From Candidatus Hermodarchaeota archaeon (GTDB taxonomy: Archaea > Asgardarchaeota > Hermodarchaeia > Hermodarchaeales > Hermodarchaeaceae): DNA of 64,000 nucleotides. A model generated the notes under the pieces. It had not been told where the DNA came from, searched no databases, and saw nothing but the letters and a program-made list of their open reading frames with translations. Position numbers and translations under genes: made by a program. The stretch covers positions 1-64,000 of the forward strand of contig JAEOTO010000022.1 of NCBI GenBank assembly GCA_016839805.1, in the 5' to 3' direction. Shown in pieces: positions 1-64,000 of this stretch; within the stretch, counting starts at the first letter, position 1, and each line of letters begins with the position of its first letter.

Positions 1-1008
1 ATAAAGCCAGACCAGTTACGCCAATACGACCTGAAAAACCTCATATTCAACCGCGTCATAACTGACCCCAACTGGCCCGGACATCAACGCATGATTGATG
101 AACGTGTTCCCGAAATGCTCCAAACCCCTCGACCTGGCTATACTCACGTTGACTTTGCCCTCGAAGAAGCCGCCTGGACCCTCCACGATACTTTTCAAGG
201 CAGTTTCGCCCGTTCCCGCATCCCGAAATATCGACAACCAGCTGCTGAACTCGATCATGATCTTTCTAAAATTCCATATGAAATCGAGGATCCAGCTAGA
301 ATGAGTATCTACATCAAACGTGCTGCACAGTTATTTGGTGCTTCTTTAACCGGAATCTGCCGATTGAATCAAAGCTGGCTTTATACAGATGCTGAGATGC
401 CGAGTAATTGTAATACCGTAGTCGTTATGGCGATTGAAATGGATCCTGCAGGCATTGCCACTTCACCGGCAATCCCTGCGGCAAGTGCAACTGGTGTAGG
501 CTACTCGCGTATGGGATTTCTACTAGCTCTCATGGGTGAGTTCATTCGGAATCTTGGGTATGATGCCATTCAGTGTGGAAATGATACTGGACTCAGTATT
601 CCTCTCGCAATCGATGCAGGACTAGGTCAGCTTGGTCGTCATGGTCTACTCATCACTCCACAATATGGGTCTCGAGTCCGGTTATGTAAGCTCTTTACAA
701 ACCTACCTTTGAGTCCAGATAAGCCCATTGACTTCGGAGTTACAGAAACCTGTCGATACTGTAAACGGTGTGCTGAGGCGTGTGAAGTCGATGCCATTTC
801 TTTTGAAGACGAACCCACTTTTACGCCCAAGTGCTCTTCAAATAATAGCGGGGTTCTCAAATGGTATGTCGACTCGGAACGTTGCTATGAATTTTGGTGC
901 GATAATGGCGGCGATTGTTCAACTTGCATCTCAGTTTGTCCCTACACCAAACACACCTTTAACAAAGTACCTTTAACGCCTGAGGAATTTTGGACTCTCA
1001 AGACGTAA
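1..1008 (+). CDS. Reductive dehalogenase-like iron-sulfur protein, 5' partial
   Basis: The reading frame is open from the first base of the window, so the N-terminus (and any Tat signal) is missing; the first in-window ATG at 91 is probably internal. The protein resembles the corrinoid/iron-sulfur reductive dehalogenase family (RdhA, related to epoxyqueuosine reductase): a central stretch of the type GLGQLGRHGLLITPQYG, followed by KPIDFGV, then two ferredoxin-like cysteine clusters. The first is CRYCKRCAEAC and the second is C-x11-CSTC-x3-CP near the C-terminus. Family members use cob(I)alamin and two 4Fe-4S clusters to reduce organohalides, but many archaeal homologues are uncharacterised. 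No RdhB-type membrane anchor follows; the next gene is a methyltransferase. Family assignment is fairly sure, substrate unknown. Confidence 0.75.
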   Translation: MKPDQLRQYDLKNLIFNRVITDPNWPGHQRMIDERVPEMLQTPRPGYTHVDFALEEAAWTLHDTFQGSFARSRIPKYRQPAAELDHDLSKIPYEIEDPARMSIYIKRAAQLFGASLTGICRLNQSWLYTDAEMPSNCNTVVVMAIEMDPAGIATSPAIPAASATGVGYSRMGFLLALMGEFIRNLGYDAIQCGNDTGLSIPLAIDAGLGQLGRHGLLITPQYGSRVRLCKLFTNLPLSPDKPIDFGVTETCRYCKRCAEACEVDAISFEDEPTFTPKCSSNNSGVLKWYVDSERCYEFWCDNGGDCSTCISVCPYTKHTFNKVPLTPEEFWTLKT

Positions 1009-1017
1009 CACGATGGA

Positions 1018-1791
1018 ATGCTGATTCAAATGACCGTATTCGAAGACCTTGCTCTCATCTACGATCAAGTCATTGATTGGGCACACCGCCTAAACCATGA
1101 ACTACCCTTCTTCTCTACTCTCCTCAAAGGTCATAAAAAAGCCCGCATACTCGATTTGGCTTGTGGTAGTGGTCGACATGCAGTCGCCCTAGCCTTAGAG
1201 GGATTCGATGTCATAGGGCTTGATTTGAGTTCAACAATGATAGCAGCTGCGGAACAACATGCTCAACTGAACCAAGTTAACATTGAATTCATTATTGCTG
1301 ATATGCAAAAAGCGACAGAAATCGTTGAAGATTCCTTTGATTTGATTCTATGTATAGGAAACTCACTTGCTCTACTTCCAACGCTCCAAGCAGTACAAAC
1401 CACCCTGGAAGGAGCTCATTCGCTTCTAGGAGAAAAAGGAAAATTCGTAGTCCAAATCCTAAATTTTGATGAAATACGCCACTCTGGCTTCCGGTTCTTC
1501 CCTCTAAAATCCGGTGAAACAGCCAAAGGAGATGAAGTAATATTCACACGATTCTTTGAACCTATCTCCAATACGGCACATGCTCAACTCGTTTTTACTG
1601 GATTCATCAAGACAACAACCAGCTGGCAGACCAAGACTGTCTCTCAATCCGTCTTGCAATTAGATAAACCAATACTCGAATCGTTTCTACAAGAAGCTGG
1701 ATTTACAAGAATCTCTTCCTATGCTGATTACCAACAAAATCCCTTTTCACCACTAGAAAACAGAAATCTCCTCTCCGTGGCCTCTAACTAA
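1018..1791 (+). CDS. Class I SAM-dependent methyltransferase
   Basis: A 257-residue protein with the Rossmann SAM-binding motif I (ILDLACGSGRHAVALA, about residues 42-57), an acidic motif II (DVIGLDLSS) and a motif-IV-like DLILCIGNSLALLP. This is the UbiE/Methyltransf_25 type of small-molecule methyltransferase; the acceptor cannot be read from sequence. It starts ten bases after the dehalogenase-like gene, so the two are probably cotranscribed. No strong Shine-Dalgarno sequence precedes the ATG at 1018, and an in-frame ATG at 1030 is an alternative start. Confidence 0.8.
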   Translation: MLIQMTVFEDLALIYDQVIDWAHRLNHELPFFSTLLKGHKKARILDLACGSGRHAVALALEGFDVIGLDLSSTMIAAAEQHAQLNQVNIEFIIADMQKATEIVEDSFDLILCIGNSLALLPTLQAVQTTLEGAHSLLGEKGKFVVQILNFDEIRHSGFRFFPLKSGETAKGDEVIFTRFFEPISNTAHAQLVFTGFIKTTTSWQTKTVSQSVLQLDKPILESFLQEAGFTRISSYADYQQNPFSPLENRNLLSVASN

Positions 1792-1809
1792 CTAATAATC
1801 AAAAGATAA

Positions 1810-2136
1810 TTACTTTGCGTTTGGGTCGCCTTGCATCATTCCAAAGATGTTACCTTCCGTATCTTCAGCATAGGCGAGCCAGCCCACACCTGGGACTGCC
1901 ATCTTGGGAACCGTGATTTTTCCACCCGCTTTTTTGATATTCTCGATATGCATGTCAAGATCCTCAACACCGACGGTATTCACCGTGGGCTGTGGGGCAT
2001 CCTTACGAGGTTGTAAGGCTCCATCGATGCCGGGCTCCTTTTCGTCACCGGTATAAACCAGCCAGTACTCTATGGGGCTTTCCCACTTTTCAATTCGCCA
2101 ACCAAACACAGATTTATAAAATTTAATCAAAAACAT
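1810..2136 (-). CDS. VOC-family (glyoxalase-like) protein, N-terminally truncated
   Basis: The C-terminal part is a good VOC-superfamily match: FYKSVFGW, then a YWLVYTGD strand, GVEDLDMHIENIKKAGGKI, and a C-terminal W-x-AYAEDTEGNIFGMMQ strand. What is missing is the usual first beta strand (a HFEI-x-ADD type segment carrying a metal ligand) before FYKSVFGW. The frame runs upstream to 2205, but that extension does not look like VOC sequence and overlaps the start of the opposite-strand frame at 2143. I take the in-frame ATG at 2136 as start. It may be a decaying gene or one whose 5' end was replaced by recombination. Confidence 0.6.
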   Translation of the reverse strand: MFLIKFYKSVFGWRIEKWESPIEYWLVYTGDEKEPGIDGALQPRKDAPQPTVNTVGVEDLDMHIENIKKAGGKITVPKMAVPGVGWLAYAEDTEGNIFGMMQGDPNAK

Positions 2137-2142
2137 CTTGAC

Positions 2143-2550
2143 ATGATAGAGGAATTCGGAACAAGAAGAATAAGTGACTATGGATTCGAAGACTATGAGC
2201 GACACAATATCACTCTGAATTTTTCTACAATTAAAAAATTACAAATGAATGGCAATCTGAGAATATCACGAATTGCAGCAGAGATGATTGAATGTATAGA
2301 AAAGAATTCGCCACTCTTATTGTTGGATGAAGTCGGATTAACTAAGAGTCTGGGAATGAAGATGAGTTTGCATCCAGATATGATCACACTTTTCACAGAA
2401 ACTGGACGCGTTTCAGTCAAATGGACAGCTTCGACGAAAGGACATGCATCAGGAATCAGATGGGCCTTAATGGTACCACCTAATCATGAACGAAAACGAA
2501 AAGCCGTTGCAGATTGGCTAGCAAAACACTTCATTGAACCCAAAAAATAA
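2143..2550 (+). CDS. Unrecognised protein
   Basis: I do not recognise this 135-residue protein. It is mildly basic at the C-terminus (RKRKAVADWLAKHFIEPKK) and has no transmembrane segment or cysteine cluster. The first 34 residues are of low plausibility and overlap the upstream frame of the opposite-strand VOC gene; an in-frame ATG at 2245 gives a 101-residue alternative starting MNGNLRISRI. Neither start has a clear ribosome-binding site. The stop lies immediately against the end of etfA on the other strand (convergent). Confidence 0.4.
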   Translation: MIEEFGTRRISDYGFEDYERHNITLNFSTIKKLQMNGNLRISRIAAEMIECIEKNSPLLLLDEVGLTKSLGMKMSLHPDMITLFTETGRVSVKWTASTKGHASGIRWALMVPPNHERKRKAVADWLAKHFIEPKK

Positions 2551-3741
2551 CTACTTTTGAGCCTTTACACGCTTCAACTCTTTTACAATCGCAGGTACAA
2601 CCCGAAATAAATCACCTACAATAGAAAAATCAGCTACTTGGAAAATGGGTGCATCGGGGTCGTTGTTGATGGCTACGATGGTGTCGCTGGTGCGCATGCC
2701 GACGAGGTGTTGGATGGCGCCGCTGATGCCGCAGGCGATGTAGAGTTTGGGGGCGATGGTGCGTCCGGATTGGCCGACTTGTTGGTGGTGTTTCATCCAG
2801 CCTTGGTCGACGATGGGACGGGAACCACCGAGGGCGGCGTTGAGTTCGCTGGCGAGTTCGCCGACGACTTCGATGTTTTCGGGGGTTTTGATGCCGCGAC
2901 CACAGGAGACGACCATATCGGCTTCGTCGACTTTGAGGGCGCCTTCTTCTATCTCGACAATAGTATCAACAATTTTTGTATGTACTGCGGCCTTGTTGAC
3001 TTCAATGGCAACGTCCCGAATTTCAGTTTGCTTTCCGGCATCCTTAAGAGGTTTGAAGACGTTGGGTCGGACAGTGGCCATTTGCGGGCGGGTATAGGGG
3101 CTGAGAATAGAGGCCATGATGTTGCCACCAAAGGCGGGGCGGGTTTGGACCAATTGACGTTTATCATCAATGTCTAGACCTGTACAATCTGCAGTAAGGC
3201 CGAGTTGTAGACGTGCAGCAATTCGGGGTCCTAGGTCCCGTCCATTGGCAGTAGCTCCAAACAGGACAATATTCGGTTTTTCAGTGAGAATTAGGGCGGA
3301 AATAACATCGGTGTAAGCGTCAGTTGTATAGTGAGTAAGAATTTCTTGATCGCTGACGTATACAATATCTGCCCCGTTTTGTGCCAGGATATTAGATAGT
3401 TCTCCCACATTGGAGCCTAATAGAATGGCACAGAGGGGTTCACCGAGTTTATCTGCGAGTTCGCGTCCCTTGCCAAGGAGTTCGAGGGCGACGTTACGAA
3501 GTTTGCCATTGATTTGTTCGGCCCACACCCACACGCCTTTGTAGTCCTTAAATTTGGAGGGATCGACCCGTTTGCGTTCGATGAATAATGCATCGACAGG
3601 GCAGACTTTCACACAAGCTCCGCATAGGGTGCAAGCCTCATTGGCTTCTGCCTTCTCATTGACTATCTTCATTGCATCAAAGGGACAGACTTTTACACAG
3701 AGTCCACAGCCAGTGCATTTCTCTACATCAATATTGAGCAT
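2551..3741 (-). CDS. etfA: Electron transfer flavoprotein alpha subunit with fused ferredoxin domain
   Basis: EtfA carries FAD and passes electrons from acyl-CoA dehydrogenases or to bifurcation partners. Residues 1-60 form a 2[4Fe-4S] ferredoxin with [12 protein letters not shown] and [12 protein letters not shown]; the rest is a standard EtfA, including [26 protein letters not shown] and [11 protein letters not shown] in the C-terminal FAD domain. An N-terminal ferredoxin is known in some anaerobic ETFs such as the CarE type and suggests direct electron exchange with iron-sulfur partners. A GAGAGGTG-type ribosome-binding site precedes the ATG. It lies 17 bases downstream of etfB in the same operon. 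No acyl-CoA dehydrogenase gene is in the window. Confidence 0.95.
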
Positions 3742-3758
3742 AGCATGTCACCTCTCCG

Positions 3759-4556
3759 TTAAATCGCTCCTTTTTTCAGTAACCACTCCACGAGTTGTTT
3801 CGCGGCACCTTCAGGGTCTTCGGTTCCATCGATTTTGATACCACCAGTACGTTGTTCCGGTGTAAACACCTCGACAACTTGAGTGGGGGAACCGGGCAAA
3901 CCAAATTGCTCATGATCTCCGCCAAGTTCGTCGGCGGTAACTAATTTAATCTCTTTTTTACTGGCTTTCATAATCGCCATTAAACTTGGAAGTCGGGGCT
4001 CATTAAGACCCTTGGTCGCAGTTAATAAGGCAGGTAATCGGCATTCTAACACCTCAAAACCCTCATCGGTTTCCTTGCGTACTTTAATGCGTTTCTTATT
4101 TTCGGCTACCTCAACCTCAAGGGCGTAGGTGATTTGAGGAATGCCAAGAATTTCCGCAATTTCCGGACCCACTTGGGCAGTATCACCATCAATAGCCTGT
4201 TTGCCACAAATCACCAGATCAAATGGTTCAAGACTTTTAATGGCTTGAGCAATCGTATAAGCAGTAGCCCAGGTATCTGCGCCAGCAAAGGCACGATCGG
4301 AAAGGTGAATGGCCCGGTCACCACCCATAGCTAGGCACTTCTTGAGGGCTTCCTCTGCTTGAGGAGGACCCATCGTGATAATTATGACCTCTCCTTCACC
4401 GAACTTTTCCTTGATTCGAACAGCTTCTTCAACAGCGAATTCATCAAAGGGATTGAGGATTGATGGCACACCGGCTCGGATCAGGGTTTTCGTTTCCGGG
4501 TCAATTTTAACTTCGGCAATTTCTGGTACTTGTTTAATTGGAACGATTATTTTCAC
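3759..4556 (-). CDS. etfB: Electron transfer flavoprotein beta subunit
   Basis: EtfB, partner of the adjacent EtfA. It has the family signature NPFDEFAVEEAVRIKE near residue 40 and the nucleotide-binding segment VICGKQAIDGDTAQVGPEIAE in mid-protein. I choose the GTG at 4556, giving MKIIVPIKQVPE as N-terminus (the usual start for EtfB, 265 residues), because a GGGGG stretch sits just upstream; an ATG at 4574 would add six residues. It is the first gene of the etfB-etfA operon. The 200 bases upstream, shared with the divergent KaiC-like gene, hold the near-palindrome annotated at 4654. Confidence 0.93.
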   Translation of the reverse strand: MKIIVPIKQVPEIAEVKIDPETKTLIRAGVPSILNPFDEFAVEEAVRIKEKFGEGEVIIITMGPPQAEEALKKCLAMGGDRAIHLSDRAFAGADTWATAYTIAQAIKSLEPFDLVICGKQAIDGDTAQVGPEIAEILGIPQITYALEVEVAENKKRIKVRKETDEGFEVLECRLPALLTATKGLNEPRLPSLMAIMKASKKEIKLVTADELGGDHEQFGLPGSPTQVVEVFTPEQRTGGIKIDGTEDPEGAAKQLVEWLLKKGAI

Positions 4557-4653
4557 GCATCTTGCCCCCAACATTTGGGTGGACGTATGATACGACTAGC
4601 GCTAAACCGAAGCGATTCCACTTAAAAGTCTTCTCTGCCAATCCTTGAAAAAA

Positions 4654-4668
4654 TCGCGAAAATCGCGA
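4654..4668. promoter_or_regulatory. Candidate operator in the etfB / KaiC-like divergent region
   Basis: The 15-mer TCGCGAAAATCGCGA consists of two identical self-complementary hexamers (TCGCGA) separated by AAA. It lies about 98 bases upstream of the etfB start and about 92 upstream of the opposite gene at 4761. A 13-of-15 match occurs 39 bases upstream of the thiolase gene (34683-34697). This is the shape of a site for a dimeric helix-turn-helix repressor; no protein in the window is identified as its binder. Confidence 0.4.
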
Positions 4669-4760
4669 CAAAAACTTCAGAGCGTCGAAGGTAAGGGAAA
4701 CTCATTAATTAGGTTTTTTGGTAGTTTAGAAAAGAGTATTCAAGTGGGAGGCACTGTACT

Positions 4761-5669
4761 GTGAATGAAAGATCCGATTACCGCATCATTTTGGATGGAA
4801 TTGAAAAACGCCAGAGGTTATTCACGGGGAATAAGAGTTTTGATCAATATTTTGGCATCATGTCAGGAACTATCACCATAGTGTATGTGCAGAATCAAAC
4901 CTTTACAGATCCGATTAATCTCATGATCGAATGGCTTACAACTGATGTTGAGGATCACGAAACTATTCTCCTAGTTACTACCTATGCAGATCCAATTGCA
5001 ATCGCTTCATGGTGTGAGCGAAAACTTCCCAATGCCTTCAAAACGTTCGTGGAAACCAGTAAAACAAATCGGTTCCACTGGATTGACATGTTTACTTATC
5101 GTGGGTTTGGCGATCACGAACGGGATCTTGTGAGGGTTAGTTATCCCGAACGAATTAAGGATATGGGGGGTAATCCCGATCTCCTCATTTCCCCCCGAAA
5201 ACCCGAAGAAATCCAATCCGTCGATGGGTTACCTGCCACAATTAGCAATATTACATCAGATATTCACGGAAAAGGACGTATACGCATGGTGATGGCATAT
5301 ATTGACGATTTCATCGACGATGTTGGTCCCACACGTGCCCTCAACTTCCTCCGTCGGCTCATCAATCAAATGCGAAAATTCGGTCATACTCTGGTCCTTT
5401 TCATGGGGTGGCGAGGTACACTTCCTGAAGTACACACCGGTTTTGAACGAACCGTGGATCAAGTCATCCGTTGGGGCTATGGGGATGTCCCCGGAATAAA
5501 ACAACCCTCAAAATTTGTTCAAATATTAAAGACCACAGCTCCAGATGAAGTCACCACATATGTGAAAGTTCCCTACCATATTCGGGGTGGGAAACCAACT
5601 GTTGGGTTGGGAACGCCTCTTGAAGGGCAGCCTAGTTCTCGATTACGCCGAAAACGTAATTCTTCTTAG
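4761..5669 (+). CDS. KaiC/RecA-fold protein without a Walker A motif
   Basis: The 302-residue protein has the layout of archaeal KaiC-like ATPase domains: an opening with GNKSFDQYFG, then IMSGTITIVYV where a P-loop is expected, alternating strands such as ETILLVTTYADP, and a late FGHTLVLFMGW strand. The P-loop itself (GxxxxGKT) is absent, replaced by QNQTFTDP, so ATP hydrolysis at that site is unlikely. Degenerate KaiC-like proteins are common in archaea, often tied to signalling or motility, but function is unknown. The start is GTG at 4761 with GGGAGG ten bases upstream. The 3' end overlaps meaB by four bases, tail to tail. Confidence 0.6.
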   Translation: MNERSDYRIILDGIEKRQRLFTGNKSFDQYFGIMSGTITIVYVQNQTFTDPINLMIEWLTTDVEDHETILLVTTYADPIAIASWCERKLPNAFKTFVETSKTNRFHWIDMFTYRGFGDHERDLVRVSYPERIKDMGGNPDLLISPRKPEEIQSVDGLPATISNITSDIHGKGRIRMVMAYIDDFIDDVGPTRALNFLRRLINQMRKFGHTLVLFMGWRGTLPEVHTGFERTVDQVIRWGYGDVPGIKQPSKFVQILKTTAPDEVTTYVKVPYHIRGGKPTVGLGTPLEGQPSSRLRRKRNSS

Positions 5670-6631
5670 GTATCCTGCGGTTGAATTAACTGTAAAATAA
5701 GTCGTTCCGCCGCCGTATACGGGTCAGTTTTCCGCTCACAGACTTCCTGAACTAGTTTCTGGAATAATTTTCGCTCTTCGGGATCCACAAAGAGTTTTCG
5801 CATGAAGCTGTGCTCTACAATTGTTTCCAGTTGGGCACAAAACCGTCGTTCCTGGTTCTGTTTAATTTTGCCACTCGTAACTAGGTATTCATGGTGTTGT
5901 TGAATCGCCTTAACTAATTCTTCTACGCCCTCTCCGGTGGTAGCAATGACTTTGATTATAGGGTGTTCCCAGCCATCGCTTGTTCGATCAAGACCTAAAG
6001 CCATTTCGAGTTCAGCGTACCGACGATCAGCTCCATCAAGATCTGCTTTGTTTATGGCAAAGATATCACCGATTTCCATGACGCCAGCTTTGATTGTCTG
6101 GATATCATCACCTAATCCAGGTATAGAGAGCAGTACAATGGTCTCAGCAATCTGGATAATGTTAACTTCAGCTTGACCAGCACCAACAGTTTCAACAATA
6201 ATGATGTCTTTACCTAACGCGTCAAGGATATGGACAATATCATAAGTCGCCCAGGCTAGACCTCCTAGACTCCCCCGAGATCCCATACTCCGAATGAAGA
6301 CTCCTGGATCGGTGGAAAACCGACTCATACGGATGCGATCACCGAGTAGAGCGCCACCAGTAAATGGGCTACTAGGGTCAACAGCGACAACTCCAACGGT
6401 TTTTCCTTGGTCTCGGTATTCTTTGATTATTTTATCAACTAAGGTACTTTTTCCTGACCCTGGTGGACCAGTCACTCCGATTATATGAGCAGATCCTGTA
6501 TGCGGGTATAACTGTTTGATAGCTGCATGGGCTTCGGGGGACATGGATTCAGCTAGGGTCATCAACCGAGCCGCAGCACGTCGATTGCCCTTCAGTAGCT
6601 CTTTGACCAATTGATTTGTATCGATGGTCAT
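5666..6631 (-). CDS. meaB: Methylmalonyl-CoA mutase-associated GTPase MeaB
   Basis: A G3E-family P-loop GTPase (ArgK/MeaB) that protects and reloads the B12 cofactor of methylmalonyl-CoA mutase. It shows Walker A GPPGSGKS (residues 55-62), the DPSSPFTGGALLGDRIRM segment, IIVETVGAGQAEV as the switch/Walker B region, and NKADLDGA as the base-recognition NKxD motif. At 321 residues it is the usual length. It is the third gene of the operon mutase large subunit - B12 subunit - MeaB, about 50 bases after the B12 subunit, which supports its assignment as the chaperone for that mutase. Confidence 0.95.
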   Translation of the reverse strand: MTIDTNQLVKELLKGNRRAAARLMTLAESMSPEAHAAIKQLYPHTGSAHIIGVTGPPGSGKSTLVDKIIKEYRDQGKTVGVVAVDPSSPFTGGALLGDRIRMSRFSTDPGVFIRSMGSRGSLGGLAWATYDIVHILDALGKDIIIVETVGAGQAEVNIIQIAETIVLLSIPGLGDDIQTIKAGVMEIGDIFAINKADLDGADRRYAELEMALGLDRTSDGWEHPIIKVIATTGEGVEELVKAIQQHHEYLVTSGKIKQNQERRFCAQLETIVEHSFMRKLFVDPEERKLFQKLVQEVCERKTDPYTAAERLILQLIQPQDT

Positions 6632-6685
6632 GGAAATCCCCTTACCCCTATCGCCCTAAAGCGTACAGTCTGACCTCCTAGCGGT

Positions 6686-7087
6686 TTACCTTATTTTTTT
6701 TCGAATATATTCAACGATTTCAGTCGTGGGTGTTCCAGGTCCAAAAATTGCTTTGATACCCATTTTCTTTAAGGGCTTGATGTCCTCTTCTGGGATAATA
6801 CCTCCGGCTATGACGAGGACATCATCTATTCCCTTTTCTTTCAATAATTTCATGATTTCCGGAAACAGACGCATATGTGCACCTGAGAGGATACTGAGAC
6901 CGATAACATCTACATCCTCTTGTAATGCGGCTTCAGCGACTTGTTCAGGTGTTTGCCGTAGTCCTGTGTAGATTACTTCAAATCCCGCATCGCGTAAGGC
7001 TCGTGCCACCACTTTGGCACCCCGATCGTGTCCATCAAGGCCTGGTTTAGCAACCAACACCCGAATTTTCCGTTCAGATTCCGTCAT
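6686..7087 (-). CDS. mcmA2: Methylmalonyl-CoA mutase, B12-binding small subunit
   Basis: A stand-alone cobalamin-binding domain of about 133 residues with the diagnostic [16 protein letters not shown] (DxHxxG, lower axial His ligand), followed by LSILSGAHM and AGGIIPEED (the SxL and GG motifs). It pairs with the large subunit encoded immediately upstream to make the split, archaeal-type mutase. A TTG at 7096 could add three residues, but the ATG at 7087 gives a conventional N-terminus [16 protein letters not shown]. It is the only B12 subunit gene in the window, although two large-subunit genes are present. Confidence 0.95.
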
Positions 7088-7116
7088 AGGTTTCAACTCA
7101 TTCTATAATCTGTTAG

Positions 7117-8793
7117 TTAGAAGATGATTGGTTCCTGATATTCACCATACACGTCACGTAACGCGTTGCAGACTTCTCCTACAGTGGCATACTCTCTTAC
7201 AGCTGCTAGGATATGGGGAAGCAAATTCTCCGTTCCCTCTGCTGCCTTCTGCAATCGATTTAACAACTGCTCCACTTTGTTGTTATTTCGGGATTTTCGT
7301 GTTCTTTGTAATCGCGCAAGTTGTGTTTTTTCAACTTCGGGGTCAATTTTTAGAACTGGAATCTCTAGCCTATCATCGGTTAGGTATTCGTTGACCCCTA
7401 CAATAATTCGTTCCTTTTCCTCAGTCTCTCGTTGATAGCGAAAGGCGGAATCAGAGATTTCGCGCTGGAAAAAGCCCTTCTTAATAGCTTCTACAACGCC
7501 ACCTAATTTTTCAATCCGGTCAAAATACTTGTAGACTTCCTCTTCCATTTCATCAGTTAGTGCTTCAACGAAATATGCGCCACCCAAGGGATCAATCGTG
7601 TTCGCAACGCCACTTTCATGGGCAAGAATTTGCTGGGTTCGTAATGCTATAGTCGCAGCTTTCTCCGTGGGTAATGCCCATGCCTCATCCATCGAATTGG
7701 TGTGAAGCGACTGGGTTCCTCCTAAAACAGCGGCTAGTGCCTGAAGTGTCGTCCGAATGATATTATTCTCCGGTTGCTGGGCTGTAAGGCTAACACCCGC
7801 TGTTTGCGTATGAAATCGAAGTAAATAAGATCCACGTTTTTCGGCATTAAAGCGCTCTCGTATCTCCCGTGCCCAAATACGCCGCGCCGCACGAAACTTC
7901 GCAATCTCTTCAAAGAGGTCGAGGTGGCTATCAAAAAAGAAGGATAATCGAGGAGCAAAATCATCAACAGCAAGTCCAGCATCCACGCCAGCCTGAACAT
8001 AGGTTAAACCGTTGGCAAGAGTGAAAGCGAGTTCCTGGACTGCAGTACTGCCTGCTTCTCGGATATGGTAGCCACTAATACTAATTGTATTCCACCGTGG
8101 CACCTTCTTTGTGCAAAACTCCAAGATATTTGTAATTATGCGCATGGATGGATCGGGGGGAAAGATCCAGGTTTTTTGAGCCTGATATTCCTTGAGAATA
8201 TCATTTTGAATTGTTCCACCGATTTGGGTAGAGGATACTCCTTGTTTTTCTGCGGCGGCAATATAGAGGCAGAGAAGAATGGCTGCGGGAGCATTGATGG
8301 TCATAGAGGTTGTCACTTTGTCAAGAGGGATTCCCGAAAACAGAATTTCCATATCTGCTAATGAATCGATGGCAACTCCACAGACACCAATCTCGCCTGT
8401 TGCCATGGGATCATCTGAGTCCAGACCTTGGATGGTTGGGAGATGAAATGCAACGCTAAGTCCTGTTTGTCCCTGTTCAAGCAAATACCGGTACCTTTCA
8501 TTTGTTTGTTCAGCAGTGCCAAACCCTGCAAACATTCGCATTGTCCATAAGCGACCACGATACATGGTCGGGTAAACACCACGTGTGTAGGGATATTGCC
8601 CAGGAAAGCTAAGGTCTCGGTCATAATCAAGGTTAGCAATATCTGTGGGGGTGTATAACCGTGCAATGGGACGACTAGAGGTGGTTATGAACCGTTCACG
8701 ACGTTCCGGGGATTTATCCAATGTCTTCTTCAAAGTATTATTTTCCCAATCACGTTTTTGCTGGGAGATATCCATCTTTTCTTTCGTGACCAT
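7117..8793 (-). CDS. mcmA1: Acyl-CoA mutase large subunit (methylmalonyl-CoA mutase family), copy 1
   Basis: This 558-residue TIM-barrel subunit belongs to the methylmalonyl-CoA mutase large-subunit family and lacks the B12 domain, which is supplied by the next gene. It has [44 protein letters not shown] and [15 protein letters not shown]. Some segments differ from typical methylmalonyl-CoA mutase and resemble isobutyryl-CoA mutase (IcmA): [39 protein letters not shown] and [11 protein letters not shown]. The residues usually read as methylmalonyl-CoA specific (Tyr in VYPTMY, Arg in PSMR) are present, so methylmalonyl-CoA remains the first choice. The start ATG has AGGAAGG about ten bases upstream. 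Confidence 0.9.
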
Positions 8794-8985
8794 GCGAATA
8801 CGCCTTCCTTCAAAGGAAAGAGAGTGTTATACTGCATCAAGTGGTATTAATACTCAAGTGTGCTATTTCAGATACATCGCTTTTGTTTTAATGGTTTTGG
8901 CAATATGCATAATTGCTGATAATGCATAGTTTCTGGTCTGAGATAGCATTACAATCCTTTGAAAAAGAAATGAGCACCAATCACT

Positions 8986-9228
8986 CTAAGAGTTCATCAT
9001 TACGATGGGGCATTTAGAGGGATCGTTGACGAATTCACAGGGCGTTTGGGCTCCTTCAGGGAAATTTTTCTGTAGTTGTTTGCACATATTATTCTCTGCG
9101 TCAAACATTGGGCAAGCCATGTCTATCATTACCCCAAAAAATGCTGGACTAATTTTGTTATTAAATTCTTCTCCACATTGAAAAAGTGTCTAATGTTCTT
9201 TACAATAACCGCAAGTCCCTTTATTCAA
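8986..9228 (-). pseudogene. Small cysteine-rich ORF interrupted by an in-frame TAG
   Basis: In the otherwise empty 427-base gap, one reverse frame reads NKGTCGYCKEH, a TAG at 9192-9190, then TLFQCGEEFNNKISPAFFGV followed by MIDMACPMFDAENNMCKQLQ and a tail with two further cysteines, ending at a TAG at 8986. A TTG at 9228, overlapping the end of the biotin carrier gene, would open it. The spaced cysteines on both sides of the TAG look like one small zinc- or iron-binding protein of about 80 residues. Either it is a broken gene, or only the 47-residue part from the ATG at 9129 is translated, or the TAG is read through. The rest of the gap (8794-8985) shows only AT-rich sequence upstream of the mutase gene. 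Confidence 0.35.
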
Positions 9229-9802
9229 TAGTAATCATGGGTTGACCCTTTTCCACTGCATCTCCAACCCGAATATGAACTTTCTTGACCTTGCCTGACT
9301 GTGATGCTCGGATTTCATTAGCCATCTTCATGGCCTCAAGGACAAGAAGAACGTCACCTGCCTTAATAGTTGCATTTTCTTGAACTCGTAATTCGAGTAC
9401 ACGGCCTGGTAAAGGTGCTGTCACGGATCCTGGTTCTGCAGGTTCCCGGACTGTTGGAGTTGGTTCCGCCGTCCTACTTGCAGTACTGGGCGTAGACGAA
9501 CGTATTGTCATCGGGCGATAGCCGGGTGTCGGTTGTATGGCCAGGGCTTTGAGTCCAACGGCATACTTTTGTTTTTTTATTCTGAGTGTGTATTCGGAAG
9601 TTTTAGGGTCAGGAGTGAGTTGGAGGGTGTGCTTCAGGTCACCTATTGTAACGCGGTAAGTACCAGAACTGTGATTTCCATCAGCAATCTTGACTGGGAA
9701 GGTTGCTTCCCCAATCGTTACATTGAGGATTCCATTGCTTGGACCATCCACTTCGACGTTAATAGTGGTGCCGTTGATTTTAAGCTCATATTTGCGTGGC
9801 AA
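9221..9802 (-). CDS. Biotin carboxyl carrier protein (1.3S-type / BCCP)
   Basis: The C-terminal 70 residues form a biotinyl domain with LEAMKMANEI; Lys159 is the biotinylation site. The domain is preceded by an Ala/Pro/Thr/Ser-rich flexible linker (about 90-128) and an N-terminal beta-rich domain (1-90) like the BT domain of acyl-CoA carboxylases. The start is TTG with GGAGAAAA upstream. It follows pycB by 21 bases and so carries the biotin for the PycB/carboxyltransferase set; the biotin ligase at 16952 would modify it. At 193 residues it is longer than the transcarboxylase 1.3S subunit (about 120). Confidence 0.92.
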   Translation of the reverse strand: MPRKYELKINGTTINVEVDGPSNGILNVTIGEATFPVKIADGNHSSGTYRVTIGDLKHTLQLTPDPKTSEYTLRIKKQKYAVGLKALAIQPTPGYRPMTIRSSTPSTASRTAEPTPTVREPAEPGSVTAPLPGRVLELRVQENATIKAGDVLLVLEAMKMANEIRASQSGKVKKVHIRVGDAVEKGQPMITIE

Positions 9803-9823
9803 TGGTTTTTCTCCTTGGGGAAT

Positions 9824-11335
9824 CTACTCGTATCCCATAGCTTCGCGGCGTCCTGCCAAGACCCAGGGGTTGGAACCATTCGTGTTTGATCGACGAATAG
9901 TGGGTAATTCGGGTCGCTGGGGTTGTAAGTCAATAAGAGTTGCCGTAATTGCTGCGAGTAGATCCGGTGTCAATTGAGACAAGGCTTTCTGTTCTTTTCG
10001 ATATTCGAAGTATTCGATGGCAGGTTGGGGGAATAAGATGTAGGCAATGACGTCCTCAATTTTTTGGGTAATTCCTTTTAGTTCCTGTCGTGCCTTGGGA
10101 ATGGCTGGTTCTAGTAAATCCGCTGGTCGGCAAGTGATTGGCCCCTCTTCGCCGATAACCAGTTTCTGGATCTTGGGGTCAATTGGGGCAGGAGGACGAC
10201 CATAGTGACCCCGAACATACTGTTTGACTTCTTCTGGGATGGTTTTGTATCGTTTTCCTAACAGGACATTAAGAGTGGCTTGTGTACCTACAATCTGACT
10301 GGAGGGTGTCACCAGAGGTGGATAACCGAGTTCTTTTCGTACTCGTGGAACTTCATCAAGAACATCTTGAAGACGGTCTAAAGCATTTTGTTCCCGAAGT
10401 TGGTTCACCAGATTTGACATCATTCCTCCAGGAACCTGAAATTGTAATACATTGGTATCAACGCCAACTAGACCACATTCATAAGCTTCGTAGCGTTCAC
10501 GGACATCCTGAATGTACTGGGCAATTTCTGATAAGAGATCAAGGTCGAGTTTAGAATCCCAGGGTGTTCCTTCTAAGACGGCTACCATTGATTCACAAGG
10601 AGGTTGTGAGGTAGACTGTGCTAGCGAGGAAATTGCGGTATCAACAACGTCCACTCCTGCCTGGATGGCTTCTAAGTAGGCCATACTAGCCATTCCCGAC
10701 GTATAATGTGAATGGAGTTGGATTGGAACCTGAATTTCTTCTTTCAGCTGAGTAACTAGTTCTCGGGCGATAAAAGGACTCAGAAGCCCTGCCATATCCT
10801 TGATACAAATGGAATCAGCTCCCAAATCCTCAAGGGTTTTAGCTTGTCCCACGAAGGTTTCTACGTTATGGACAGGACTGATGGTGTAACTAAAGCTCAT
10901 CTGGGCATGAGCTCCGGCTTTGTGAACCGCTTTAATTGCTGTTTCCATGTTTCGTGGATCGTTTAACGCATCAAAGATACGAAAGATATCAATTCCATTT
11001 TTAGCAGCTAACTCAACGAATTTCCGGACGGTATCATCTGGATAGTGTCGATAGCCAACTATGTTTTGTCCTCGCAACAACATCTGTAATTTGGTTTTCT
11101 TAATCGCCGCTCGAAGTTGGCGAAGGCGCTCCCAGGGATTTTCTTTAAGAAACCGGAGAGGTGCATCAAAAGTTGCGCCACCCCATACTTCCATGGAATG
11201 GAAGCCCACTTGGTCCATTTTCTCTGCAATGGGCAGCATATCCTCAGTTTTCATCCGTGTTGCGAGTAAGGATTGATGGGCATCACGAAATGTTGTGTCT
11301 GTAAATTTAATTGGTTTAGTTGCAGGTTTTGGCAC
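9824..11335 (-). CDS. pycB: Pyruvate carboxylase subunit B / transcarboxylase 5S-type subunit
   Basis: A 503-residue carboxyltransferase of the HMGL-like TIM-barrel family acting on pyruvate/oxaloacetate. It begins with DTTFRDAHQSLLATRM (residues 13-28) holding the metal-ligand Asp, continues with MEVWGGATFDAPLRF and LLRGQNIVGYRHYPDD, and has the metal-binding HSHYTSGMA segment plus the carbamylated-lysine region ICIKDMAG. The C-terminal PYC_OADA domain follows. The length matches Propionibacterium transcarboxylase 5S and archaeal PycB. It starts at GTG with GAGGTG eight bases upstream. No biotin carboxylase (PycA/AccC) is found nearby, so it may act in a transcarboxylase or decarboxylase rather than in an ATP-dependent pyruvate carboxylase. 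Confidence 0.93.
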   Translation of the reverse strand: MPKPATKPIKFTDTTFRDAHQSLLATRMKTEDMLPIAEKMDQVGFHSMEVWGGATFDAPLRFLKENPWERLRQLRAAIKKTKLQMLLRGQNIVGYRHYPDDTVRKFVELAAKNGIDIFRIFDALNDPRNMETAIKAVHKAGAHAQMSFSYTISPVHNVETFVGQAKTLEDLGADSICIKDMAGLLSPFIARELVTQLKEEIQVPIQLHSHYTSGMASMAYLEAIQAGVDVVDTAISSLAQSTSQPPCESMVAVLEGTPWDSKLDLDLLSEIAQYIQDVRERYEAYECGLVGVDTNVLQFQVPGGMMSNLVNQLREQNALDRLQDVLDEVPRVRKELGYPPLVTPSSQIVGTQATLNVLLGKRYKTIPEEVKQYVRGHYGRPPAPIDPKIQKLVIGEEGPITCRPADLLEPAIPKARQELKGITQKIEDVIAYILFPQPAIEYFEYRKEQKALSQLTPDLLAAITATLIDLQPQRPELPTIRRSNTNGSNPWVLAGRREAMGYE

Positions 11336-11470
11336 GCTAGTTACACCTCAATTTATACTTCTAATCTCGGGTAGGTGGTAATGTCAGGTAGCGGTTTTTA
11401 GGTCTTCTCCTTTCCTTTATTTGCACTATCGTATCATGGTTCTTTATCTGATAGATAATAATAGGCTTGT

Positions 11471-13030
11471 TTAAAGCGGACAATTGCCATGTTTCTTTTT
11501 GGGAAGCGATTGCCGTTTTGTACGCAGCATTTCAAAGGCTGCAATAAGGCGGGTTCTAGTTATTGCGGGCTCAATTACCTCGTCAATGAATCCACGCACG
11601 GCTCCTGAGTATGGATTAGCAAAGCGTTCACGATATTCCTGGATTTTCTTTGAGCGGGTTTCTTCAGGGTCCTTGGATTTCTCGATTTCTCGGCGAAAAA
11701 TTATGTTAGCTGCTCCCTCTGGACCCATAACTGCCATTTCAGTAGTAGGCCAGGCGTAGACAACATCAGCACGTAGATGCTTAGAACCAAGCACTACATA
11801 TGCACCACCAATGGCTTTCCGTGTGATCACTGTCACTTTGGGAACGGTAGCTTCAGCATACGCAAAAAGGATCTTCGCTCCATGGCGGATAATACCTCGA
11901 TGTTCCTGATCAACACCTGGAAGAAATCCAGGGACATCCATGAAGGTGAGAATAGGGATATTAAACGCATCACAGAAGCGAACAAACCGAGCACACTTAT
12001 CTGAGGCATCGATATCTAAGGTTCCCGCTAAGTAATTCGGTTGATTAGCAACAACTCCAATTGAGTGGCCGTTCAATCGGATAAAGCCCACCACCATATT
12101 TGGAGCGAAGTATTCATGCACTTCTAAAAACGCATTATTATCTGCAACACTTACGATTGCTTGTTTCATATCATAGGGTGTAGTCGGATCTTCAGGTAAG
12201 AGTTCATTTAACCTAGGATCTGTTCGCAAAGTGTCATCAGTAGACTCAACTAAAGGTGGATCTTCAATATTATTTGAAGGCAAATATGAAAGAAGGTTCC
12301 GAATTAGTTGTAGGCAATGCTCCTCGTTCTCAGCTGCAAATTGAGCGACTCCACTCTTCACGTTATGAGCCATGGCGCCACCTAGTTCCTCAAAAGAAAT
12401 TACCTCTCCTGTCACAGCTTTAATCACATTGGGACCTGTAATGAACATCCGGCTCGTATTTTTCACCATTAATGTAAAATCAGTTACAGCAGGACTGTAG
12501 ACAGCTCCACCAGCACAGGGACCCATAATCGCACTGATTTGGGGGATTACGCCCGAAGCGATTACATTGCGGTAGAAAATTTCCCCATAAGCACCCAAAC
12601 TGGCAACTCCTTCTTGAATTCGAGCACCACCCGAATCGTTCAAACCAATTACAGGAGCTCCAGCTTCCAAGGCTAAATCCATAATTTTCGTTACTTTTTC
12701 ACCGAACATCTCGCCAAGAGCTCCACCAAAGACGGTGAAATCCTGGCTAAAGATAAAAACGAGACGACCATCAATGGTTCCATATCCTGTGACGACGCCA
12801 TCACCTGGAATCTTCTGTTTGTCCATTTTAAACTCTGTACAACGGTGCTCGACTAGCGCATCAAATTCCATGAAACTCCCCGGATCTACCAGCTTGTCAA
12901 TCCGTTCCCTCGCCGTCATTTTCCCAGCTTTATGTTGGCGATTAATCCGTTCTTTGCCTCCACCGAGTTTAGCTTTCTCCAGGCGTTTTCTAAGCTCCTT
13001 GAGCTTCTTGTTCATGACTTCAGAAGGCAT
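11471..13030 (-). CDS. pccB: Propionyl-/methylmalonyl-CoA carboxyltransferase subunit (12S-type)
   Basis: A 519-residue crotonase-fold carboxyltransferase of the PccB/MmdA family. The N-terminal half has the acyl-CoA site GARIQEGVASLGAYGEIFYRN and the oxyanion-hole segment GPCAGGAVYSPA; the C-terminal half has the biotin site DVPGFLPGVDQEHRGIIRHGAK and RKAIGGAYVVLGSKHLRAD. The family moves CO2 between carboxybiotin and propionyl-CoA. With PycB and the biotin carrier just downstream (136-base gap) it gives a complete 12S/5S/1.3S subunit set. The 135 bases between it and pycB hold only an AT-rich probable promoter region. Confidence 0.95.
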   Translation of the reverse strand: MPSEVMNKKLKELRKRLEKAKLGGGKERINRQHKAGKMTARERIDKLVDPGSFMEFDALVEHRCTEFKMDKQKIPGDGVVTGYGTIDGRLVFIFSQDFTVFGGALGEMFGEKVTKIMDLALEAGAPVIGLNDSGGARIQEGVASLGAYGEIFYRNVIASGVIPQISAIMGPCAGGAVYSPAVTDFTLMVKNTSRMFITGPNVIKAVTGEVISFEELGGAMAHNVKSGVAQFAAENEEHCLQLIRNLLSYLPSNNIEDPPLVESTDDTLRTDPRLNELLPEDPTTPYDMKQAIVSVADNNAFLEVHEYFAPNMVVGFIRLNGHSIGVVANQPNYLAGTLDIDASDKCARFVRFCDAFNIPILTFMDVPGFLPGVDQEHRGIIRHGAKILFAYAEATVPKVTVITRKAIGGAYVVLGSKHLRADVVYAWPTTEMAVMGPEGAANIIFRREIEKSKDPEETRSKKIQEYRERFANPYSGAVRGFIDEVIEPAITRTRLIAAFEMLRTKRQSLPKKKHGNCPL

Positions 13031-13197
13031 TCTACCGACACTCCATGCAAAACCTTATTTCAAACCCTACAAAGCTGTTGTCCCTACTGATCTTCACTCC
13101 TCTTAAACCCAATCGGTTGCGTAAATCCAGCGGCAATCAGAAATCACAAAGATTCTTAACCAGAATATCAGTCATAATCCGACCGAGGTAAGAAATC

Positions 13198-13782
13198 ATG
13201 TCCCAAACACTCATTGGACTCATGCAAGCCTTTATCGGCGAAAGCCAAGCCCGAAACCGATATAACATCTATGCGAAAATCGCCAAAAAAGAGGGCTTTG
13301 AACAAATCGCTGAAATTTTCAACGTTACCGCTGATAACGAACGAGTTCACGCCAAGAACTTCTGGCGGGCAGCCCAAACAGTGATGAAAGAAACAGGGAA
13401 ACCCATGCCTGAAATCACCGTCGACGCTCTTGCTCCCCTGAAGGTTGGCAAAACCATCGACAATCTCAAAGCCGCAATTGAAGGAGAAACCTACGAACAC
13501 ACCAAAATGTACCCCGACATCGCTAATACCGCAGAAAAAGAGGGATTCAAAGCTATCGCCGAACAAGTCCGTGCTATTGCCCAAGCCGAAGTCCACCACG
13601 CCACACGCTACACCGTCCTCCTCAAAGAAATCAAAGCTAAGACTGTTTTCAAGAAAAAGAACCCCACACAGTGGCTCTGTTTGGAGTGTGGTTACATTCA
13701 CGAAGGCGTTGAAGCCCCCGATCAATGTCCATCATGCTTCCATCCCCAAGCCTACTTCTCCGTCTTATGCGAGACCTACTAA
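13198..13782 (+). CDS. rbr: Rubrerythrin
   Basis: A 194-residue non-haem di-iron peroxidase that reduces H2O2. The four-helix part carries two ExxH motifs (NERVHAKNF and QAEVHHATRY) plus GESQARNRY, supplying the iron ligands, and the C-terminal 45 residues are a rubredoxin-like FeCys4 domain (CLECGYIHEG, CPSC). A clear GAGGTAAG ribosome-binding site lies six bases before the ATG. It is followed by rubredoxin and then by superoxide reductase, the standard oxygen-defence set of anaerobes. Codons are strongly biased to C endings, as expected for a highly expressed gene here. Confidence 0.97.
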   Translation: MSQTLIGLMQAFIGESQARNRYNIYAKIAKKEGFEQIAEIFNVTADNERVHAKNFWRAAQTVMKETGKPMPEITVDALAPLKVGKTIDNLKAAIEGETYEHTKMYPDIANTAEKEGFKAIAEQVRAIAQAEVHHATRYTVLLKEIKAKTVFKKKNPTQWLCLECGYIHEGVEAPDQCPSCFHPQAYFSVLCETY

Positions 13783-13852
13783 AGCAGTTCAAAATCATAA
13801 TACCCAAACAATAATAACCCCAAACGAAACCACAAAAACCAGGTGACCTACC

Positions 13853-14017
13853 ATGGCACAAAAGTACGTCTGCACAGCGTGCGGATACATCTACGATCCC
13901 ACAGTCGGAGACCCCGATGGTGGCGTCGAACCCGGCACCGCATTCGAAAACATTCCCGACGACTGGGTCTGTCCCGTGTGCGGCGTAGGAAAGGATATGT
14001 TCGAGCCCACCGATTAG
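13853..14017 (+). CDS. rub: Rubredoxin
   Basis: A 54-residue rubredoxin. It reads [16 protein letters not shown], then a [18 protein letters not shown] core, then [13 protein letters not shown]: two CxxCG loops binding one iron, with the usual aromatic core residues. It is the electron donor to rubrerythrin (71 bases upstream) and to superoxide reductase (downstream at 16067). AGGTGA lies six bases before the ATG. It is followed by a likely hairpin terminator. Confidence 0.97.
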
Positions 14018-14033
14018 ATCTTTGAATGAATTT

Positions 14034-14087
14034 GGCGGGGGTAGGCCCCGAGTGTGGAGTGCCGAATCCGCCCTTTTCTTGTTTTTT
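14034..14087 (+). terminator. Probable terminator after rubredoxin
   Basis: A GC-rich hairpin CGGGG-GTAGG-CCCCG (14036-14050), which can be enclosed by GGCGG (14034-14038) pairing with CCGCC (14068-14072), is followed by a run of T-rich sequence (CTTTTCTTGTTTTTT, to 14087). It sits 16 bases after the rubredoxin stop and before the PC4-like gene. Confidence 0.45.
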
Positions 14088-14145
14088 CACGAATGCGATT
14101 CTTTTTAGGGCTCTTTTCATCATTGTGGTATACGGTGATCTATTC

Positions 14146-14406
14146 ATGACAACAGTCGGTGAACCAGTAGTTCTACCCCGTAGTGAAACTGAAAAAATCT
14201 GGGTATCGGTATCGGAGTTTCGTGGATTCGCTGGACTCGATATCCGAATCTACTATAATGCCGGTGAAGTAGACTGGCGACCCACGAAAAAGGGTGTTCG
14301 CATCTCTTTGGAGCTAAAGGATCAGTTGATTGCCGCGATTGAAAAAGTTGTAGCCCAGTATGAGGCTGCTACAGAATCTGGCGACGCTGGCGAAGCTAAA
14401 GATTAG
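14146..14406 (+). CDS. PC4/Sub1-like (transcriptional coactivator p15) domain protein
   Basis: An 86-residue protein made of one PC4-like single-stranded-nucleic-acid-binding domain: strands EKIWVSVSEFRGFAGLDIRI, the characteristic W-RPTKKGVRISLEL turn-strand, and a C-terminal helix KDQLIAAIEKVVAQYEAA. PC4 domains occur in eukaryotic coactivator PC4/Sub1, in bacterial YdbC-like proteins and in some archaea, where they bind ssDNA or RNA. The ATG at 14146 is preceded by GGTGATC seven bases upstream, so the longer frame from 14026, which runs through the terminator hairpin, is not used. The acidic tail is short. Confidence 0.75.
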   Translation: MTTVGEPVVLPRSETEKIWVSVSEFRGFAGLDIRIYYNAGEVDWRPTKKGVRISLELKDQLIAAIEKVVAQYEAATESGDAGEAKD

Positions 14407-14479
14407 AAAAAGGGAACCCGTTCACTTTGCAAAAGGGGTGGGAGCAGCTTATATGTCTCATTGATGAATTTCAGTCATC

Positions 14480-15751
14480 GTGATTATTTACCGCGCCTAT
14501 AAAACAGAGCTAAAACTGAATAATCGGCAGCGCGTAATTTGTAAAAAACATGCGGGCTGCGCTCGATTTGCTTATAATTGGGGGCTCAAACGAAAAATCG
14601 ATGTGTTTGTTAAAACAGGAAGCTCACCTAGTGCTATTGATTTGCACAAGGAACTCAACCGACTCAAACAAACCGAGTTTTCATGGATGTATGAGGTTTC
14701 CAAATGCGCACCTCAAGAGGCCTTAAATAATCTTGAAAATGCGTTTAAACAATTCTTCCGAAGAATCAAAAATGGACAACTATGTGCATTTCCACGATTC
14801 AAATCACGGAAAAAGCGAATTGGATCATTTAGATTAACGGGAGTCATTCGAGTATTCAATGATTCGATCCAACTACCCAGGTTGGGGCGACTGCGGTTAA
14901 AAGAACACGGATACCTACCTCCCGAATCAGATCATGTGCATATACTCTCTGCGACTATATCTGAGAAAGCAGGTCGTTGGTTCGTATCACTACAAGTGCA
15001 AGAGGAAATAAATCCGGTTAAGAATACAGGACCTATGGTGGGTGTAGATATCGGGATTCATCGGCTAGCTACTCTTTCAGATGGTACTTCTTTTAACAAC
15101 CGTCGTCCATTGGCGCGTTTTGAACGAAAACTGAAGCGGATTCAAAGGGCTCTTTCACGAAAACAAAAAAGAAGCCAGAATCGTTTGAAAACAAAACTTG
15201 CCCTGCAAAAGCTCCATGCCCGAATCGCAAATATTCGTCGGGATGCTATTCACCAGGTGACATCAAAGCTGACGAAATCCAAGTCAGTCATTGTCATCGA
15301 AGACCTATGTGTACAAGGAATGCGGAAGAATCAAACACTAGCCAAAGCAGTTTCTGATGTAGGTTTCGCTGAGTTTTGTCGTCAACTTGAATATAAAACT
15401 CAGTGGTATGGATCGCAATTAGTGTTGGCTCCTCGGTTCTTTCCATCTTCGAAACGCTGTTCACGATGTGGGTATGTCAAGACAGAACTTTCTTCAGGTC
15501 GTATCTATACGTGTGGACAGTGTGGTTTGGTTTTAGATCGAGATATTAATGCTAGCAAAAATTTGTTACTTGTCGCCGTGGGTTTCACGGAGACTATAAA
15601 CGCCTGTTATGAGACGGGAAGTGACAGCTCCTTGGAGCAGTGCTCGTCGATGATTCAGGAACCGAACAGTGAACTACCAGGTTCTCATAGGATTCGGAAA
15701 ACCGAACGCATTATAAGCTCAACGGTGTTAACTCCTGAGCGAGAACCATGA
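14480..15751 (+). mobile_element. tnpB: IS200/IS605-type element carrying tnpB (RNA-guided nuclease)
   Basis: A full-length 423-residue TnpB. It has the N-terminal Y-x-KTEL opening with CARFAYNW, the PRLGRLRLKEHGYLP segment, RuvC catalytic residues in GVDIG (Asp190), IVIEDL (Glu274) and DRDINASKN (Asp355), and an intact zinc ribbon CSRCG...CGQCG before the last motif. No tnpA transposase is beside it, so it is a tnpB-only element. The C-terminal tail with QEPNSELPGSHR is typical for the family, whose right end usually overlaps the omegaRNA. The start is GTG at 14480. The stop overlaps the next gene's ATG (ATGA). The element's exact ends cannot be fixed from one copy. Confidence 0.93.
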
Positions 15752-16023
15752 AGATTATCGATGACTGCCCTGGTGCTGCTCCATTAAAACGACCTACTAT
15801 TATCTTCAAGGCCTGTCCAAAATGCGGGGAAGAAGTTGAACTCTTTTCCAGCGATGTGAAGATGGATTGTGATAACTGTGGTTTTACCATCTACAATGAT
15901 ACGATGTCCTGTGTACAGTGGTGCGAGTATGCTAAAGGGTGTGTAGGTGAAGAGACCTACAATGATGTCATGGAAATGATCAAACGAAAGAAACAACAGG
16001 AGACGCAAGACACAACTGGGTAG
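15748..16023 (+). CDS. Small zinc-ribbon protein
   Basis: A 91-residue protein with CPGAAPLKRP at the N-terminus, a zinc ribbon (CPKCGEEVELF, CDNCGF) and CVQWCEYAKGCVG near the middle. The pattern matches the N-terminal module seen before HD domains in some archaeal and bacterial proteins; here it stands alone. Its ATG overlaps the tnpB stop by four bases and lacks its own ribosome-binding site, so either the element inserted right at the start codon or translation is coupled. It lies 43 bases before superoxide reductase, probably in the same transcript. Confidence 0.7.
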   Translation: MKIIDDCPGAAPLKRPTIIFKACPKCGEEVELFSSDVKMDCDNCGFTIYNDTMSCVQWCEYAKGCVGEETYNDVMEMIKRKKQQETQDTTG

Positions 16024-16066
16024 CCATCGACAATACATCAACGGTTCGGAATATTTGGTGATTATC

Positions 16067-16444
16067 GTGACCGAATTATTACAAATCTACAAATGTAAAA
16101 CATGTGGGAATATCATCGAAGTGTTGCATAGTGGTACGGGATCGCTCGTTTGCTGCGGGGGGCCCATGCAGCTGATGGAAGAATTCACGGCAGACTTTAA
16201 GACCGAGAAGCATGTCCCCGTTGTCGAGGAGACCAAAGATGGCATTCATGTTGTAGTTGGCTCTACTCCTCATCCTATGGTCGATGAGCACTGGATTGAA
16301 TGGATCCAAGTCGTCAAGGACGGGACCATCATGCGTCAGTTCCTTGAACCCGGCCAAAAACCTGAAGCCGATTTCCCCATGAAAGGCAAGCCTGATTATG
16401 CACGTGAATACTGCAACATTCACCTGCTTTGGAAAACTAGCTAA
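16067..16444 (+). CDS. dfx: Desulfoferrodoxin / superoxide reductase (2Fe type)
   Basis: A class I superoxide reductase: the N-terminal desulforedoxin domain has YKCKTCGNIIEV and CCGGPM (FeCys4 centre I), and the catalytic domain has EKHVPVVE, HPMVDEHWIEWIQV and CNIHLLWK, supplying the His4Cys site of centre II. It reduces superoxide to H2O2, which the rubrerythrin upstream removes, with rubredoxin as electron carrier. I place the start at the GTG at 16067 (125 residues), with GGTGATT six bases upstream; the frame extends to a TTG at 16055. Confidence 0.96.
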   Translation: MTELLQIYKCKTCGNIIEVLHSGTGSLVCCGGPMQLMEEFTADFKTEKHVPVVEETKDGIHVVVGSTPHPMVDEHWIEWIQVVKDGTIMRQFLEPGQKPEADFPMKGKPDYAREYCNIHLLWKTS

Positions 16445-16506
16445 AAACCTGATTTCGAAAATCGGTTGGTGGCTAGCTCTACGTGCTGGTCACCTGAACT
16501 CTTTTT

Positions 16507-16902
16507 TTAATACGATTCAGTGACCACAGTTTCCTCTAGATCCACAACATTCCCACAATATGGACACTCGGCTCGTCTGGGGCCTACCCATTTAACTTCG
16601 TTGTATCTGAGAGGAGCATCACATTCGGGGCATTCAGCAGGAAGACTTTCACGAACAACTTGACGTTCATGATGCGAATCGACTGTTGCAGGGATGCTTG
16701 TTAGTGATATGCTTTTAGCAGTACTTCTCATTGACTTGCAAATCATGTAAAATGCAAAAATAAAGATACCAACAAAAATGACGATAAAGAGAATGAATAT
16801 AAAGCCAAAAGCACCAAAAATCATGTTGAGAAAGATATCAATGGCATCTATTTGTGCGGCTAAGGAGATTGGCAGTAATAGATGATATAATTGGAACATC
16901 AT
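16507..16902 (-). CDS. Membrane protein with C-terminal zinc ribbon
   Basis: A 131-residue protein with one or two N-terminal hydrophobic segments (about 4-15 and 27-55, the latter Ile/Phe-rich) and a cytoplasmic tail carrying CPECDAPLRYNEV and CPYCGNVVDLEE, a four-cysteine zinc ribbon. I do not recognise a specific family. It is convergent with superoxide reductase; the 62-base gap contains a T7 run on the plus strand that could end the upstream transcript. Confidence 0.6.
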   Translation of the reverse strand: MMFQLYHLLLPISLAAQIDAIDIFLNMIFGAFGFIFILFIVIFVGIFIFAFYMICKSMRSTAKSISLTSIPATVDSHHERQVVRESLPAECPECDAPLRYNEVKWVGPRRAECPYCGNVVDLEETVVTESY

Positions 16903-16951
16903 GGTTTGTCATTTTGTTCTGATGATTACATGCCTAAAAGAATTGTTGACG

Positions 16952-17782
16952 TTATTTATCTTCTCCAGTGTGCCTTGCGGAAATCACGTCACCAGTCCGA
17001 ATGAGTTGGCGACCTGATCCAGTCTCCAGAACAAGACTGCCATCAGGTTCAATATCCTTGGCGAGACCCTTTAATTGCCCATCCCCCAGTTCAATGACAA
17101 CATGTTTTCCCAGGGTCGTACAAAGAGGTCGATAATGGGGGCTAATCGCTTTGAAACCCTGATCACGTAACCGGATATACCAAAATTCTAATTGCCCAAT
17201 TAGATAGCTGAAAAGTCGTGGTAACTCAATGCGGTGTTGAAGGCACTCTTGAAGGGTTGTTGCTGTGGTCTGCAGTGGTTGAGGAAAATCAATCAAGGCC
17301 ATATTTGCATTGATTCCAATTCCTGCTACAATATATTCGATGTCATCGCCAATGAGGGTCGCTTCTGTTAGTATTCCTGCCACCTTCTTATTGGCGATGA
17401 GTACATCATTTGGCCATTTCAGGGATGGTTTGAGGCCTAAGGCGCTTTGGAGCACCATTGCCACGGCCAGTCCAGCAGTGAGAGTAATGAGGGGGGCATC
17501 ACTTGCTTTAATCGTCATTGGGCGAAGGAGGATCGAGAAGTAAAGGCCACCGACCGGTGAATGCCAAGGTCGGGTTAACCGGCCAATTCCGGCAGTCTGT
17601 GTATCTGCTAAGATGATGAGCCCTTCGCGTTCTCCTAGCGCGCCCCGGTCTTTAAGGTAGGCATTCGTTGAAGGCAACGATTCGAAATGTAACAGCCGTT
17701 TTAAAATAATTTGTGAAGTGTTTCTTAGAGCTTGTTGATAAGGATCATTTCGCGGTTCCAATGGGATAGGTGGCTGAGCCAT
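16952..17782 (-). CDS. birA: Biotin--protein ligase
   Basis: Class I biotin--[carboxyl-carrier] ligase: it activates biotin with ATP and attaches it to the lysine of the carrier (here probably the protein at 9221). Catalytic-domain landmarks are LPSTNAYL, the nucleotide/biotin loop TAGIGRLTRPWHSP, GGLYFSILLRP, LKWPNDVL, and the C-terminal SH3-like domain ending RTGDVISA. There is no N-terminal DNA-binding domain, so it should not be a repressor. I prefer the ATG at 17782 over a TTG at 17809. It directly follows methylmalonyl-CoA epimerase, consistent with a shared propionate role. Confidence 0.93.
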   Translation of the reverse strand: MAQPPIPLEPRNDPYQQALRNTSQIILKRLLHFESLPSTNAYLKDRGALGEREGLIILADTQTAGIGRLTRPWHSPVGGLYFSILLRPMTIKASDAPLITLTAGLAVAMVLQSALGLKPSLKWPNDVLIANKKVAGILTEATLIGDDIEYIVAGIGINANMALIDFPQPLQTTATTLQECLQHRIELPRLFSYLIGQLEFWYIRLRDQGFKAISPHYRPLCTTLGKHVVIELGDGQLKGLAKDIEPDGSLVLETGSGRQLIRTGDVISARHTGEDK

Positions 17783-17815
17783 CTTGCACACATCAACAGT
17801 ATCTAACAAGGCTTA

Positions 17816-18220
17816 TTAGGTTGATTTTGCTGGTTGACATAATTCGATGAGTACGCCGTTTGTGCTGCGGGGATGGATAAACGCAATCAGCATATTGCCC
17901 GCTCCGGGACGTGGTTTTTCATCAATCAATTGGTAACCAGCAGCTTTCATTATCTCAAGGGTATCTCTGATATCCTCAACTTCTAGAGCGATGTGATGAA
18001 TTCCTTCTCCTCGCTTCTCAATAAACTTGGCAACTACACCATCCGGGCTAGTCGACTCTAAGAGTTCGATACTCGATTCACCAATTGGAATATGAATGGT
18101 TTTCACTTTCTGGCTTTCAACAGTTTCTATGCTCGAAGGTTCCAGACCAAGAACTTTCTGGTATAACTTGAGTGCCGCATCTGCGTCTTTAACTGCAATA
18201 CCAATATGTGCAATTCGCAT
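17816..18220 (-). CDS. mce: Methylmalonyl-CoA epimerase
   Basis: A 134-residue VOC-fold enzyme interconverting (S)- and (R)-methylmalonyl-CoA, the link between the carboxyltransferase and the mutase. It shows HIGIAVKDADAALKLY with the first metal-binding His, IPIGESSIELLES, GEGIHHIALEVEDI with the second His, and a C-terminal strand GVLIELCQP with the Glu ligand. The length and motifs match the family well. It is the first gene before birA (about 30-base gap). Confidence 0.95.
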   Translation of the reverse strand: MRIAHIGIAVKDADAALKLYQKVLGLEPSSIETVESQKVKTIHIPIGESSIELLESTSPDGVVAKFIEKRGEGIHHIALEVEDIRDTLEIMKAAGYQLIDEKPRPGAGNMLIAFIHPRSTNGVLIELCQPAKST

Positions 18221-18298
18221 ACATCACACAACTCCAACTTCTCTTCTTGGGGGAGATTGAAAAGATTTCTGTTCTAATACTTATGTAAGCCACAAACG

Positions 18299-18305
18299 TT
18301 TTTAT
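18299..18305 (+). promoter_or_regulatory. Possible TATA element for the MFS gene
   Basis: TTTTTAT centred about 30 bases before the ATG at 18333 is at the distance expected for a leaderless archaeal transcript, and the gene has no Shine-Dalgarno sequence. Position and sequence are the only evidence. Confidence 0.3.
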
Positions 18306-18332
18306 CTTCACTGAACGGCTTGGGCATTTAAT

Positions 18333-19559
18333 ATGAAACCTGACAAAGCTCCGATTGGAGACAAACTAAGAGAAAAACCGGCTATTAATGCTAATCTCCT
18401 CATCATTTTTGGAGTTACATTGGTAGCGGTGTTAGGCGTAGCTAGTATTACTCCAGCCTTTCCTACTATTGGAATCCAACTTGGAGTTCCATCTGAAATG
18501 ATGAGTCTTGTAATAATTATTTTCACAATTCCTGGAGTAATATTCACACCTTTACTAGGTGTTGCTGCCGATCGTTATGGGCGAAAACGCATTCTCATCC
18601 CCTCACTAATCCTATTTGGAATTGCAGGATTTGCTTGTGCCTTTTCGCAAACTGTCGGAATAGTTTTCGGGCTCTCTCCTTTTCTCGTGTTACTCATTTT
18701 CCGTTTCTTTCAAGGAGTCGGCGCAGCCTCATTAGGGGCACTTAACGTGACAATTATCGGAGATTTGTATAAACGACAAACACGAACCCAGATAATGGGA
18801 TATAATGCAAGTGTCCAAAGTGTTGGCACAGCCGCCTATCCGACGATAGGTGGATTTCTTGCGCTTTTTGGCTGGTATTTTCCCTTCTTTCTCCCTTTAA
18901 TCGCCATTCCCATTGGGGTTGGGGCACTGATTAAACTAGAAAACCCAGAACCAACTGAAGTCACCTCATTACGAGGTTATTTTCACGACGTTGGACAACT
19001 GTTAAGGGATAAACGAGTGGCGGGGCTCTTTGTTATAAGTACAACGTTGTTCATTATGCTGTACGGAGCCATCATCTACAACCTCCCCTTTTTAGTGACA
19101 ACAGTCTTTTTCGTAAACTCACTTATTGCTGGGTTGGTCGTTTCGCTGATTTCGGTGGCATCTGGCATCATTGCCCCACTTGTTGGGATTTTAGCCCGCA
19201 GATACTCACTGAAAATCTTATTACTAGTGGCTTTCCCATTTTTTGCTGTCGGATTATTTCTTATTCCAATTGCACCCACCCTTTGGTTGTTACTGATTCC
19301 TGTCTTTCTTTACGGAATTGGAATGGGGCTAGCGATGCCTAGTGTTCAAACTTTACTTGTGGGGCTTGCACCTCTTGAATGCCGAGCAGCTCTAATGTCG
19401 CTCAATGGCTTAGTATTACGATTAGGTCAAACTCTGGGACCTCTCATCATGGCTATTGTCATTGGCTTTTGGGGAATCACTGGCGTCTATTGGGTTGCAG
19501 CCATACTAGCTCTCCTAATGATTCCTGTGGTTATTACAACCATATCCTCTCTACGGTAA
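18333..19559 (+). CDS. MFS transporter
   Basis: A 408-residue, 12-helix major facilitator protein of the drug:H+ antiporter type. The loop 2-3 signature is ADRYGRKRILIPSL; a second-half loop has ARRYSLKILLL. Other features are the glycine-rich helix 1 opening LAVLGVASITPAFPTIG and FRFFQGVGAASLGAL in helix 4. The substrate cannot be deduced. It is transcribed divergently from the epimerase gene and convergently with the second mutase gene. Confidence 0.88.
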   Translation: MKPDKAPIGDKLREKPAINANLLIIFGVTLVAVLGVASITPAFPTIGIQLGVPSEMMSLVIIIFTIPGVIFTPLLGVAADRYGRKRILIPSLILFGIAGFACAFSQTVGIVFGLSPFLVLLIFRFFQGVGAASLGALNVTIIGDLYKRQTRTQIMGYNASVQSVGTAAYPTIGGFLALFGWYFPFFLPLIAIPIGVGALIKLENPEPTEVTSLRGYFHDVGQLLRDKRVAGLFVISTTLFIMLYGAIIYNLPFLVTTVFFVNSLIAGLVVSLISVASGIIAPLVGILARRYSLKILLLVAFPFFAVGLFLIPIAPTLWLLLIPVFLYGIGMGLAMPSVQTLLVGLAPLECRAALMSLNGLVLRLGQTLGPLIMAIVIGFWGITGVYWVAAILALLMIPVVITTISSLR

Positions 19560-19573
19560 ATCATCATAGAGGA

Positions 19574-21259
19574 TTAGAATAGCTGTGCTGGTTTGTATTC
19601 CCCAAAGATTTCGCGGAACACATCACAAATTTCACCCAAAGTTGCTCTTACCTCAACGGCTTGCAAAATAGGTGGAAGTAGGTTTTCACTTCCTTCAGCC
19701 ATCTCGTGTAGTCGATTCAGTGCCGTTTCCACTGCCATGGCATCACGTTCTTGACGGAGTCGTTTCAACTTCTGAATTTGCGCTTTTTCAACAGCAGGAT
19801 CAACTCGTAAATAGTCGATGGTGCGATCTTCCTCTGATACTGTGAATTGATTTACCCCAACTACTACCCGTTCATTGGACTCGATTTCCCGTTGATAGCG
19901 ATATGCACTTTCATGGATTTCGCGTTGAATGAAGCCTGTTTCAATGGCTCGGAGGACACCGCCTATTTTATCGATTCGATCAAGGTACTTCATTACTCCT
20001 TCTTCGATATCATTCGTAAGAGTTTCAAGGAAATATGATCCTGCGAAGGGATCGATGGTATTTGGCACACCACTTTCATGGGCAAGAATCTGCTGCGTCC
20101 GTAATGCAATGGTGGCTGCCTTTTCGGTAGGTAGCGCTAGTGCTTCATCCATCGAGTTGGTGTGGAGTGACTGGGTTCCTCCCAGAACTGCAGCTAGAGC
20201 TTGTAATGTGACTCGGACAATGTTATTCTCAGGTTGGTGGGCAGTAAGGCTACAACCTGCCGTTTGGGTATGAAACCGTAACAACCAGGACCGGGGATTC
20301 TCTGCATTAAATCGATCCCGCATAATCTTATACCATAAGCGTCGGGCCGCCCGAAACTTTGCTACCTCCTCGAAGAGATCGTTATGAGCACCGAAGAAAA
20401 AGGATAGACGAGGTGCAAACTCATCTACTTGGAGCCCAGCATCAATAGCGGCTTGCACATAGGCTATTCCGTTAGCAAAAGTAAAAGCAACTTCTTGAAC
20501 CGCGGTGCTTCCGGCTTCCCGGATGTGGTATCCGCTGATACTGATGGTATTCCATCGGGGTAATTCTTCACGACAATAAGCAAAGGTATCGGTAATGAGA
20601 CGCATCGAGGGTGCTGGGGGATAGATGTAAGTTCCCCTTGCGACATATTCTTTGAGAATATCATTCTGGATTGTTCCACGGAGCAGTTTGGGATTGACAC
20701 CCTGGCGTTGTGCAATAGCAATATACATAGCAAGAAGAACAGATGCTGGTGCGTTAATCGTCATACTGGTACTCACTTTATCCAAAGGGATATTATGGAA
20801 GAGGATTGCCATGTCCTCTACCGACGGAATCGCTACGCCACATTTCCCAACCTCTCCCGCCGCCATACGGTGGTCTGAGTCATACCCAATTTGTGTGGGC
20901 AAATCAAATGCCACACTCAAACCAGTCTGACCCTGGTTCAAAAGATATTGATATCGCTCATTCGTCTGTTCTGCGGTTCCAAATCCTGAATACATGCGCA
21001 TAGTCCACAAGCGCCCCCGATACATCGAAGGATACACTCCCCGTGTAAACGGTGGTTCTCCCGGGAATCCCAAATCTTGGGCATAATCGAAGCTAGGAAT
21101 GTTCAGTTGCGTGTAAAGACGATCTACGGGTTTACTTGAAGTTGTAATGAATTGTTCTCTCCACTCCGGCGTCTTTTTCAAATTGGGCTTCAGCACGCCT
21201 TTTTCCCAGGCGCTCTTTGCTTCCTCTACTGGTTTTTTCCTTGATTTTTTACCAGGCAC
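19574..21259 (-). CDS. mcmA1: Methylmalonyl-CoA mutase large subunit, copy 2
   Basis: A 561-residue large subunit without a B12 domain, closer than copy 1 to typical methylmalonyl-CoA mutases: [72 protein letters not shown] and [14 protein letters not shown]. Tyr and Arg residues that contact the methylmalonyl carboxylate are kept. No small subunit gene lies next to it, so it must borrow the one at 6686 or one outside the window. It starts at GTG. The cobalamin adenosyltransferase gene (21851) and epimerase (17816) are near neighbours. Confidence 0.93.
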
Positions 21260-21420
21260 AGGGCATCCACTCTTGTTACCTTACAACCCTAGATTTCGTT
21301 TAATTTAATACTGCTGATTTATCATGATGCGTTTTCCAACAGTTTCAAATGAACCTCAAATTAATGACACGAACACAATCTTTAATCCTCTGACTACCCA
21401 TTGCATCTACGGTAGATGTA

Positions 21421-21846
21421 ATGACCGAAGAATCCTCTACCAGCTCTGGCTGGACACGATTAGCCTCTATTTTTCTAATCATACTACTCGTTCTTCTAGC
21501 AATAACAATGATATACGGCTATTTGATCGGCATGTTGTGGGCCGTGGGAGTTGGATTATTGTATGTAGTCTTTCAACCCCTAATCTTTTTCATTAATCTT
21601 CGAACTACACGGTATAAGATGATCCTGACAACAGTAGTGCAATTTGCTATTATAATACCTATTTTCTGGGTCTTTGTTACCTTTGCGGATACACTGATTG
21701 GACCTATTCCGGAGTTATACATTGCTGCTCTCATCATATTCGCATTAACAATCCTATTTGCCGGAGGCACGCTCTACATCGTTTTTGACAGAATAATCCG
21801 ACCCCGATTCACCCCCAAACCCTTAGATGAATCCAGCGAACCCTAG
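21421..21846 (+). CDS. Four-helix membrane protein, unrecognised
   Basis: A 141-residue protein with four hydrophobic segments (about 13-35, 38-57, 68-88 and 98-122) and short charged ends; the tail is Pro/Ser/Glu-rich. No known motif is seen. No ribosome-binding site precedes the ATG. The 160 bases upstream, shared with the divergent mutase gene, show nothing definable. It converges with cobO (four-base gap). Confidence 0.55.
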   Translation: MTEESSTSSGWTRLASIFLIILLVLLAITMIYGYLIGMLWAVGVGLLYVVFQPLIFFINLRTTRYKMILTTVVQFAIIIPIFWVFVTFADTLIGPIPELYIAALIIFALTILFAGGTLYIVFDRIIRPRFTPKPLDESSEP

Positions 21847-21850
21847 ACTT

Positions 21851-22396
21851 TCACATTTCACAACCTAAACGTGCACCAACACCCTTCTGGTAAGGATGTT
21901 TTACTTCCCTTATTTCACTCACCAAATCCGCAAGCTCCAGTATTGCAGGATGTGCATAACGACCAGTTAATATCAATTCCATATGCGGAGGACGATTCTC
22001 AATGAGGTCGATGATTTCCTTTTCAGATATTAACCCCCAATCAACAGCACAATTCACCTCATCTAAAATCAGAAAATCAACTTTATCTTGCTCCATGAGT
22101 TCCTTTGCATGAGACAGCGCTGCCTTCGCGAATTTAATATCGCGTGGATCAGGATTCTCACGGTCGACAAACTCGGGGCGACCAAATTGGCGAATCGTGA
22201 AATTTGGAATCTGTTTCACGGCCTCCAATTCGCCATAATTAATTTGACCTTTCATAAATTGGATCATATACACGGTGAAACCATGTCCTGCTGCTCGAAG
22301 ACCAAGACCCAAAGCTGCTGACGTTTTTCCCTTTCCATCTCCCGTATATACTTGAACTAAGCCTTGATGTTTTTTCTTCGTCCTTTTTGGGTTCAT
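21851..22396 (-). CDS. cobO: Cob(I)alamin adenosyltransferase (CobO/BtuR type)
   Basis: This enzyme makes adenosylcobalamin from cob(I)alamin and ATP, the coenzyme of the two mutases. The P-loop GDGKGKTSAALG lies near residue 19, VYMIQFMKG follows, and LILDEVNCAVDWGLI is the conserved D-E-(I/V)N segment; the end has LVSEIREVKHPYQKGVGARLG. At 181 residues it is standard. GAGGAAG precedes the ATG. It is 11 bases downstream of the HIT gene, probably an operon. Confidence 0.95.
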   Translation of the reverse strand: MNPKRTKKKHQGLVQVYTGDGKGKTSAALGLGLRAAGHGFTVYMIQFMKGQINYGELEAVKQIPNFTIRQFGRPEFVDRENPDPRDIKFAKAALSHAKELMEQDKVDFLILDEVNCAVDWGLISEKEIIDLIENRPPHMELILTGRYAHPAILELADLVSEIREVKHPYQKGVGARLGCEM

Positions 22397-22407
22397 TTTC
22401 TACTTCC

Positions 22408-22926
22408 TCATTTCTTCTCTGTTGGTGAATCTTGTAATAGGTGAAGATGTGGTTCCAATCGTTGATATGTGGTTTCAGCATCCATAACCAGAGTACGGGT
22501 GTCAGCTGTAGTTTCCATGAATCCTAATTCACGGGGATAACGTGGAACGATGTGGAGATGTAGATGTTCGATGCTGGCACCTGCTGCTGAGCCAATATTC
22601 AAGCCCATATTTACTCCCGTCGGGTTGAATGCTTTTTCGACTAATTGAATCGTTTTGGTTCCCATCCAGAAGAAGGCTTCCAATTCAGTTCGGCTCAACT
22701 CAGACAGGATCTCCACATGCCGAAGCGGAACCACCATCACATGACCTGGATTAAAAGGAAACATGTTTAAGATGACCATGAAGTCCTCATCACGATATGC
22801 GATTTTGGTGATGACATGCGGGTCTCCTTGGATGATGGCGCAAAAAATGCAAGGAATTTCGGTCCGTTCCTTGCCTTCAATGTAGGCTAATTTGTGTGGT
22901 GCTGCGATATAATCTCGAAAAGGCAC
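22408..22926 (-). CDS. HIT-family hydrolase (Ap4A hydrolase/FHIT-like)
   Basis: A 172-residue histidine-triad protein: IPCIFCAIIQGDP near the N-terminus, FPFNPGHVMVVPLRH in the middle, and the catalytic triad EHLHLHIVPR. Such proteins hydrolyse dinucleoside polyphosphates or adenylyl amidates. The family FHIT-like subset often has the CIFC zinc-like segment seen here. The start is GTG with GGAGG ten bases upstream. It leads the cobO operon. Confidence 0.92.
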   Translation of the reverse strand: MPFRDYIAAPHKLAYIEGKERTEIPCIFCAIIQGDPHVITKIAYRDEDFMVILNMFPFNPGHVMVVPLRHVEILSELSRTELEAFFWMGTKTIQLVEKAFNPTGVNMGLNIGSAAGASIEHLHLHIVPRYPRELGFMETTADTRTLVMDAETTYQRLEPHLHLLQDSPTEKK

Positions 22927-23034
22927 GGTGAATCTGCCTCCTTACTTGGACTTATGTTTTGGCTTTAATTCAAAGAAGACTGGAACGCAATTAATCCTTC
23001 CGTTTAGTCCCTTAATGTAGCCCGAATATGGCTG

Positions 23035-23925
23035 TTACCCACCATGACGGTGGATTTCGTCCTCAAGACCACGAATCGCTGCCTTTAATCGAAGTCGTTC
23101 TTCAACGAATTCGTCGCCTGTAAGCTTTCCATCCCGGAATTTTTTATCTAAGGTTTTCATCTCAGAATTAAGATTCTTAATTCGCTGGCGCATCTGATCG
23201 ACGTAACTAACTACGCGTCCTTCTGCGTCAGCTTCGAGGTCAGCAGGAGTATAGGCGGCTTTAATTACCCCGTCATCGATTCGGAGAATCCGCTCTGTGG
23301 CTGCGGCGACGATGGGATTGTGAGTGACGAGAATGGTGGTTTTGTTATACTTCTGGTTGATATTAACCAAGAAATCAACTACTATCTGAGATGTTTCAGA
23401 GTCCAACTCACCCGTAGGTTCATCGGCTAGGATGATGGGTGGATCATTAGCTAACGCTGCGGCAATGGCTACACGCTGTTGTTCTCCACCACTGAGTTCA
23501 TCAGGTTTGTGCTTCGCCCGATCAGTCAATTGGACCGTCTCTAAGAGTTCATCGATGCGTTGCCGACGCTCTCCGCGTGGGACCTGATTCACAATCATGG
23601 GAAGTGCAATGTTTTCAGCAGCACTCAGAGTTGGCACCAGGTTAAGCGTTTGAAAGATATGACCAACGACACGTCGTCGAAACATTACTAGCTGTTTTCG
23701 GTCTAGGAAGGTTACATCAATATCGCCTACCATTGCTTCACCAGCTGTAGCACGATCTAACCCGCCAAGGATATTTAGCAACGTTGTTTTTCCAGACCCT
23801 GAGGGACCCATCACAGAAACCAATTCGCCCTCGCGAATACTCAAATTCAATCCACGCAGTGCACGTACTTCAACAGGACCCATACGGTAAACGCGAACTA
23901 AATCCTTGACTTCGATATATGACAT
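23035..23925 (-). CDS. ABC transporter ATP-binding protein (MacB/LolD type) with helical C-terminal tail
   Basis: Walker [10 protein letters not shown] (residues 40-48), Q-loop [14 protein letters not shown], signature [12 protein letters not shown], Walker [12 protein letters not shown] and a switch His in LVTHNP: a complete nucleotide-binding domain of the LolD/MacB class. After residue 230 it carries an additional charged helical segment with [24 protein letters not shown], a SHOCT-like hairpin of unknown role. It follows the permease by six bases and clearly works with it. GAGGTGA precedes the ATG. Confidence 0.95.
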
Positions 23926-23931
23926 TTCATT

Positions 23932-26757
23932 TCACCTCAATACGGATAGATCATATCGGGCAACACGAGCCTCAATAAGAATCGGGATAATTGTTGTCAA
24001 AATCAGGAGACCCACCATGGTTCCCACTTGTAAACCAATGATGCTAAGAAACGCTGGTGGAAAGAAGAGTGGTGTAAGGAGTTGTGGGATGGTGGTAACT
24101 GTGCCACTACTCACGAGTCCATAATAGATAATCAACCCCACGATGAAACCAATAGTAATTGCAAATACAATCATCGTCAGAATTTCTGCCATTAGAATAA
24201 TTACCGTTTGAGAATAGGTCATACCCCGTGCACTCATCAAAGCAGTCGTGGTACGCCGTTCTCGAAGTGTGAGAAAGATTATCACCAATGTACCAATCGA
24301 TGCTAACAGGAAGGAGAATGCCACCCCCAATTGCATCATATTCGTCGTTGAGCTTTGAAGAACATTAGTATTATACTCTTCGATTCGAGTTGGTGCGGAG
24401 TCGACGTTAAGAACATCCTCGAGAGCTTCAATAGCTTGGATGACTTCCGTATTATATGCGGGTGAGTCAAGAGATACCAATATGTGCCCCGTCGAAGACG
24501 ATATTTCAGAAGAATGCTCCTCCATTAGTTCAACTGGTACATAAGACCAAGTTTCTTCTGCTTGCCATTGGCTACCCCATCCCCAGGGATCTTGAATTAA
24601 TTTTGGTTCAGGTCCCATATAACCAACAATTGAAAGTGGATAATCGGTCCCACTTGATGAAAATTGAACTGAAATCTGATTACCAATATTAAGGTTTAAT
24701 TCCACCGCATAGATTCTTTCAAGGATAATGGTGTCATTATTCGCGGCCAGGGCATCAAAGGCCACCATAGCAGGAACACCTAGAATCCATGTTTGCTCCC
24801 AATATGCAACTCCCAACCAATCACTCACGTTAATCGCACGTACATCCATATTGAAACCAATTATACTCATAGTGAATGTGAATTGGCCCGCTGCTCCACG
24901 CACCCCTTCGATGTTTCGAATCGTCGGCAATAAATCACTCACATTCTCTGGAAGATTTACGATTACATCAAGGTCAGCTCCAACCTGAGTGTAAGCGTTC
25001 CTAACCGCGAGATCTTGGCTAGTTCCTAAGACTCCTATTGTCTGAACGCCATATCCCACGAGAAGTGCGGTTATGAAAATTATGGCTGCTGTTCGAGCTG
25101 GTCTTCGCCTTATATTATGAGAAGCTAGTCCTCCTAATTCACCTAGTATACGACTAATGAAACGTTCTAAGTAGCGATAGAAGCTTGGCCAGCCTTTGAT
25201 GATAATGGTAGTTAGACCCCAAAGGAATAGGAGGGGGGCCCAAAATGTAATGAATGAATCAAAGATGACCCAATACGCCACAAGAGAGCCCAAAATAGGA
25301 TTCGTGAAGATTACGTCAAGGAGAATTTCCGAGACGTTAATACCCAATAACCAGATGACGAGTTTGTAACTACCTAATATGAGGGCAGTCCAGGCAAGCA
25401 TTCTCGGATAACTTGTACGCATAGCGGTTAGTCCAGAGGAACTTGTAGACTCTCCTGCCAAGGTGTATTCTTTGATCGCGTCTACTGTCGTTATTTTCGC
25501 AGCTTTCCGAGCAGGTAGATACGAGGCAAACACGGCAAGGATGACACCGAATATGATGGTGATAAAGATGGTGTCAAATCCGATGCCCGTGGTTAGCATT
25601 GAAGCCCAGGTAACTGCTGGAATAAAGAAAGGAATAATCGCGAAACCGACTAGGATTCCCAGAATGCTCGCAAGTAGTCCAATTAGCAACGCTTCCCATA
25701 TGAATAAACTTGTTATGGTACTTCGAGTCACGCCTTTAGTGAGAAGTAATCCGATTTCACGACGACGGATAGAATATGACACGTCATTCAGTGTGACACC
25801 CATATAAAGAGCAATGAAAAAGACGGGTATAGACACCTGAAGAAAGACCATCCGAAAATTCTCTGAGATATACGAAAATAGTTGGAGGGAGAAAGCAAGT
25901 TCATTACTCAGGTATCCTTCATATTGGTAGGATAATGCATTCATAATTTGGTTACCGAGTCGTTGAATATTAGCGGCTGTTTGTTGGATATTATACGGGT
26001 TAATGAGTGATGCCCTATCTACGTAAATATTGATTCTTTGTTCTAGGTCGATTCCATCAACATCAGTTTGGTTTCGTGCATAATAATAAATTGGCAAAAA
26101 AGTGGTCTCGACATCAACGATAAAGAAGGATACATGTTGAGTTAGCCAGCTTTCGTATTCGTAGCCATAGTATGGAAGATAGGATCCTGCAATGAGTATA
26201 CCTCGAGCCAACGGTGTGAGTTGGACATGGCCAATTACTTTGAGCGTGAGATTATATATTATTGGTTCTGCTGTTTGCCTCCAAATCATGATCTCGATGG
26301 AATAATTACTACCTACCGGAAAATCGTTTATCATAGGAGAGCTTGTTGCAATGAGTGTTTCGTTCGCTCCGAGGCTCATATTTCCAGATACGAGTGTCAT
26401 GCCATCGTAGACAGTTGAGTTATGCTGGATTCCCGTGGTATACTGATATTGTTGAGTCTCCCAAGAAGTGTTGCTATGTTGGACTACTAGCTTAGTACTG
26501 GATACCTCACTAAATTGTTCGATTTCTTGGCGAATCTCGAAAAAGGTTGAGGGGTCTGGGACTTCTCCCCAGCTCCACATTCGCCAAGTCATGTCAACGG
26601 GTACATCATCTAATACGTCAAAAAGCATGGCGCCCATAAGGGAATTAGCTCCAATATTTGACGCGGCAAAGAGGGTGGTGGCTATCATCACTCCGACCAG
26701 GATGGCAAGGAACAGTTTTTTGTTCCGACTCGTTCGCTTTGCTGCGTACCGATACAC
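23932..26757 (-). CDS. ABC transporter permease, FtsX/MacB family
   Basis: A 941-residue permease. An N-terminal transmembrane helix (about 15-37) is followed by a large extracellular domain, then three helices with the FtsX signature (SIRRREIGLLLTKGVTRSTI), two further helices, another helix and extracellular domain, and a second FtsX block (LRERRTTTALMSARGMTYSQT). This duplicated architecture is that of LolE/MacB-like mechanotransmission or lipoprotein/peptide exporters. The start is GTG. It forms a two-gene operon with the ATPase. The substrate is unknown. Confidence 0.92.
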   Translation of the reverse strand: MYRYAAKRTSRNKKLFLAILVGVMIATTLFAASNIGANSLMGAMLFDVLDDVPVDMTWRMWSWGEVPDPSTFFEIRQEIEQFSEVSSTKLVVQHSNTSWETQQYQYTTGIQHNSTVYDGMTLVSGNMSLGANETLIATSSPMINDFPVGSNYSIEIMIWRQTAEPIIYNLTLKVIGHVQLTPLARGILIAGSYLPYYGYEYESWLTQHVSFFIVDVETTFLPIYYYARNQTDVDGIDLEQRINIYVDRASLINPYNIQQTAANIQRLGNQIMNALSYQYEGYLSNELAFSLQLFSYISENFRMVFLQVSIPVFFIALYMGVTLNDVSYSIRRREIGLLLTKGVTRSTITSLFIWEALLIGLLASILGILVGFAIIPFFIPAVTWASMLTTGIGFDTIFITIIFGVILAVFASYLPARKAAKITTVDAIKEYTLAGESTSSSGLTAMRTSYPRMLAWTALILGSYKLVIWLLGINVSEILLDVIFTNPILGSLVAYWVIFDSFITFWAPLLFLWGLTTIIIKGWPSFYRYLERFISRILGELGGLASHNIRRRPARTAAIIFITALLVGYGVQTIGVLGTSQDLAVRNAYTQVGADLDVIVNLPENVSDLLPTIRNIEGVRGAAGQFTFTMSIIGFNMDVRAINVSDWLGVAYWEQTWILGVPAMVAFDALAANNDTIILERIYAVELNLNIGNQISVQFSSSGTDYPLSIVGYMGPEPKLIQDPWGWGSQWQAEETWSYVPVELMEEHSSEISSSTGHILVSLDSPAYNTEVIQAIEALEDVLNVDSAPTRIEEYNTNVLQSSTTNMMQLGVAFSFLLASIGTLVIIFLTLRERRTTTALMSARGMTYSQTVIILMAEILTMIVFAITIGFIVGLIIYYGLVSSGTVTTIPQLLTPLFFPPAFLSIIGLQVGTMVGLLILTTIIPILIEARVARYDLSVLR

Positions 26758-26861
26758 ACCAAATCCCTGCTCTTAGAGTTCTTCTTACTTAGTACATAAA
26801 AGCTTTAAGGTTCAATTCATCATTCAACCTCAGCAGTCTCATGGTATTGGAGGTGGAATGT

Positions 26862-27347
26862 GTGTTCTCGGAAAAACGCACGCCCATCAGCGAACTCGTC
26901 AAAGGAACGCCAGATCGCCCCCTGCGTGAACCAGCCCTTGTTTTACTCGCCTGTTTGTTTAATGTCTTTCAAATCTATCAGCTTTCAGTGAGTCTTACTC
27001 AAACACCCATTGTCGATCCCTGGATGGGTGAGTATTGGCTAATAATGGTTATGGGTACCGTAACCGCGTTAATTGGGTGGTATGTCGCCTTTAGCATTAT
27101 TCTACTTATCGGAGCTGGAGTTGTGTATTTCCTAAATCGACGGGCAGGTAGCGCTGTTATTCTCGTCATTTCAATAATTGGTCTATTAGTAGGATTCGTT
27201 AGTTTTGGTATGGGATTCATGTTAGGGACGAATGCCATGCGAATCATTATTGGTTTTCTATCTCCCATTTTTGGATTGATAGCAGGTATCAATGGTGTTC
27301 GTGCTGAAAAACCACCCATGACCCAAGACGCTCAGGAAATCATCTAA
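26862..27347 (+). CDS. Four-helix membrane protein, unrecognised
   Basis: A 161-residue protein with four hydrophobic helices (about 24-42, 58-86, 93-116 and 122-143) and a short cytoplasmic tail. No catalytic motif is seen. I choose the GTG at 26862 because GGAGGTG lies exactly six bases upstream; an ATG at 26841 would swallow that site. It is divergent from the ABC permease and convergent with the creatininase-family gene. Confidence 0.6.
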   Translation: MFSEKRTPISELVKGTPDRPLREPALVLLACLFNVFQIYQLSVSLTQTPIVDPWMGEYWLIMVMGTVTALIGWYVAFSIILLIGAGVVYFLNRRAGSAVILVISIIGLLVGFVSFGMGFMLGTNAMRIIIGFLSPIFGLIAGINGVRAEKPPMTQDAQEII

Positions 27348-27356
27348 TTGCTCATA

Positions 27357-28133
27357 TCAGTCCATGGACGCAACCTTTTCAATGAAGGCCACCATACGCT
27401 CAATGGCTGCATCAACAATTATCTGGCCTTTTTCCGGGCTAGCACGCGTTGCGTACCCAATTGTTCCTGAATCAGTAAAATCAGTCGTATCCCAAACAGG
27501 CATGATTTGCGGCTGGGACGGAAACATCGTCGCCTTAGAAAAACCAGGAACCGGTTCTCGACCCGGTTCATCCACTCGTTTTTTATCAAGGACACGTTGA
27601 CCCAACGCCCAAGCTACGGAGGTTTCCATTTCATCAGCATGAAAATGGGGTGGCTCAAAGGTTTTCTGTACGAGGTCTCCTGCGATTTTCCACCATTCGA
27701 TTCCCACGCAAAATAGGGCGTCCTCATCATGTAACTTGCGTAACGCAATCGAGAGTGCCGCGGTGTTACCACCGTGGCTGTTCATTACGATGATTTTCTT
27801 GACTCCATGCTTTGCCAGGCTTTTCCCAATATCTACAATGACATCGATGAACGTTTCATGTCGAAGTGTAATCGTACCCGTAAAGGGCATGTGATGGGGT
27901 GATACTCCATAGGAGACTAATGGAGTGACAATGGTTTTCACCTTTGGCCATAAACGATCTGCAACAAGATACGCGAATTCCTGGGCTTGATATGCATCGT
28001 TATCGAGTGGTAACGCTGGACCATGTTGCTCCTGGGAACCAACAGGAATGATAGCGATATCCGTTTCTTCATACAAGGCCTTTGCTTCTTGCCACGTTAA
28101 CTTCGTTAATAGAAATGGCTTTACATCTGGCAA
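27357..28133 (-). CDS. Creatininase-family amidohydrolase
   Basis: A 258-residue protein of the creatinine amidohydrolase/MftE/FAPy deformylase superfamily. The metal site shows in VGSQEQHGPALPLDND near residue 31 and in the NSHGGNTAAL loop; HADEMETSVAW supplies a further Glu. Members hydrolyse cyclic or linear amides (creatinine, formamidopyrimidines in riboflavin/F420 synthesis, mycofactocin peptide); which applies here cannot be told. The start is TTG with AGGTGA seven bases upstream. It is downstream of ahcY on the same strand, with a 90-base gap. Confidence 0.88.
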   Translation of the reverse strand: MPDVKPFLLTKLTWQEAKALYEETDIAIIPVGSQEQHGPALPLDNDAYQAQEFAYLVADRLWPKVKTIVTPLVSYGVSPHHMPFTGTITLRHETFIDVIVDIGKSLAKHGVKKIIVMNSHGGNTAALSIALRKLHDEDALFCVGIEWWKIAGDLVQKTFEPPHFHADEMETSVAWALGQRVLDKKRVDEPGREPVPGFSKATMFPSQPQIMPVWDTTDFTDSGTIGYATRASPEKGQIIVDAAIERMVAFIEKVASMD

Positions 28134-28220
28134 CCAAATTCACCTTCAATTCGTCTTTGAAGAGAGTATCCTAGAGGGAACTATTAGATAAATTCCTATG
28201 CAATTGCAGATCGTAAAAGG

Positions 28221-29477
28221 CTAAGTGCCTTCAGCGTAATCGGTCTTGTACCGTTCCTGATCAGAAGTTAATTTATCGATGGCAATTCCCATTGATTCTA
28301 ATTTGAGTCGAGCCACTTTCTCATCAATCTCTCGGGGAAGTACATGAACAGTATTCGTGAGTTCTTTCCCATGCTTCTTCAGGTACATCATAGCGTGGAA
28401 CTGGTTTGCAAAGGACATATCCATCACCGAGGAAGGATGCCCTTCAGCAGCAACAAGGTTGACAAGGCGCCCTTCTCCAAGTAAATATAATCGTCGCCCG
28501 TCTTTCAAGGTAAATTCTCGGTTGTTCTCTCGGATAACGCGTTCACTTTTCGCCATCTTAGCAAGGACTTCACCATTGACCTCTACATTAAAGTGACCAG
28601 CATTGGCAAGGATGGCTCTATCCTTCATCTTTTCAAAATGTTGCCTAGTCAAGACATCACGCATACCCGTCGCTGTAATAAAGACATCGCCCAAAGCTGC
28701 AGCGTCCAGCATAGGCATTACTCGGAAACCTTCCATTCTCGCCTTCAAGGCTTGAAGGTAATCGACCTCCGTGACAATTACATCGGCACCTAATCCACGA
28801 GCGCGAAAAGCAATTCCGCGTCCACAATGCCCGAATCCAGCAACGACAACAGTACTTCCAGCAAAGAGAATATTCGTCGCCCGCAAAACCCCATCCAAAG
28901 CCGATTGCCCCGTTCCATGGATATTATCCATCTCCCATTTAGTCACTGAATCATTCACAGCAATAACAGGATAGAGGAGTTTGCCATCTGCAGCCATGGC
29001 CCGAAGACGATGCACACCAGTTGTAGTTTCCTCAGCAGCACCAATTACCTTCTCTGCTAATTTGGGTTGCTTCGTGTGAACGGTAAAAATCAGATCTGCG
29101 CCATCGTCTAATGTTAATTGCGGTTCAATACGAAGCGTCTGATCGATACACCAATAATACTCATCTTTGCTAAGATTATGCCAGGCAAACACGGGAATAT
29201 CACTCGCCGCCAACGCCGCTGCGACATCATCTTGTGTTGACAGCGGATTACACCCACACCAGGACACTTCTGCACCCGCAGCAACAAAGGTTTCTACCAA
29301 TACAGCTGTCTCTTTGGTGACGTGTAAACATCCAGAAATCCGCATACCCTTCAGGGGTTGTGATTTCGCATATTTCTGGCGAAGTTGCGTTAGAACAGGC
29401 ATTTGGGATTCCGCCCAATCGATTTTCTTCCGACCCTGTTCAGCCAGACTAAGATCTCGGACTTTGTAATCAGTCAT
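28221..29477 (-). CDS. ahcY: S-adenosylhomocysteine hydrolase
   Basis: It splits S-adenosylhomocysteine into adenosine and homocysteine using bound NAD. It is the shorter archaeal/thermophile type (418 residues), with a C-terminus ending in RYKTDYAEGT rather than the eukaryotic KPDHYRY. Motifs include GCLHVTKETAVL, DDGADL, NDSVTK, and the NAD site VVAGFGHCGRG. I use the ATG at 29477 with AGGTG eight bases upstream; the frame extends to 29531. It detoxifies the by-product of the methyltransferases in this window. Confidence 0.96.
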   Translation of the reverse strand: MTDYKVRDLSLAEQGRKKIDWAESQMPVLTQLRQKYAKSQPLKGMRISGCLHVTKETAVLVETFVAAGAEVSWCGCNPLSTQDDVAAALAASDIPVFAWHNLSKDEYYWCIDQTLRIEPQLTLDDGADLIFTVHTKQPKLAEKVIGAAEETTTGVHRLRAMAADGKLLYPVIAVNDSVTKWEMDNIHGTGQSALDGVLRATNILFAGSTVVVAGFGHCGRGIAFRARGLGADVIVTEVDYLQALKARMEGFRVMPMLDAAALGDVFITATGMRDVLTRQHFEKMKDRAILANAGHFNVEVNGEVLAKMAKSERVIRENNREFTLKDGRRLYLLGEGRLVNLVAAEGHPSSVMDMSFANQFHAMMYLKKHGKELTNTVHVLPREIDEKVARLKLESMGIAIDKLTSDQERYKTDYAEGT

Positions 29478-29614
29478 CGTTGAACACCTGTACCTGCAAA
29501 GGCAATATCTTCCCTTTAAGAATTTCACCACTTGTTAGAGTAGTAAAAGGTTGAATATCAGAACAAGCCTGTATCTATTTATCAACGTGAGTCTAATTGG
29601 TTTCAGGTATGTAA

Positions 29615-30397
29615 ATGAGCTTATTTCTAATCTTGGCTGCAGTGGCTGGAAGTCTAATCGCCATTTTGCCAGCTTTTCTAATTTTTCTTTATATTGCACG
29701 ATTTAAGGGAAGTATGTGGATTTCAGCTCTCCTTGGTGGAATATTTTGGTTTATCGCCCTATTAGCCCGCACTCCGGTTCTTCTAGTCTTGGAATTTTGG
29801 GGACTGACTATTCCTCCATCATTCTTTGCCATATATGCGGCTATTCTGATTTTCCTTGGAGCACTTATGGCGGGGCTATTTGAGGAAGGGATCAAGTTCG
29901 GCTTCCTCAACAAGTACCCACAATTTATTAAAACACTAAAACATGCACTCTGTTTCGGGCTTGGCTGGGGACTATGCGAAGCACTCTTAATTTACGTACT
30001 TACTGTGCTAGCTTACGGGTTTTTATATGAATTAATAATCATGTTTGTTCCCCTTCCCCCTGAACCTGTACTCATTTTAAATTTCATTCTTGGTGCCTTT
30101 GAACGAAATGTTGCAATCCTTTTACATGTCTCTGCCACCATAATCGTAGCGCTCGCCATTTGGCATCGACGCTACCTCTTTGTGGCAGTTGCTATCCTTG
30201 CCCACTTCCTCTTTGACTTTGTTCCACTCATATTATTGCAATTCGTTCTCTATCCCCTTCTCCCATACATGAATGCTATCATAATAGTCGAAGGTCTCTT
30301 AGGTGTTTTTGCCGTTCTCTTTGTTCTCCTTGCCTACTTTTTATGGAAACGAGAGGGTGGTCCTCGAGAACTGGATACAGATGCGGAACTCACATAA
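29615..30397 (+). CDS. YhfC-like intramembrane metalloprotease-family protein
   Basis: A 260-residue protein with about seven transmembrane helices. Conserved polar residues sit inside helices as in the YhfC/PrsW-type membrane proteases: LFEEGIKFG (paired Glu), GLGWGLCEALL (Glu), FERNVAILLHVSATI (His) and AHFLFDF (His, Asp). The family is thought to cut membrane proteins; no activity is shown for close relatives. Its frame overlaps upstream sequence of the next gene but not its chosen start. CAGGTATG precedes the ATG. Confidence 0.65.
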   Translation: MSLFLILAAVAGSLIAILPAFLIFLYIARFKGSMWISALLGGIFWFIALLARTPVLLVLEFWGLTIPPSFFAIYAAILIFLGALMAGLFEEGIKFGFLNKYPQFIKTLKHALCFGLGWGLCEALLIYVLTVLAYGFLYELIIMFVPLPPEPVLILNFILGAFERNVAILLHVSATIIVALAIWHRRYLFVAVAILAHFLFDFVPLILLQFVLYPLLPYMNAIIIVEGLLGVFAVLFVLLAYFLWKREGGPRELDTDAELT

Positions 30398-30434
30398 GAA
30401 TGAAAATGCAAGAAGAGTCCGCGAGCTAACTGTC

Positions 30435-31247
30435 GTGCCAGAACTTCCTGACCTTGAAGTCGCTAAAAATATTCTAAATCGTACCCTTTCAGGGTTGACC
30501 ATCGATGAAGTCGAAGTTGGCAGTCCTATTCTATTGCGTCGTCCTACAGCAGAAATTTTTGAAACGACACTTAATGGATCGTCAATTAGAGAATACATGC
30601 GATATGGTAAATTCCTTAATTTCCACTTCGAACCTCCTGCTCAGTTATACATTAATTTCATGCTTGCTGGACGACTCAGACTCCAATCGCCCTCAGATCC
30701 TAAACAGAAAAAAATGGGATTTCGGTTCAAGTTGGAAAATGGCTTGGATTTACGGTACCTTGATGCTAGAAACATGGGTAAGATCTATTTGCTTCTTAAA
30801 GAGGAATCAACAGCACTCATTCCAAATTACGATGAACAAGGTCCTGATGCGCTTGATCCCCAATTAACGCTTGATGTGTTTTGTCGACGGATTAAACGGT
30901 TTAACGCCGTAATTAAACACGTGCTGGTTAACCAACGATTTATTGCCGGCTTAGGGAATGCCTATGCTGATGAAATCCTCTTTATTGCTCATGTGATGCC
31001 GTTTCGTAAACGTTCAACCCTGACCGATGCAGAAATCGCGGCTCTATATAACGCAACTAAATCAGTACTCCAAAACGCTATTACCACCATCACAGCCCGC
31101 ATCGGAGATACTCTTCAATTTGAGGTCCGTGATTTCCTCCAAGTCCATGGAAAAGGCGGAGAACCCTGTCCCAATTGTGGCTCACCCATTTCCTCGGTGA
31201 AATCTGGACTTCGTGTAGCAAATTTTTGTCGAAAATGTCAAATTTGA
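30435..31247 (+). CDS. mutM: Formamidopyrimidine-DNA glycosylase (Fpg/MutM)
   Basis: A bifunctional base-excision repair enzyme that removes 8-oxoguanine and formamidopyrimidines and nicks the AP site. The GTG at 30435 gives Met-PELPDLEV, so the catalytic N-terminal Pro-Glu is exposed once Met is removed. Other marks: YGKFL with the conserved Lys, the H2TH segment FIAGLGNAYADEILF, and the C-terminal zinc finger CPNC...CRKCQ. At 270 residues it is the normal length. Family members are widespread in bacteria but scarce in archaea, so this may be a transferred gene. It starts 37 bases after the YhfC-like gene. Confidence 0.94.
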   Translation: MPELPDLEVAKNILNRTLSGLTIDEVEVGSPILLRRPTAEIFETTLNGSSIREYMRYGKFLNFHFEPPAQLYINFMLAGRLRLQSPSDPKQKKMGFRFKLENGLDLRYLDARNMGKIYLLLKEESTALIPNYDEQGPDALDPQLTLDVFCRRIKRFNAVIKHVLVNQRFIAGLGNAYADEILFIAHVMPFRKRSTLTDAEIAALYNATKSVLQNAITTITARIGDTLQFEVRDFLQVHGKGGEPCPNCGSPISSVKSGLRVANFCRKCQI

Positions 31248-31434
31248 TCCATTTCGTGAAATTCCATTTTCTAGTGCCAATAGTGGCTGGATGAACACCG
31301 TTAAAAATGATATTCGGCACAGACTGAAATGATGAAGGGTGCATTAATTGCGGCTGGTGCATTCTTCTAATTCCGTGGGAACTGAAAGACACTCAATTTG
31401 GAATTAGTGCCTTCAGAGTTCGAGGTGTGAGCCC

Positions 31435-32808
31435 GTGGTACTTTATGGAATCTGGCTCATTGATGCAAACAGTGGATTACTCCTCTCGCATGTCACTATA
31501 CCGGGGTTTACCTTTAACCCTGATCTCTTTTCAGGATTCATCGCTGCAAGCCACGATTTTGCACAAGAAACCTCTGGAGGCAAGCTTAGCACCATTGCCA
31601 TGGGGAATTTCAAACTCTTAATTCGGCGAGGACGAGTCCTCATGAAGGTTCTCGCCGTTGGTGCCCGCGATCCTGAAACCCGGTATGACCAATTTTTCAA
31701 AGATATTGAGGAGAAAGTAGATCCCGCTTTAGCACATCTACATCGTGAACCCAATGGGTTTAAAGCCGTCACTATCGAATTTCGCAAACAACTGATAGAA
31801 ATAATTACCAAAGAACTTAACCGCTTTGTCACAAGGAAAGCGCCATCTGATTTGTCAGATTTAACGATTTTACAAGAAGACGAAGCACGTACGCTCATAC
31901 AAGCCTTACTACAACGCCAAAGTGCTGAGCTAGTCCCCAAACTCGCTACCACTAAAATGGGGTATTCATATCCACTCGCATCCTCAATCACAGGACTTGA
32001 TGATGAAGCTGCCTTGCAATTACTCGAACACCTCGCGGATTATGGATTACTGCTTGCTGAAGTCACCGATTCATCACTGGCTTGTCCCCAATGTGATTCG
32101 TTGCATCTGCATCCCCACATACTCTGTCCTGGTTGTCAAACTCCTGCCCAACCAGTTGGGCTCTTCGAACACCTCCCATGTGGAACCATTAGCGTAAAAC
32201 TAGATAACGAACAGGAACTCTACTGTAACCGGTGTGGAACCCGAAACGGGGATGACTCTGAATTCCGGGTATTTCGGGGATACCAATGTCAACAATGCAA
32301 CTCTTTTTTCAAAAAACCCCAAATGGTCTTCACCTGCCATTCCTGCCATACCATTACTGAACCCGAAAACGCGAAAGTAAGGGTTTTAAAGAAATACGTT
32401 TTGAATCCCGCTCTCATCTCTGATCTCGAATTCATCCTAGCAAAACCAAAGAAACCATTACTACATCAAGCAAGCACAACAGAAATCATGAAAGAACCCC
32501 CACCGCTTGACCCGTCCATATCTGTCACAACAGAAACGATTCCTCAGATTGTCAGTCAATCTAATGCAGATGAATTTCTTGAACCCACAGTGCTTACTCC
32601 GGTACACATTGACCCTATCGAACCAGTTAACTCCCCAACAGAACCAATGGAGAAAATAGTCACCAGAGATGAAGCTCAACTGGTTCAAGAGCTTAACTCG
32701 CTTGAATCAGCGCTTCGCTCAGGGGCTATCACTGAAGCTGAGTACGATCGGAAATTCGTCCGAATTAAACTCCAACTCCGCCGAATCCGGTCACAAGAAA
32801 TCCTCTAA
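31435..32808 (+). CDS. Longin-like + winged-helix + multi-zinc-ribbon (TackOD1-like) protein
   Basis: A 457-residue modular protein. Residues 1-105 look like a longin/roadblock-type alpha-beta domain (YGIWLIDANSGLLL, FSGFIAASHDFAQE, IAMGNFKLLIRRG). Residues 145-212 appear to be a winged helix. Residues 217-304 contain ten-plus cysteines in pairs (CPQC, CPGC, CNRCG, CQQC, CHSC), with EHLPCG between, in the order of the archaeal TackOD1 output domain. A Pro/Thr-rich linker leads to a C-terminal helical hairpin (ELNSLESALRSGAITEAEYD) of SHOCT type. The combination suggests a signalling or regulatory adaptor. The start is GTG with GAGGTG eight bases upstream. The domain calls are by pattern only. 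Confidence 0.6.
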   Translation: MVLYGIWLIDANSGLLLSHVTIPGFTFNPDLFSGFIAASHDFAQETSGGKLSTIAMGNFKLLIRRGRVLMKVLAVGARDPETRYDQFFKDIEEKVDPALAHLHREPNGFKAVTIEFRKQLIEIITKELNRFVTRKAPSDLSDLTILQEDEARTLIQALLQRQSAELVPKLATTKMGYSYPLASSITGLDDEAALQLLEHLADYGLLLAEVTDSSLACPQCDSLHLHPHILCPGCQTPAQPVGLFEHLPCGTISVKLDNEQELYCNRCGTRNGDDSEFRVFRGYQCQQCNSFFKKPQMVFTCHSCHTITEPENAKVRVLKKYVLNPALISDLEFILAKPKKPLLHQASTTEIMKEPPPLDPSISVTTETIPQIVSQSNADEFLEPTVLTPVHIDPIEPVNSPTEPMEKIVTRDEAQLVQELNSLESALRSGAITEAEYDRKFVRIKLQLRRIRSQEIL

Positions 32809-32952
32809 AACTCCCTACTTTTTCAATCCTAGATCGAAGTTCCCTGGAAAAGACAACTTTCTACCATTAGTGGGATTAAAATAGAACCTCAAAGTTCCGC
32901 ATACACACTTTAACATACACTACAAGATCGAATACCATTAAGGTGAAAAAAA

Positions 32953-33804
32953 GTGGAAATCAAACGCATCGCCGTTATCGGTGCTGGTGCCATGGGTACA
33001 GGAATCGCCTACCAGGCCGCCCGATTCGGCATCGAAGTCAACCTCAACGACATCAAACAAGAATTCATCACCAACGGCATGAACAAAATCAAATCCATGG
33101 TCAAAACCGGCGTCGATAAAGGCAAACTCGATCTCAAAGGCGCTAAAGCGATCGTCGAAGGCATCAAACCAGTCCTCGACGTTACAGAAGCCGTCAAAGA
33201 TGTCGACCTAATCGTTGAAGCTATCTACGAAAACATGGAAGCCAAGAAAGAACTCTTCAAAAAAATAGACGCCGCTGCCCGATCTGATACCATCTTCGCT
33301 ACTAACACCTCAAGCCTCAGCGTCTCTGACATGGCTACAGTAACCAAACGTCCCGAGAAAGTGGTTGGAACACATTTCTTCAATCCTCCATATACGATGA
33401 AATTGGTCGAGATTGTGGTGGGGGATAAAACGGCGGAAGAAACGATTGAAACAGCGATTGCGTTCAGTAAAAAGCTCGATAAAACACCGGTGAAAGTGAA
33501 AGATTCTCCAGGTTTTATTGTTAACCGCGTTCTTGGTGCTCTAATGGGTGAAGCTATCAGGATTCTCCAAGAGGGCCTTGCCACAGCAGAAGATATTGAT
33601 ACAGCTATGCAACTTGGAGCCAATCATCCAGTGGGACCATTAACCTTGGCTGACTTTGTCGGGTTAGATATCGCTGTCGCCACCGCTAACACTCTTCATG
33701 AAGGTTTTGGTGAGTGTTATTCAACACCAAAGTTGCTGTTGGAAAAAGTGGAAAAAGGCGAACTTGGTATGAAATCCGGTAAAGGATTTCACGAATACAA
33801 GTAA
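32953..33804 (+). CDS. hbd: 3-hydroxyacyl-CoA dehydrogenase
   Basis: NAD-dependent oxidation of 3-hydroxyacyl-CoA (third step of beta-oxidation, or the reverse). The Rossmann motif IAVIGAGAMGTGIAYQAA starts at residue 6. The catalytic His lies in VVGTHFFNPPYTMKLVEIV and the Glu follows at the end of that segment; TPVKVKDSPGFIVNRVLG opens the C-terminal helical domain. The 283-residue length is that of 3-hydroxybutyryl-CoA dehydrogenase. It starts at GTG with AAGGTGA upstream. It leads the four-gene beta-oxidation operon. Codon choice changes within the gene: mostly C-ending in the first 400 bases, more G/T-ending afterwards. Confidence 0.96.
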   Translation: MEIKRIAVIGAGAMGTGIAYQAARFGIEVNLNDIKQEFITNGMNKIKSMVKTGVDKGKLDLKGAKAIVEGIKPVLDVTEAVKDVDLIVEAIYENMEAKKELFKKIDAAARSDTIFATNTSSLSVSDMATVTKRPEKVVGTHFFNPPYTMKLVEIVVGDKTAEETIETAIAFSKKLDKTPVKVKDSPGFIVNRVLGALMGEAIRILQEGLATAEDIDTAMQLGANHPVGPLTLADFVGLDIAVATANTLHEGFGECYSTPKLLLEKVEKGELGMKSGKGFHEYK

Positions 33805-33836
33805 AAACCCAAGAAATAGGAGGAAAAATACGAAAA

Positions 33837-34649
33837 ATGACAGATTATGAAACCATTACCTATGCGGTTGAAGGGCATTTTCTCGCTGAAAGTGAACAAA
33901 TCGGCGTCATCACCCTTAACCGCCCTGGAAAACTCAACGCGATTGGACCCGAACTCATCAAAGACATGAACGCTGTTCTGGATAAAATCGAAAAAGACGA
34001 CAACATTCGTGCTGTTATCATCCGATCCGCCTCCGAGAAGGCTTTCTCAGTGGGTGCAGATCTCACAGCAGCGGCACAAATGGCTCAAGATAGGAAAATG
34101 GCGAAAGAATTCATGGAATCCGGACAACTGCTCTTCCGGCGTATTGAAAGCTTTCCCAAACCCCTTATCGCTGAAATTCATGGTCTCTGTATGGGCGGTG
34201 GATTAGAAATGAGCCTAGCTTGTGATCTTCGCATTGCTTCGAAGGAGACAAAATTCAGCAATCCCGAAGTGAAACTCGGTCTCATCCCCGGCTGGGGTGG
34301 AACCCAACGCCTACCACGAGTCGTTGGCATGGGCAGAGCTAAAGAAATCGTTCTGACAGGCCGTGATGTCCTCGCTGATGAAGCATTCGAAATGGGCCTG
34401 GTGAACAAAGTGGTCCCCAGTGACGAACTCCACGGTGAAGCCCTCTTTATGGCACAATCCCTTGCAGATAACGCACCCATTGCTCTCAAACTTGCTAAGG
34501 CTGCCATCAACCACTCTTTCGACGTTTCCGTCGAGAAGGGAAACGTAACTGAACTAGAAGGTATGCTAGCAACCTTTGACACTGAAGACCTTTCAACCGG
34601 AATCGCTGCTGTGTTCTCTAAATCCAAGCCCAAATTTAAAGGCAAGTAG
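33837..34649 (+). CDS. Enoyl-CoA hydratase (crotonase family)
   Basis: A 270-residue hydratase of trans-2-enoyl-CoA, second step of beta-oxidation. The oxyanion-hole segments are FSVGADL and GLCMGGGLEMSLACDLRIA, and the second catalytic Glu is in NPEVKLGLIPGWGGTQRLPR; the first Glu is in GGGLEM. AGGAGG lies ten bases before the ATG. It follows the dehydrogenase by 32 bases. The name crotonase covers other reactions, but the two glutamates and the operon context favour hydratase. Confidence 0.94.
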   Translation: MTDYETITYAVEGHFLAESEQIGVITLNRPGKLNAIGPELIKDMNAVLDKIEKDDNIRAVIIRSASEKAFSVGADLTAAAQMAQDRKMAKEFMESGQLLFRRIESFPKPLIAEIHGLCMGGGLEMSLACDLRIASKETKFSNPEVKLGLIPGWGGTQRLPRVVGMGRAKEIVLTGRDVLADEAFEMGLVNKVVPSDELHGEALFMAQSLADNAPIALKLAKAAINHSFDVSVEKGNVTELEGMLATFDTEDLSTGIAAVFSKSKPKFKGK

Positions 34650-34682
34650 ACACAGCTAAACTAAGACAATAAAAGAATCTAT

Positions 34683-34697
34683 TAGCGAAAACCGCGA
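34683..34697. promoter_or_regulatory. Candidate operator upstream of the thiolase gene
   Basis: TAGCGAAAACCGCGA matches 13 of 15 positions of the near-palindrome in front of etfB (4654-4668). It lies in the 86-base gap between the hydratase and thiolase genes, 39 bases before the thiolase start, a position able to control an internal promoter. Confidence 0.35.
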
Positions 34698-34735
34698 TAG
34701 AAACATCAAAACAAGAATAAAAAAGGTGAAAAATA

Positions 34736-35947
34736 GTGGCAATTCCAAAAGTCGCCATTGTGGGCATTGGCCACAGCAAATATGGTAAACGCGGCAAATT
34801 AATCAACGAAGATATTGAAGGTGAGAAAGCCACCTACCCGGCAGTAACGATACGTGAACTCGCTCACGAATCATACTTTCCCGCACTCGAACATGCAGGA
34901 ATTACAAACAATGACATCAAAGCTAGTGTCATCGGCATCGCCGCAGAAGCTTTTGCAGGTCAAGGCGCTGCTGCAGCCCTTATCGCCGATGAAGTTGGTA
35001 TCATCGGCAAACCCACAATGCGTGTTGAAACTGCATGCGCCACCGGCTCCACCGCCATCCGAACAGCCTGGGCACAAATCGCATCTGGGCAATTCGATGT
35101 TATGGCTGCCATTGGCGTTGAAACTATGACCTGGGTATCGACTGCTTATGCAACTGAACTGATGTCAGTGGCTGGAGATCATAGGTGGGAGTATCCTTAT
35201 GGAATTAGTTTTCCAACTTTCTACTCTCTTTATGCTGCACGCAAGATGGCTGTTGATGGGCTTACCCGTGACCAACTTTCTGCTGTTTCTGTGAAAAGTC
35301 ATTACTATGGCTACTACAATAAATTAGCACATCTGCGTCGAAAGGTATCAATTGAGGATGCCAATCAAGCCGTTCCCATTGCTTTACCTCTTCGGCTCTA
35401 TGACTGTTGTTTAATTAGCGATGGTGCTGCAACTGTTATCCTTGCTAATGAAGAAAAAGCCAAAGAAATGTCAAGCGATCCACTCTGGATTACGGGTCTT
35501 GGCTGTTCTTCTGATACCATGCGTGTCACGGATCGTCCCAATCTTACCAATCTAGGTGGATCGGTTAGAGCTGCTGAGATGGCGTATAAACAATCGGGGC
35601 GCTCGCCAAAAGATATCGATGTGGCATACGTTCATGACTGCTTTAGTGTCGCAGAAGTCATGGCCTATGAAGATCTTGGCTTTTGTGAACGTGGACAGGG
35701 AGGGAAATGGGCTGAAGAACGCGGACCCTACATCGACGGACCTGGTGTCCCAGTAAATGTCGATGGCGGCCTTAAATCCAAAGGTCACCCACTAGGGGCA
35801 ACAGGTATCGGTCAAGTCGTTGATGCCTATAAACAAGTCTTTGGGACAGCAGAAAAGGAACGTCAAGTTCCCGACGCTAAAGTCGCTTTGTGCCACAACG
35901 TGGGGCAGCATGGTCAGTTTGTGAACGTGTTTATCTTGGAGCCCTGA
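34736..35947 (+). CDS. Acetyl-CoA acetyltransferase (thiolase, SCP2/archaeal type)
   Basis: A 403-residue thiolase cleaving 3-ketoacyl-CoA, or condensing acetyl-CoA. The nucleophile is Cys101 in VETACATGSTA; the catalytic His residues are in HDCFSVAE and GHPLGATG. The C-terminal Cys of bacterial thiolases is replaced by a HNVGQHG segment, as in archaeal thiolases that form a complex with a DUF35 protein. The DUF35 partner follows directly. The start is GTG with AAGGTGA upstream. Codon use shifts from C-ending (first 350 bases) to T/A-ending. Confidence 0.94.
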   Translation: MAIPKVAIVGIGHSKYGKRGKLINEDIEGEKATYPAVTIRELAHESYFPALEHAGITNNDIKASVIGIAAEAFAGQGAAAALIADEVGIIGKPTMRVETACATGSTAIRTAWAQIASGQFDVMAAIGVETMTWVSTAYATELMSVAGDHRWEYPYGISFPTFYSLYAARKMAVDGLTRDQLSAVSVKSHYYGYYNKLAHLRRKVSIEDANQAVPIALPLRLYDCCLISDGAATVILANEEKAKEMSSDPLWITGLGCSSDTMRVTDRPNLTNLGGSVRAAEMAYKQSGRSPKDIDVAYVHDCFSVAEVMAYEDLGFCERGQGGKWAEERGPYIDGPGVPVNVDGGLKSKGHPLGATGIGQVVDAYKQVFGTAEKERQVPDAKVALCHNVGQHGQFVNVFILEP

Positions 35948-35958
35948 GGTGAGATGCA

Positions 35959-36396
35959 ATGAGTGAACCCCAATTAGGTTTAGTACAAGAATTGTCGTCT
36001 GATGTGAAGCATCGACAACGAATGACTGCAGAATTTCGAAAATTCATTGATGGGCTCAAGGAAGGGAAATTCCTTGCTACCGAGTGTAAGTCGTGTGGGA
36101 AGAAATTCATGCCCCCCAGATTTACGTGTCCTTGTGGTGGTAAGGACCTAGAGTGGTTTGAAGTGAATCCTGAAGGCACTCTTTATACTTGGTCCATTGT
36201 GCACTTTGCCCCCGAAGGTATTGCAAAGAAAACTAATGTTCCTTATGCGGTTGGCGTAATCGAGTTTGAAGACAACCTTCTCCTTACAGGTCACATTAAA
36301 GGATTAACCAGTAAACCCAAAGTTGGCATGAAGGTGAAAATTGAACCGCAAGAACTCGATACCGGCGACCTCGCCTACTTCATCAAGCCTGCTTAG
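35959..36396 (+). CDS. DUF35 OB-fold/zinc-ribbon protein, thiolase partner
   Basis: A 145-residue acyl-CoA-binding protein of the DUF35 family. The N-terminal rubredoxin-like zinc ribbon has CKSCGKKFMPPRFTCPC, followed by an OB-fold (GTLYTWSIVHFAPEG, PYAVGVIEFEDNLLLTGHI). In archaeal thiolase/HMG-CoA synthase complexes this protein bridges the two enzymes and channels acetoacetyl-CoA. No HMG-CoA synthase is next to it, so here it probably serves only the thiolase. GAGGTGA precedes the ATG. Its stop codon lies inside the terminator hairpin. Confidence 0.93.
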   Translation: MSEPQLGLVQELSSDVKHRQRMTAEFRKFIDGLKEGKFLATECKSCGKKFMPPRFTCPCGGKDLEWFEVNPEGTLYTWSIVHFAPEGIAKKTNVPYAVGVIEFEDNLLLTGHIKGLTSKPKVGMKVKIEPQELDTGDLAYFIKPA

Positions 36397-36426
36397 TCAT
36401 CGCTAGCAGGCTCCCTTTCTCCTTTT
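36386..36426 (+). terminator. Hairpin terminator of the beta-oxidation operon
   Basis: AGCCTGCT (36386-36393) and AGCAGGCT (36405-36412) form a perfect eight-base stem with an 11-base loop, followed by CCCTTTCTCCTTTTT. The left arm overlaps the DUF35 stop codon. The T-rich tail is only on the plus strand side, so it serves the plus-strand operon and separates it from the convergent oxidoreductase genes. Confidence 0.7.
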
Positions 36427-36440
36427 TAGAGAAGTACTTT

Positions 36441-37304
36441 TTATGTTAGTTCTTGGAGGAATTCTGAAAATCCCACAGCTTTGAGGGGTTGCTTGATAAG
36501 TGGAGTTTTTTCTAGCTGGGGAAGGGAACTACGGTATATGGGACGATCTACTTGGTAGAAGATACCGATGGGAATCTTGTCGCCCCATTCATCGGCTCGT
36601 TGCATCGCTGCATAATAATCAGAGGAATCATGTCCTTGTTCTTTGAGTTTGTAGATGCGGTCACGGTAGAATTGGTAGTTTTGGATACGATTGAAAGTAA
36701 TGCACACTTGGAGTATGTCGACGAGGGCGAATCCCTTGTGTTGGATGGCAGCCTTCATGAGTTCTTTAAGATGGTCGACGTCGCCGACCCAGCCACGGGC
36801 TACGAAGCTGGCGTTGCTGGCTAACGCGATTTTAAGGGGTTCGATGCGCGGAGGGAAAACGCCTCTAGGTGTGGTTTTGCTCACATAACCTTGAATGCTG
36901 GTGGGTGAGGTCTGTCCGGTGGTGAGTCCAAAGACTTTGTTGTTATGGGTAAAGAGTTTGACATCAATATTGCGGCGTGCCGCGTGAGGGAAGTGTCCAA
37001 GGCCTTCATCGTATTGGTCGCCATCTCCAGCATGACCAATAACAGTGAGGTCGTGGTTAACCAATTTAATCCCAGTCATAACGGGGAGAACACGTCCGTG
37101 GATGCCATGAAAACCATTAACATTGACGTAGTTGTAGATTTTTCCGTGGCAACCAATTCCGGTCACTAACATGACTTGTTCTCGGGGGATACCTAAGTCA
37201 ACGATGGCGCTTTGCAGGGCTCGTAGAACACCAAAATTCCCACAGCCGGGACACCAGGTATTGGTTTCGTCTGTTTTGAGGTTGATTCGTGTAGGTCGTT
37301 CCAT
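36441..37304 (-). CDS. 2-oxoacid:ferredoxin oxidoreductase, beta subunit
   Basis: A 287-residue thiamine-diphosphate-binding subunit that decarboxylates 2-oxoacids with ferredoxin as acceptor. Marks: WCPGCGNFGVLRAL at the N-terminus (Fe-S/TPP region), TGIGCHGKIYNYVNVNGFHGIHGR, and the TPP motif IGHAGDGDQYDEGLGHF with NNKVFGLTTGQTSPTS. It overlaps the alpha gene by one base (TAATG) and shares GGAGGAG as ribosome-binding site. The substrate (pyruvate or 2-oxoglutarate) cannot be settled; no ferredoxin-like delta subunit accompanies it. Confidence 0.94.
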   Translation of the reverse strand: MERPTRINLKTDETNTWCPGCGNFGVLRALQSAIVDLGIPREQVMLVTGIGCHGKIYNYVNVNGFHGIHGRVLPVMTGIKLVNHDLTVIGHAGDGDQYDEGLGHFPHAARRNIDVKLFTHNNKVFGLTTGQTSPTSIQGYVSKTTPRGVFPPRIEPLKIALASNASFVARGWVGDVDHLKELMKAAIQHKGFALVDILQVCITFNRIQNYQFYRDRIYKLKEQGHDSSDYYAAMQRADEWGDKIPIGIFYQVDRPIYRSSLPQLEKTPLIKQPLKAVGFSEFLQELT

Positions 37305-39055
37305 TACATCTCCTCCTTGATTCGTCGTGTGAGTTGAAGCGGATTGAATCCTCGCCCATCATAACGGAGTATCTTCTTGGTGAGATCAATGCATGTGTAC
37401 TCTTTGATGAGGCTACCTAGTTGCGCGGTTTGATTACCCTCGACAAGAATCGGGTTCTGTCCTTCCAGTGCAGCTTTTACATCCTCTGCAGGAAAGGGTG
37501 TAAGATAGATAACTTGCAAAAAGTTGGCCTTGATATTATCTTTTTCGAGGAGGCGAAGCGCTTCAAGGGCGACACCTTTAGTGGATCCCCAACCAACTAG
37601 GGTGACATCCGCTTTCTTGGAACCATACATCCTGGTGCAAGGTTGCTTTTCAAGTCGTTTGAGGAGGTGAGGTAGTTTTCGATATCGTTTGTCCGCCATT
37701 TCTGTGGCAATCGAGCATTCGTCACCGTGGAACCCACTTTCCTTATGTACAGCAGAATCTGAGTGAATAAGTGCGCCAGGTGTTCCGGGTATTAGACGGG
37801 GAGAAACGCCATCTGAGGTTAGCTTGTGACGCAAGTAAGGTTCTTTCTCAGAATATGGCGTCATTGGAAAGAGTTTGCCACGATTAATTACGACATCATC
37901 AATAGTGAATGGTTGGGTGGAAACGTGACTTTCAATGAGATGCTTATCGGTCAGAAGAATTACAGGAATTTGGAACTCATCAGCGATGTTGAAGGCATCA
38001 ATCGTGAATTCGTAGCATTCGTCAACGTCGCCTGGAGCCATGACAACTCGAGGAAACTCGCCATGTGAGGCGTGAATCGCAAACCGAAGATCACTTTGTC
38101 CAGTATAGGTTGGTAACCCCGTGCTGGGTCCAGTCCTCTGACCTAACATAATAACGAGTGGTGCCTCAACTATCCCTGCCATGCTCAAAGCCTCGGTCAT
38201 TAAACAGAATCCACCACCAGAAGTACCTGTCATGGCACGAACACCCGCATAAGATGCCCCCACGGCCATATTGATGGCAGCAATCTCACTTTCAGTTTGA
38301 ACAGTTATTATGCCAAAACGTTCCGCTTGAGCGATAAGAAAATGGAGCAATGGTGATGCCGGCGTCATTGGATACGCTGCATAGAATTTGCACCCAGCTG
38401 CGATGGCACCCAAAGCGACCGCCTCATTGCCCGTGAGAAGAATCCGATCCTTACGAATCTTCTTGGATGGTTCCAATTTGTAGGTTAGCTTGTCAACGTG
38501 GTGTTCCTGGGCGTAGTTGTATCCTGCGTGAGCTGCATTCACATTCATGGCGACAATCTTGTCACCCTTACTGATGAATAACTCTCGCAGTATCTCTTCA
38601 AGAATTTCGATATTATATCCCAAAATTCCTATTGTGGCCCCAAGAGCGGCCGTGTTACGTACAACGCGGCGTGCTCCTACTTCTTTAACAATTGTTTCAA
38701 AGGGAACCGGAAAGAAGTTTTTCACATCTTTCGGAAGGTCAGGACTATCCATTGCAACCTCATCTGAATCGTAGATAATTCCTCCTCCAGGCTTGAGTTT
38801 CTTCCAATGACGTTGAATCGTATTCATATCCAAGGCAAGGATTAGATCAAAATTATCCCACTGACTATATACCGGACCTGTTCCTGCCCGCACCATGTAG
38901 AAATTATGGCCACCTCGAATTAACGAGGGATAATCCACAGCGCCGAAAACATGTAAACCACCACGCATGAAGACCTTTCCGAGAGAGAACCCAGCGGCGG
39001 AGATACCAGCACCAGCTTCACCACCAACCAAAATCGAAATCTCCAAGTCTGTCAT
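37304..39055 (-). CDS. 2-oxoacid:ferredoxin oxidoreductase, fused gamma-alpha subunit
   Basis: A 583-residue subunit in which the gamma domain (residues 1-190, GGEAGAGISAAGFSLGKVF, YPSLIRGGHNFY) is fused to the alpha domain (KFYAAYPMTPASPLLHFL, GTSGGGFCLMTEALSMAG). The YPMTP segment is the family's YPITP-like active-site motif. This two-gene arrangement is usual for archaeal 2-oxoacid oxidoreductases of broad specificity. It starts at ATG and is first in the operon; the 214-319 bases upstream are the divergent region with the hydrolase gene. Confidence 0.94.
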   Translation of the reverse strand: MTDLEISILVGGEAGAGISAAGFSLGKVFMRGGLHVFGAVDYPSLIRGGHNFYMVRAGTGPVYSQWDNFDLILALDMNTIQRHWKKLKPGGGIIYDSDEVAMDSPDLPKDVKNFFPVPFETIVKEVGARRVVRNTAALGATIGILGYNIEILEEILRELFISKGDKIVAMNVNAAHAGYNYAQEHHVDKLTYKLEPSKKIRKDRILLTGNEAVALGAIAAGCKFYAAYPMTPASPLLHFLIAQAERFGIITVQTESEIAAINMAVGASYAGVRAMTGTSGGGFCLMTEALSMAGIVEAPLVIMLGQRTGPSTGLPTYTGQSDLRFAIHASHGEFPRVVMAPGDVDECYEFTIDAFNIADEFQIPVILLTDKHLIESHVSTQPFTIDDVVINRGKLFPMTPYSEKEPYLRHKLTSDGVSPRLIPGTPGALIHSDSAVHKESGFHGDECSIATEMADKRYRKLPHLLKRLEKQPCTRMYGSKKADVTLVGWGSTKGVALEALRLLEKDNIKANFLQVIYLTPFPAEDVKAALEGQNPILVEGNQTAQLGSLIKEYTCIDLTKKILRYDGRGFNPLQLTRRIKEEM

Positions 39056-39246
39056 GTTAACTCATCGCTCCGATACACAAGGAGTGTGCAATATCTCAAA
39101 ATTCTTTTGATATTCTTAGAATGGTCAATGTGGCATCTGTGCAAAAGGAGTAACATATTTTCTTACACAGCCAATGCTTCTTCAAGAACTACTTTGCTTT
39201 AATTCCAGAATAACAGAATCACCTTCGCCTGACGTTGACACAAGAG

Positions 39247-39257
39247 TTTAAAATAAA
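39247..39257 (+). promoter_or_regulatory. Possible TATA element in the 39056-39374 gap
   Basis: TTTAAAATAAA is the best A/T box in the 319-base divergent region between the oxidoreductase alpha gene and the hydrolase. A start of transcription near 39280 would give the hydrolase mRNA a leader of roughly 95 bases if the GTG at 39375 is used. Nothing else is definable in the gap. Confidence 0.3.
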
Positions 39258-39374
39258 GCAACTGCAGACGTGCTAACAACCATAGGTTTCTATCAGCTAC
39301 GAAAACAAACACAACTGTTGGAATATCAAAATCTTTGGCACTTCACACTTACTGTCCATACAGAGGATGTTCAC

Positions 39375-40163
39375 GTGAAAATTCAAGTCATACCCACCAC
39401 CTTCGCTTCGGAAGGTGAAATCATCCGGGGACATTTTGTCTTACCAAAGGGTTCGGGTCCATTTCCAGGAATCTGTAAGTATCACGGTCTCCCGGGGTCC
39501 TCAAATCAAGTTAGTGGTATTGCTTCAGAATTAGCAGTTGCGGGATTTGCGGTACTTACTTTCAACTTTCGCGGCTTTCGAACCAGTGAAGGGCGATTCA
39601 GCCTTGCTGGAGAAGTCAAAGATGCCCAAACCGCAATCACACACCTACTTGAATCCAAGTACATCACTGGTGACTGGATTGGCGTGTTTGGACCAAGTTA
39701 TGGTGGAGCCATTGCAGTGTTAGCTGCAGTTAGGGAACCTAGGATAAGTGCAGTAGGCATACGGGCCCCAGTTTATAATACACTGGAATTCGCGCAGTCC
39801 CCTATTTTTGACGCTGGAGTACAAGACCTGCTTCGAACTGCTCCCAAAGAAATGCATGGACTCACTGACCCCCAAGAACGTAAGAGAATAATCGAACAAC
39901 TGATCCATGAATCAAAAACACTCAATCCGATGACCGAAATCGCGAAAATCACACCCCGTCCACTTTTCATCATCACCGGCGATAAAGATCGAGGAATCCC
40001 TGTTGAGGGAGTTCGCCGCCTCTTTGCTAAAGCCCAGGAGCCGAAGGAATTGGTCATCATAAAAGGTGCAAACCACCATCTTTCCAATCCTCTCGCGTAT
40101 GAACAAACTACCGATGCCATCATCACATGGTTCAAACGTCAAGTCGAATTATCATTCCTGTGA
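39375..40163 (+). CDS. Alpha/beta hydrolase (acylaminoacyl-peptidase/dienelactone-hydrolase-like)
   Basis: A 262-residue serine hydrolase. The nucleophile is in VFGPSYGGAIAV (GxSxG), the acid in ITGDKDRGIP and the His in KGANHHLSNP; HGLPGSSNQ forms the oxyanion region. I use the GTG at 39375 (GAGGATG upstream), which removes an unlikely 35-residue extension reaching back to 39270. There is no signal peptide, so it is cytoplasmic. The substrate is unknown. Confidence 0.85.
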   Translation: MKIQVIPTTFASEGEIIRGHFVLPKGSGPFPGICKYHGLPGSSNQVSGIASELAVAGFAVLTFNFRGFRTSEGRFSLAGEVKDAQTAITHLLESKYITGDWIGVFGPSYGGAIAVLAAVREPRISAVGIRAPVYNTLEFAQSPIFDAGVQDLLRTAPKEMHGLTDPQERKRIIEQLIHESKTLNPMTEIAKITPRPLFIITGDKDRGIPVEGVRRLFAKAQEPKELVIIKGANHHLSNPLAYEQTTDAIITWFKRQVELSFL

Positions 40164-40301
40164 AGGATTTTTACCCGGATTAAACCTACTCATTCATTTC
40201 ATTTTTTGGCAAGTTCACTTATCAAGCGGTTCTTTTTCGCACCCATAAGTTTACGGAAGTTTTTAGGGGTGAACTTACCGCTTTTCCTATGGGTGATCGA
40301 C

Positions 40302-40457
40302 ATGAATCACTGTCCACACTGCGAACAGAAACTACCTAATCACGTTGAGGTATGTCCAACTTGTGGTACTCCAATCAGCAAACTCATCAAAGAACCTGAA
40401 TATCACGGCTTTCACTATCTCGTCATCAACCCAATAGAAATTCCTAATGATTGCTAA
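40302..40457 (+). CDS. Small zinc-ribbon protein
   Basis: A 51-residue protein, MNHCPHCEQKLPNHVEVCPTCGTPISK in its first half, giving a double CxxC zinc ribbon, then an unremarkable tail. The ATG has a perfect GGTGATC ribosome-binding site five bases upstream, which argues that it is real and that the longer frame from 40206 is not used. Function unknown. Confidence 0.65.
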   Translation: MNHCPHCEQKLPNHVEVCPTCGTPISKLIKEPEYHGFHYLVINPIEIPNDC

Positions 40458-40468
40458 ATAAATGAGAA

Positions 40469-41761
40469 TTACGGATTAGCTTGCTGTGTAAGAGGAGAAG
40501 AAACAGGTTCAGTAGTTATTTCTTTCTGCAATAATATAGCCTGGGCTGCAATCCGGAGTTTGTCAAATTCCTCGTAATTCGAGATTGCTAACGGATTGTT
40601 TATTGGAAAGGGCAGACTTTCCACCACGGTTTTCGTCAAGTCATGCACAAAGAACCGACCCTTCGCAGTAACTTGGTTCCCCTCCACATTTCCAGTCAAC
40701 CTTAACAGAGATAGCACAAATTTGATGCTCCTCGGCATTTCCTGAATCACCTTAGGGTCCAATCGAAGGTTATACAATTCATGAGCAAATTTTCGCCAAT
40801 TCTCTGAGTTCTCGTCCACGGTTGTTCGGAATGCTTGTGACCTTCCATTCTGGAGCATATCTAAGTACAATGCTAACGGTGGGTTCACCATCTGCAATCC
40901 ACCCACCTTACTAAAGGCTGCAGCGCCAAATCCCAGATAATCAATCACCAGCTCATCTCGAGCTGAATCATAAATTTTCTTTGTCTTAGAAAACACCCAC
41001 ACATTTTCTCGGAAATAATTATGTCCAGCTAGAATCTGTCCGGCCTGTTCAATGAGATCAAACATACTCCGCGAATCCATTGCTGGAGCAACCCGAACCC
41101 CAGGGATCTCCATAAACGGATACGTAGTAATCTGTTGTGGGTTAATTATACCAATACGATCCACATCAAACAGAAAATCCTCACGTGATTGTTTGGGAAG
41201 CCCTACCATCAAATCCACATTCACTGTCAATCCTAACTCCTTCGCAAGATCCACAATGGATTGAATGTGGGCTTCATCTGCTTTTGCTCGGTTCACGTGC
41301 TGTAGCGTGTCTGGTTTTAAGGATTCGACGCCTGTGCTTAATTTCTCTATGCCTAGTTCGCGAACCTGTTGAAGATACTCCGGTGTAAACTGCAACGGAT
41401 TCCCCTCCATCCCAATATTCGCTAAATCGACATGTTCACGTAACGCGTTGAGAATGCGACCAATCTCTGTGGGGCTTAGCAAGTTGGGCGTTCCCCCGCC
41501 AATGTATACCCACTCCACCTTTCCTCCTACACCTCTGGTGTGAATTTCTTTTTCAATAGCCTTCAAGTAGAGGTCTTTCAGCTCTTTACGATAAACCACC
41601 TTATGAAACGGGCAAAACGCACAGAGTTGCTCACAAAAGGGCACGTGAATGTAGATTCCTACATGGTTCGTATAAATTTCATTCCAGTCGACAGCAGCAA
41701 AAGTAAACTTGATTTTGGAAAAGCTGTTAGCAAGTCGACGGTTGGCGATACGGTTCAACAT
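40469..41761 (-). CDS. Radical SAM protein, HemW/coproporphyrinogen-dehydrogenase-like
   Basis: A roughly 430-residue radical SAM enzyme: the cluster motif is CEQLCAFC (CxxxCxxC) after IYIHVPF, followed by VYIGGGTPNLL, the SAM-binding GMEGNP and GVESL segments, and DLMVGLPKQS. This order is that of HemW/HemN relatives, which handle haem or modify coproporphyrinogen; the C-terminal part (about 330-400) looks like the HemN wing domain. A GTG at 41773 is an alternative start. It is transcribed away from nikR across a 27-base inverted repeat, which suggests nickel-dependent control and so perhaps a nickel- or tetrapyrrole-related job. Confidence 0.85.
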   Translation of the reverse strand: MLNRIANRRLANSFSKIKFTFAAVDWNEIYTNHVGIYIHVPFCEQLCAFCPFHKVVYRKELKDLYLKAIEKEIHTRGVGGKVEWVYIGGGTPNLLSPTEIGRILNALREHVDLANIGMEGNPLQFTPEYLQQVRELGIEKLSTGVESLKPDTLQHVNRAKADEAHIQSIVDLAKELGLTVNVDLMVGLPKQSREDFLFDVDRIGIINPQQITTYPFMEIPGVRVAPAMDSRSMFDLIEQAGQILAGHNYFRENVWVFSKTKKIYDSARDELVIDYLGFGAAAFSKVGGLQMVNPPLALYLDMLQNGRSQAFRTTVDENSENWRKFAHELYNLRLDPKVIQEMPRSIKFVLSLLRLTGNVEGNQVTAKGRFFVHDLTKTVVESLPFPINNPLAISNYEEFDKLRIAAQAILLQKEITTEPVSSPLTQQANP

Positions 41762-41783
41762 GGTATTACTCACAGCTAAAAAA

Positions 41784-41810
41784 GTAATACTGATATCATA
41801 TAAATATTAC
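41784..41810. promoter_or_regulatory. Candidate NikR operator
   Basis: GTAATA (41784-41789) and TATTAC (41805-41810) are perfect inverted half-sites separated by 15 bases, in the 87-base region between the HemW-like gene and nikR. The E. coli NikR site has the same design (GTATGA-N16-TCATAC). The repeat covers the probable core promoters of both divergent genes, so it could repress both. Confidence 0.55.
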
Positions 41811-41848
41811 AGTCCTTACCATAGAGCACTCAACTGAAGTGATGCTTT

Positions 41849-42289
41849 ATGTCAAAATCTGGTGTCGCCCGTATCAGTATCTCCCTCCCCCCGGGTCTGC
41901 TTGAAGAATTTGATCGAGTAACTTCAAATATCGGATATGATCGCTCTAAGGCAATTCAACAAGCAATGCGGGATTTTGTATCAGAGTATCGGTGGGAATA
42001 TGATAAGTTAGCCTCGGCGGTGGGAACAATCACGATTATTTTCGATCATGATATTCCTGGATTAGAGGGTGAACTTACAAGTATTCAGCATCAACATACT
42101 GACCTCATTACTTCAGCGACACATATTCACTTGGATAGTCATCATTGTCTCTTAGTAATCGTGGTGAAAGGAGAGGCATCAAAAATTAAGGGGTTGGCAA
42201 CTCAATTACAGAGTTTGCGGGGTATTCATCAGTTGAAGATTACAAGTATGATGGATGAGGGGTCTGCCAAAAGCCCTCATTCCCATTAA
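41849..42289 (+). CDS. nikR: Nickel-responsive regulator NikR
   Basis: A 146-residue ribbon-helix-helix repressor. The N-terminal DNA-binding strand and helices are RISISLPPGLLEEFD...RSKAIQQAMRDF. The C-terminal ACT-like domain has all four nickel ligands of E. coli NikR at the same spacing: His81, His92, His94 and Cys100 (11, 2 and 6 residues apart), in QHQHTDL and THIHLDSHHC. It should bind Ni2+ and repress nickel uptake or nickel-related genes, and probably itself through the repeat at 41784. It has a normal length with a His-containing tail. Confidence 0.95.
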   Translation: MSKSGVARISISLPPGLLEEFDRVTSNIGYDRSKAIQQAMRDFVSEYRWEYDKLASAVGTITIIFDHDIPGLEGELTSIQHQHTDLITSATHIHLDSHHCLLVIVVKGEASKIKGLATQLQSLRGIHQLKITSMMDEGSAKSPHSH

Positions 42290-42382
42290 TCATTCAGGTA
42301 TTAGAGTAACTATAAACACAATGTCTGGGTGCTTTTCACTCTACGAACAATTTAGGTTTCATACTTTGATTAACAGGATTAG

Positions 42383-42778
42383 TTAAAGCCTTGACCACGC
42401 CCGTTGCACTGCTTCTCCTGTCATCTCGATTACGGGTTGCATCTTATCAGCTGGAGCAAATCCAAGTTCCGGAGCGATTTTCATAATTGATGTATGTGAC
42501 ACGTACACTTCCCTTGCTTCTTCATAGACAACAAAACTACACGGAAATAGGAGTCCTACATTGAATGAAACATCCAGTGCTGCTTTAGCAAATTTCGGTC
42601 CACAAACGCAAATCATCATGAAACGCGGATAATCTTTGACTCCTAATTTTTGTTCGAAAATCGTATGAAGCGATTTGCTTGCTAGTAATCCAAATCCTTC
42701 TTCTTGCACAATCTTCTCCACGTGTCTTACCGCCTCATCAAAATCCATGTTAAGTTTTTTCTTCAGAATCTCAACCAT
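42383..42778 (-). CDS. DUF302 protein
   Basis: A 131-residue protein matching DUF302: FDEAVRHVEKIVQEEGFGLLASKSLH at the start, a VKDYPRFMMICVCGPKFAKAAL middle with two Cys, and the LLFPCSFVVYEEAREVYV strand with a third Cys. The biochemical role of the family is unknown; members often sit by redox or metal genes. It follows the AhpD-like gene by 17 bases, so the two are probably one operon. Confidence 0.8.
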   Translation of the reverse strand: MVEILKKKLNMDFDEAVRHVEKIVQEEGFGLLASKSLHTIFEQKLGVKDYPRFMMICVCGPKFAKAALDVSFNVGLLFPCSFVVYEEAREVYVSHTSIMKIAPELGFAPADKMQPVIEMTGEAVQRAWSRL

Positions 42779-42795
42779 TTCAAACCACTTTAATG

Positions 42796-43149
42796 CTACT
42801 TTGTAAACTCATCAATTGCTTTGAGTGCATAATGAGTGGACATCAGGGAGTGCCCACCACCTACCATAGCTGCAACCTGGCACGCTTCCAGTATTTCTTC
42901 TCGGTTAGCACCCGCTTCCATGGCGCGTTTCACATGCCATGCTGTGCAGAACTGGCATTGAATATACACTGAGATAGCTATTCCGATTATTTCCTTGATC
43001 TTTTTCGATAACACGCCATCAGCTTTTACGCTTTCCATGAATGTTTGAAATCCTTTCATGGCTTTGGGATTAAATTGTCCTAAGGCTTTGAGAGTCTTGC
43101 CGGCAGTCAAGAAATATTCGTTCATATCATCATCCAATGATATCACCAC
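42796..43149 (-). CDS. Carboxymuconolactone-decarboxylase/AhpD-family protein
   Basis: A 117-residue helical protein with the AhpD-type redox motif CQFCTAWHVKRAMEAGAN, i.e. CxxC followed three residues later by His, then EILEACQVAAMVGGGH. Members act as alkylhydroperoxidases or thiol-redox partners. The start is uncertain: GTG at 43149, TTG at 43137 or ATG at 43125; a GGTGATATC stretch sits inside the longest form and would suit the TTG. It is paired with the DUF302 gene. Confidence 0.85.
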   Translation of the reverse strand: MVISLDDDMNEYFLTAGKTLKALGQFNPKAMKGFQTFMESVKADGVLSKKIKEIIGIAISVYIQCQFCTAWHVKRAMEAGANREEILEACQVAAMVGGGHSLMSTHYALKAIDEFTK

Positions 43150-43291
43150 TATTTGCTCGAATAGTAATATCGCGTTCTTAGTGATTATAAGAGGTTGGGT
43201 TTACCAAACCGAGGAAGTGGTTGAGGAATTGGCATGCCACCAGAAAAACTCTTGAAGCTTAACGCTTTGCTGTCTATTTGGAAGAGATCCT

Positions 43292-44041
43292 GTGGATGAC
43301 CGAGAGCAAGACAAACCCGTGGCCCTGGAGGCATACGAATTGATGGCAGAAGAATACAACAAGAGAGTACCAACAAAAGATTATAATGCCTTTCTTGAAC
43401 GCCCTGCCACCTTATCACTTCTGCCCGATATCAAAAGCAAACACGTTTTGGATGCAGGCTGTGGACCTGCAATATATGCTGAAATCTTCCTTAACCGAGG
43501 GGCAAAGGTCACAGCGATTGATGTTAGTCCCAAAATGATTCACTTCGCGAAAGAACGTTTAGGGAATCATGCCACAATACGACAAGCCAATCTTGAAGAA
43601 CCCCTAGATTTTTTGTCAGACAAGACAGTGGATCTTGTCTTCTCTTCGCTCGTGTTGGACTATGTCAAAGATTGGGATTCCCTCTTTGCCGAATTTTCCC
43701 GTATACTCCGCGACGATGGGTATTTCATCTTCTCCACAGAACATCCGTTTAGCAAATTCACATACAAAGATCATCCACGGTGTGAGGTTTTACCAAAAAA
43801 CTACTTCGAGACTGAATATGTCGAATTCACATGGACAGGATTTGGTAAGGCGATTCTCGTTCCGTCATACCGCAGGCCATTAGGTACATTCTTTGAGTGC
43901 CTACATACGGCAGGATTTTGCGTAGAGAAACTCATTGAACCTCGTCCAACTGAAGACTTCAAACGTCAGAATCCAGATGGTTATCAAAAAGCTTCTCGTA
44001 ATCCTAGTTTTCTTTGCATTCGGGCCCGAAAAACGCTATGA
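43292..44041 (+). CDS. Class I SAM-dependent methyltransferase
   Basis: A 249-residue methyltransferase with motif [15 protein letters not shown], motif [17 protein letters not shown] and [15 protein letters not shown] as motif IV; the last third with STEHPFSKF resembles UbiE-like enzymes acting on small molecules. The start is GTG. Its last six bases overlap the convergent DUF255 gene. The acceptor is unknown. Confidence 0.85.
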
Positions 44042-46135
44042 ACGCAGGATCTCTAACATTTTCTGGGTGTCGGTTGTTGGGTTTTGGCATACATGATTTG
44101 AACAAATATACGCAGTTGGCTTACCGTCAAGAGCTGTGTAATCTTTGACAAACGGTGCTAGCTGTACTATATGCTCAGCTCTATCATCTGTCGGAATTAG
44201 AAGGCTTACCTTATTGGGAATGAACTGGTCATTGATGGCTTTTATCATCGTCTGAGTGTCATCTGCTGCAGGATCGCCAACAATGACGATTTCAAAACTT
44301 GGACCAACTGCAAAATCCACGCTGCTAATCATTAGTGTGAACCCGGGTGGAGCACTAAGCACATCGCCCGCAAAGGCTTGACCAATCTTTGTTGCCTTCG
44401 ACTCAAGTTCCGATTCAGCAGTGAGCCGAGCGATTCGGAGGAGATTCATCATGGCAACAGAGTTACCCGACGGGATGGCTCCATCATAGGCGTCTTTCTT
44501 GCGAACCAACAGATCTTCTGCATCATCCGCTGTGAAGAAGAATCCACCATGGTTTTCATCCCAAAAATGAGTCAACAGTTCTGTGTTCAAATCAATGACC
44601 TTCTGCAAATACTCAGGTTCCAGGGTTGTTTCATAGAGTTCTAGTAATCCCCAAATCATGAAAGCGTAATCGTCAAGAAAGGCGGGAATTGCCGCTTCGC
44701 CATCTCGATATCGATGAAGCAGCCGCCCTTCCTCGTTCTGCATTTGGGTTAACACAAAAGTTGTGGCGCGTTTCGCTGCTTCGATAAAGGAAGGCTCATC
44801 TAGGACCCTTGCTGCCTTAGCCAATGCCGCAATCATGAGGCCATTCCAGTCAGTAAGAATCTTGTCATCCTTATGGGGATGAATACGCTGTTCTCTCACT
44901 GCGAAAAGTTTCTCTCGAGCTCCCTCCAGAATTTGTAGGAAGGCTTTCGCCGTCATCTTCTGCGCTTTTGCCTCTGCTGCCAACGAATTTTGAAGGTGCG
45001 GAATGTTCGTACCCATCCGTTTTCCCGTCGCTTCTTCCAAGAAATTTCCGTCAGCTGTGAGATTATATACCCTCAGATACGCATCTGCTTCCTTTTTTGA
45101 TAACACCTTACGGACTTCTTTCACAGTCCACACGTAAAACTTCCCTTCTTCACCTTCACTATCCGCATCCTCAGCTGAATAAAAGCCCCCTTCAGGACTC
45201 GTCATATCCCGGCTCACATAGGTTATGATTTCTCGCACTGTTTGACCATATTCGTCTTTTTTCGTTGCCTGATAGGCTTCAGCATATGCCATCGTCAACA
45301 TCGCTTGATCATACAACATCTTCTCAAAATGTGGAAGCAACCACTTCGGATCCGTGGAATAGCGATGAAACCCGAATCCCACATGGTCAAAGATGCCACC
45401 CAACCGCATCGCCTGCAAAGTTTTTTCTACCATCCGCAGAGCGTCACCGTTTTGTGTGCGTTTCCAATACCGGAGTAAGAACAGAAGATTATGTGGAGAA
45501 GGAAATTTTGGACGAAAACCAAATCCTCCATACTGTTCATCAAACCTCTCCTTCAATCGATCAAATGCTAATTCCAAGACCCCTTCCTCTAACTGGGCGC
45601 CAGACGATCCCTGAGCTGAAGTCTCGAGGCTTTCTTGGATATTCTTAGAAATGGTGTCCAAGCGTTTGCGGTCCTGCTTCCATAATCGTTGGATTTCCGG
45701 AATTAACTCATCCATTCCAATGCGACCAAACCGCGATTCCGGTGGGATATACGTCGCAGCAAAAAATGGTCGCTTGTCCGGTGTCATAATAATCGTTAAC
45801 GGCCAACCTCCACTCCCGGTCATCATCTGAGCAACCGACATATAAAGTGAATCAATATCAGGGCGCTCCTCTCGATCTACCTTGATATTGACAAAGGCAT
45901 TATTCATTAGCTTTGCAATGCGTGGGTTTTCAAAGGATTCTCTTTCCATGACATGGCACCAATGACAGGTGCTGTAGCCAATGGAAAGGAAAATGGGTTT
46001 ATCCTCTTTCTTGGCCGCTGTAAATGCCTTGTCACCCCAAGGAAACCAATCCACAGGGTTGTATGCATGTTGTAAAAGATAGGGGCTCTTCTCATGAAAA
46101 AGCTGGTTCGTGTGGTTTTTCGTTTTCTTTTTCAT
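44036..46135 (-). CDS. DUF255/YyaL thioredoxin-domain protein (N-acylglucosamine epimerase-like)
   Basis: A 699-residue protein of the SSP411/YyaL family. The N-terminal thioredoxin-like domain has [18 protein letters not shown] and the conserved [14 protein letters not shown]; the C-terminal two thirds form an (alpha/alpha)6 barrel like N-acylglucosamine 2-epimerases ([30 protein letters not shown]). Its in vivo activity is not established. The ATG at 46135 is preferred to a TTG at 46150. Confidence 0.93.
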
Positions 46136-46295
46136 ATACTCAATTCCCAAGATGAGAATCGGGTGTTCGTTTTTTTATACTAGCGTTTTACTAATACTGA
46201 TTCCCGGCAAAAATACCATTTTCTAGCCTATCGAGGTTATGCCGGCACTCAAAAATATGATATCAGTGACATAATAGTTACAGGAAGTGAGTTTG

Positions 46296-46841
46296 ATGTC
46301 GGAGTATCTGTTATTAACTGTGTATCGTCGATACTTAGAAGCTAATGGGTATGAGGTCGAACAAAAGGCTACAATCACTGGCGGGGTAATCGTTGATATT
46401 CTCGCTAGGTCTGAAAACCGAACGTTATTGGTTGAGGCGAAATGGATTCGTAGCCCTGGAGATGCTTATGAAGCCGTTGGACGTGCTGTTCAAGACAAAG
46501 TAGCTATGCCTGAGGGGACTCCCGTTGTCGTTATTCCAATTGGAGTAGCTTCAGAAGAAATCCGTAAACGCATTTTAGGTGCCTGTTACAAGTATGGTAT
46601 AGAAATTCATTATATTGCTGTGAATGAACGGGAAGTGTTTCCCGACTACTTAACAACGCAAGTGTATCCTGCCATTCAATCTCTTATTCAACAAGCACGA
46701 AATCTATTCGAAAAAGGGCTTTCTCGACCTCAAATCAAAGCGGTTCACACTCTTCTTACAACGTTTCAAGCCATCGAAGAACCACCCGAACTTATCGATG
46801 ATTTGAACAATGTGTTAGGCGAACTGATACCTGGAAAATAG
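46296..46841 (+). CDS. PD-(D/E)xK nuclease-fold protein (Mrr/restriction-endonuclease-like)
   Basis: A 181-residue protein whose first 60 residues form a helix (YLLLTVYRRYLEANGYEV) and then the catalytic core VDILARS...LLVEAKW, giving Asp34, Glu47 and Lys49, the D-ExK triad of Mrr-like and archaeal Holliday-junction-like nucleases. The remainder is helical. There is no adjacent methyltransferase or helicase of a restriction system. The start at ATG 46296 or GTG 46287 shares AGGAAGTGAG as ribosome-binding site. Confidence 0.7.
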   Translation: MSEYLLLTVYRRYLEANGYEVEQKATITGGVIVDILARSENRTLLVEAKWIRSPGDAYEAVGRAVQDKVAMPEGTPVVVIPIGVASEEIRKRILGACYKYGIEIHYIAVNEREVFPDYLTTQVYPAIQSLIQQARNLFEKGLSRPQIKAVHTLLTTFQAIEEPPELIDDLNNVLGELIPGK

Positions 46842-46935
46842 GCTTCCACTCATTGATCATGCAAATTATTCTGGTATAATACTTTCCAGCTTGGCAAACA
46901 GCTAGTTATTTGATTAGATGCTGGTTAAACGAGAG

Positions 46936-47862
46936 TTATAAGCGCTTTCCTTGGGTTTCTAATTGCTTAGCAATCCAGGTCTTCAGACTTCTTTTCGCTG
47001 GGATTTTTTTGTACCACTCGGGCTCTTCATAAAATCCTTCATGGCGAACTGTAATGAGTTCTTCTAGCGTGGATGGACGCGTATCAGACATGTCCTCTGC
47101 AAAGAGATGGAGTGGATAATTGTACGTGGGGGGTAGTTCTTGGAGTTCATCGGTTGGAAACATGGAGAGAATCACTCCAGAAAGTGCAGCCTGGTGGACA
47201 AAGATTTCGTATCGTTTGTCTTGTTGATAGAACTCCTGGCATGCTGGTTTCTGATACAGTTCGAAGAAGGTATCGTGCCATATTCGGAATAATCGGTTCG
47301 TGGGACGTGTAATGAGAAAACCCGCATTGAAGTATGGGCGCACTTGCGTCGCGTCGACATGCGTTACCATGGGAAAAACGCGGTCTTGTGGTACCTGGCA
47401 AGAACGATAGATTTGGGTCCAAAATGGGTCCAGCGGTTCATCATATCGGGATCCAATTAAAGTGTGATGAACGGGGCGATATCCCAGACTTTTTTCATCG
47501 GGTAGGAGAAGGTCCTTGGGTTCATTTAGGACAAGTGTATTGGCATCCAGCCAGGCTAACAATGCCGTATCTCTCTCCGCCATGGATTCTGCGAAGGCAA
47601 TAACTTGTATTGTGTCCGCGAAAAAGAACGGCAGCTTAGATTCATCAAGTTCAAATGAAATAAGTTGGGCATCAAGGGCTTGTAATCTCTCTTTGGTGCT
47701 GGTTGAGAGTTGCTGGGAGGATTCGGGTGTGAAAACCCAAATGGGTGTTTCTGATAAGGTTCCGGCAAAGGTCCGAATGCTTTCGACAAGAAGCAGTGTA
47801 TTGGTTTCCGAACTTTTTTGGGGGAAAGTGATGGTTGTGAAGATGAGTTGTTCGGGCATCAT
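46936..47862 (-). CDS. GT-A-fold putative glycosyltransferase (GT8-like)
   Basis: A 308-residue protein with a GT8-like order of elements: LAWLDANTLVLNEPKDLLL in the place of the DxD-containing strand, YFNAGFLITRP (a typical NxG-type acceptor/donor loop), HQAALSGVI and YNYPLHLF near the end. The metal-binding DxD reads DAN, so activity is uncertain. There is no signal peptide. It is not in a sugar-gene cluster. Confidence 0.5.
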   Translation of the reverse strand: MMPEQLIFTTITFPQKSSETNTLLLVESIRTFAGTLSETPIWVFTPESSQQLSTSTKERLQALDAQLISFELDESKLPFFFADTIQVIAFAESMAERDTALLAWLDANTLVLNEPKDLLLPDEKSLGYRPVHHTLIGSRYDEPLDPFWTQIYRSCQVPQDRVFPMVTHVDATQVRPYFNAGFLITRPTNRLFRIWHDTFFELYQKPACQEFYQQDKRYEIFVHQAALSGVILSMFPTDELQELPPTYNYPLHLFAEDMSDTRPSTLEELITVRHEGFYEEPEWYKKIPAKRSLKTWIAKQLETQGKRL

Positions 47863-47956
47863 CAGAATGACCGATATAATTCGTCTCCGCCTCTTCTTTA
47901 ATTAAACCCAAAGGTCAATATAGGGTTTCAAGGCAACTTTGCACTTGAGGGTTTTT

Positions 47957-49579
47957 ATGGAAAAGACTGCGTCTGAAGTTCTGGTTGATCAGCTAGCTAA
48001 GGCAGGTGTGAAATACATCTTTGGGATTCCAGGTCACAGCATCTTAGGTGTTGTTGAGGCGCTTCGAACTAATGATGATGTTACGTTTGTCACAGTTCGG
48101 CATGAGGAAACCGCCTCTCTGATGGCATCAGCTTATGCAAAGCTTACTGATGAATTGTGCGGCTGTCTTTCCATCGCTGGTCCCGGTGCAACTAATCTCA
48201 TGACGGGGCTGTATGATGCGAAAATGGATCGGGCGCCTGTTCTAGCCATCACTGGTCAGGTGGCGTTACAATTTCTCCGGCGAGATGTACTACAGGAAAT
48301 TGATCAGCATGACCTATTCGAATCGGTTTCGCTCTTCAACAAGGTCATTACGACTGCCAAAGAAACTTCTGAAATCACGCTCCTCGCAGTGAAGAATGCT
48401 GTTGTTCACCATGGTGTATCGCACCTGGGTGTCCCAATGGACATTCAAAATGCAAAAACCAAAGTTATGGCTAAGCCAGTTGAAGGTCGCTGGCCTGTTC
48501 ACCGTTCACGACCTCCAAAAGATCTAATTGAGAAAGCTACAGATCTCGTCAATGCCGCTGATTCCCCCATGATCATTACTGGATGGGGCGCACATTATGC
48601 TCCCGAAACTGTGTTACAATTAGCTGAGAAAATCGACGCACCAATTGCCACCACCTTCAAGGCGAAAGGTTTGATTTCAGAGTTCCATCCCCAATCGGTC
48701 GGTGTGCATGGCTCCGTGGGATGGAGTTCGGCTCGTAAAGCTGCTCAACGGGCAGATCTATTAATAGTGTTGGGCAGTTCCTTTTCGCAACAAACAGCAC
48801 TTCCTCCTTCCAAACCGATACTCCAAGTTGATTACGATCCTTTAGTGATCGGAAAACGCTTTCCAGTCAAACTAGGACTTTGGGCGAGTGTGGAAGACAC
48901 CCTTCCCGAGCTCATATCTAAAGTTAATGAAAAAAATAACGAAGAGACACTCCGCTTCATCAAAGATGCTAAAGATGAATGGATGCAAAAAATCGAGCAG
49001 ATGACATCATCTGATCAAGTTCCAATTCATCCCGCTCGGATTCTTAAGGCCCTTCAATCGACCATACCCGATGATGCCATCGTCTCAATTGATGTTGGTG
49101 ATAATTCATACTGGTTCGGAAAATACTTCCAAATGAAGAGTACCCAAAACCTCCTTATTTCAGGTTATCTGGCCACTATGGGATTTGGGTTCGCTGGTGC
49201 CATTGGTACAGCTTTTGCCCATCCTCAGCGAAAATCCATCAGTTTAACAGGTGATGGTGCTTTCGCCATGCTCATGGCTGACTTTACCACAGCTGTAAAA
49301 CATAACTTACCCGTAATCGTGGTTGTATACAATAATAGTGAACTCTCGATGATCACTCATGAACAAGCTCTCGAAAAGTTCCCCAAATATGCAACAGAGT
49401 TCATCAACCCGGATTTCGCCAAATTCGCTGAAAACAGTGGAGGAATCGGTTATCGGGTCACCGATCCAACTGAATTGGCTCCCGCATTCGCAGGTGCATT
49501 CAAAGCCAAAAAACCTGTGATTATTGACGTTGTTACGGATCCCACGCAGTTCTGGATGGAACGCGGTCAGAAGCTCTAA
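47957..49579 (+). CDS. Thiamine-diphosphate enzyme, pyruvate oxidase/acetolactate synthase-like
   Basis: A 540-residue enzyme with the three-domain POX/AHAS layout: N-terminal Pyr domain with FGIPGHSILGVVEALR and the catalytic Glu in RHEETASLMA, a central domain with MIITGWGAHYAPE, and a C-terminal PP domain with SIDVGDNSYWFGKYF and the TPP-binding GDGAFAMLMADFTTAV...YNN. The sequence around the active site is nearer pyruvate oxidase/dehydrogenase (PoxB-like) than acetolactate synthase, but the product is unsure. No small regulatory (IlvH) gene is near. The start is the ATG at 47957 with GAGG upstream. Confidence 0.85.
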   Translation: MEKTASEVLVDQLAKAGVKYIFGIPGHSILGVVEALRTNDDVTFVTVRHEETASLMASAYAKLTDELCGCLSIAGPGATNLMTGLYDAKMDRAPVLAITGQVALQFLRRDVLQEIDQHDLFESVSLFNKVITTAKETSEITLLAVKNAVVHHGVSHLGVPMDIQNAKTKVMAKPVEGRWPVHRSRPPKDLIEKATDLVNAADSPMIITGWGAHYAPETVLQLAEKIDAPIATTFKAKGLISEFHPQSVGVHGSVGWSSARKAAQRADLLIVLGSSFSQQTALPPSKPILQVDYDPLVIGKRFPVKLGLWASVEDTLPELISKVNEKNNEETLRFIKDAKDEWMQKIEQMTSSDQVPIHPARILKALQSTIPDDAIVSIDVGDNSYWFGKYFQMKSTQNLLISGYLATMGFGFAGAIGTAFAHPQRKSISLTGDGAFAMLMADFTTAVKHNLPVIVVVYNNSELSMITHEQALEKFPKYATEFINPDFAKFAENSGGIGYRVTDPTELAPAFAGAFKAKKPVIIDVVTDPTQFWMERGQKL

Positions 49580-49595
49580 TTCCAATTGGATTTAA

Positions 49596-50378
49596 TCATT
49601 GAAATGTGAATGATGTTCCTGATCCATTCTCCCGGTACGCTTCTTCCCCTACAACACTACGTATTCCTGCTTTCGCTTCCTTGCTTGTACAATGGCAAGG
49701 GGAAACTAACCTAAGCTCCTCTTTCACGAAAAGCTCTCCCACCTTTATTCCCTCCTCTTCGGTTTTCAGATGGAAGCCACCAATCATTGCTTGCAGGGGA
49801 CGACCTGGAAATACCTTCTTCGATGATTTAATCATTGGTCCCACTTTGGGATGTGCACACCCTGTCAAAAGCACGAGTCCATATGATTCCACGTTAATGA
49901 CAAGTCCCTGTTCTTTGAGCCTGGCTGATCCTAAGGAACCAGTCGTGGCTACCCCCGACCGAATCATTTTACTTTCCTCTGCAACCTGACTTCGCACATG
50001 CAATTCACTAAGTGTGTGTTCAATCGTATCATGATGGGCTGGTAGATACACCACAAGGTCCCTATGTCCGATAAGTTCCAAAGCAGGTTCAAGAGCACCA
50101 AAATGATCATGATGAAAATGGCTGATAACCACTGCCCGAAGATTTGCAAAGTCCATATTCAAAGCTTGAGTATTATGGCGAAAAACTTGAGCACTGCCAC
50201 TAGTGTCCATGAGGATCGCTTCACTCCGGCCCGGAAATTGTACTTCAATGTGCAGGGAAAGCCCGTGAACGCTACTGAAGCTAGATTGGGCAGATTGGTT
50301 ATCCACCAATGTAGTTACAATGACGCCCAGTACCTCTTCACTGATTGTTTCAGTTGCCATTGCTGTTTCTAAAGCCAT
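49596..50378 (-). CDS. Metallo-beta-lactamase-fold hydrolase (dihydropterin-methyl-RFA-P synthase-like)
   Basis: A 260-residue MBL-fold protein: VISHFHHDHFGALEPAL is the metal motif HxHxDH, and VLLTGCAHPKVGPMIKSS with MIGGFHLK are typical of the subfamily named for 7,8-dihydropterin-6-methyl-4-(ribofuranosyl)aminobenzene-phosphate synthase, linked in archaea to pterin metabolism though the assignment is mostly by homology. Two starts (50378, 50360) are possible. The convergent upstream neighbour is the TPP enzyme. Confidence 0.82.
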   Translation of the reverse strand: MALETAMATETISEEVLGVIVTTLVDNQSAQSSFSSVHGLSLHIEVQFPGRSEAILMDTSGSAQVFRHNTQALNMDFANLRAVVISHFHHDHFGALEPALELIGHRDLVVYLPAHHDTIEHTLSELHVRSQVAEESKMIRSGVATTGSLGSARLKEQGLVINVESYGLVLLTGCAHPKVGPMIKSSKKVFPGRPLQAMIGGFHLKTEEEGIKVGELFVKEELRLVSPCHCTSKEAKAGIRSVVGEEAYRENGSGTSFTFQ

Positions 50379-50477
50379 CTACATCTACCCCAGCACTTTT
50401 TCGTCCTAGCCTTCTTAATCCTTCTGTTCCCCCTCTAAACAGAATCGAAGGTAACCATCTATTATTTCCATCATTGG

Positions 50478-50870
50478 TTATCGTTTTTTCTTCTCAATAT
50501 GATGGTAAATCTTGTTGACAATCTTCCAGCCATCATCAGTTTTGAGCATATGATACAAATCAATATAATCAACGGGATCACTGGAAAAACTCAACTCTAT
50601 CACCACTGATGCAGCATTTCCAAATCGCTCAAAGGCTTTAATCTCGAACCAAGCTACATTATCGGTATTGTCAATCCCCTCTGCAAATTCTAGGTCTCGC
50701 ATTTCCTTCCAATGATCCCGGCGTGCATAGGAGATTTGACCATCCTGTACTCCTATAGATAATCCATCCTCATAGAAAATCTGGGAAATCGTCGCATAGT
50801 CTAGTGTCCGAAGTCCTTCCACAAAGGTAGCTATGCTCTTGTGAATATTCGCATACTCAGGATCTGACAT
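50478..50870 (-). CDS. SnoaL/NTF2-like protein
   Basis: A 130-residue alpha+beta cone-fold protein: IATFVEGLRTLDYATISQIFYEDGLSIG opens the fold, AWFEIKAFERFGNAASVVIELSF and YIDLYHMLKTDDGWKIVNKIYHH are the later strands, matching the putative lumazine-binding/SnoaL-like group. The ligand is unknown. It has ATG as start with GGTG-like sequence upstream and stands alone. Confidence 0.75.
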   Translation of the reverse strand: MSDPEYANIHKSIATFVEGLRTLDYATISQIFYEDGLSIGVQDGQISYARRDHWKEMRDLEFAEGIDNTDNVAWFEIKAFERFGNAASVVIELSFSSDPVDYIDLYHMLKTDDGWKIVNKIYHHIEKKKR

Positions 50871-51011
50871 AACTCCACCTCCTTGCCTGAGCTTTAAAAG
50901 ACTAAATGATATGGCAACACCTCATCTCATACTACCAAATCTGGAAAAGAAAAACCAACAGGGGCCTGGAGATACGCCAGCCCCTTATTATCTTACTACG
51001 AAAGTATTGTA

Positions 51012-52070
51012 CTAATTTACTAGTTTGGTAACAGCCTTAAGCCGCATTTCAGCTTCTTTGACGATACTGTCCACAACCTCTTTCACAGTTGGGATATCAC
51101 CGATACCACCAATGGTCTGCCCAACAAGGATTGGACCTTTCTGGACATTACCGCGGTAAACCATTTCATAACTTTCCATTTCATTTAGGAGGTCATCAGC
51201 GGTCATTGATGCTTCTTCAGCCATCCGGGCATCACGATCCGGAACTGCTACACCATGTTTCTTAGAATATTCATTCTTCAGTAGGCGAATCGGACCAAAT
51301 GCACCGGTGGTCATAACCGTATCTTCGTCGGTTGCTGGGAGGATGAGGGCTTTGTAGTCGTCATGGAATTCGCATTCTTTGGTGGCGATGAAGCGTGTAC
51401 CCATTTGAATCCCAACGGCTCCCATGGCAAGGGCGCCAGCAAGCCCTTTACCATCGTACCATCCACCACACGAAACAACAGGAACATCACCTGCGAATTC
51501 CACCATTTCCGCCGTAAGAACGGTGGTAGCGACTTTTTCATAGCTGTTGTGGCCACCTCCCTCATAGCCTGTAGCGACGATGCCGTCAAGGATGCCTTTG
51601 GTTCCCGGGAATTTTTTCTGGAACCAAGCAGGGTTAAGGGCTTTTTCGGCAAGCCATTTAGCGGGAATCACGTGGAAGACGAGGAGGTCAGGATCTACGT
51701 CTTTGAAGTGGTGGGCCCCAGGGCGTGGGTCACCTGCTGAGGTGATGACGAGTCGGAGTTGTTCGCCAACTTTTTTATTTTCTTTACGGACGCGGGGAAT
51801 GAGCTTGATGAGGTCAGGGTAGTCAATTTGGAGTCGTGCGGTACGAATGTTAACTCCAAAGGGCTTATCAGTATTTTCAACGACGTCGAGAATATTTTTT
51901 TCCATTTCTTTAATGGGATCAAGGTTACGTAGGTTGGTGTGAGAGACGATGCCAAAAGCACCGGCATCGCTAACAGCTGCGCAGAGTTTAGTTGTGTAAA
52001 AGGGCCCCATCGCGGCTTGGATGATGGGGTGTTTGCAGCCAAGCATTTCTGTGAGTTTTGTTTTAATCAT
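51012..52070 (-). CDS. Nitronate monooxygenase / FabK-like FMN oxidoreductase
   Basis: A 352-residue FMN-dependent TIM-barrel enzyme of the NMO/FabK group: CKHPIIQAAMG at the N-terminus, ATGYEGGGHNSYEK with the catalytic His, VVSCGGWYDGKGLAGALAMGAVGIQMGTRFIATKEC as the FMN-phosphate-binding loop, and QTIGGIGDIPTVKE near the end. It oxidises alkyl nitronates or reduces enoyl thioesters; the choice cannot be made. The ATG at 52070 has AAGGTGA five bases upstream, so a GTG at 52079 is not needed. Confidence 0.88.
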   Translation of the reverse strand: MIKTKLTEMLGCKHPIIQAAMGPFYTTKLCAAVSDAGAFGIVSHTNLRNLDPIKEMEKNILDVVENTDKPFGVNIRTARLQIDYPDLIKLIPRVRKENKKVGEQLRLVITSAGDPRPGAHHFKDVDPDLLVFHVIPAKWLAEKALNPAWFQKKFPGTKGILDGIVATGYEGGGHNSYEKVATTVLTAEMVEFAGDVPVVSCGGWYDGKGLAGALAMGAVGIQMGTRFIATKECEFHDDYKALILPATDEDTVMTTGAFGPIRLLKNEYSKKHGVAVPDRDARMAEEASMTADDLLNEMESYEMVYRGNVQKGPILVGQTIGGIGDIPTVKEVVDSIVKEAEMRLKAVTKLVN

Positions 52071-52291
52071 ACAGTTCACCTTGGAGGAAACAAATTCTTT
52101 GATTTAGAGAATTTGCCTCTCATTTAACTGGAAGATAATTTAAGTGTGCGCATTGTTACGATTTCCCCCAAAACGTCAAGCTTATAGTACCGTACACAAT
52201 GATTACTTTGGGAACTTAGGCGTCATTGACGCCAAAGAATCGGCTACAGTATTCGAATAGTGTTTTGAAGCGTATTGAAGGTGGTCTAAGG

Positions 52292-52501
52292 ATGACAAAC
52301 CTTGGAAAACTCGACATGGCTTGCATTGGATTGATGGTAATTGTGATTCTCACCGCATCAGGATACTGGGCAGTGTTTGCAGGTGTTGTATGGATTGGAG
52401 GCACCCTTGTCTGGATGGGATGGGTCTGGTGGGTTGTATTCGCTGTAATCCTTATCTCATTGATCTTAATGGCGGTGACCTCACGTCATCGAAGGCGATA
52501 A
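52292..52501 (+). CDS. Small two-helix membrane protein
   Basis: A 69-residue protein with two hydrophobic helices (about 9-31 and 38-62), rich in Trp and Val, and a basic RHRRR C-terminus facing the cytoplasm. The ATG at 52292 has AAGGTGG upstream; the longer frame from 52226 starts in non-coding sequence. No family recognised. Confidence 0.5.
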   Translation: MTNLGKLDMACIGLMVIVILTASGYWAVFAGVVWIGGTLVWMGWVWWVVFAVILISLILMAVTSRHRRR

Positions 52502-52599
52502 AAATAGTCTTTTAAGAAATGCCTGTCTTGGGGTTAGAATGCATTTATAATGTAAAGTAGAAAAACTCCTGTGAGTTAAAATAAGTAGATGTGATTCGA

Positions 52600-53709
52600 A
52601 TGGTAGATTTTGGGCAACAACTCTTTTTCTCTCGTTCCTGGGATTTGGTGAAAAAGAAAGTCGCGATGATGGTTGAGCAAAAAAACTGGAGATCGTGTTG
52701 GGTTCCGGATCACTTACGGGGTTTACCTCCCTTTGCCATCGATGATTTTCTATCACCCTGGACGATGCTCGGTGCTTTTGCCGAACTAGCACCCGATATG
52801 ACTTTAGGAGTGGCTGTCACCGATAGTATTCGGCTTCATCCAGCTATTACTGCCCAAAATGCTGTTTCACTTGATCATCAGACGAATGGTAAATTCATCC
52901 TGGGTATTGGAGCAGGGGAAAAAATGAATCTTGCTGCTTACGGGTTTAGTACAAAACGGGCTGTAAGCCGGATGCGGGAGTGCATCGATGTGATGAAACT
53001 TTTATGGACGCAACAAGGACCAGTAGATTTCTCAGGTGATTTTTTCAATCTGCGACAAGCTGTGTTAGTTCCAAAACCTGTACAGCAGCCCTCAGTACCC
53101 GTTTGGGTAGCTGGGAATGGTACCGTCACACGGCGCATAACCGGTGAAGTCGGTGATGGCTGGTTTCCCTTCCCTGGATTACCTCGTGTTTACAGAGAAG
53201 GTTTAGAAGATATTCATCAACACATGAAACGGGTTGGTCGTGATCCCAAAGAATTAGCTTGTGGGTTCTGGGGACGGGTATATATGCACGACGATCAGGA
53301 CAAAATTTCGCAATTTGTGAATCGGTTCCGTGGTGAACTTGCTTTGTATCCTTGGCTTATTCGGCTAATGGGATATTGGAAAGAGGAATTTGCTGATATT
53401 TACAAAGACTCGAATATCGATCCAAATCGATTAAGTCTACTAACCTTCGATGCAGATGATTTGGCGAAACTCAATATTGGGAAATTATTGCCGCTTGTTT
53501 CAGACATTCCTGAATCCGAACTTAAAACAGTCATGTTAGTAGGTTCACCTGAAGAGGTGACAAGGAAGATTCAAGCGTTTATTGATGTTGGTGTTGAGCA
53601 TTTTTGTTTTGAAATTATCAACGGAATGAGCAGACAAAATGCGCCGTTCACTTATTTCGATGTCTCCCGAATTCTTGCTGAAGACATCTACCCAAAATTA
53701 ACGATTTAA
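52600..53709 (+). CDS. LLM-class F420-dependent oxidoreductase
   Basis: A 369-residue bacterial-luciferase-like TIM barrel: VDFGQQLFFSRSWD at the start, WVPDHLRGLPP, the GVAVTDSIRLHPAITAQNAVSLDHQTNGKFILGIGAGE segment with the non-prolyl cis-peptide region, and PVWVAGNGTVTRRITGEVGDGWFPF. The form is close to F420-dependent methylenetetrahydromethanopterin reductase (Mer) and glucose-6-phosphate dehydrogenase (Fgd). It should use coenzyme F420; the substrate is unknown. The ATG at 52600 is preferred (GTGATT upstream) to a GTG at 52591. It overlaps the next, opposite gene by four bases. Confidence 0.85.
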   Translation: MVDFGQQLFFSRSWDLVKKKVAMMVEQKNWRSCWVPDHLRGLPPFAIDDFLSPWTMLGAFAELAPDMTLGVAVTDSIRLHPAITAQNAVSLDHQTNGKFILGIGAGEKMNLAAYGFSTKRAVSRMRECIDVMKLLWTQQGPVDFSGDFFNLRQAVLVPKPVQQPSVPVWVAGNGTVTRRITGEVGDGWFPFPGLPRVYREGLEDIHQHMKRVGRDPKELACGFWGRVYMHDDQDKISQFVNRFRGELALYPWLIRLMGYWKEEFADIYKDSNIDPNRLSLLTFDADDLAKLNIGKLLPLVSDIPESELKTVMLVGSPEEVTRKIQAFIDVGVEHFCFEIINGMSRQNAPFTYFDVSRILAEDIYPKLTI

Positions 53710-54941
53710 CGTTCTACTTTGCGACTGAGAATGAATACGAAGAGAGCAAGAAAGAACTTACCAACAAATGCAGTGACACTAGCAATCCAAAATTGTGGTA
53801 TCGCATCAAATGGAATTGGCGGGGCTACTGCAAAAGATACTAAGGCGATAGCGAGATTGGAAATAAAGTTGATAATGGGATTAGTCTGAATAAGACCTTG
53901 CGTCATATCAATCAGGAAAAGAGTTAGGGCTGTAAGAAATACAGTGAAAATAGTCCAGCCCATTAATTTCGATGGTTCCTCACCATACCCAAAGAATGTG
54001 TCCAGTAATTTACTCATACTTCCACGAATAGTCCATCGAAATCTTTCACCCCTCGTGAGAGGTTCAACATCTTTTTCTTGATTCTGATTGAATGCACTGC
54101 TCCAATAGGATTGGCGCATTGATCGCATTTCATTGAGATAGTGTTTACTACTGAGGTCTAATCGCCCCTCCTGTTTGAAGTAAATTTTAAGGACTCGATG
54201 ATCACGTGCGATATCACGAGCGTTACGCTTCTCCGTGTTGTAGTCTTCAATAGTGAAGGAACGGAGAAGATCACCAGTCCCAACCTCCGATTGCAGACCT
54301 TGCCGCTCTTGGTGCGCGACCAAGTTGTTTAATGATGCCGCGTTTTTTAAGGTGCAGAGCATCAATTGCGCTGATCCAAACTTCCCGGAAAAATATACGT
54401 TCTCTACATTGGTGCTATCAAAGTGTGCTGATACAAGATTTGCTCCCCGCAAATCTGTGTATTCAAGTGTGGCACCATCAAGCATGGCACCCTGCAAATC
54501 CGCTCGGACCAGATCCGCAAATTGAAGTTGTGTGAGAATTAGCTGAGCACGTCGTAAATTCGCTCCCCATAGAATGGCACCTTTCAGGTTTGCGCCCCAA
54601 AGGTCCGCTTCGAGAAGATTGGCTTGACTAAGATTGGCACCCTGTAGGTTGGCCTTTGTCAGAGATGCGCCATGCAGATTGGCATCATGGAAAAGGACTT
54701 CTAATAGTACGGCGTCATCAAGTCGTGCGTCGACCAGATACGCTTCACATAGGTGTTTCTGTTCGTCCTCACTTTGACTAAAGTCGATGTCGCGGAAATC
54801 TTTATCAGGTAAAACTTGGTGCCACCGACAGTAGGGGCTACCCGGGACGGTTGGGTGTGTACACCGTTCTCCGCGCTTGTGGCAGGGTCGTTCGTGACGA
54901 TAGATGTATGTACAAACAGCGGGTGGCACCTGTCCAGACAC
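53706..54941 (-). CDS. Pentapeptide-repeat protein with C-terminal channel-like membrane domain lacking the selectivity filter
   Basis: Three parts are visible. Residues 10-41 hold Cys10, Cys20, Cys27, Cys38 and His41, a small metal-binding module. Residues 76-190 are pentapeptide repeats (A(D/N)LxG type: LHGASL, ANLQGANL, ADLWGANL, ADLQGAML), a right-handed beta helix. Residues 320-411 have three hydrophobic helices in the order of pentapeptide-linked ion channels, ending AFVGKFFLALFVFILSRK. The usual TTxGYGD filter between the last helices is replaced by VSFAVAPPIPF, so it is not a K+ channel of the known kind. Function unknown. The 3' end overlaps the LLM gene by four bases. Confidence 0.75.
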   Translation of the reverse strand: MSGQVPPAVCTYIYRHERPCHKRGERCTHPTVPGSPYCRWHQVLPDKDFRDIDFSQSEDEQKHLCEAYLVDARLDDAVLLEVLFHDANLHGASLTKANLQGANLSQANLLEADLWGANLKGAILWGANLRRAQLILTQLQFADLVRADLQGAMLDGATLEYTDLRGANLVSAHFDSTNVENVYFSGKFGSAQLMLCTLKNAASLNNLVAHQERQGLQSEVGTGDLLRSFTIEDYNTEKRNARDIARDHRVLKIYFKQEGRLDLSSKHYLNEMRSMRQSYWSSAFNQNQEKDVEPLTRGERFRWTIRGSMSKLLDTFFGYGEEPSKLMGWTIFTVFLTALTLFLIDMTQGLIQTNPIINFISNLAIALVSFAVAPPIPFDAIPQFWIASVTAFVGKFFLALFVFILSRKVER

Positions 54942-55167
54942 TGACTGATTACCCCCTAAACACAGAATTTCTGAGTGTCTTTCTAATTTAGATGGGTCTC
55001 GCGTTACTACTGACTGTGCTTTTAAGTTGTTATTAGCCTTTGGGATACTGAGAAGGTCGTTCCGGAAAATCGCGGTTTTTTTTGAGATTGCATTAATCTA
55101 TTTAACGGATTACCCTTTGTAGCATCCTTGAAATGATAGTTCACTAACAAGTTAAGGTTGAATTATT

Positions 55168-56313
55168 ATGACCATTGCTGAGGCTTTTGTTGAGCATAAC
55201 GGGCGCATCCGTTCTGTTGATGTTCTTCGAGGTGTGGCACTGGTTTTTATGGTTATCAACCATTTTGGTCAAACCTTTGTGGGTGGCGGATATCATTCGC
55301 CGGTTGCTGCTGCGATTCTCTTCTTTGGAATCATTCCAGCTCCGCTCTTCTATATTGTGGCAGGAATTAGTGTAGTCTTAGTTAATAATCGCTTCAAACG
55401 AAAAGGAGCGACATCGGAAACAGTGTGGCAGTGGGTGCTTTCTCGGGGCCTTCTAATCATGGGTTTGGGCTATCTCTTCTCGGTTGTGCTGTTTGGCACC
55501 GTCTGGTGGCTAGACTGGAGCATTCTTCAGCTAATCGGGCTCTCCCTGATTGTTAGTCAATTGGTGTTATATATTCCTCGACGTTACCGTATCTTGCTAC
55601 CAATTATTTTCATCGTAGCTGCGCCTTTTCTTCGGATTTGGCTCAATTATGAAGGTATCGTCGGCACAGTTGGAAATCTTCATTATGCCCCTCCCTTGAC
55701 ACTGCTGGATCATCTTTCAGCCATTATTGCCACCGGAAAAGCTCCTATCTTTCCCTGGTTGGCTTGTCCAATTATTGGCACGATAGTCGGTGAGGCCTTC
55801 GTCCATCCGACTCCAAATCCTCGTCAACTCGTCTATCAGACCCTGTCAGTTGGCAGTATAATGTGCATTTTGGTTCCACCTTTGATGTTCTTTATGAGTG
55901 ATCCCGTTACACAGTATCCCCTAACCAATGGCTTCTTTCTCCTATCCACCGGAATGACCTTACTGGCTATTGCCAGTGTTGTGACCACCGTTGACGCATG
56001 GCACTGGTGGAACCCTTTAAGCCGATTCTTCGAAGTTAATGGACAAATTACTCTGATTTCTTATCTAGCCCACCATCTATACGGCATCGTCTTCTTCGGC
56101 GTTTTACTCGGTTTCTATCGTGCTATTGATGTGATAGGGTATATGGCAATTACGCTGAGCTATCTTATCCTCTCGCTAATTTTTGCGTATTTCTGGCTAC
56201 CCTTTCGAAATAAACGGTCCTCGTACTGGGATATCCTCGTTTCGTATCTCATCCTGATAATTGCTTTATACGGACGATGGATTTTTGCCGTCTTAGGATT
56301 CTGGGTCTTTTAA
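55168..56313 (+). CDS. DUF1624/YeiB-type membrane protein (acyltransferase-like)
   Basis: A 381-residue membrane protein of about 10 helices. It starts with the family signature RIRSVDVLRGVALVFMVINHF and then PLFYIVAGISVVLV; related proteins include heparan-alpha-glucosaminide N-acetyltransferase-like and DUF418/YeiB enzymes that transfer acyl groups across the membrane. The substrate is unknown. A TCCGGAAAATCGCGG sequence, a 12-of-15 match to the etfB/thiolase motif, lies 93 bases upstream (55061-55075). The 226-base gap to the previous gene holds nothing else definable. Confidence 0.8.
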   Translation: MTIAEAFVEHNGRIRSVDVLRGVALVFMVINHFGQTFVGGGYHSPVAAAILFFGIIPAPLFYIVAGISVVLVNNRFKRKGATSETVWQWVLSRGLLIMGLGYLFSVVLFGTVWWLDWSILQLIGLSLIVSQLVLYIPRRYRILLPIIFIVAAPFLRIWLNYEGIVGTVGNLHYAPPLTLLDHLSAIIATGKAPIFPWLACPIIGTIVGEAFVHPTPNPRQLVYQTLSVGSIMCILVPPLMFFMSDPVTQYPLTNGFFLLSTGMTLLAIASVVTTVDAWHWWNPLSRFFEVNGQITLISYLAHHLYGIVFFGVLLGFYRAIDVIGYMAITLSYLILSLIFAYFWLPFRNKRSSYWDILVSYLILIIALYGRWIFAVLGFWVF

Positions 56314-56416
56314 GAATTCGAACAAGAGAATTGTATCAAAACCAACATCGTGAAAATTCGTGTAAAGTTTACCTGGGAATAAAACATAAGTGGTATCAAA
56401 GGAGAAGAAATGCAAC

Positions 56417-57361
56417 ATGAACGAGCTACGAATTGGACACCTCTCCACTGCTTATCACACAGCGTTTATTTTAATGGGCGGTCGGTGGGTGGAGGAGAAA
56501 ATGCAGGTTAAAGCTGCTTGGAACCTATTTCCGACGGGACCTGCCATGATACAGGCTTTCAAAAAAGGTGAACTGGATATCGGGTATATTGGACTTCCCC
56601 CAGCAATGATTGGGATGGAACAAGGATTGAATATCAAATGTGTTGGCGGTGGACACGTAGAGGGCACTGTGGTTACTGCGCTAGCTGGATTCCAAACCAT
56701 TGATGAACTCGGCTCAGTGGAAGCGACATTAGCACAATTTGAAGGCAAGAAGATTGGCACCCCTTCTCAGGGATCGATTCATGATGTCATTATCCGAAAA
56801 CTCGTTACGGATGCCCAGCTAACTGATTCTGTGATAATCGAAAACTTTGAGTGGGCTGATTTTATCCTCGAAGCTATGGAAGACGAAGAGGTCGCCGGTG
56901 GTTGTGGGACTCCACCCCTCGCGGTATTAGCAAACCGGTATCTCAAAGCTCCCCTGGTTCTTCCTCCTAGCTCGATATGGCCATACAACCCAAGTTATGG
57001 GATAGTTGCGACTCACACAATGATCGAAGAAAATCCCCCCCTCGTCGAAGGTTTCCTTCAGATTCATGAAGATGCCTGTAACCTTATGCGCCTCAAACCC
57101 AACGAAGCTTCTAAGCTAGCTGTAAAAGAAATTGCCATTATTGGAGAAGATTTCTTACAACAAGTCTTCCGTGTTTCTCCCAAATATTGTGCTAGTCTTC
57201 CCTCCGAATACATCGAATCAACACTTGCTTTTATACCGGTTCTCAAGAAGATGGGTTATATCAAACGAACCTTAACAGAACGGGACGTCTTCGAAAAAAG
57301 TCTCATCGAAAAGGTTCATCCCGAAGCACCTCATTATAATGATCCAGGAAATCTCGCTTAA
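56417..57361 (+). CDS. NMT1/ThiY-like substrate-binding-domain protein, no signal peptide
   Basis: A 314-residue periplasmic-binding-protein-like fold of the NitT/TauT/NMT1 group: RIGHLSTAYHTAFILMGGRWVE, a FPTGPAMIQAFKKGELDIGYIGLPPAMIG segment, and GTPSQGSIHDVIIRKLV. There is no signal peptide, lipobox or N-terminal helix, so it is probably soluble in the cytoplasm and not a transporter receptor. No permease or ATPase lies near. A longer GTG form from 56390 adds nine residues. Its stop overlaps the convergent ThiS/MoaD-like gene by four bases. It may be a ligand-binding enzyme or precursor-delivery protein as in thiamine pyrimidine synthesis. Confidence 0.8.
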   Translation: MNELRIGHLSTAYHTAFILMGGRWVEEKMQVKAAWNLFPTGPAMIQAFKKGELDIGYIGLPPAMIGMEQGLNIKCVGGGHVEGTVVTALAGFQTIDELGSVEATLAQFEGKKIGTPSQGSIHDVIIRKLVTDAQLTDSVIIENFEWADFILEAMEDEEVAGGCGTPPLAVLANRYLKAPLVLPPSSIWPYNPSYGIVATHTMIEENPPLVEGFLQIHEDACNLMRLKPNEASKLAVKEIAIIGEDFLQQVFRVSPKYCASLPSEYIESTLAFIPVLKKMGYIKRTLTERDVFEKSLIEKVHPEAPHYNDPGNLA

Positions 57362-57642
57362 CCACCTGCAACAGGTGGAATGAGTACCAGTTCACTTTTA
57401 TCATGAACGGACGTGTTGAATCCTCTAAGAGTGTCGATGTTTTTTCCATCAACAAAATACACAATTTGTAATCCACGAATATCTCGACCTGATCGAATCA
57501 TCCGTTGAAAAGATTTCCCATATTTCTTCGAAAGACGTTGAAGAACATGTTCAACCGTTGATCCGTCATCGATTTCGATCACCTCTTCTCGTGTCCCAGT
57601 AACCTCGCGAATCACACTGAGATAACGGATCGTTACATACAT
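57358..57642 (-). CDS. ThiS/MoaD-like ubiquitin-fold sulfur carrier
   Basis: A 94-residue beta-grasp protein: VTIRYLSVIREVTGTREEVIEI forms the first two strands, and the C-terminus is PPVAGG, the diglycine needed for thiocarboxylation or conjugation. Length and tail fit MoaD/ThiS and archaeal SAMP proteins. No E1-like (MoeB/ThiF) gene is nearby. It could provide sulfur for molybdopterin, thiamine or tRNA thiolation, or act as a protein modifier. Confidence 0.85.
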   Translation of the reverse strand: MYVTIRYLSVIREVTGTREEVIEIDDGSTVEHVLQRLSKKYGKSFQRMIRSGRDIRGLQIVYFVDGKNIDTLRGFNTSVHDKSELVLIPPVAGG

Positions 57643-57823
57643 CAGGGTTCAGCTGTTCCTCTGCAGGCATATTAGATATAAACATCACGAAGGTTCTATG
57701 TTCAAAAATCAGACGTCGAATCCACTTAGTAGGATATTAATGCTAGACGTGGAGTAACACTAATTAGTTTCTCTGAAATGGTGTTCATCAACCCCTGAGG
57801 TGTGGTGAACAGGTGAACAGCAT

Positions 57824-59254
57824 ATGATTCCCACCCGGTCAAAAATAGTTTGTACAATTGGTCCAGCATGTGAAAGTAAAACAAAGCTCCTCCAGATGGC
57901 AAAAGCCGGGATGGATGTTTTACGGTTAAATCTCTCACACGGAACTCTCGATGAACATCGAGCCCGTTTCAAACGAATTCGCAAATATCTACCTGAGCAT
58001 CCGATTCTCATGGATTTAGAGGGTCCCCGAGTTCGAATTGGGGAAATGGCAAAAGCCGTCACCTTACTAGAGGGGGACAAGATTCGGTTAACGACAGAAG
58101 AAATTGAAGGCAATGCAGACCGGGTCTCTGTATCTTTAAAGACGTTGCCTAATAAAGTTGAAGAAGAACAGAGCATCTTCATCAACGATGGAATCGTAGA
58201 ACTACGTGTTGACAAAGTGAAGAATCGGGAGGTTTATTGTACTGTTGTTACCGGGGGTGAAATTAGTCGACACAAGGGTGTAAATGTGCCGGGAGTGGAT
58301 TTGGGAATGTCGGTACCCACACCCCAAGACATCGAACATCTCAGGTTCATTGCGGAATTAAGTCCCGAGTTTGTTGCTGTTTCAGCTGTCAAAAGAGCAA
58401 GTGAACTTGAAACTGTCAAGGGCTTCCTCCAAAAGAAAGGAATTGATATCCCAATTATTACCAAGATTGAACAAAAAATGGCCGTTGAGAATTTTGATAC
58501 CCTCCTCAAGGCTAGCTACGGTATAATGGTGGCTCGAGGAGATCTTGGAGTCGAGATTCCCCCTGAACAAATTCCACTTCTACAAAAGGAGATAATTCGA
58601 AAGTGCAATCAAGCAGGTAAACCAGTTATCGTAGCAACTCAGATGCTAGAGTCGATGGTGCGTAATTCACGACCAACACGAGCTGAAACCAGTGATGTTG
58701 CCAATGCTATTCTAGATGGTGCTGATGCAGTGATGCTATCAGCCGAAACAGCGGTGGGAAAACATCCTGTAAAGGCTGTCCAGGTGATGGAAACTATTGG
58801 TCGAACCATAATTCCTTCCTTTCCACAGCGCGACTTATCCTACTATGCATCCGATCAACACTTGATTGCTGAAGAACTGGGTCGCGCTGTCGTATCCATT
58901 GCTAAACACCTTGGTGTACAGACAGTCCTGGTGTTTACCATGGCGGGATATTCGGCTCGCATGGTTTCAAAATATCGTCCACCCGTACGGATTGTGGCTA
59001 GCACTCCACATGTCCGTGTTCAACGTCAATTACGTTTATTATGGGGAGCCGAATGCATACTAATCCAACACCACGAAAACATGGATGCGCTGCTTCTTGC
59101 GGCAATTAAACGGCTTCATGACGATGGGATAGTTAAATCTGATGAAGAAATCATCGTTGTTCGAGCTTCAGCACTTGTCCCTGGAAAAACGAATGTCCTG
59201 GAAGTGTACACGATTAGCGATGTGCTCGAAGCCAAACTGTTACGCAAGCGCTAG
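57824..59254 (+). CDS. pyk: Pyruvate kinase
   Basis: A 476-residue enzyme converting phosphoenolpyruvate and ADP to pyruvate and ATP. It has TKIVCTIGPAC-like TRSKIVCTIGPAC at the N-terminus, LRLNLSHG, the B-domain, then KIEQKMAVENF, GIMVARGDLGVEIP and VATQMLESMVRNSRPTRAETSDVANAILDGAD, the active-site lysine and metal residues. At the position occupied by Glu in K+-dependent enzymes (GPE) this protein has Arg69 (EGPRVRIG), as in the K+-independent group (usually Lys). AGGTGA lies before the ATG. Confidence 0.96.
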   Translation: MIPTRSKIVCTIGPACESKTKLLQMAKAGMDVLRLNLSHGTLDEHRARFKRIRKYLPEHPILMDLEGPRVRIGEMAKAVTLLEGDKIRLTTEEIEGNADRVSVSLKTLPNKVEEEQSIFINDGIVELRVDKVKNREVYCTVVTGGEISRHKGVNVPGVDLGMSVPTPQDIEHLRFIAELSPEFVAVSAVKRASELETVKGFLQKKGIDIPIITKIEQKMAVENFDTLLKASYGIMVARGDLGVEIPPEQIPLLQKEIIRKCNQAGKPVIVATQMLESMVRNSRPTRAETSDVANAILDGADAVMLSAETAVGKHPVKAVQVMETIGRTIIPSFPQRDLSYYASDQHLIAEELGRAVVSIAKHLGVQTVLVFTMAGYSARMVSKYRPPVRIVASTPHVRVQRQLRLLWGAECILIQHHENMDALLLAAIKRLHDDGIVKSDEEIIVVRASALVPGKTNVLEVYTISDVLEAKLLRKR

Positions 59255-59284
59255 CTTACTCATTGAAGTTTTTTGGTCCTTGTT

Positions 59285-59800
59285 CTAATGGTTCTCGTCA
59301 ATCTCTCTAATTCGTTTAAGCTGAGACTTAGCCTCTTCCACTCGAATATTTCCAAGAAATAGCAAGGCAAGTTCAGCGCGTTTTCGCACATTATAATCTC
59401 TGTCCTGCAGGACCTGGTTGAGTGGTGTTATTGCCCGTGAATCTCCAAGAATCCCCAAAGCTAAGGCTGCTTGGTCGCGCACAAGGTTATGCCGATCATG
59501 GAGGGCATCGATAAGCGGTTCTAAGGCTCGGGAGTCCTTAAGAAGGCCTAGTGAAAGAGCTGCACAACTACGCACTCCAAATGATTGGTCCTTAAGCGCA
59601 CGAATCAGTGGTTCGACCGCCCGTGGATCACCGAGCTTACCCAACGTTGAAGCTGCTTGCCGCCGCTTACCCGCAACTTTACTTTGAAGGGCTCGAAGGT
59701 AGCGTTCGACTCGTCCACTCCTTGGAGGCGGTGTGCTTGAATCTCGCTCCTTTAGGCTAGTGTTTTTCCAGTCGCCTTGGCCCAACCTGAAATCTCCCAA
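59285..59800 (-). CDS. HEAT/PBS-lyase-type repeat protein
   Basis: A 171-residue protein. From about residue 40 to 160 it is made of 31-residue HEAT-like repeats: GDPRAVEPLIRALKD, SRALEPLIDALHD, SRAITPLNQVLQD, each followed by a VR-x-AALSLG/ALALG helix. Residues 1-35 are polar. Such repeats act as protein-binding scaffolds. The start is TTG at 59800 and uncertain. It is convergent with pyruvate kinase. Confidence 0.8.
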   Translation of the reverse strand: MGDFRLGQGDWKNTSLKERDSSTPPPRSGRVERYLRALQSKVAGKRRQAASTLGKLGDPRAVEPLIRALKDQSFGVRSCAALSLGLLKDSRALEPLIDALHDRHNLVRDQAALALGILGDSRAITPLNQVLQDRDYNVRKRAELALLFLGNIRVEEAKSQLKRIREIDENH

Positions 59801-59961
59801 ACGTGATGAATCACTATTAGTGTTCTTTAGCTTAAAAATTCCTCTTATGTTTTACATAGACCGAAGTAGTCGGGGATAGATAATACTGGTCTCAAATGAA
59901 AGGAAGCCTTTTATGACCCACTGTAACCGTTGAGTGTAAAATGTTTAATGGGTGAAAAAGG

Positions 59962-60873
59962 TTGACAGAACCATCCATTGAAGACAAACGAATCACGCTA
60001 GAGGAAGCTGCACAGAAAATCCATGACGGTGCACATATTGCATGGGGTGGATTCGGATACCAACGCCCACCGGAAGCACTCGCTATGGAGCTTATTCGCC
60101 AGAAAAAACGTAATCTCCGCATCTACACCTGTGGAAGTGAACATGACCTTGATATTCTCGTAGGTGCGGAAGCATGTCTTGAATTCGAGGTAGCCTTCTT
60201 TGCAATTGAAGCGTTGGGGCTTGCGCCAAATTTACGGCGACGAACGAAAGAGGGGAAGGTGCAGTTTGAAGACTATTCTAACCTGGCGATGGCTTTACGG
60301 TTTTTAGGTGGGGCTTTGAATGTGCCTTTCATGCCGATTCGGCATATGATTGGTACGAATATGATGGATAAAACTCGGTTACGTAAGGATAAGGCGAAAG
60401 TGATTGATTGTCCTTTTACGGGCACACCAATTGTTTTACTTCCCTCTGTTCAAGCAGATTTTGGTGTGATTTGTGCCCAGAAAGCGGATGTGGAAGGAAA
60501 TGTCCAGATTTTCGGGATTAAAGGAGAGGATAACGAAATCGCTCGTGGGTCGAAAACGACGATAGTCTTCACTGAAGAAATCATTTCAAACGAAGTGATT
60601 CGTGAAACTCCTGACTTAACAACAATTCCAGCTCTCTTTGTGGATTATATCGTAGAGGTCCCATTTGGGAGTTGGCCTATGCAGTCTTATGGTGTTTATG
60701 ATTATGACTTACCTCATCTCCAGATGTATATGGGGCAGTGTAAAACTGAGGAAGGCTGGCAGGAATATCTGAATGACTGGATCCTAGATGTCGAAAACCA
60801 TGATGGGCTCTTGAAGAAGATTGGTGAGAAACGACTCAAGGAACTGCGGGCTGACAAACGATATGGGTATTGA
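59962..60873 (+). CDS. CoA-transferase family I, alpha subunit (glutaconate CoA-transferase-like)
   Basis: A 303-residue alpha subunit of a type I CoA-transferase: EEAAQKIHDGAHIAWGGFGYQRPPEALAMEL, then SEHDLDILVGAE, and KAKVIDCPFTGTPIVLLPSVQADFGVICAQKADVEGNVQ. It resembles GctA-like subunits. The start is TTG with GGTGAAAAAG just upstream. It precedes the beta subunit by 11 bases. Codon use changes to G-ending between about 60210 and 60420. The acid moved between CoA esters is unknown; IpdA-type ring-opening hydrolases are distant homologues. Confidence 0.88.
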   Translation: MTEPSIEDKRITLEEAAQKIHDGAHIAWGGFGYQRPPEALAMELIRQKKRNLRIYTCGSEHDLDILVGAEACLEFEVAFFAIEALGLAPNLRRRTKEGKVQFEDYSNLAMALRFLGGALNVPFMPIRHMIGTNMMDKTRLRKDKAKVIDCPFTGTPIVLLPSVQADFGVICAQKADVEGNVQIFGIKGEDNEIARGSKTTIVFTEEIISNEVIRETPDLTTIPALFVDYIVEVPFGSWPMQSYGVYDYDLPHLQMYMGQCKTEEGWQEYLNDWILDVENHDGLLKKIGEKRLKELRADKRYGY

Positions 60874-60884
60874 GGTGAAAAAAG

Positions 60885-61658
60885 ATGGAAGAGTATACAT
60901 CAACGGAAATGATGGCAGTTTGTGGAGCAAACGCAGTTCGTGATGGTGAACGCGTGTTTGCGGGAACAGGACTCCCAGTTCTTGGGGCAATGTTAGCAAA
61001 AGTGACTCATGCCCCCAATGCCATCATTATCTATGAGGGAGGCAATGTCGATACACAAAATAAAGATCTTGCCCTATCAGTCGCAGATAGTCGATTGGGT
61101 TATCGAGCGGCTGCATCCATCGGGCTCATCGAAACCTTGGGATTTCTTATGATGGGTGGTCGAGTAGATGTTGGGTTTCTCGGCGCAGCTCAAATTGATG
61201 AATATGGCAACATCAACACTTCTTATATTGGTGACTTTGACTCACCCAAGGTTCGACTTCCGGGCAGCGGTGGAGGAAATGACATCGCTAGCTCAGCTGG
61301 ACGGATTATCCTAATGTTCACGCACGACGCTAGGAAATTTGTGAAAAAACTGGATTATCTGACTAGCCCTGGTCACCTTTCTGGTCCAGGTAGCCGAGAA
61401 AAACTTGGATTGATTGGTGGAGGACCCGCACTGGTTGTAACAGATAAATGCCAAATGGATTTTGATCCGAATACCAAAAAGATTCGATTAAAATCCGTGC
61501 ATCCAGGTGTAACAGTGGATTGGGTAAACGAGAATGTGATGTTTGACCTTATTATCCCCGGTAAGGTACCGACTACGCCTGAACCGACAAAGGAGTATCT
61601 TGATAAGCTCCACCAACTGGACCCACAGGGTATCTATCTGGGAAAGGGGCAAAAGTAG
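60885..61658 (+). CDS. CoA-transferase family I, beta subunit
   Basis: A 257-residue partner of the preceding gene: EMMAVCGANAVRDGERVFAGTGLPVLGAMLAK, IIIYEGGNVDTQNKDLAL (with the Glu in the position of the family's catalytic or near-catalytic acid), the VDVGFLGAAQIDEYGNINTS segment and LTSPGHLSGPGSREKLG. GAGGTGAAAAAAG precedes the ATG. The pair should transfer CoA from one acyl-CoA to another acid. No dehydratase or decarboxylase of glutaconate metabolism is nearby. Confidence 0.88.
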   Translation: MEEYTSTEMMAVCGANAVRDGERVFAGTGLPVLGAMLAKVTHAPNAIIIYEGGNVDTQNKDLALSVADSRLGYRAAASIGLIETLGFLMMGGRVDVGFLGAAQIDEYGNINTSYIGDFDSPKVRLPGSGGGNDIASSAGRIILMFTHDARKFVKKLDYLTSPGHLSGPGSREKLGLIGGGPALVVTDKCQMDFDPNTKKIRLKSVHPGVTVDWVNENVMFDLIIPGKVPTTPEPTKEYLDKLHQLDPQGIYLGKGQK

Positions 61659-61669
61659 TCTTAGTGGAT

Positions 61670-62089
61670 TCAATCACCAATTGCTTGAATGATGATGTGT
61701 CGATTTCGTGGTCGCACGTCTAATTCTAAGAACACAATTTGTTGCCATGTCCCTAATGGCATTTGCCTGTCAATTATGGGAATCGTCAGACTTGGACCAA
61801 TGATTGATGCACGGACATGACTATGGCCATTTCCATCTTGCCAGCGTAAATGATGCTCATACACTGCATCGTGTGGGGCAAAGCGTTCCATTGCATTTGG
61901 TAGGTCTTTGAGCAGCCCAGGTTCATACTCAATAGTAGTTATTGCGCCTGTTGATCCTGTACAAAACACAGTGACTATCCCGGAACGAATTTTACTGGCT
62001 TTTACCTCTTCTTTCACTTTGGTTGTTATATCAATGATGTCGGGTTCACCTTGGGTTTCAAACTGAATTTGACCGGAATATGTTACCAT
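61670..62089 (-). CDS. YjbQ/UPF0047 protein
   Basis: A 139-residue protein with all YjbQ features: ITTKVKEEVKASKIRSGIVTVFCTGSTGAITTIEYEPG, HHLRWQDGNGHSHVRASIIGPS and the C-terminal QMPLGTWQQIVFLELDVRPRNR. Relatives have weak thiamine-phosphate-synthase activity in vitro; the true role is unknown. AGGTGTC precedes the ATG. It is convergent with the CoA-transferase genes. Confidence 0.94.
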   Translation of the reverse strand: MVTYSGQIQFETQGEPDIIDITTKVKEEVKASKIRSGIVTVFCTGSTGAITTIEYEPGLLKDLPNAMERFAPHDAVYEHHLRWQDGNGHSHVRASIIGPSLTIPIIDRQMPLGTWQQIVFLELDVRPRNRHIIIQAIGD

Positions 62090-62191
62090 TGTATTGACAC
62101 CTAAGAATCCATGGCATATTGCCTTGCTAAAAATCCTGTGTGTTCATGATAACAATAAAAGGGAAGAATGATGGAAGGAGGGCGATTCCGC

Positions 62192-63100
62192 ATGATTGTT
62201 ATCGGATTATTTACAGCACTTCTCGCCGCATTTTCCTGGGCAGCAAGTGCCGCATTCTATAAAACTGGGGCCAAAGATGTTTCAGCTCTCACCTCTAACC
62301 TCATTCGGATTCTCCTCCCGCTCCTCATTTTATCAATAGTCACCCTCATTTTGAACATCTATCCATTCATAGCTTTTCTCACGTTTTGGGAGATCCTCTT
62401 CATCTTGGGAAGTAGTCTTTTTGCATTTGTCATTGGAGACGCGCTTTATTTTGTCACAATTCAAAATATTGGAGTCAGTCGGGGTGTGCCCGTGACTTCG
62501 ATCTATCCTTTTTTCATCCTCCTGTTACAGATTCTCTTTCTCTCTCAGCCGATTCACCTTCTCATGATTCCTGCGGTGATTATCACTATTGTTGGTGTTG
62601 CTATTCTTGGACGGCAACTAAATCCTGACTCTAATAACCAAGTCACGTTAACGCGTCGACAACTCTTGATTGGACTTATTGCAGGAATTTTGACAGCCTT
62701 AAGCTGGAGTATCAGTACCCTCCTTTTGGACACAGTTTTGGAAACAACCAATTTATTTCTCATAGCAGTTATTCGGCTATCATTTGCACTAGCAATCCTC
62801 TCACCCGTTGTATTGGGACAACAAATCGTCTGGAAAAAAGATAGCCTCACTCAAAGACAATTGCTCTTTTTGAGCATTGGTGGAGTGTTTGCCCTCGTCA
62901 TCGGATATATTGCTTTTGCCCTCTCCTTACAACTCGTGGATATCACCTCTGCCACCGTTCTCTCGTCATTAACACCTCTCTTTGCCCTCATTATCGGATG
63001 GCGTACACTAAAGGAGCGAGTAACTTGGATGACCGTGGTGGGTGTTATGGCATGTGTGATAGGAATTATTTTCATCGCCATTGCCGTCTCATTAGTCTAA
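62192..63100 (+). CDS. EamA/DMT-superfamily transporter
   Basis: A 302-residue membrane protein with ten helices in two EamA repeats; helix 1 starts MIVIGLFTALLAAFSWAASAAFYKTGAK and the second repeat at LTRRQLLIGLIAGILTALSWSIS. Family members export metabolites or amino acids. The substrate is unknown. The ATG at 62192 is preferred, as GGAGGGCG lies nine bases upstream; an ATG at 62168 would add eight residues. Confidence 0.9.
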   Translation: MIVIGLFTALLAAFSWAASAAFYKTGAKDVSALTSNLIRILLPLLILSIVTLILNIYPFIAFLTFWEILFILGSSLFAFVIGDALYFVTIQNIGVSRGVPVTSIYPFFILLLQILFLSQPIHLLMIPAVIITIVGVAILGRQLNPDSNNQVTLTRRQLLIGLIAGILTALSWSISTLLLDTVLETTNLFLIAVIRLSFALAILSPVVLGQQIVWKKDSLTQRQLLFLSIGGVFALVIGYIAFALSLQLVDITSATVLSSLTPLFALIIGWRTLKERVTWMTVVGVMACVIGIIFIAIAVSLV

Positions 63101-63169
63101 TCTAACAGATTTTTTGTTGTGATTAATAACGGTCACTTTTTTAGGATGATCATATGGGTAAAATGATTA

Positions 63170-63823
63170 CTAGTGGGTTTTGGGGTATGTTGCTATTCTA
63201 TCTCTCATGTTAGGTTTCTTCATGTTGGTCTTCCTCATAATGAAATAGTCTGAAACCACGCCAACAACTGCACCGATACCATGGGATAAGAAGCTCAATG
63301 GGGGAGCCATTGCAAATAATGCCAATATGAAGAGTGCACCAAACATAACTGATTGTAATTGTCGCATTATAGTGGCTCCTGCAATACCAAAAATAGCTGC
63401 TGACGCTCCAATAAAGACAAGTAGAGGAAAAAGAATAAGCGAGAGCACATTAGTGAGGAGACCTGCCATAAAATAAATAATCAAGAAATTTTTTCGCCCG
63501 CCTTCCTTTTCGAACACCAATCCGATTACCGCTAACGCGAAAATGTTTAAGCCAAAATGGAGGAGATCCTGATGGACGAACATTGCTGTGAGTAATACAT
63601 AATATCTCCCTTGAGCAAACGCTGGTGCCGAGACGCCAAAGAATTCTAACACTTCAACACGCATTACTAAAAAATTTCCACTAAGTAAAGCTGTGAAACA
63701 ATACATCGCGAAATTTGCCAGAAGAATCCAGACAGTGATTGGAATCCGGAAAAGAATTTCTCGGATATTTAAAGGTCTATACTCTTCTGCTCCTGCTTCT
63801 GATATGTTGTCATTGGCATTCAT
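63170..63823 (-). CDS. Rhomboid-family intramembrane serine protease
   Basis: A 217-residue membrane protein with six or so helices. The rhomboid active site is seen as the Ser in FIGASAAIFGIAGA (GxSA form of the GxSG motif) and the His in LSHGIGAVVG; VHQDLLHFGLNIFALAVIG matches the conserved HxxxxH/N helix 2 segment. It cleaves membrane protein substrates within the bilayer. The ATG at 63823 is used; the frame reaches a TTG at 63856. Confidence 0.85.
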   Translation of the reverse strand: MNANDNISEAGAEEYRPLNIREILFRIPITVWILLANFAMYCFTALLSGNFLVMRVEVLEFFGVSAPAFAQGRYYVLLTAMFVHQDLLHFGLNIFALAVIGLVFEKEGGRKNFLIIYFMAGLLTNVLSLILFPLLVFIGASAAIFGIAGATIMRQLQSVMFGALFILALFAMAPPLSFLSHGIGAVVGVVSDYFIMRKTNMKKPNMRDRIATYPKTH

Positions 63824-63920
63824 ATTAGACCCTAGAGGCTCTATGCCACTAATCAAGACTACATATTTAGTCCCATATTAATTTCAGGATACCGGTAAAT
63901 GCGGTTATTCGCACTATTTC

Positions 63921-64000
63921 ATGGTTGCTCAGCTGAAAACTGAACTGCTAGGTTACATTAATCGATGTTTCCGCTTTTTCCCACTGCAAAGGCAGATTGA
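63921..64000 (+). CDS. Possible ORF start, cut by the window edge
   Basis: From the ATG at 63921 the frame reads MVAQLKTELLGYINRCFRFF and stays open to the end of the window (26 codons). It has a plausible amphipathic start but no ribosome-binding site and no recognisable motif, so it may be chance. Confidence 0.2.
   Translation, partial: MVAQLKTELLGYINRCFRFFPLQRQI

Follow-up and report, generated by a model that had tools for sequence, protein, structure and literature searches.

We find that a gene of a Hermodarchaeota archaeon encodes a protein in which a predicted longin domain is joined to the cysteine-rich domain TackOD1, with a SHOCT-like hairpin at the C-terminus. The gene lies within the window, the whole 64 000-nucleotide stretch of DNA that was analysed. 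The original prediction that a longin-like domain is fused here to a TackOD1-type domain is borne out by a sequence profile, an AF2 model, Foldseek matches to longins and a Pfam match to PF18551 at 86.1 bits. Both domains were known already; judging from sequence comparison, what is new is their union and its likely recurrence. The supposition that such a fusion had not been described also holds, in that we found no longin–TackOD1 protein in the literature searched, although the search was made mostly without subscription papers and absence from it is not proof. Nor is a longin fusion among the architectures listed for TackOD1 (Galperin et al., 2018; PMC5847659).

The open reading frame (31435–32808, + strand) starts with GTG and encodes 457 residues with no internal stop. 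The orthologues share this start position, and in three of them the codon is ATG. The full-length gene is kept in all five genomes, representing five species, of the window's genus at 65–90% identity, and among the Asgard genomes searched the exact order of longin, TackOD1 and SHOCT-like tail occurs only in this genus. Compared with the nearest orthologue, pN/pS is 0.02 in the longin domain and 0.04 in TackOD1, rising to 0.14 in the tail and 0.51 in the linker that precedes the tail. This is a real gene with every domain under purifying selection, since it is present at full length in five genomes, with shared neighbours and with the selection just described.

The upstream neighbour (30435–31247, + strand) is an Fpg-like DNA glycosylase gene, recognized from its sequence (PELPDLEVAK start) and kept in four of the five genomes, these being the ones with a contig that reaches it. 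Downstream, a 3-hydroxyacyl-CoA dehydrogenase-like gene (32953–33804, + strand; assigned by reading the sequence) is kept in all five and opens a β-oxidation-like run that continues with enoyl-CoA hydratase-like and thiolase-like genes. The intergenic gaps that flank the fusion gene in the window are 187 and 144 bp, which suggests separate transcription units. In two genomes of a sister genus (L152, L158, L159; G005, G006) the Fpg-like gene stands directly before the dehydrogenase gene, 106 bp apart, without the fusion gene. Because the sister locus is otherwise the same, the gene would appear either to have been gained in the window's genus or to have been lost in the sister genus.

The longin domain (31435–31836, + strand) comprises residues 1–134, with a core of residues 1–102 and a C-terminal helix at 108–134. 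A Pfam search gave no match for the protein's own N-terminus. Similar segments are found in further proteins of the window's genome and in other Asgard genomes, and a profile of 52 such Asgard homologues compared with the PDB matched TRAPP BET5 (E = 1.4e-5) over residues 3–102, followed by MON1 (1.2e-4), AP-2 sigma (7.8e-4) and SRX (0.0045). Weaker matches were to Sec22b, VAMP7 and COPI zeta, interspersed with the MglB roadblock and a small number of unrelated chains. Of 224 Asgard genomes, 221 contain a match to the profile of this longin family.

The AF2 model of residues 1–139 (pLDDT 83, pTM 0.79) has strands at 3–10 and 16–21, a helix at 29–47, strands at 53–55, 59–65 and 69–76 and helices at 81–94, 96–102 and 108–134, which is the b-b-a-b-b-b-a-a-a order of a longin. 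When the model was compared with the PDB using Foldseek, all 50 of the matches listed were longin or roadblock proteins, including AP-2 sigma, FUZ, BLOC-3, TRAPPC1, the LAMTORs, Mon1–Ccz1 and MglB. TM-scores are moderate, about 0.4–0.65 by query length, with TRAPPC1 (7b6d_C) at 0.65/0.62, and matches to the full-length model are dominated by the longin part, give no information on TackOD1 and include no wHTH protein. According to PMC10933270, a longin is told from a roadblock by its additional helix at the C-terminus and by the absence of a helix ahead of strand 1. The modelled domain begins with strand 3–10, lacks the preceding helix that would mark a roadblock/LC7 fold and carries the additional C-terminal helices. 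For these reasons of topology we assign the N-terminus, on the profile and the predicted fold, as a longin domain; of the longin or roadblock type first proposed, the roadblock half is ruled out.

TackOD1 (31870–32400, + strand; residues 146–322) matches PF18551 with 86.1 bits (E = 2.8e-24) against a cut-off of 32 bits, and the orthologues score 77–85 bits. The AF2 pLDDT is about 85–97 across the domain. The first part (31864–32049, + strand; residues 144–205) has predicted helices at 144–147, 149–160, 180–186 and 190–202 and leads into a strand at 206–216, with pLDDT mostly >90. From this order of elements the first third of TackOD1 can be described as winged-helix-like. It lies within the PF18551 match, and the winged helix originally proposed is retained as a segment of TackOD1 and rejected as a separate domain.

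The zinc-ligand region (32083–32346, + strand), also mostly modelled with pLDDT >90, carries the motifs CPQC 217, CPGC 231, HLPC 246, CNRC 264, CQQC 285 and CHSC 301. These were taken from the sequence and from a motif scan, the non-overlapping pattern of which misses CPGC 231, a motif plain in the sequence itself. Eleven Cys columns are invariant across 21 aligned TackOD1 domains. Five CXXC motifs and one HXXC give 12 ligands and therefore probably about three zinc sites. The TackOD1 likeness first noted is upheld, while the five zinc ribbons are replaced by this single domain. A search by sequence for a related solved structure gave assorted zinc-binding chains only, the best being DNA polymerase D DP2 (0.0008), and was uninformative. 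TackOD1 has been described as a domain of obscure function, with 11 conserved Cys residues spread over five CXXC motifs and one HXXC, that occurs in TACK archaea, in Odinarchaeota and in certain bacteria; the architectures listed, thaumarchaeal ones included, are TackOD1, REC-TackOD1 and REC-wHTH-TackOD1 (PMC5847659). Pfam detects no REC domain in the fusion protein; TackOD1 does not need one, since a stand-alone form is among those described.

A disordered, fast-evolving linker (32443–32658, + strand; residues 337–408) follows, with pLDDT 30–55 over most of its length, 26–62% identity and pN/pS of 0.5–0.7 against the orthologues. The protein ends in a helical hairpin (32659–32805, + strand; residues 409–457) formed by helices 411–429 and 434–456, with pLDDT 90–95 over most of it and 61–88% identity among orthologues. 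The SHOCT tail of the original prediction is thus supported as a conserved two-helix hairpin but not as a Pfam SHOCT domain (PF09851): the score is 16.8 bits against a cut-off of 27, three orthologues score 14–21 bits and the fourth is unlisted. A match of the tail to GvpG is similarly low-scoring. We refer to the hairpin as SHOCT-like; with a score below the Pfam cut-off, membership of the family is not proven.

A search of 228 Asgard genomes located TackOD1 in 56 of them. Reading 49 of the proteins, together with a Pfam scan of representatives, identified as partners an Lrp/AsnC HTH with its ligand-binding domain, an Mrr-like nuclease domain, short helical hairpins and a divergent N-terminal domain. 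In L017, for example, Pfam places HTH_AsnC (5.7e-15) and AsnC_trans_reg alongside TackOD1, an architecture absent from those listed in PMC5847659. Further such fusions (L018, L019, L014–L016, L025, L028, L031 and L033) were assigned by similarity, only L017 by Pfam. Two proteins, L027 and L030, have a helix-hairpin-helix-like N-terminus, TackOD1 and an Mrr-like nuclease C-terminus, assigned by Pfam at threshold in L027 and by similarity in L030. A tree built from 49 TackOD1 domains unites the five fusion proteins in a single clade (99/100), the neighbours of which, with moderate support (80/87), are Lrp-linked TackOD1 domains of the same family.

The divergent N-terminal domain, about 120 residues long, precedes TackOD1 in 25 of the 49 proteins. 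Neither a profile of it compared with the PDB nor a Pfam search gave a meaningful match. When aligned with the longin family of the fusion protein using hhalign, it matched in register over 88 columns with a score of 28.5, whereas none of 200 column shuffles scored above 17.4; the probability that hhalign itself assigns is just 44%. On this comparison with the shuffled controls the divergent domain is probably a distant longin, although the rows of one family, f28, taken alone did not show the in-register likeness. Since many other Asgard genomes encode TackOD1 with this longin-like N-terminus, the longin–TackOD1 combination is probably not a one-off, with a divergent version widespread in Asgard archaea. 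A second TackOD1 protein, which has this divergent N-terminus and is 304 residues long, is encoded in the same genome outside the window (L003:893-2361; G000:C10, about 75.3–76.8 kb). The L003 gene and its orthologues (including L138–L143) lie tail-to-tail, 4–15 bp apart, with a gene for a Rab/Ras-like GTPase (Ras family by Pfam, E = 7.2e-55) in seven of eight Hermodarchaeota genomes, spanning two genera.

Several known systems invite comparison. The TackOD1 proteins (PF18551/arCOG06883) of PMC5847659 share the domain and its pattern of five CXXC motifs and one HXXC; unlike the fusion protein, they lack both longin and SHOCT-like tail. Asgard longin–GTPase and longin–TRAPPC3 fusions belong to the same fold family but carry a GTPase, roadblock or TRAPPC3 rather than TackOD1 (PMC10933270). 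Likewise, the Asgard Vps28C–adaptin–longin proteins combine a longin with effector domains in one multidomain protein, whereas they are without the zinc-rich TackOD1 and are tied to ESCRT (PMC10936438). The TackOD1–Lrp/AsnC proteins such as L017 have the TackOD1 sequences nearest to that of the fusion in the tree, with a C-terminal Lrp HTH and ligand-binding domain in place of an N-terminal longin. Proteins of about 300 residues such as L003 and L051 do have a longin-like domain directly preceding TackOD1, but the longin-like subtype is far more divergent, there is no SHOCT-like tail and their TackOD1 is not the closest relative of that in the fusion.

Upon the observed domains, their order and the conservation of the domains and tail, we place a model in which dimerization, contact with a GTPase, contact with nucleic acid and the direction of signalling are what we infer. 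The protein would be soluble and would act as a regulator with three parts. At its N-terminus the longin would form homodimers or heterodimers and so offer a platform to a small GTPase or a further longin protein; TackOD1, with its winged helix and roughly three zinc sites, would be the effector, its most likely contact being nucleic acid or the transcription apparatus; assembly into dimers or larger units would be aided by the flexible linker together with the SHOCT-like hairpin. Dimerization and small-GTPase binding are frequent among longins, though not universal. Our preference, a tentative one, is that the longin platform senses which state a small GTPase or partner longin is in and signals this to TackOD1, which would bind nucleic acid. 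The coupling of a GTPase input to nucleic-acid or protein binding, as first suggested, is plausible and indirectly supported.

Three observations lead us to favour the GTPase platform. Firstly, the N-terminus is assigned as a longin, and its closest solved folds include TRAPP, Mon1–Ccz1, BLOC-3, CPLANE, Ragulator and MglB, which are GTPase-handling platforms (PMC10933270). Secondly, the same longin family is fused to small GTPases in the window's genome. Thirdly, there is the pairing of the divergent paralogue with a Ras-family GTPase, the weight of which is reduced because the surrounding four-gene block is itself conserved and the pairing may be plain synteny. A nucleic-acid effector is favoured by the fusion of TackOD1 to Lrp/AsnC, to the Mrr-like nuclease (at threshold) and, in thaumarchaea, to REC and wHTH. 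The grouping with Lrp-linked TackOD1 domains and the winged-helix-like ends of several Asgard longin proteins lend further support. Against our preferred reading, no GTPase gene adjoins the fusion gene, the neighbours of which are metabolic. In addition, many longins, such as SNAREs and AP sigma, are not GTPase regulators, and winged helices can bind protein, as in ESCRT-II.

An alternative that we consider somewhat unlikely is a membrane-traffic scaffold. In it a GTPase or adaptor would be the partner of the longin, protein–protein contacts would be the role of TackOD1 and of the SHOCT-like hairpin, and nucleic acid would be uninvolved. Among the Foldseek matches listed, the structural neighbours are trafficking proteins, and PMC10936438 describes Asgard ESCRT-related proteins that contain winged helices and zinc ribbons, some with a longin. 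Moreover, the type IV pilus loci of thaumarchaea include arCOG06883 (TackOD1) proteins (PMC4858521). However, several Asgard partners of TackOD1 are Lrp/AsnC or nuclease-like, and no membrane anchor was seen on reading the 457-residue sequence.

It is unlikely that the protein is a ligand-sensing regulator that acts without a GTPase, its longin/roadblock-like fold sensing a small molecule or merely dimerizing and its TackOD1 controlling the adjacent acyl-CoA genes. The fixed place of the gene directly upstream of the acyl-CoA run throughout the genus would fit, as would the proposal that REC-associated 'output' domains may be inputs, NitrOD3 being roadblock-like (PMC5847659). Nevertheless, the sister genus shows that the run does not need the fusion gene, and the intergenic gaps speak for separate transcription. 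That the N-terminus is not a longin, or that the fusion is an assembly or reading-frame artefact, is very improbable: the missing Pfam match and the moderate TM-scores are outweighed by conservation of the full-length protein in five genomes, purifying selection on every domain, the longin profile and Foldseek matches, among those listed, exclusively to longin or roadblock proteins, which together refute it.

Asgard archaea possess many longin domains and small GTPases but no known endomembrane system. The attachment of a longin to a zinc and winged-helix regulator domain suggests that some such machinery served nucleic-acid signalling rather than traffic. Extending our preferred reading, longin–TackOD1 proteins might connect small-GTPase signalling of the trafficking type directly to gene regulation in Asgard archaea at large, with more than one origin and a different longin subtype involved in each, a generalization that we hold to be quite doubtful. 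The fusion protein is small and soluble-looking, so the binding of GTPase and of DNA or RNA is directly testable.

Among the other longin proteins of the genome, L133:937-1836 is a longin fused to a small GTPase (Arf by Pfam, 8.6e-20) and L134:1498-2364, from its sequence, a longin fused to an Arf/Ras-like small GTPase. L005:607-1875, L002:1492-2175, L128 and L136 are longin proteins with winged-helix-like C-termini and weak Pfam matches, L005 with a weak roadblock match as well. The combination of longin and winged helix seems to recur among Asgard archaea. In the large Asgard family f28, a comparison of match positions shows for more than 20 genomes that the divergent longin-like TackOD1 gene shares its contig with a query-type longin gene, the two lying within a few kilobases of each other. 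The regions inspected (L103, L104, L106, L107 and L109) often hold a second longin gene and, in most cases, a MinD/ParA-like ATPase gene; one type of the query-type longin ends in a TrmB-like winged helix.
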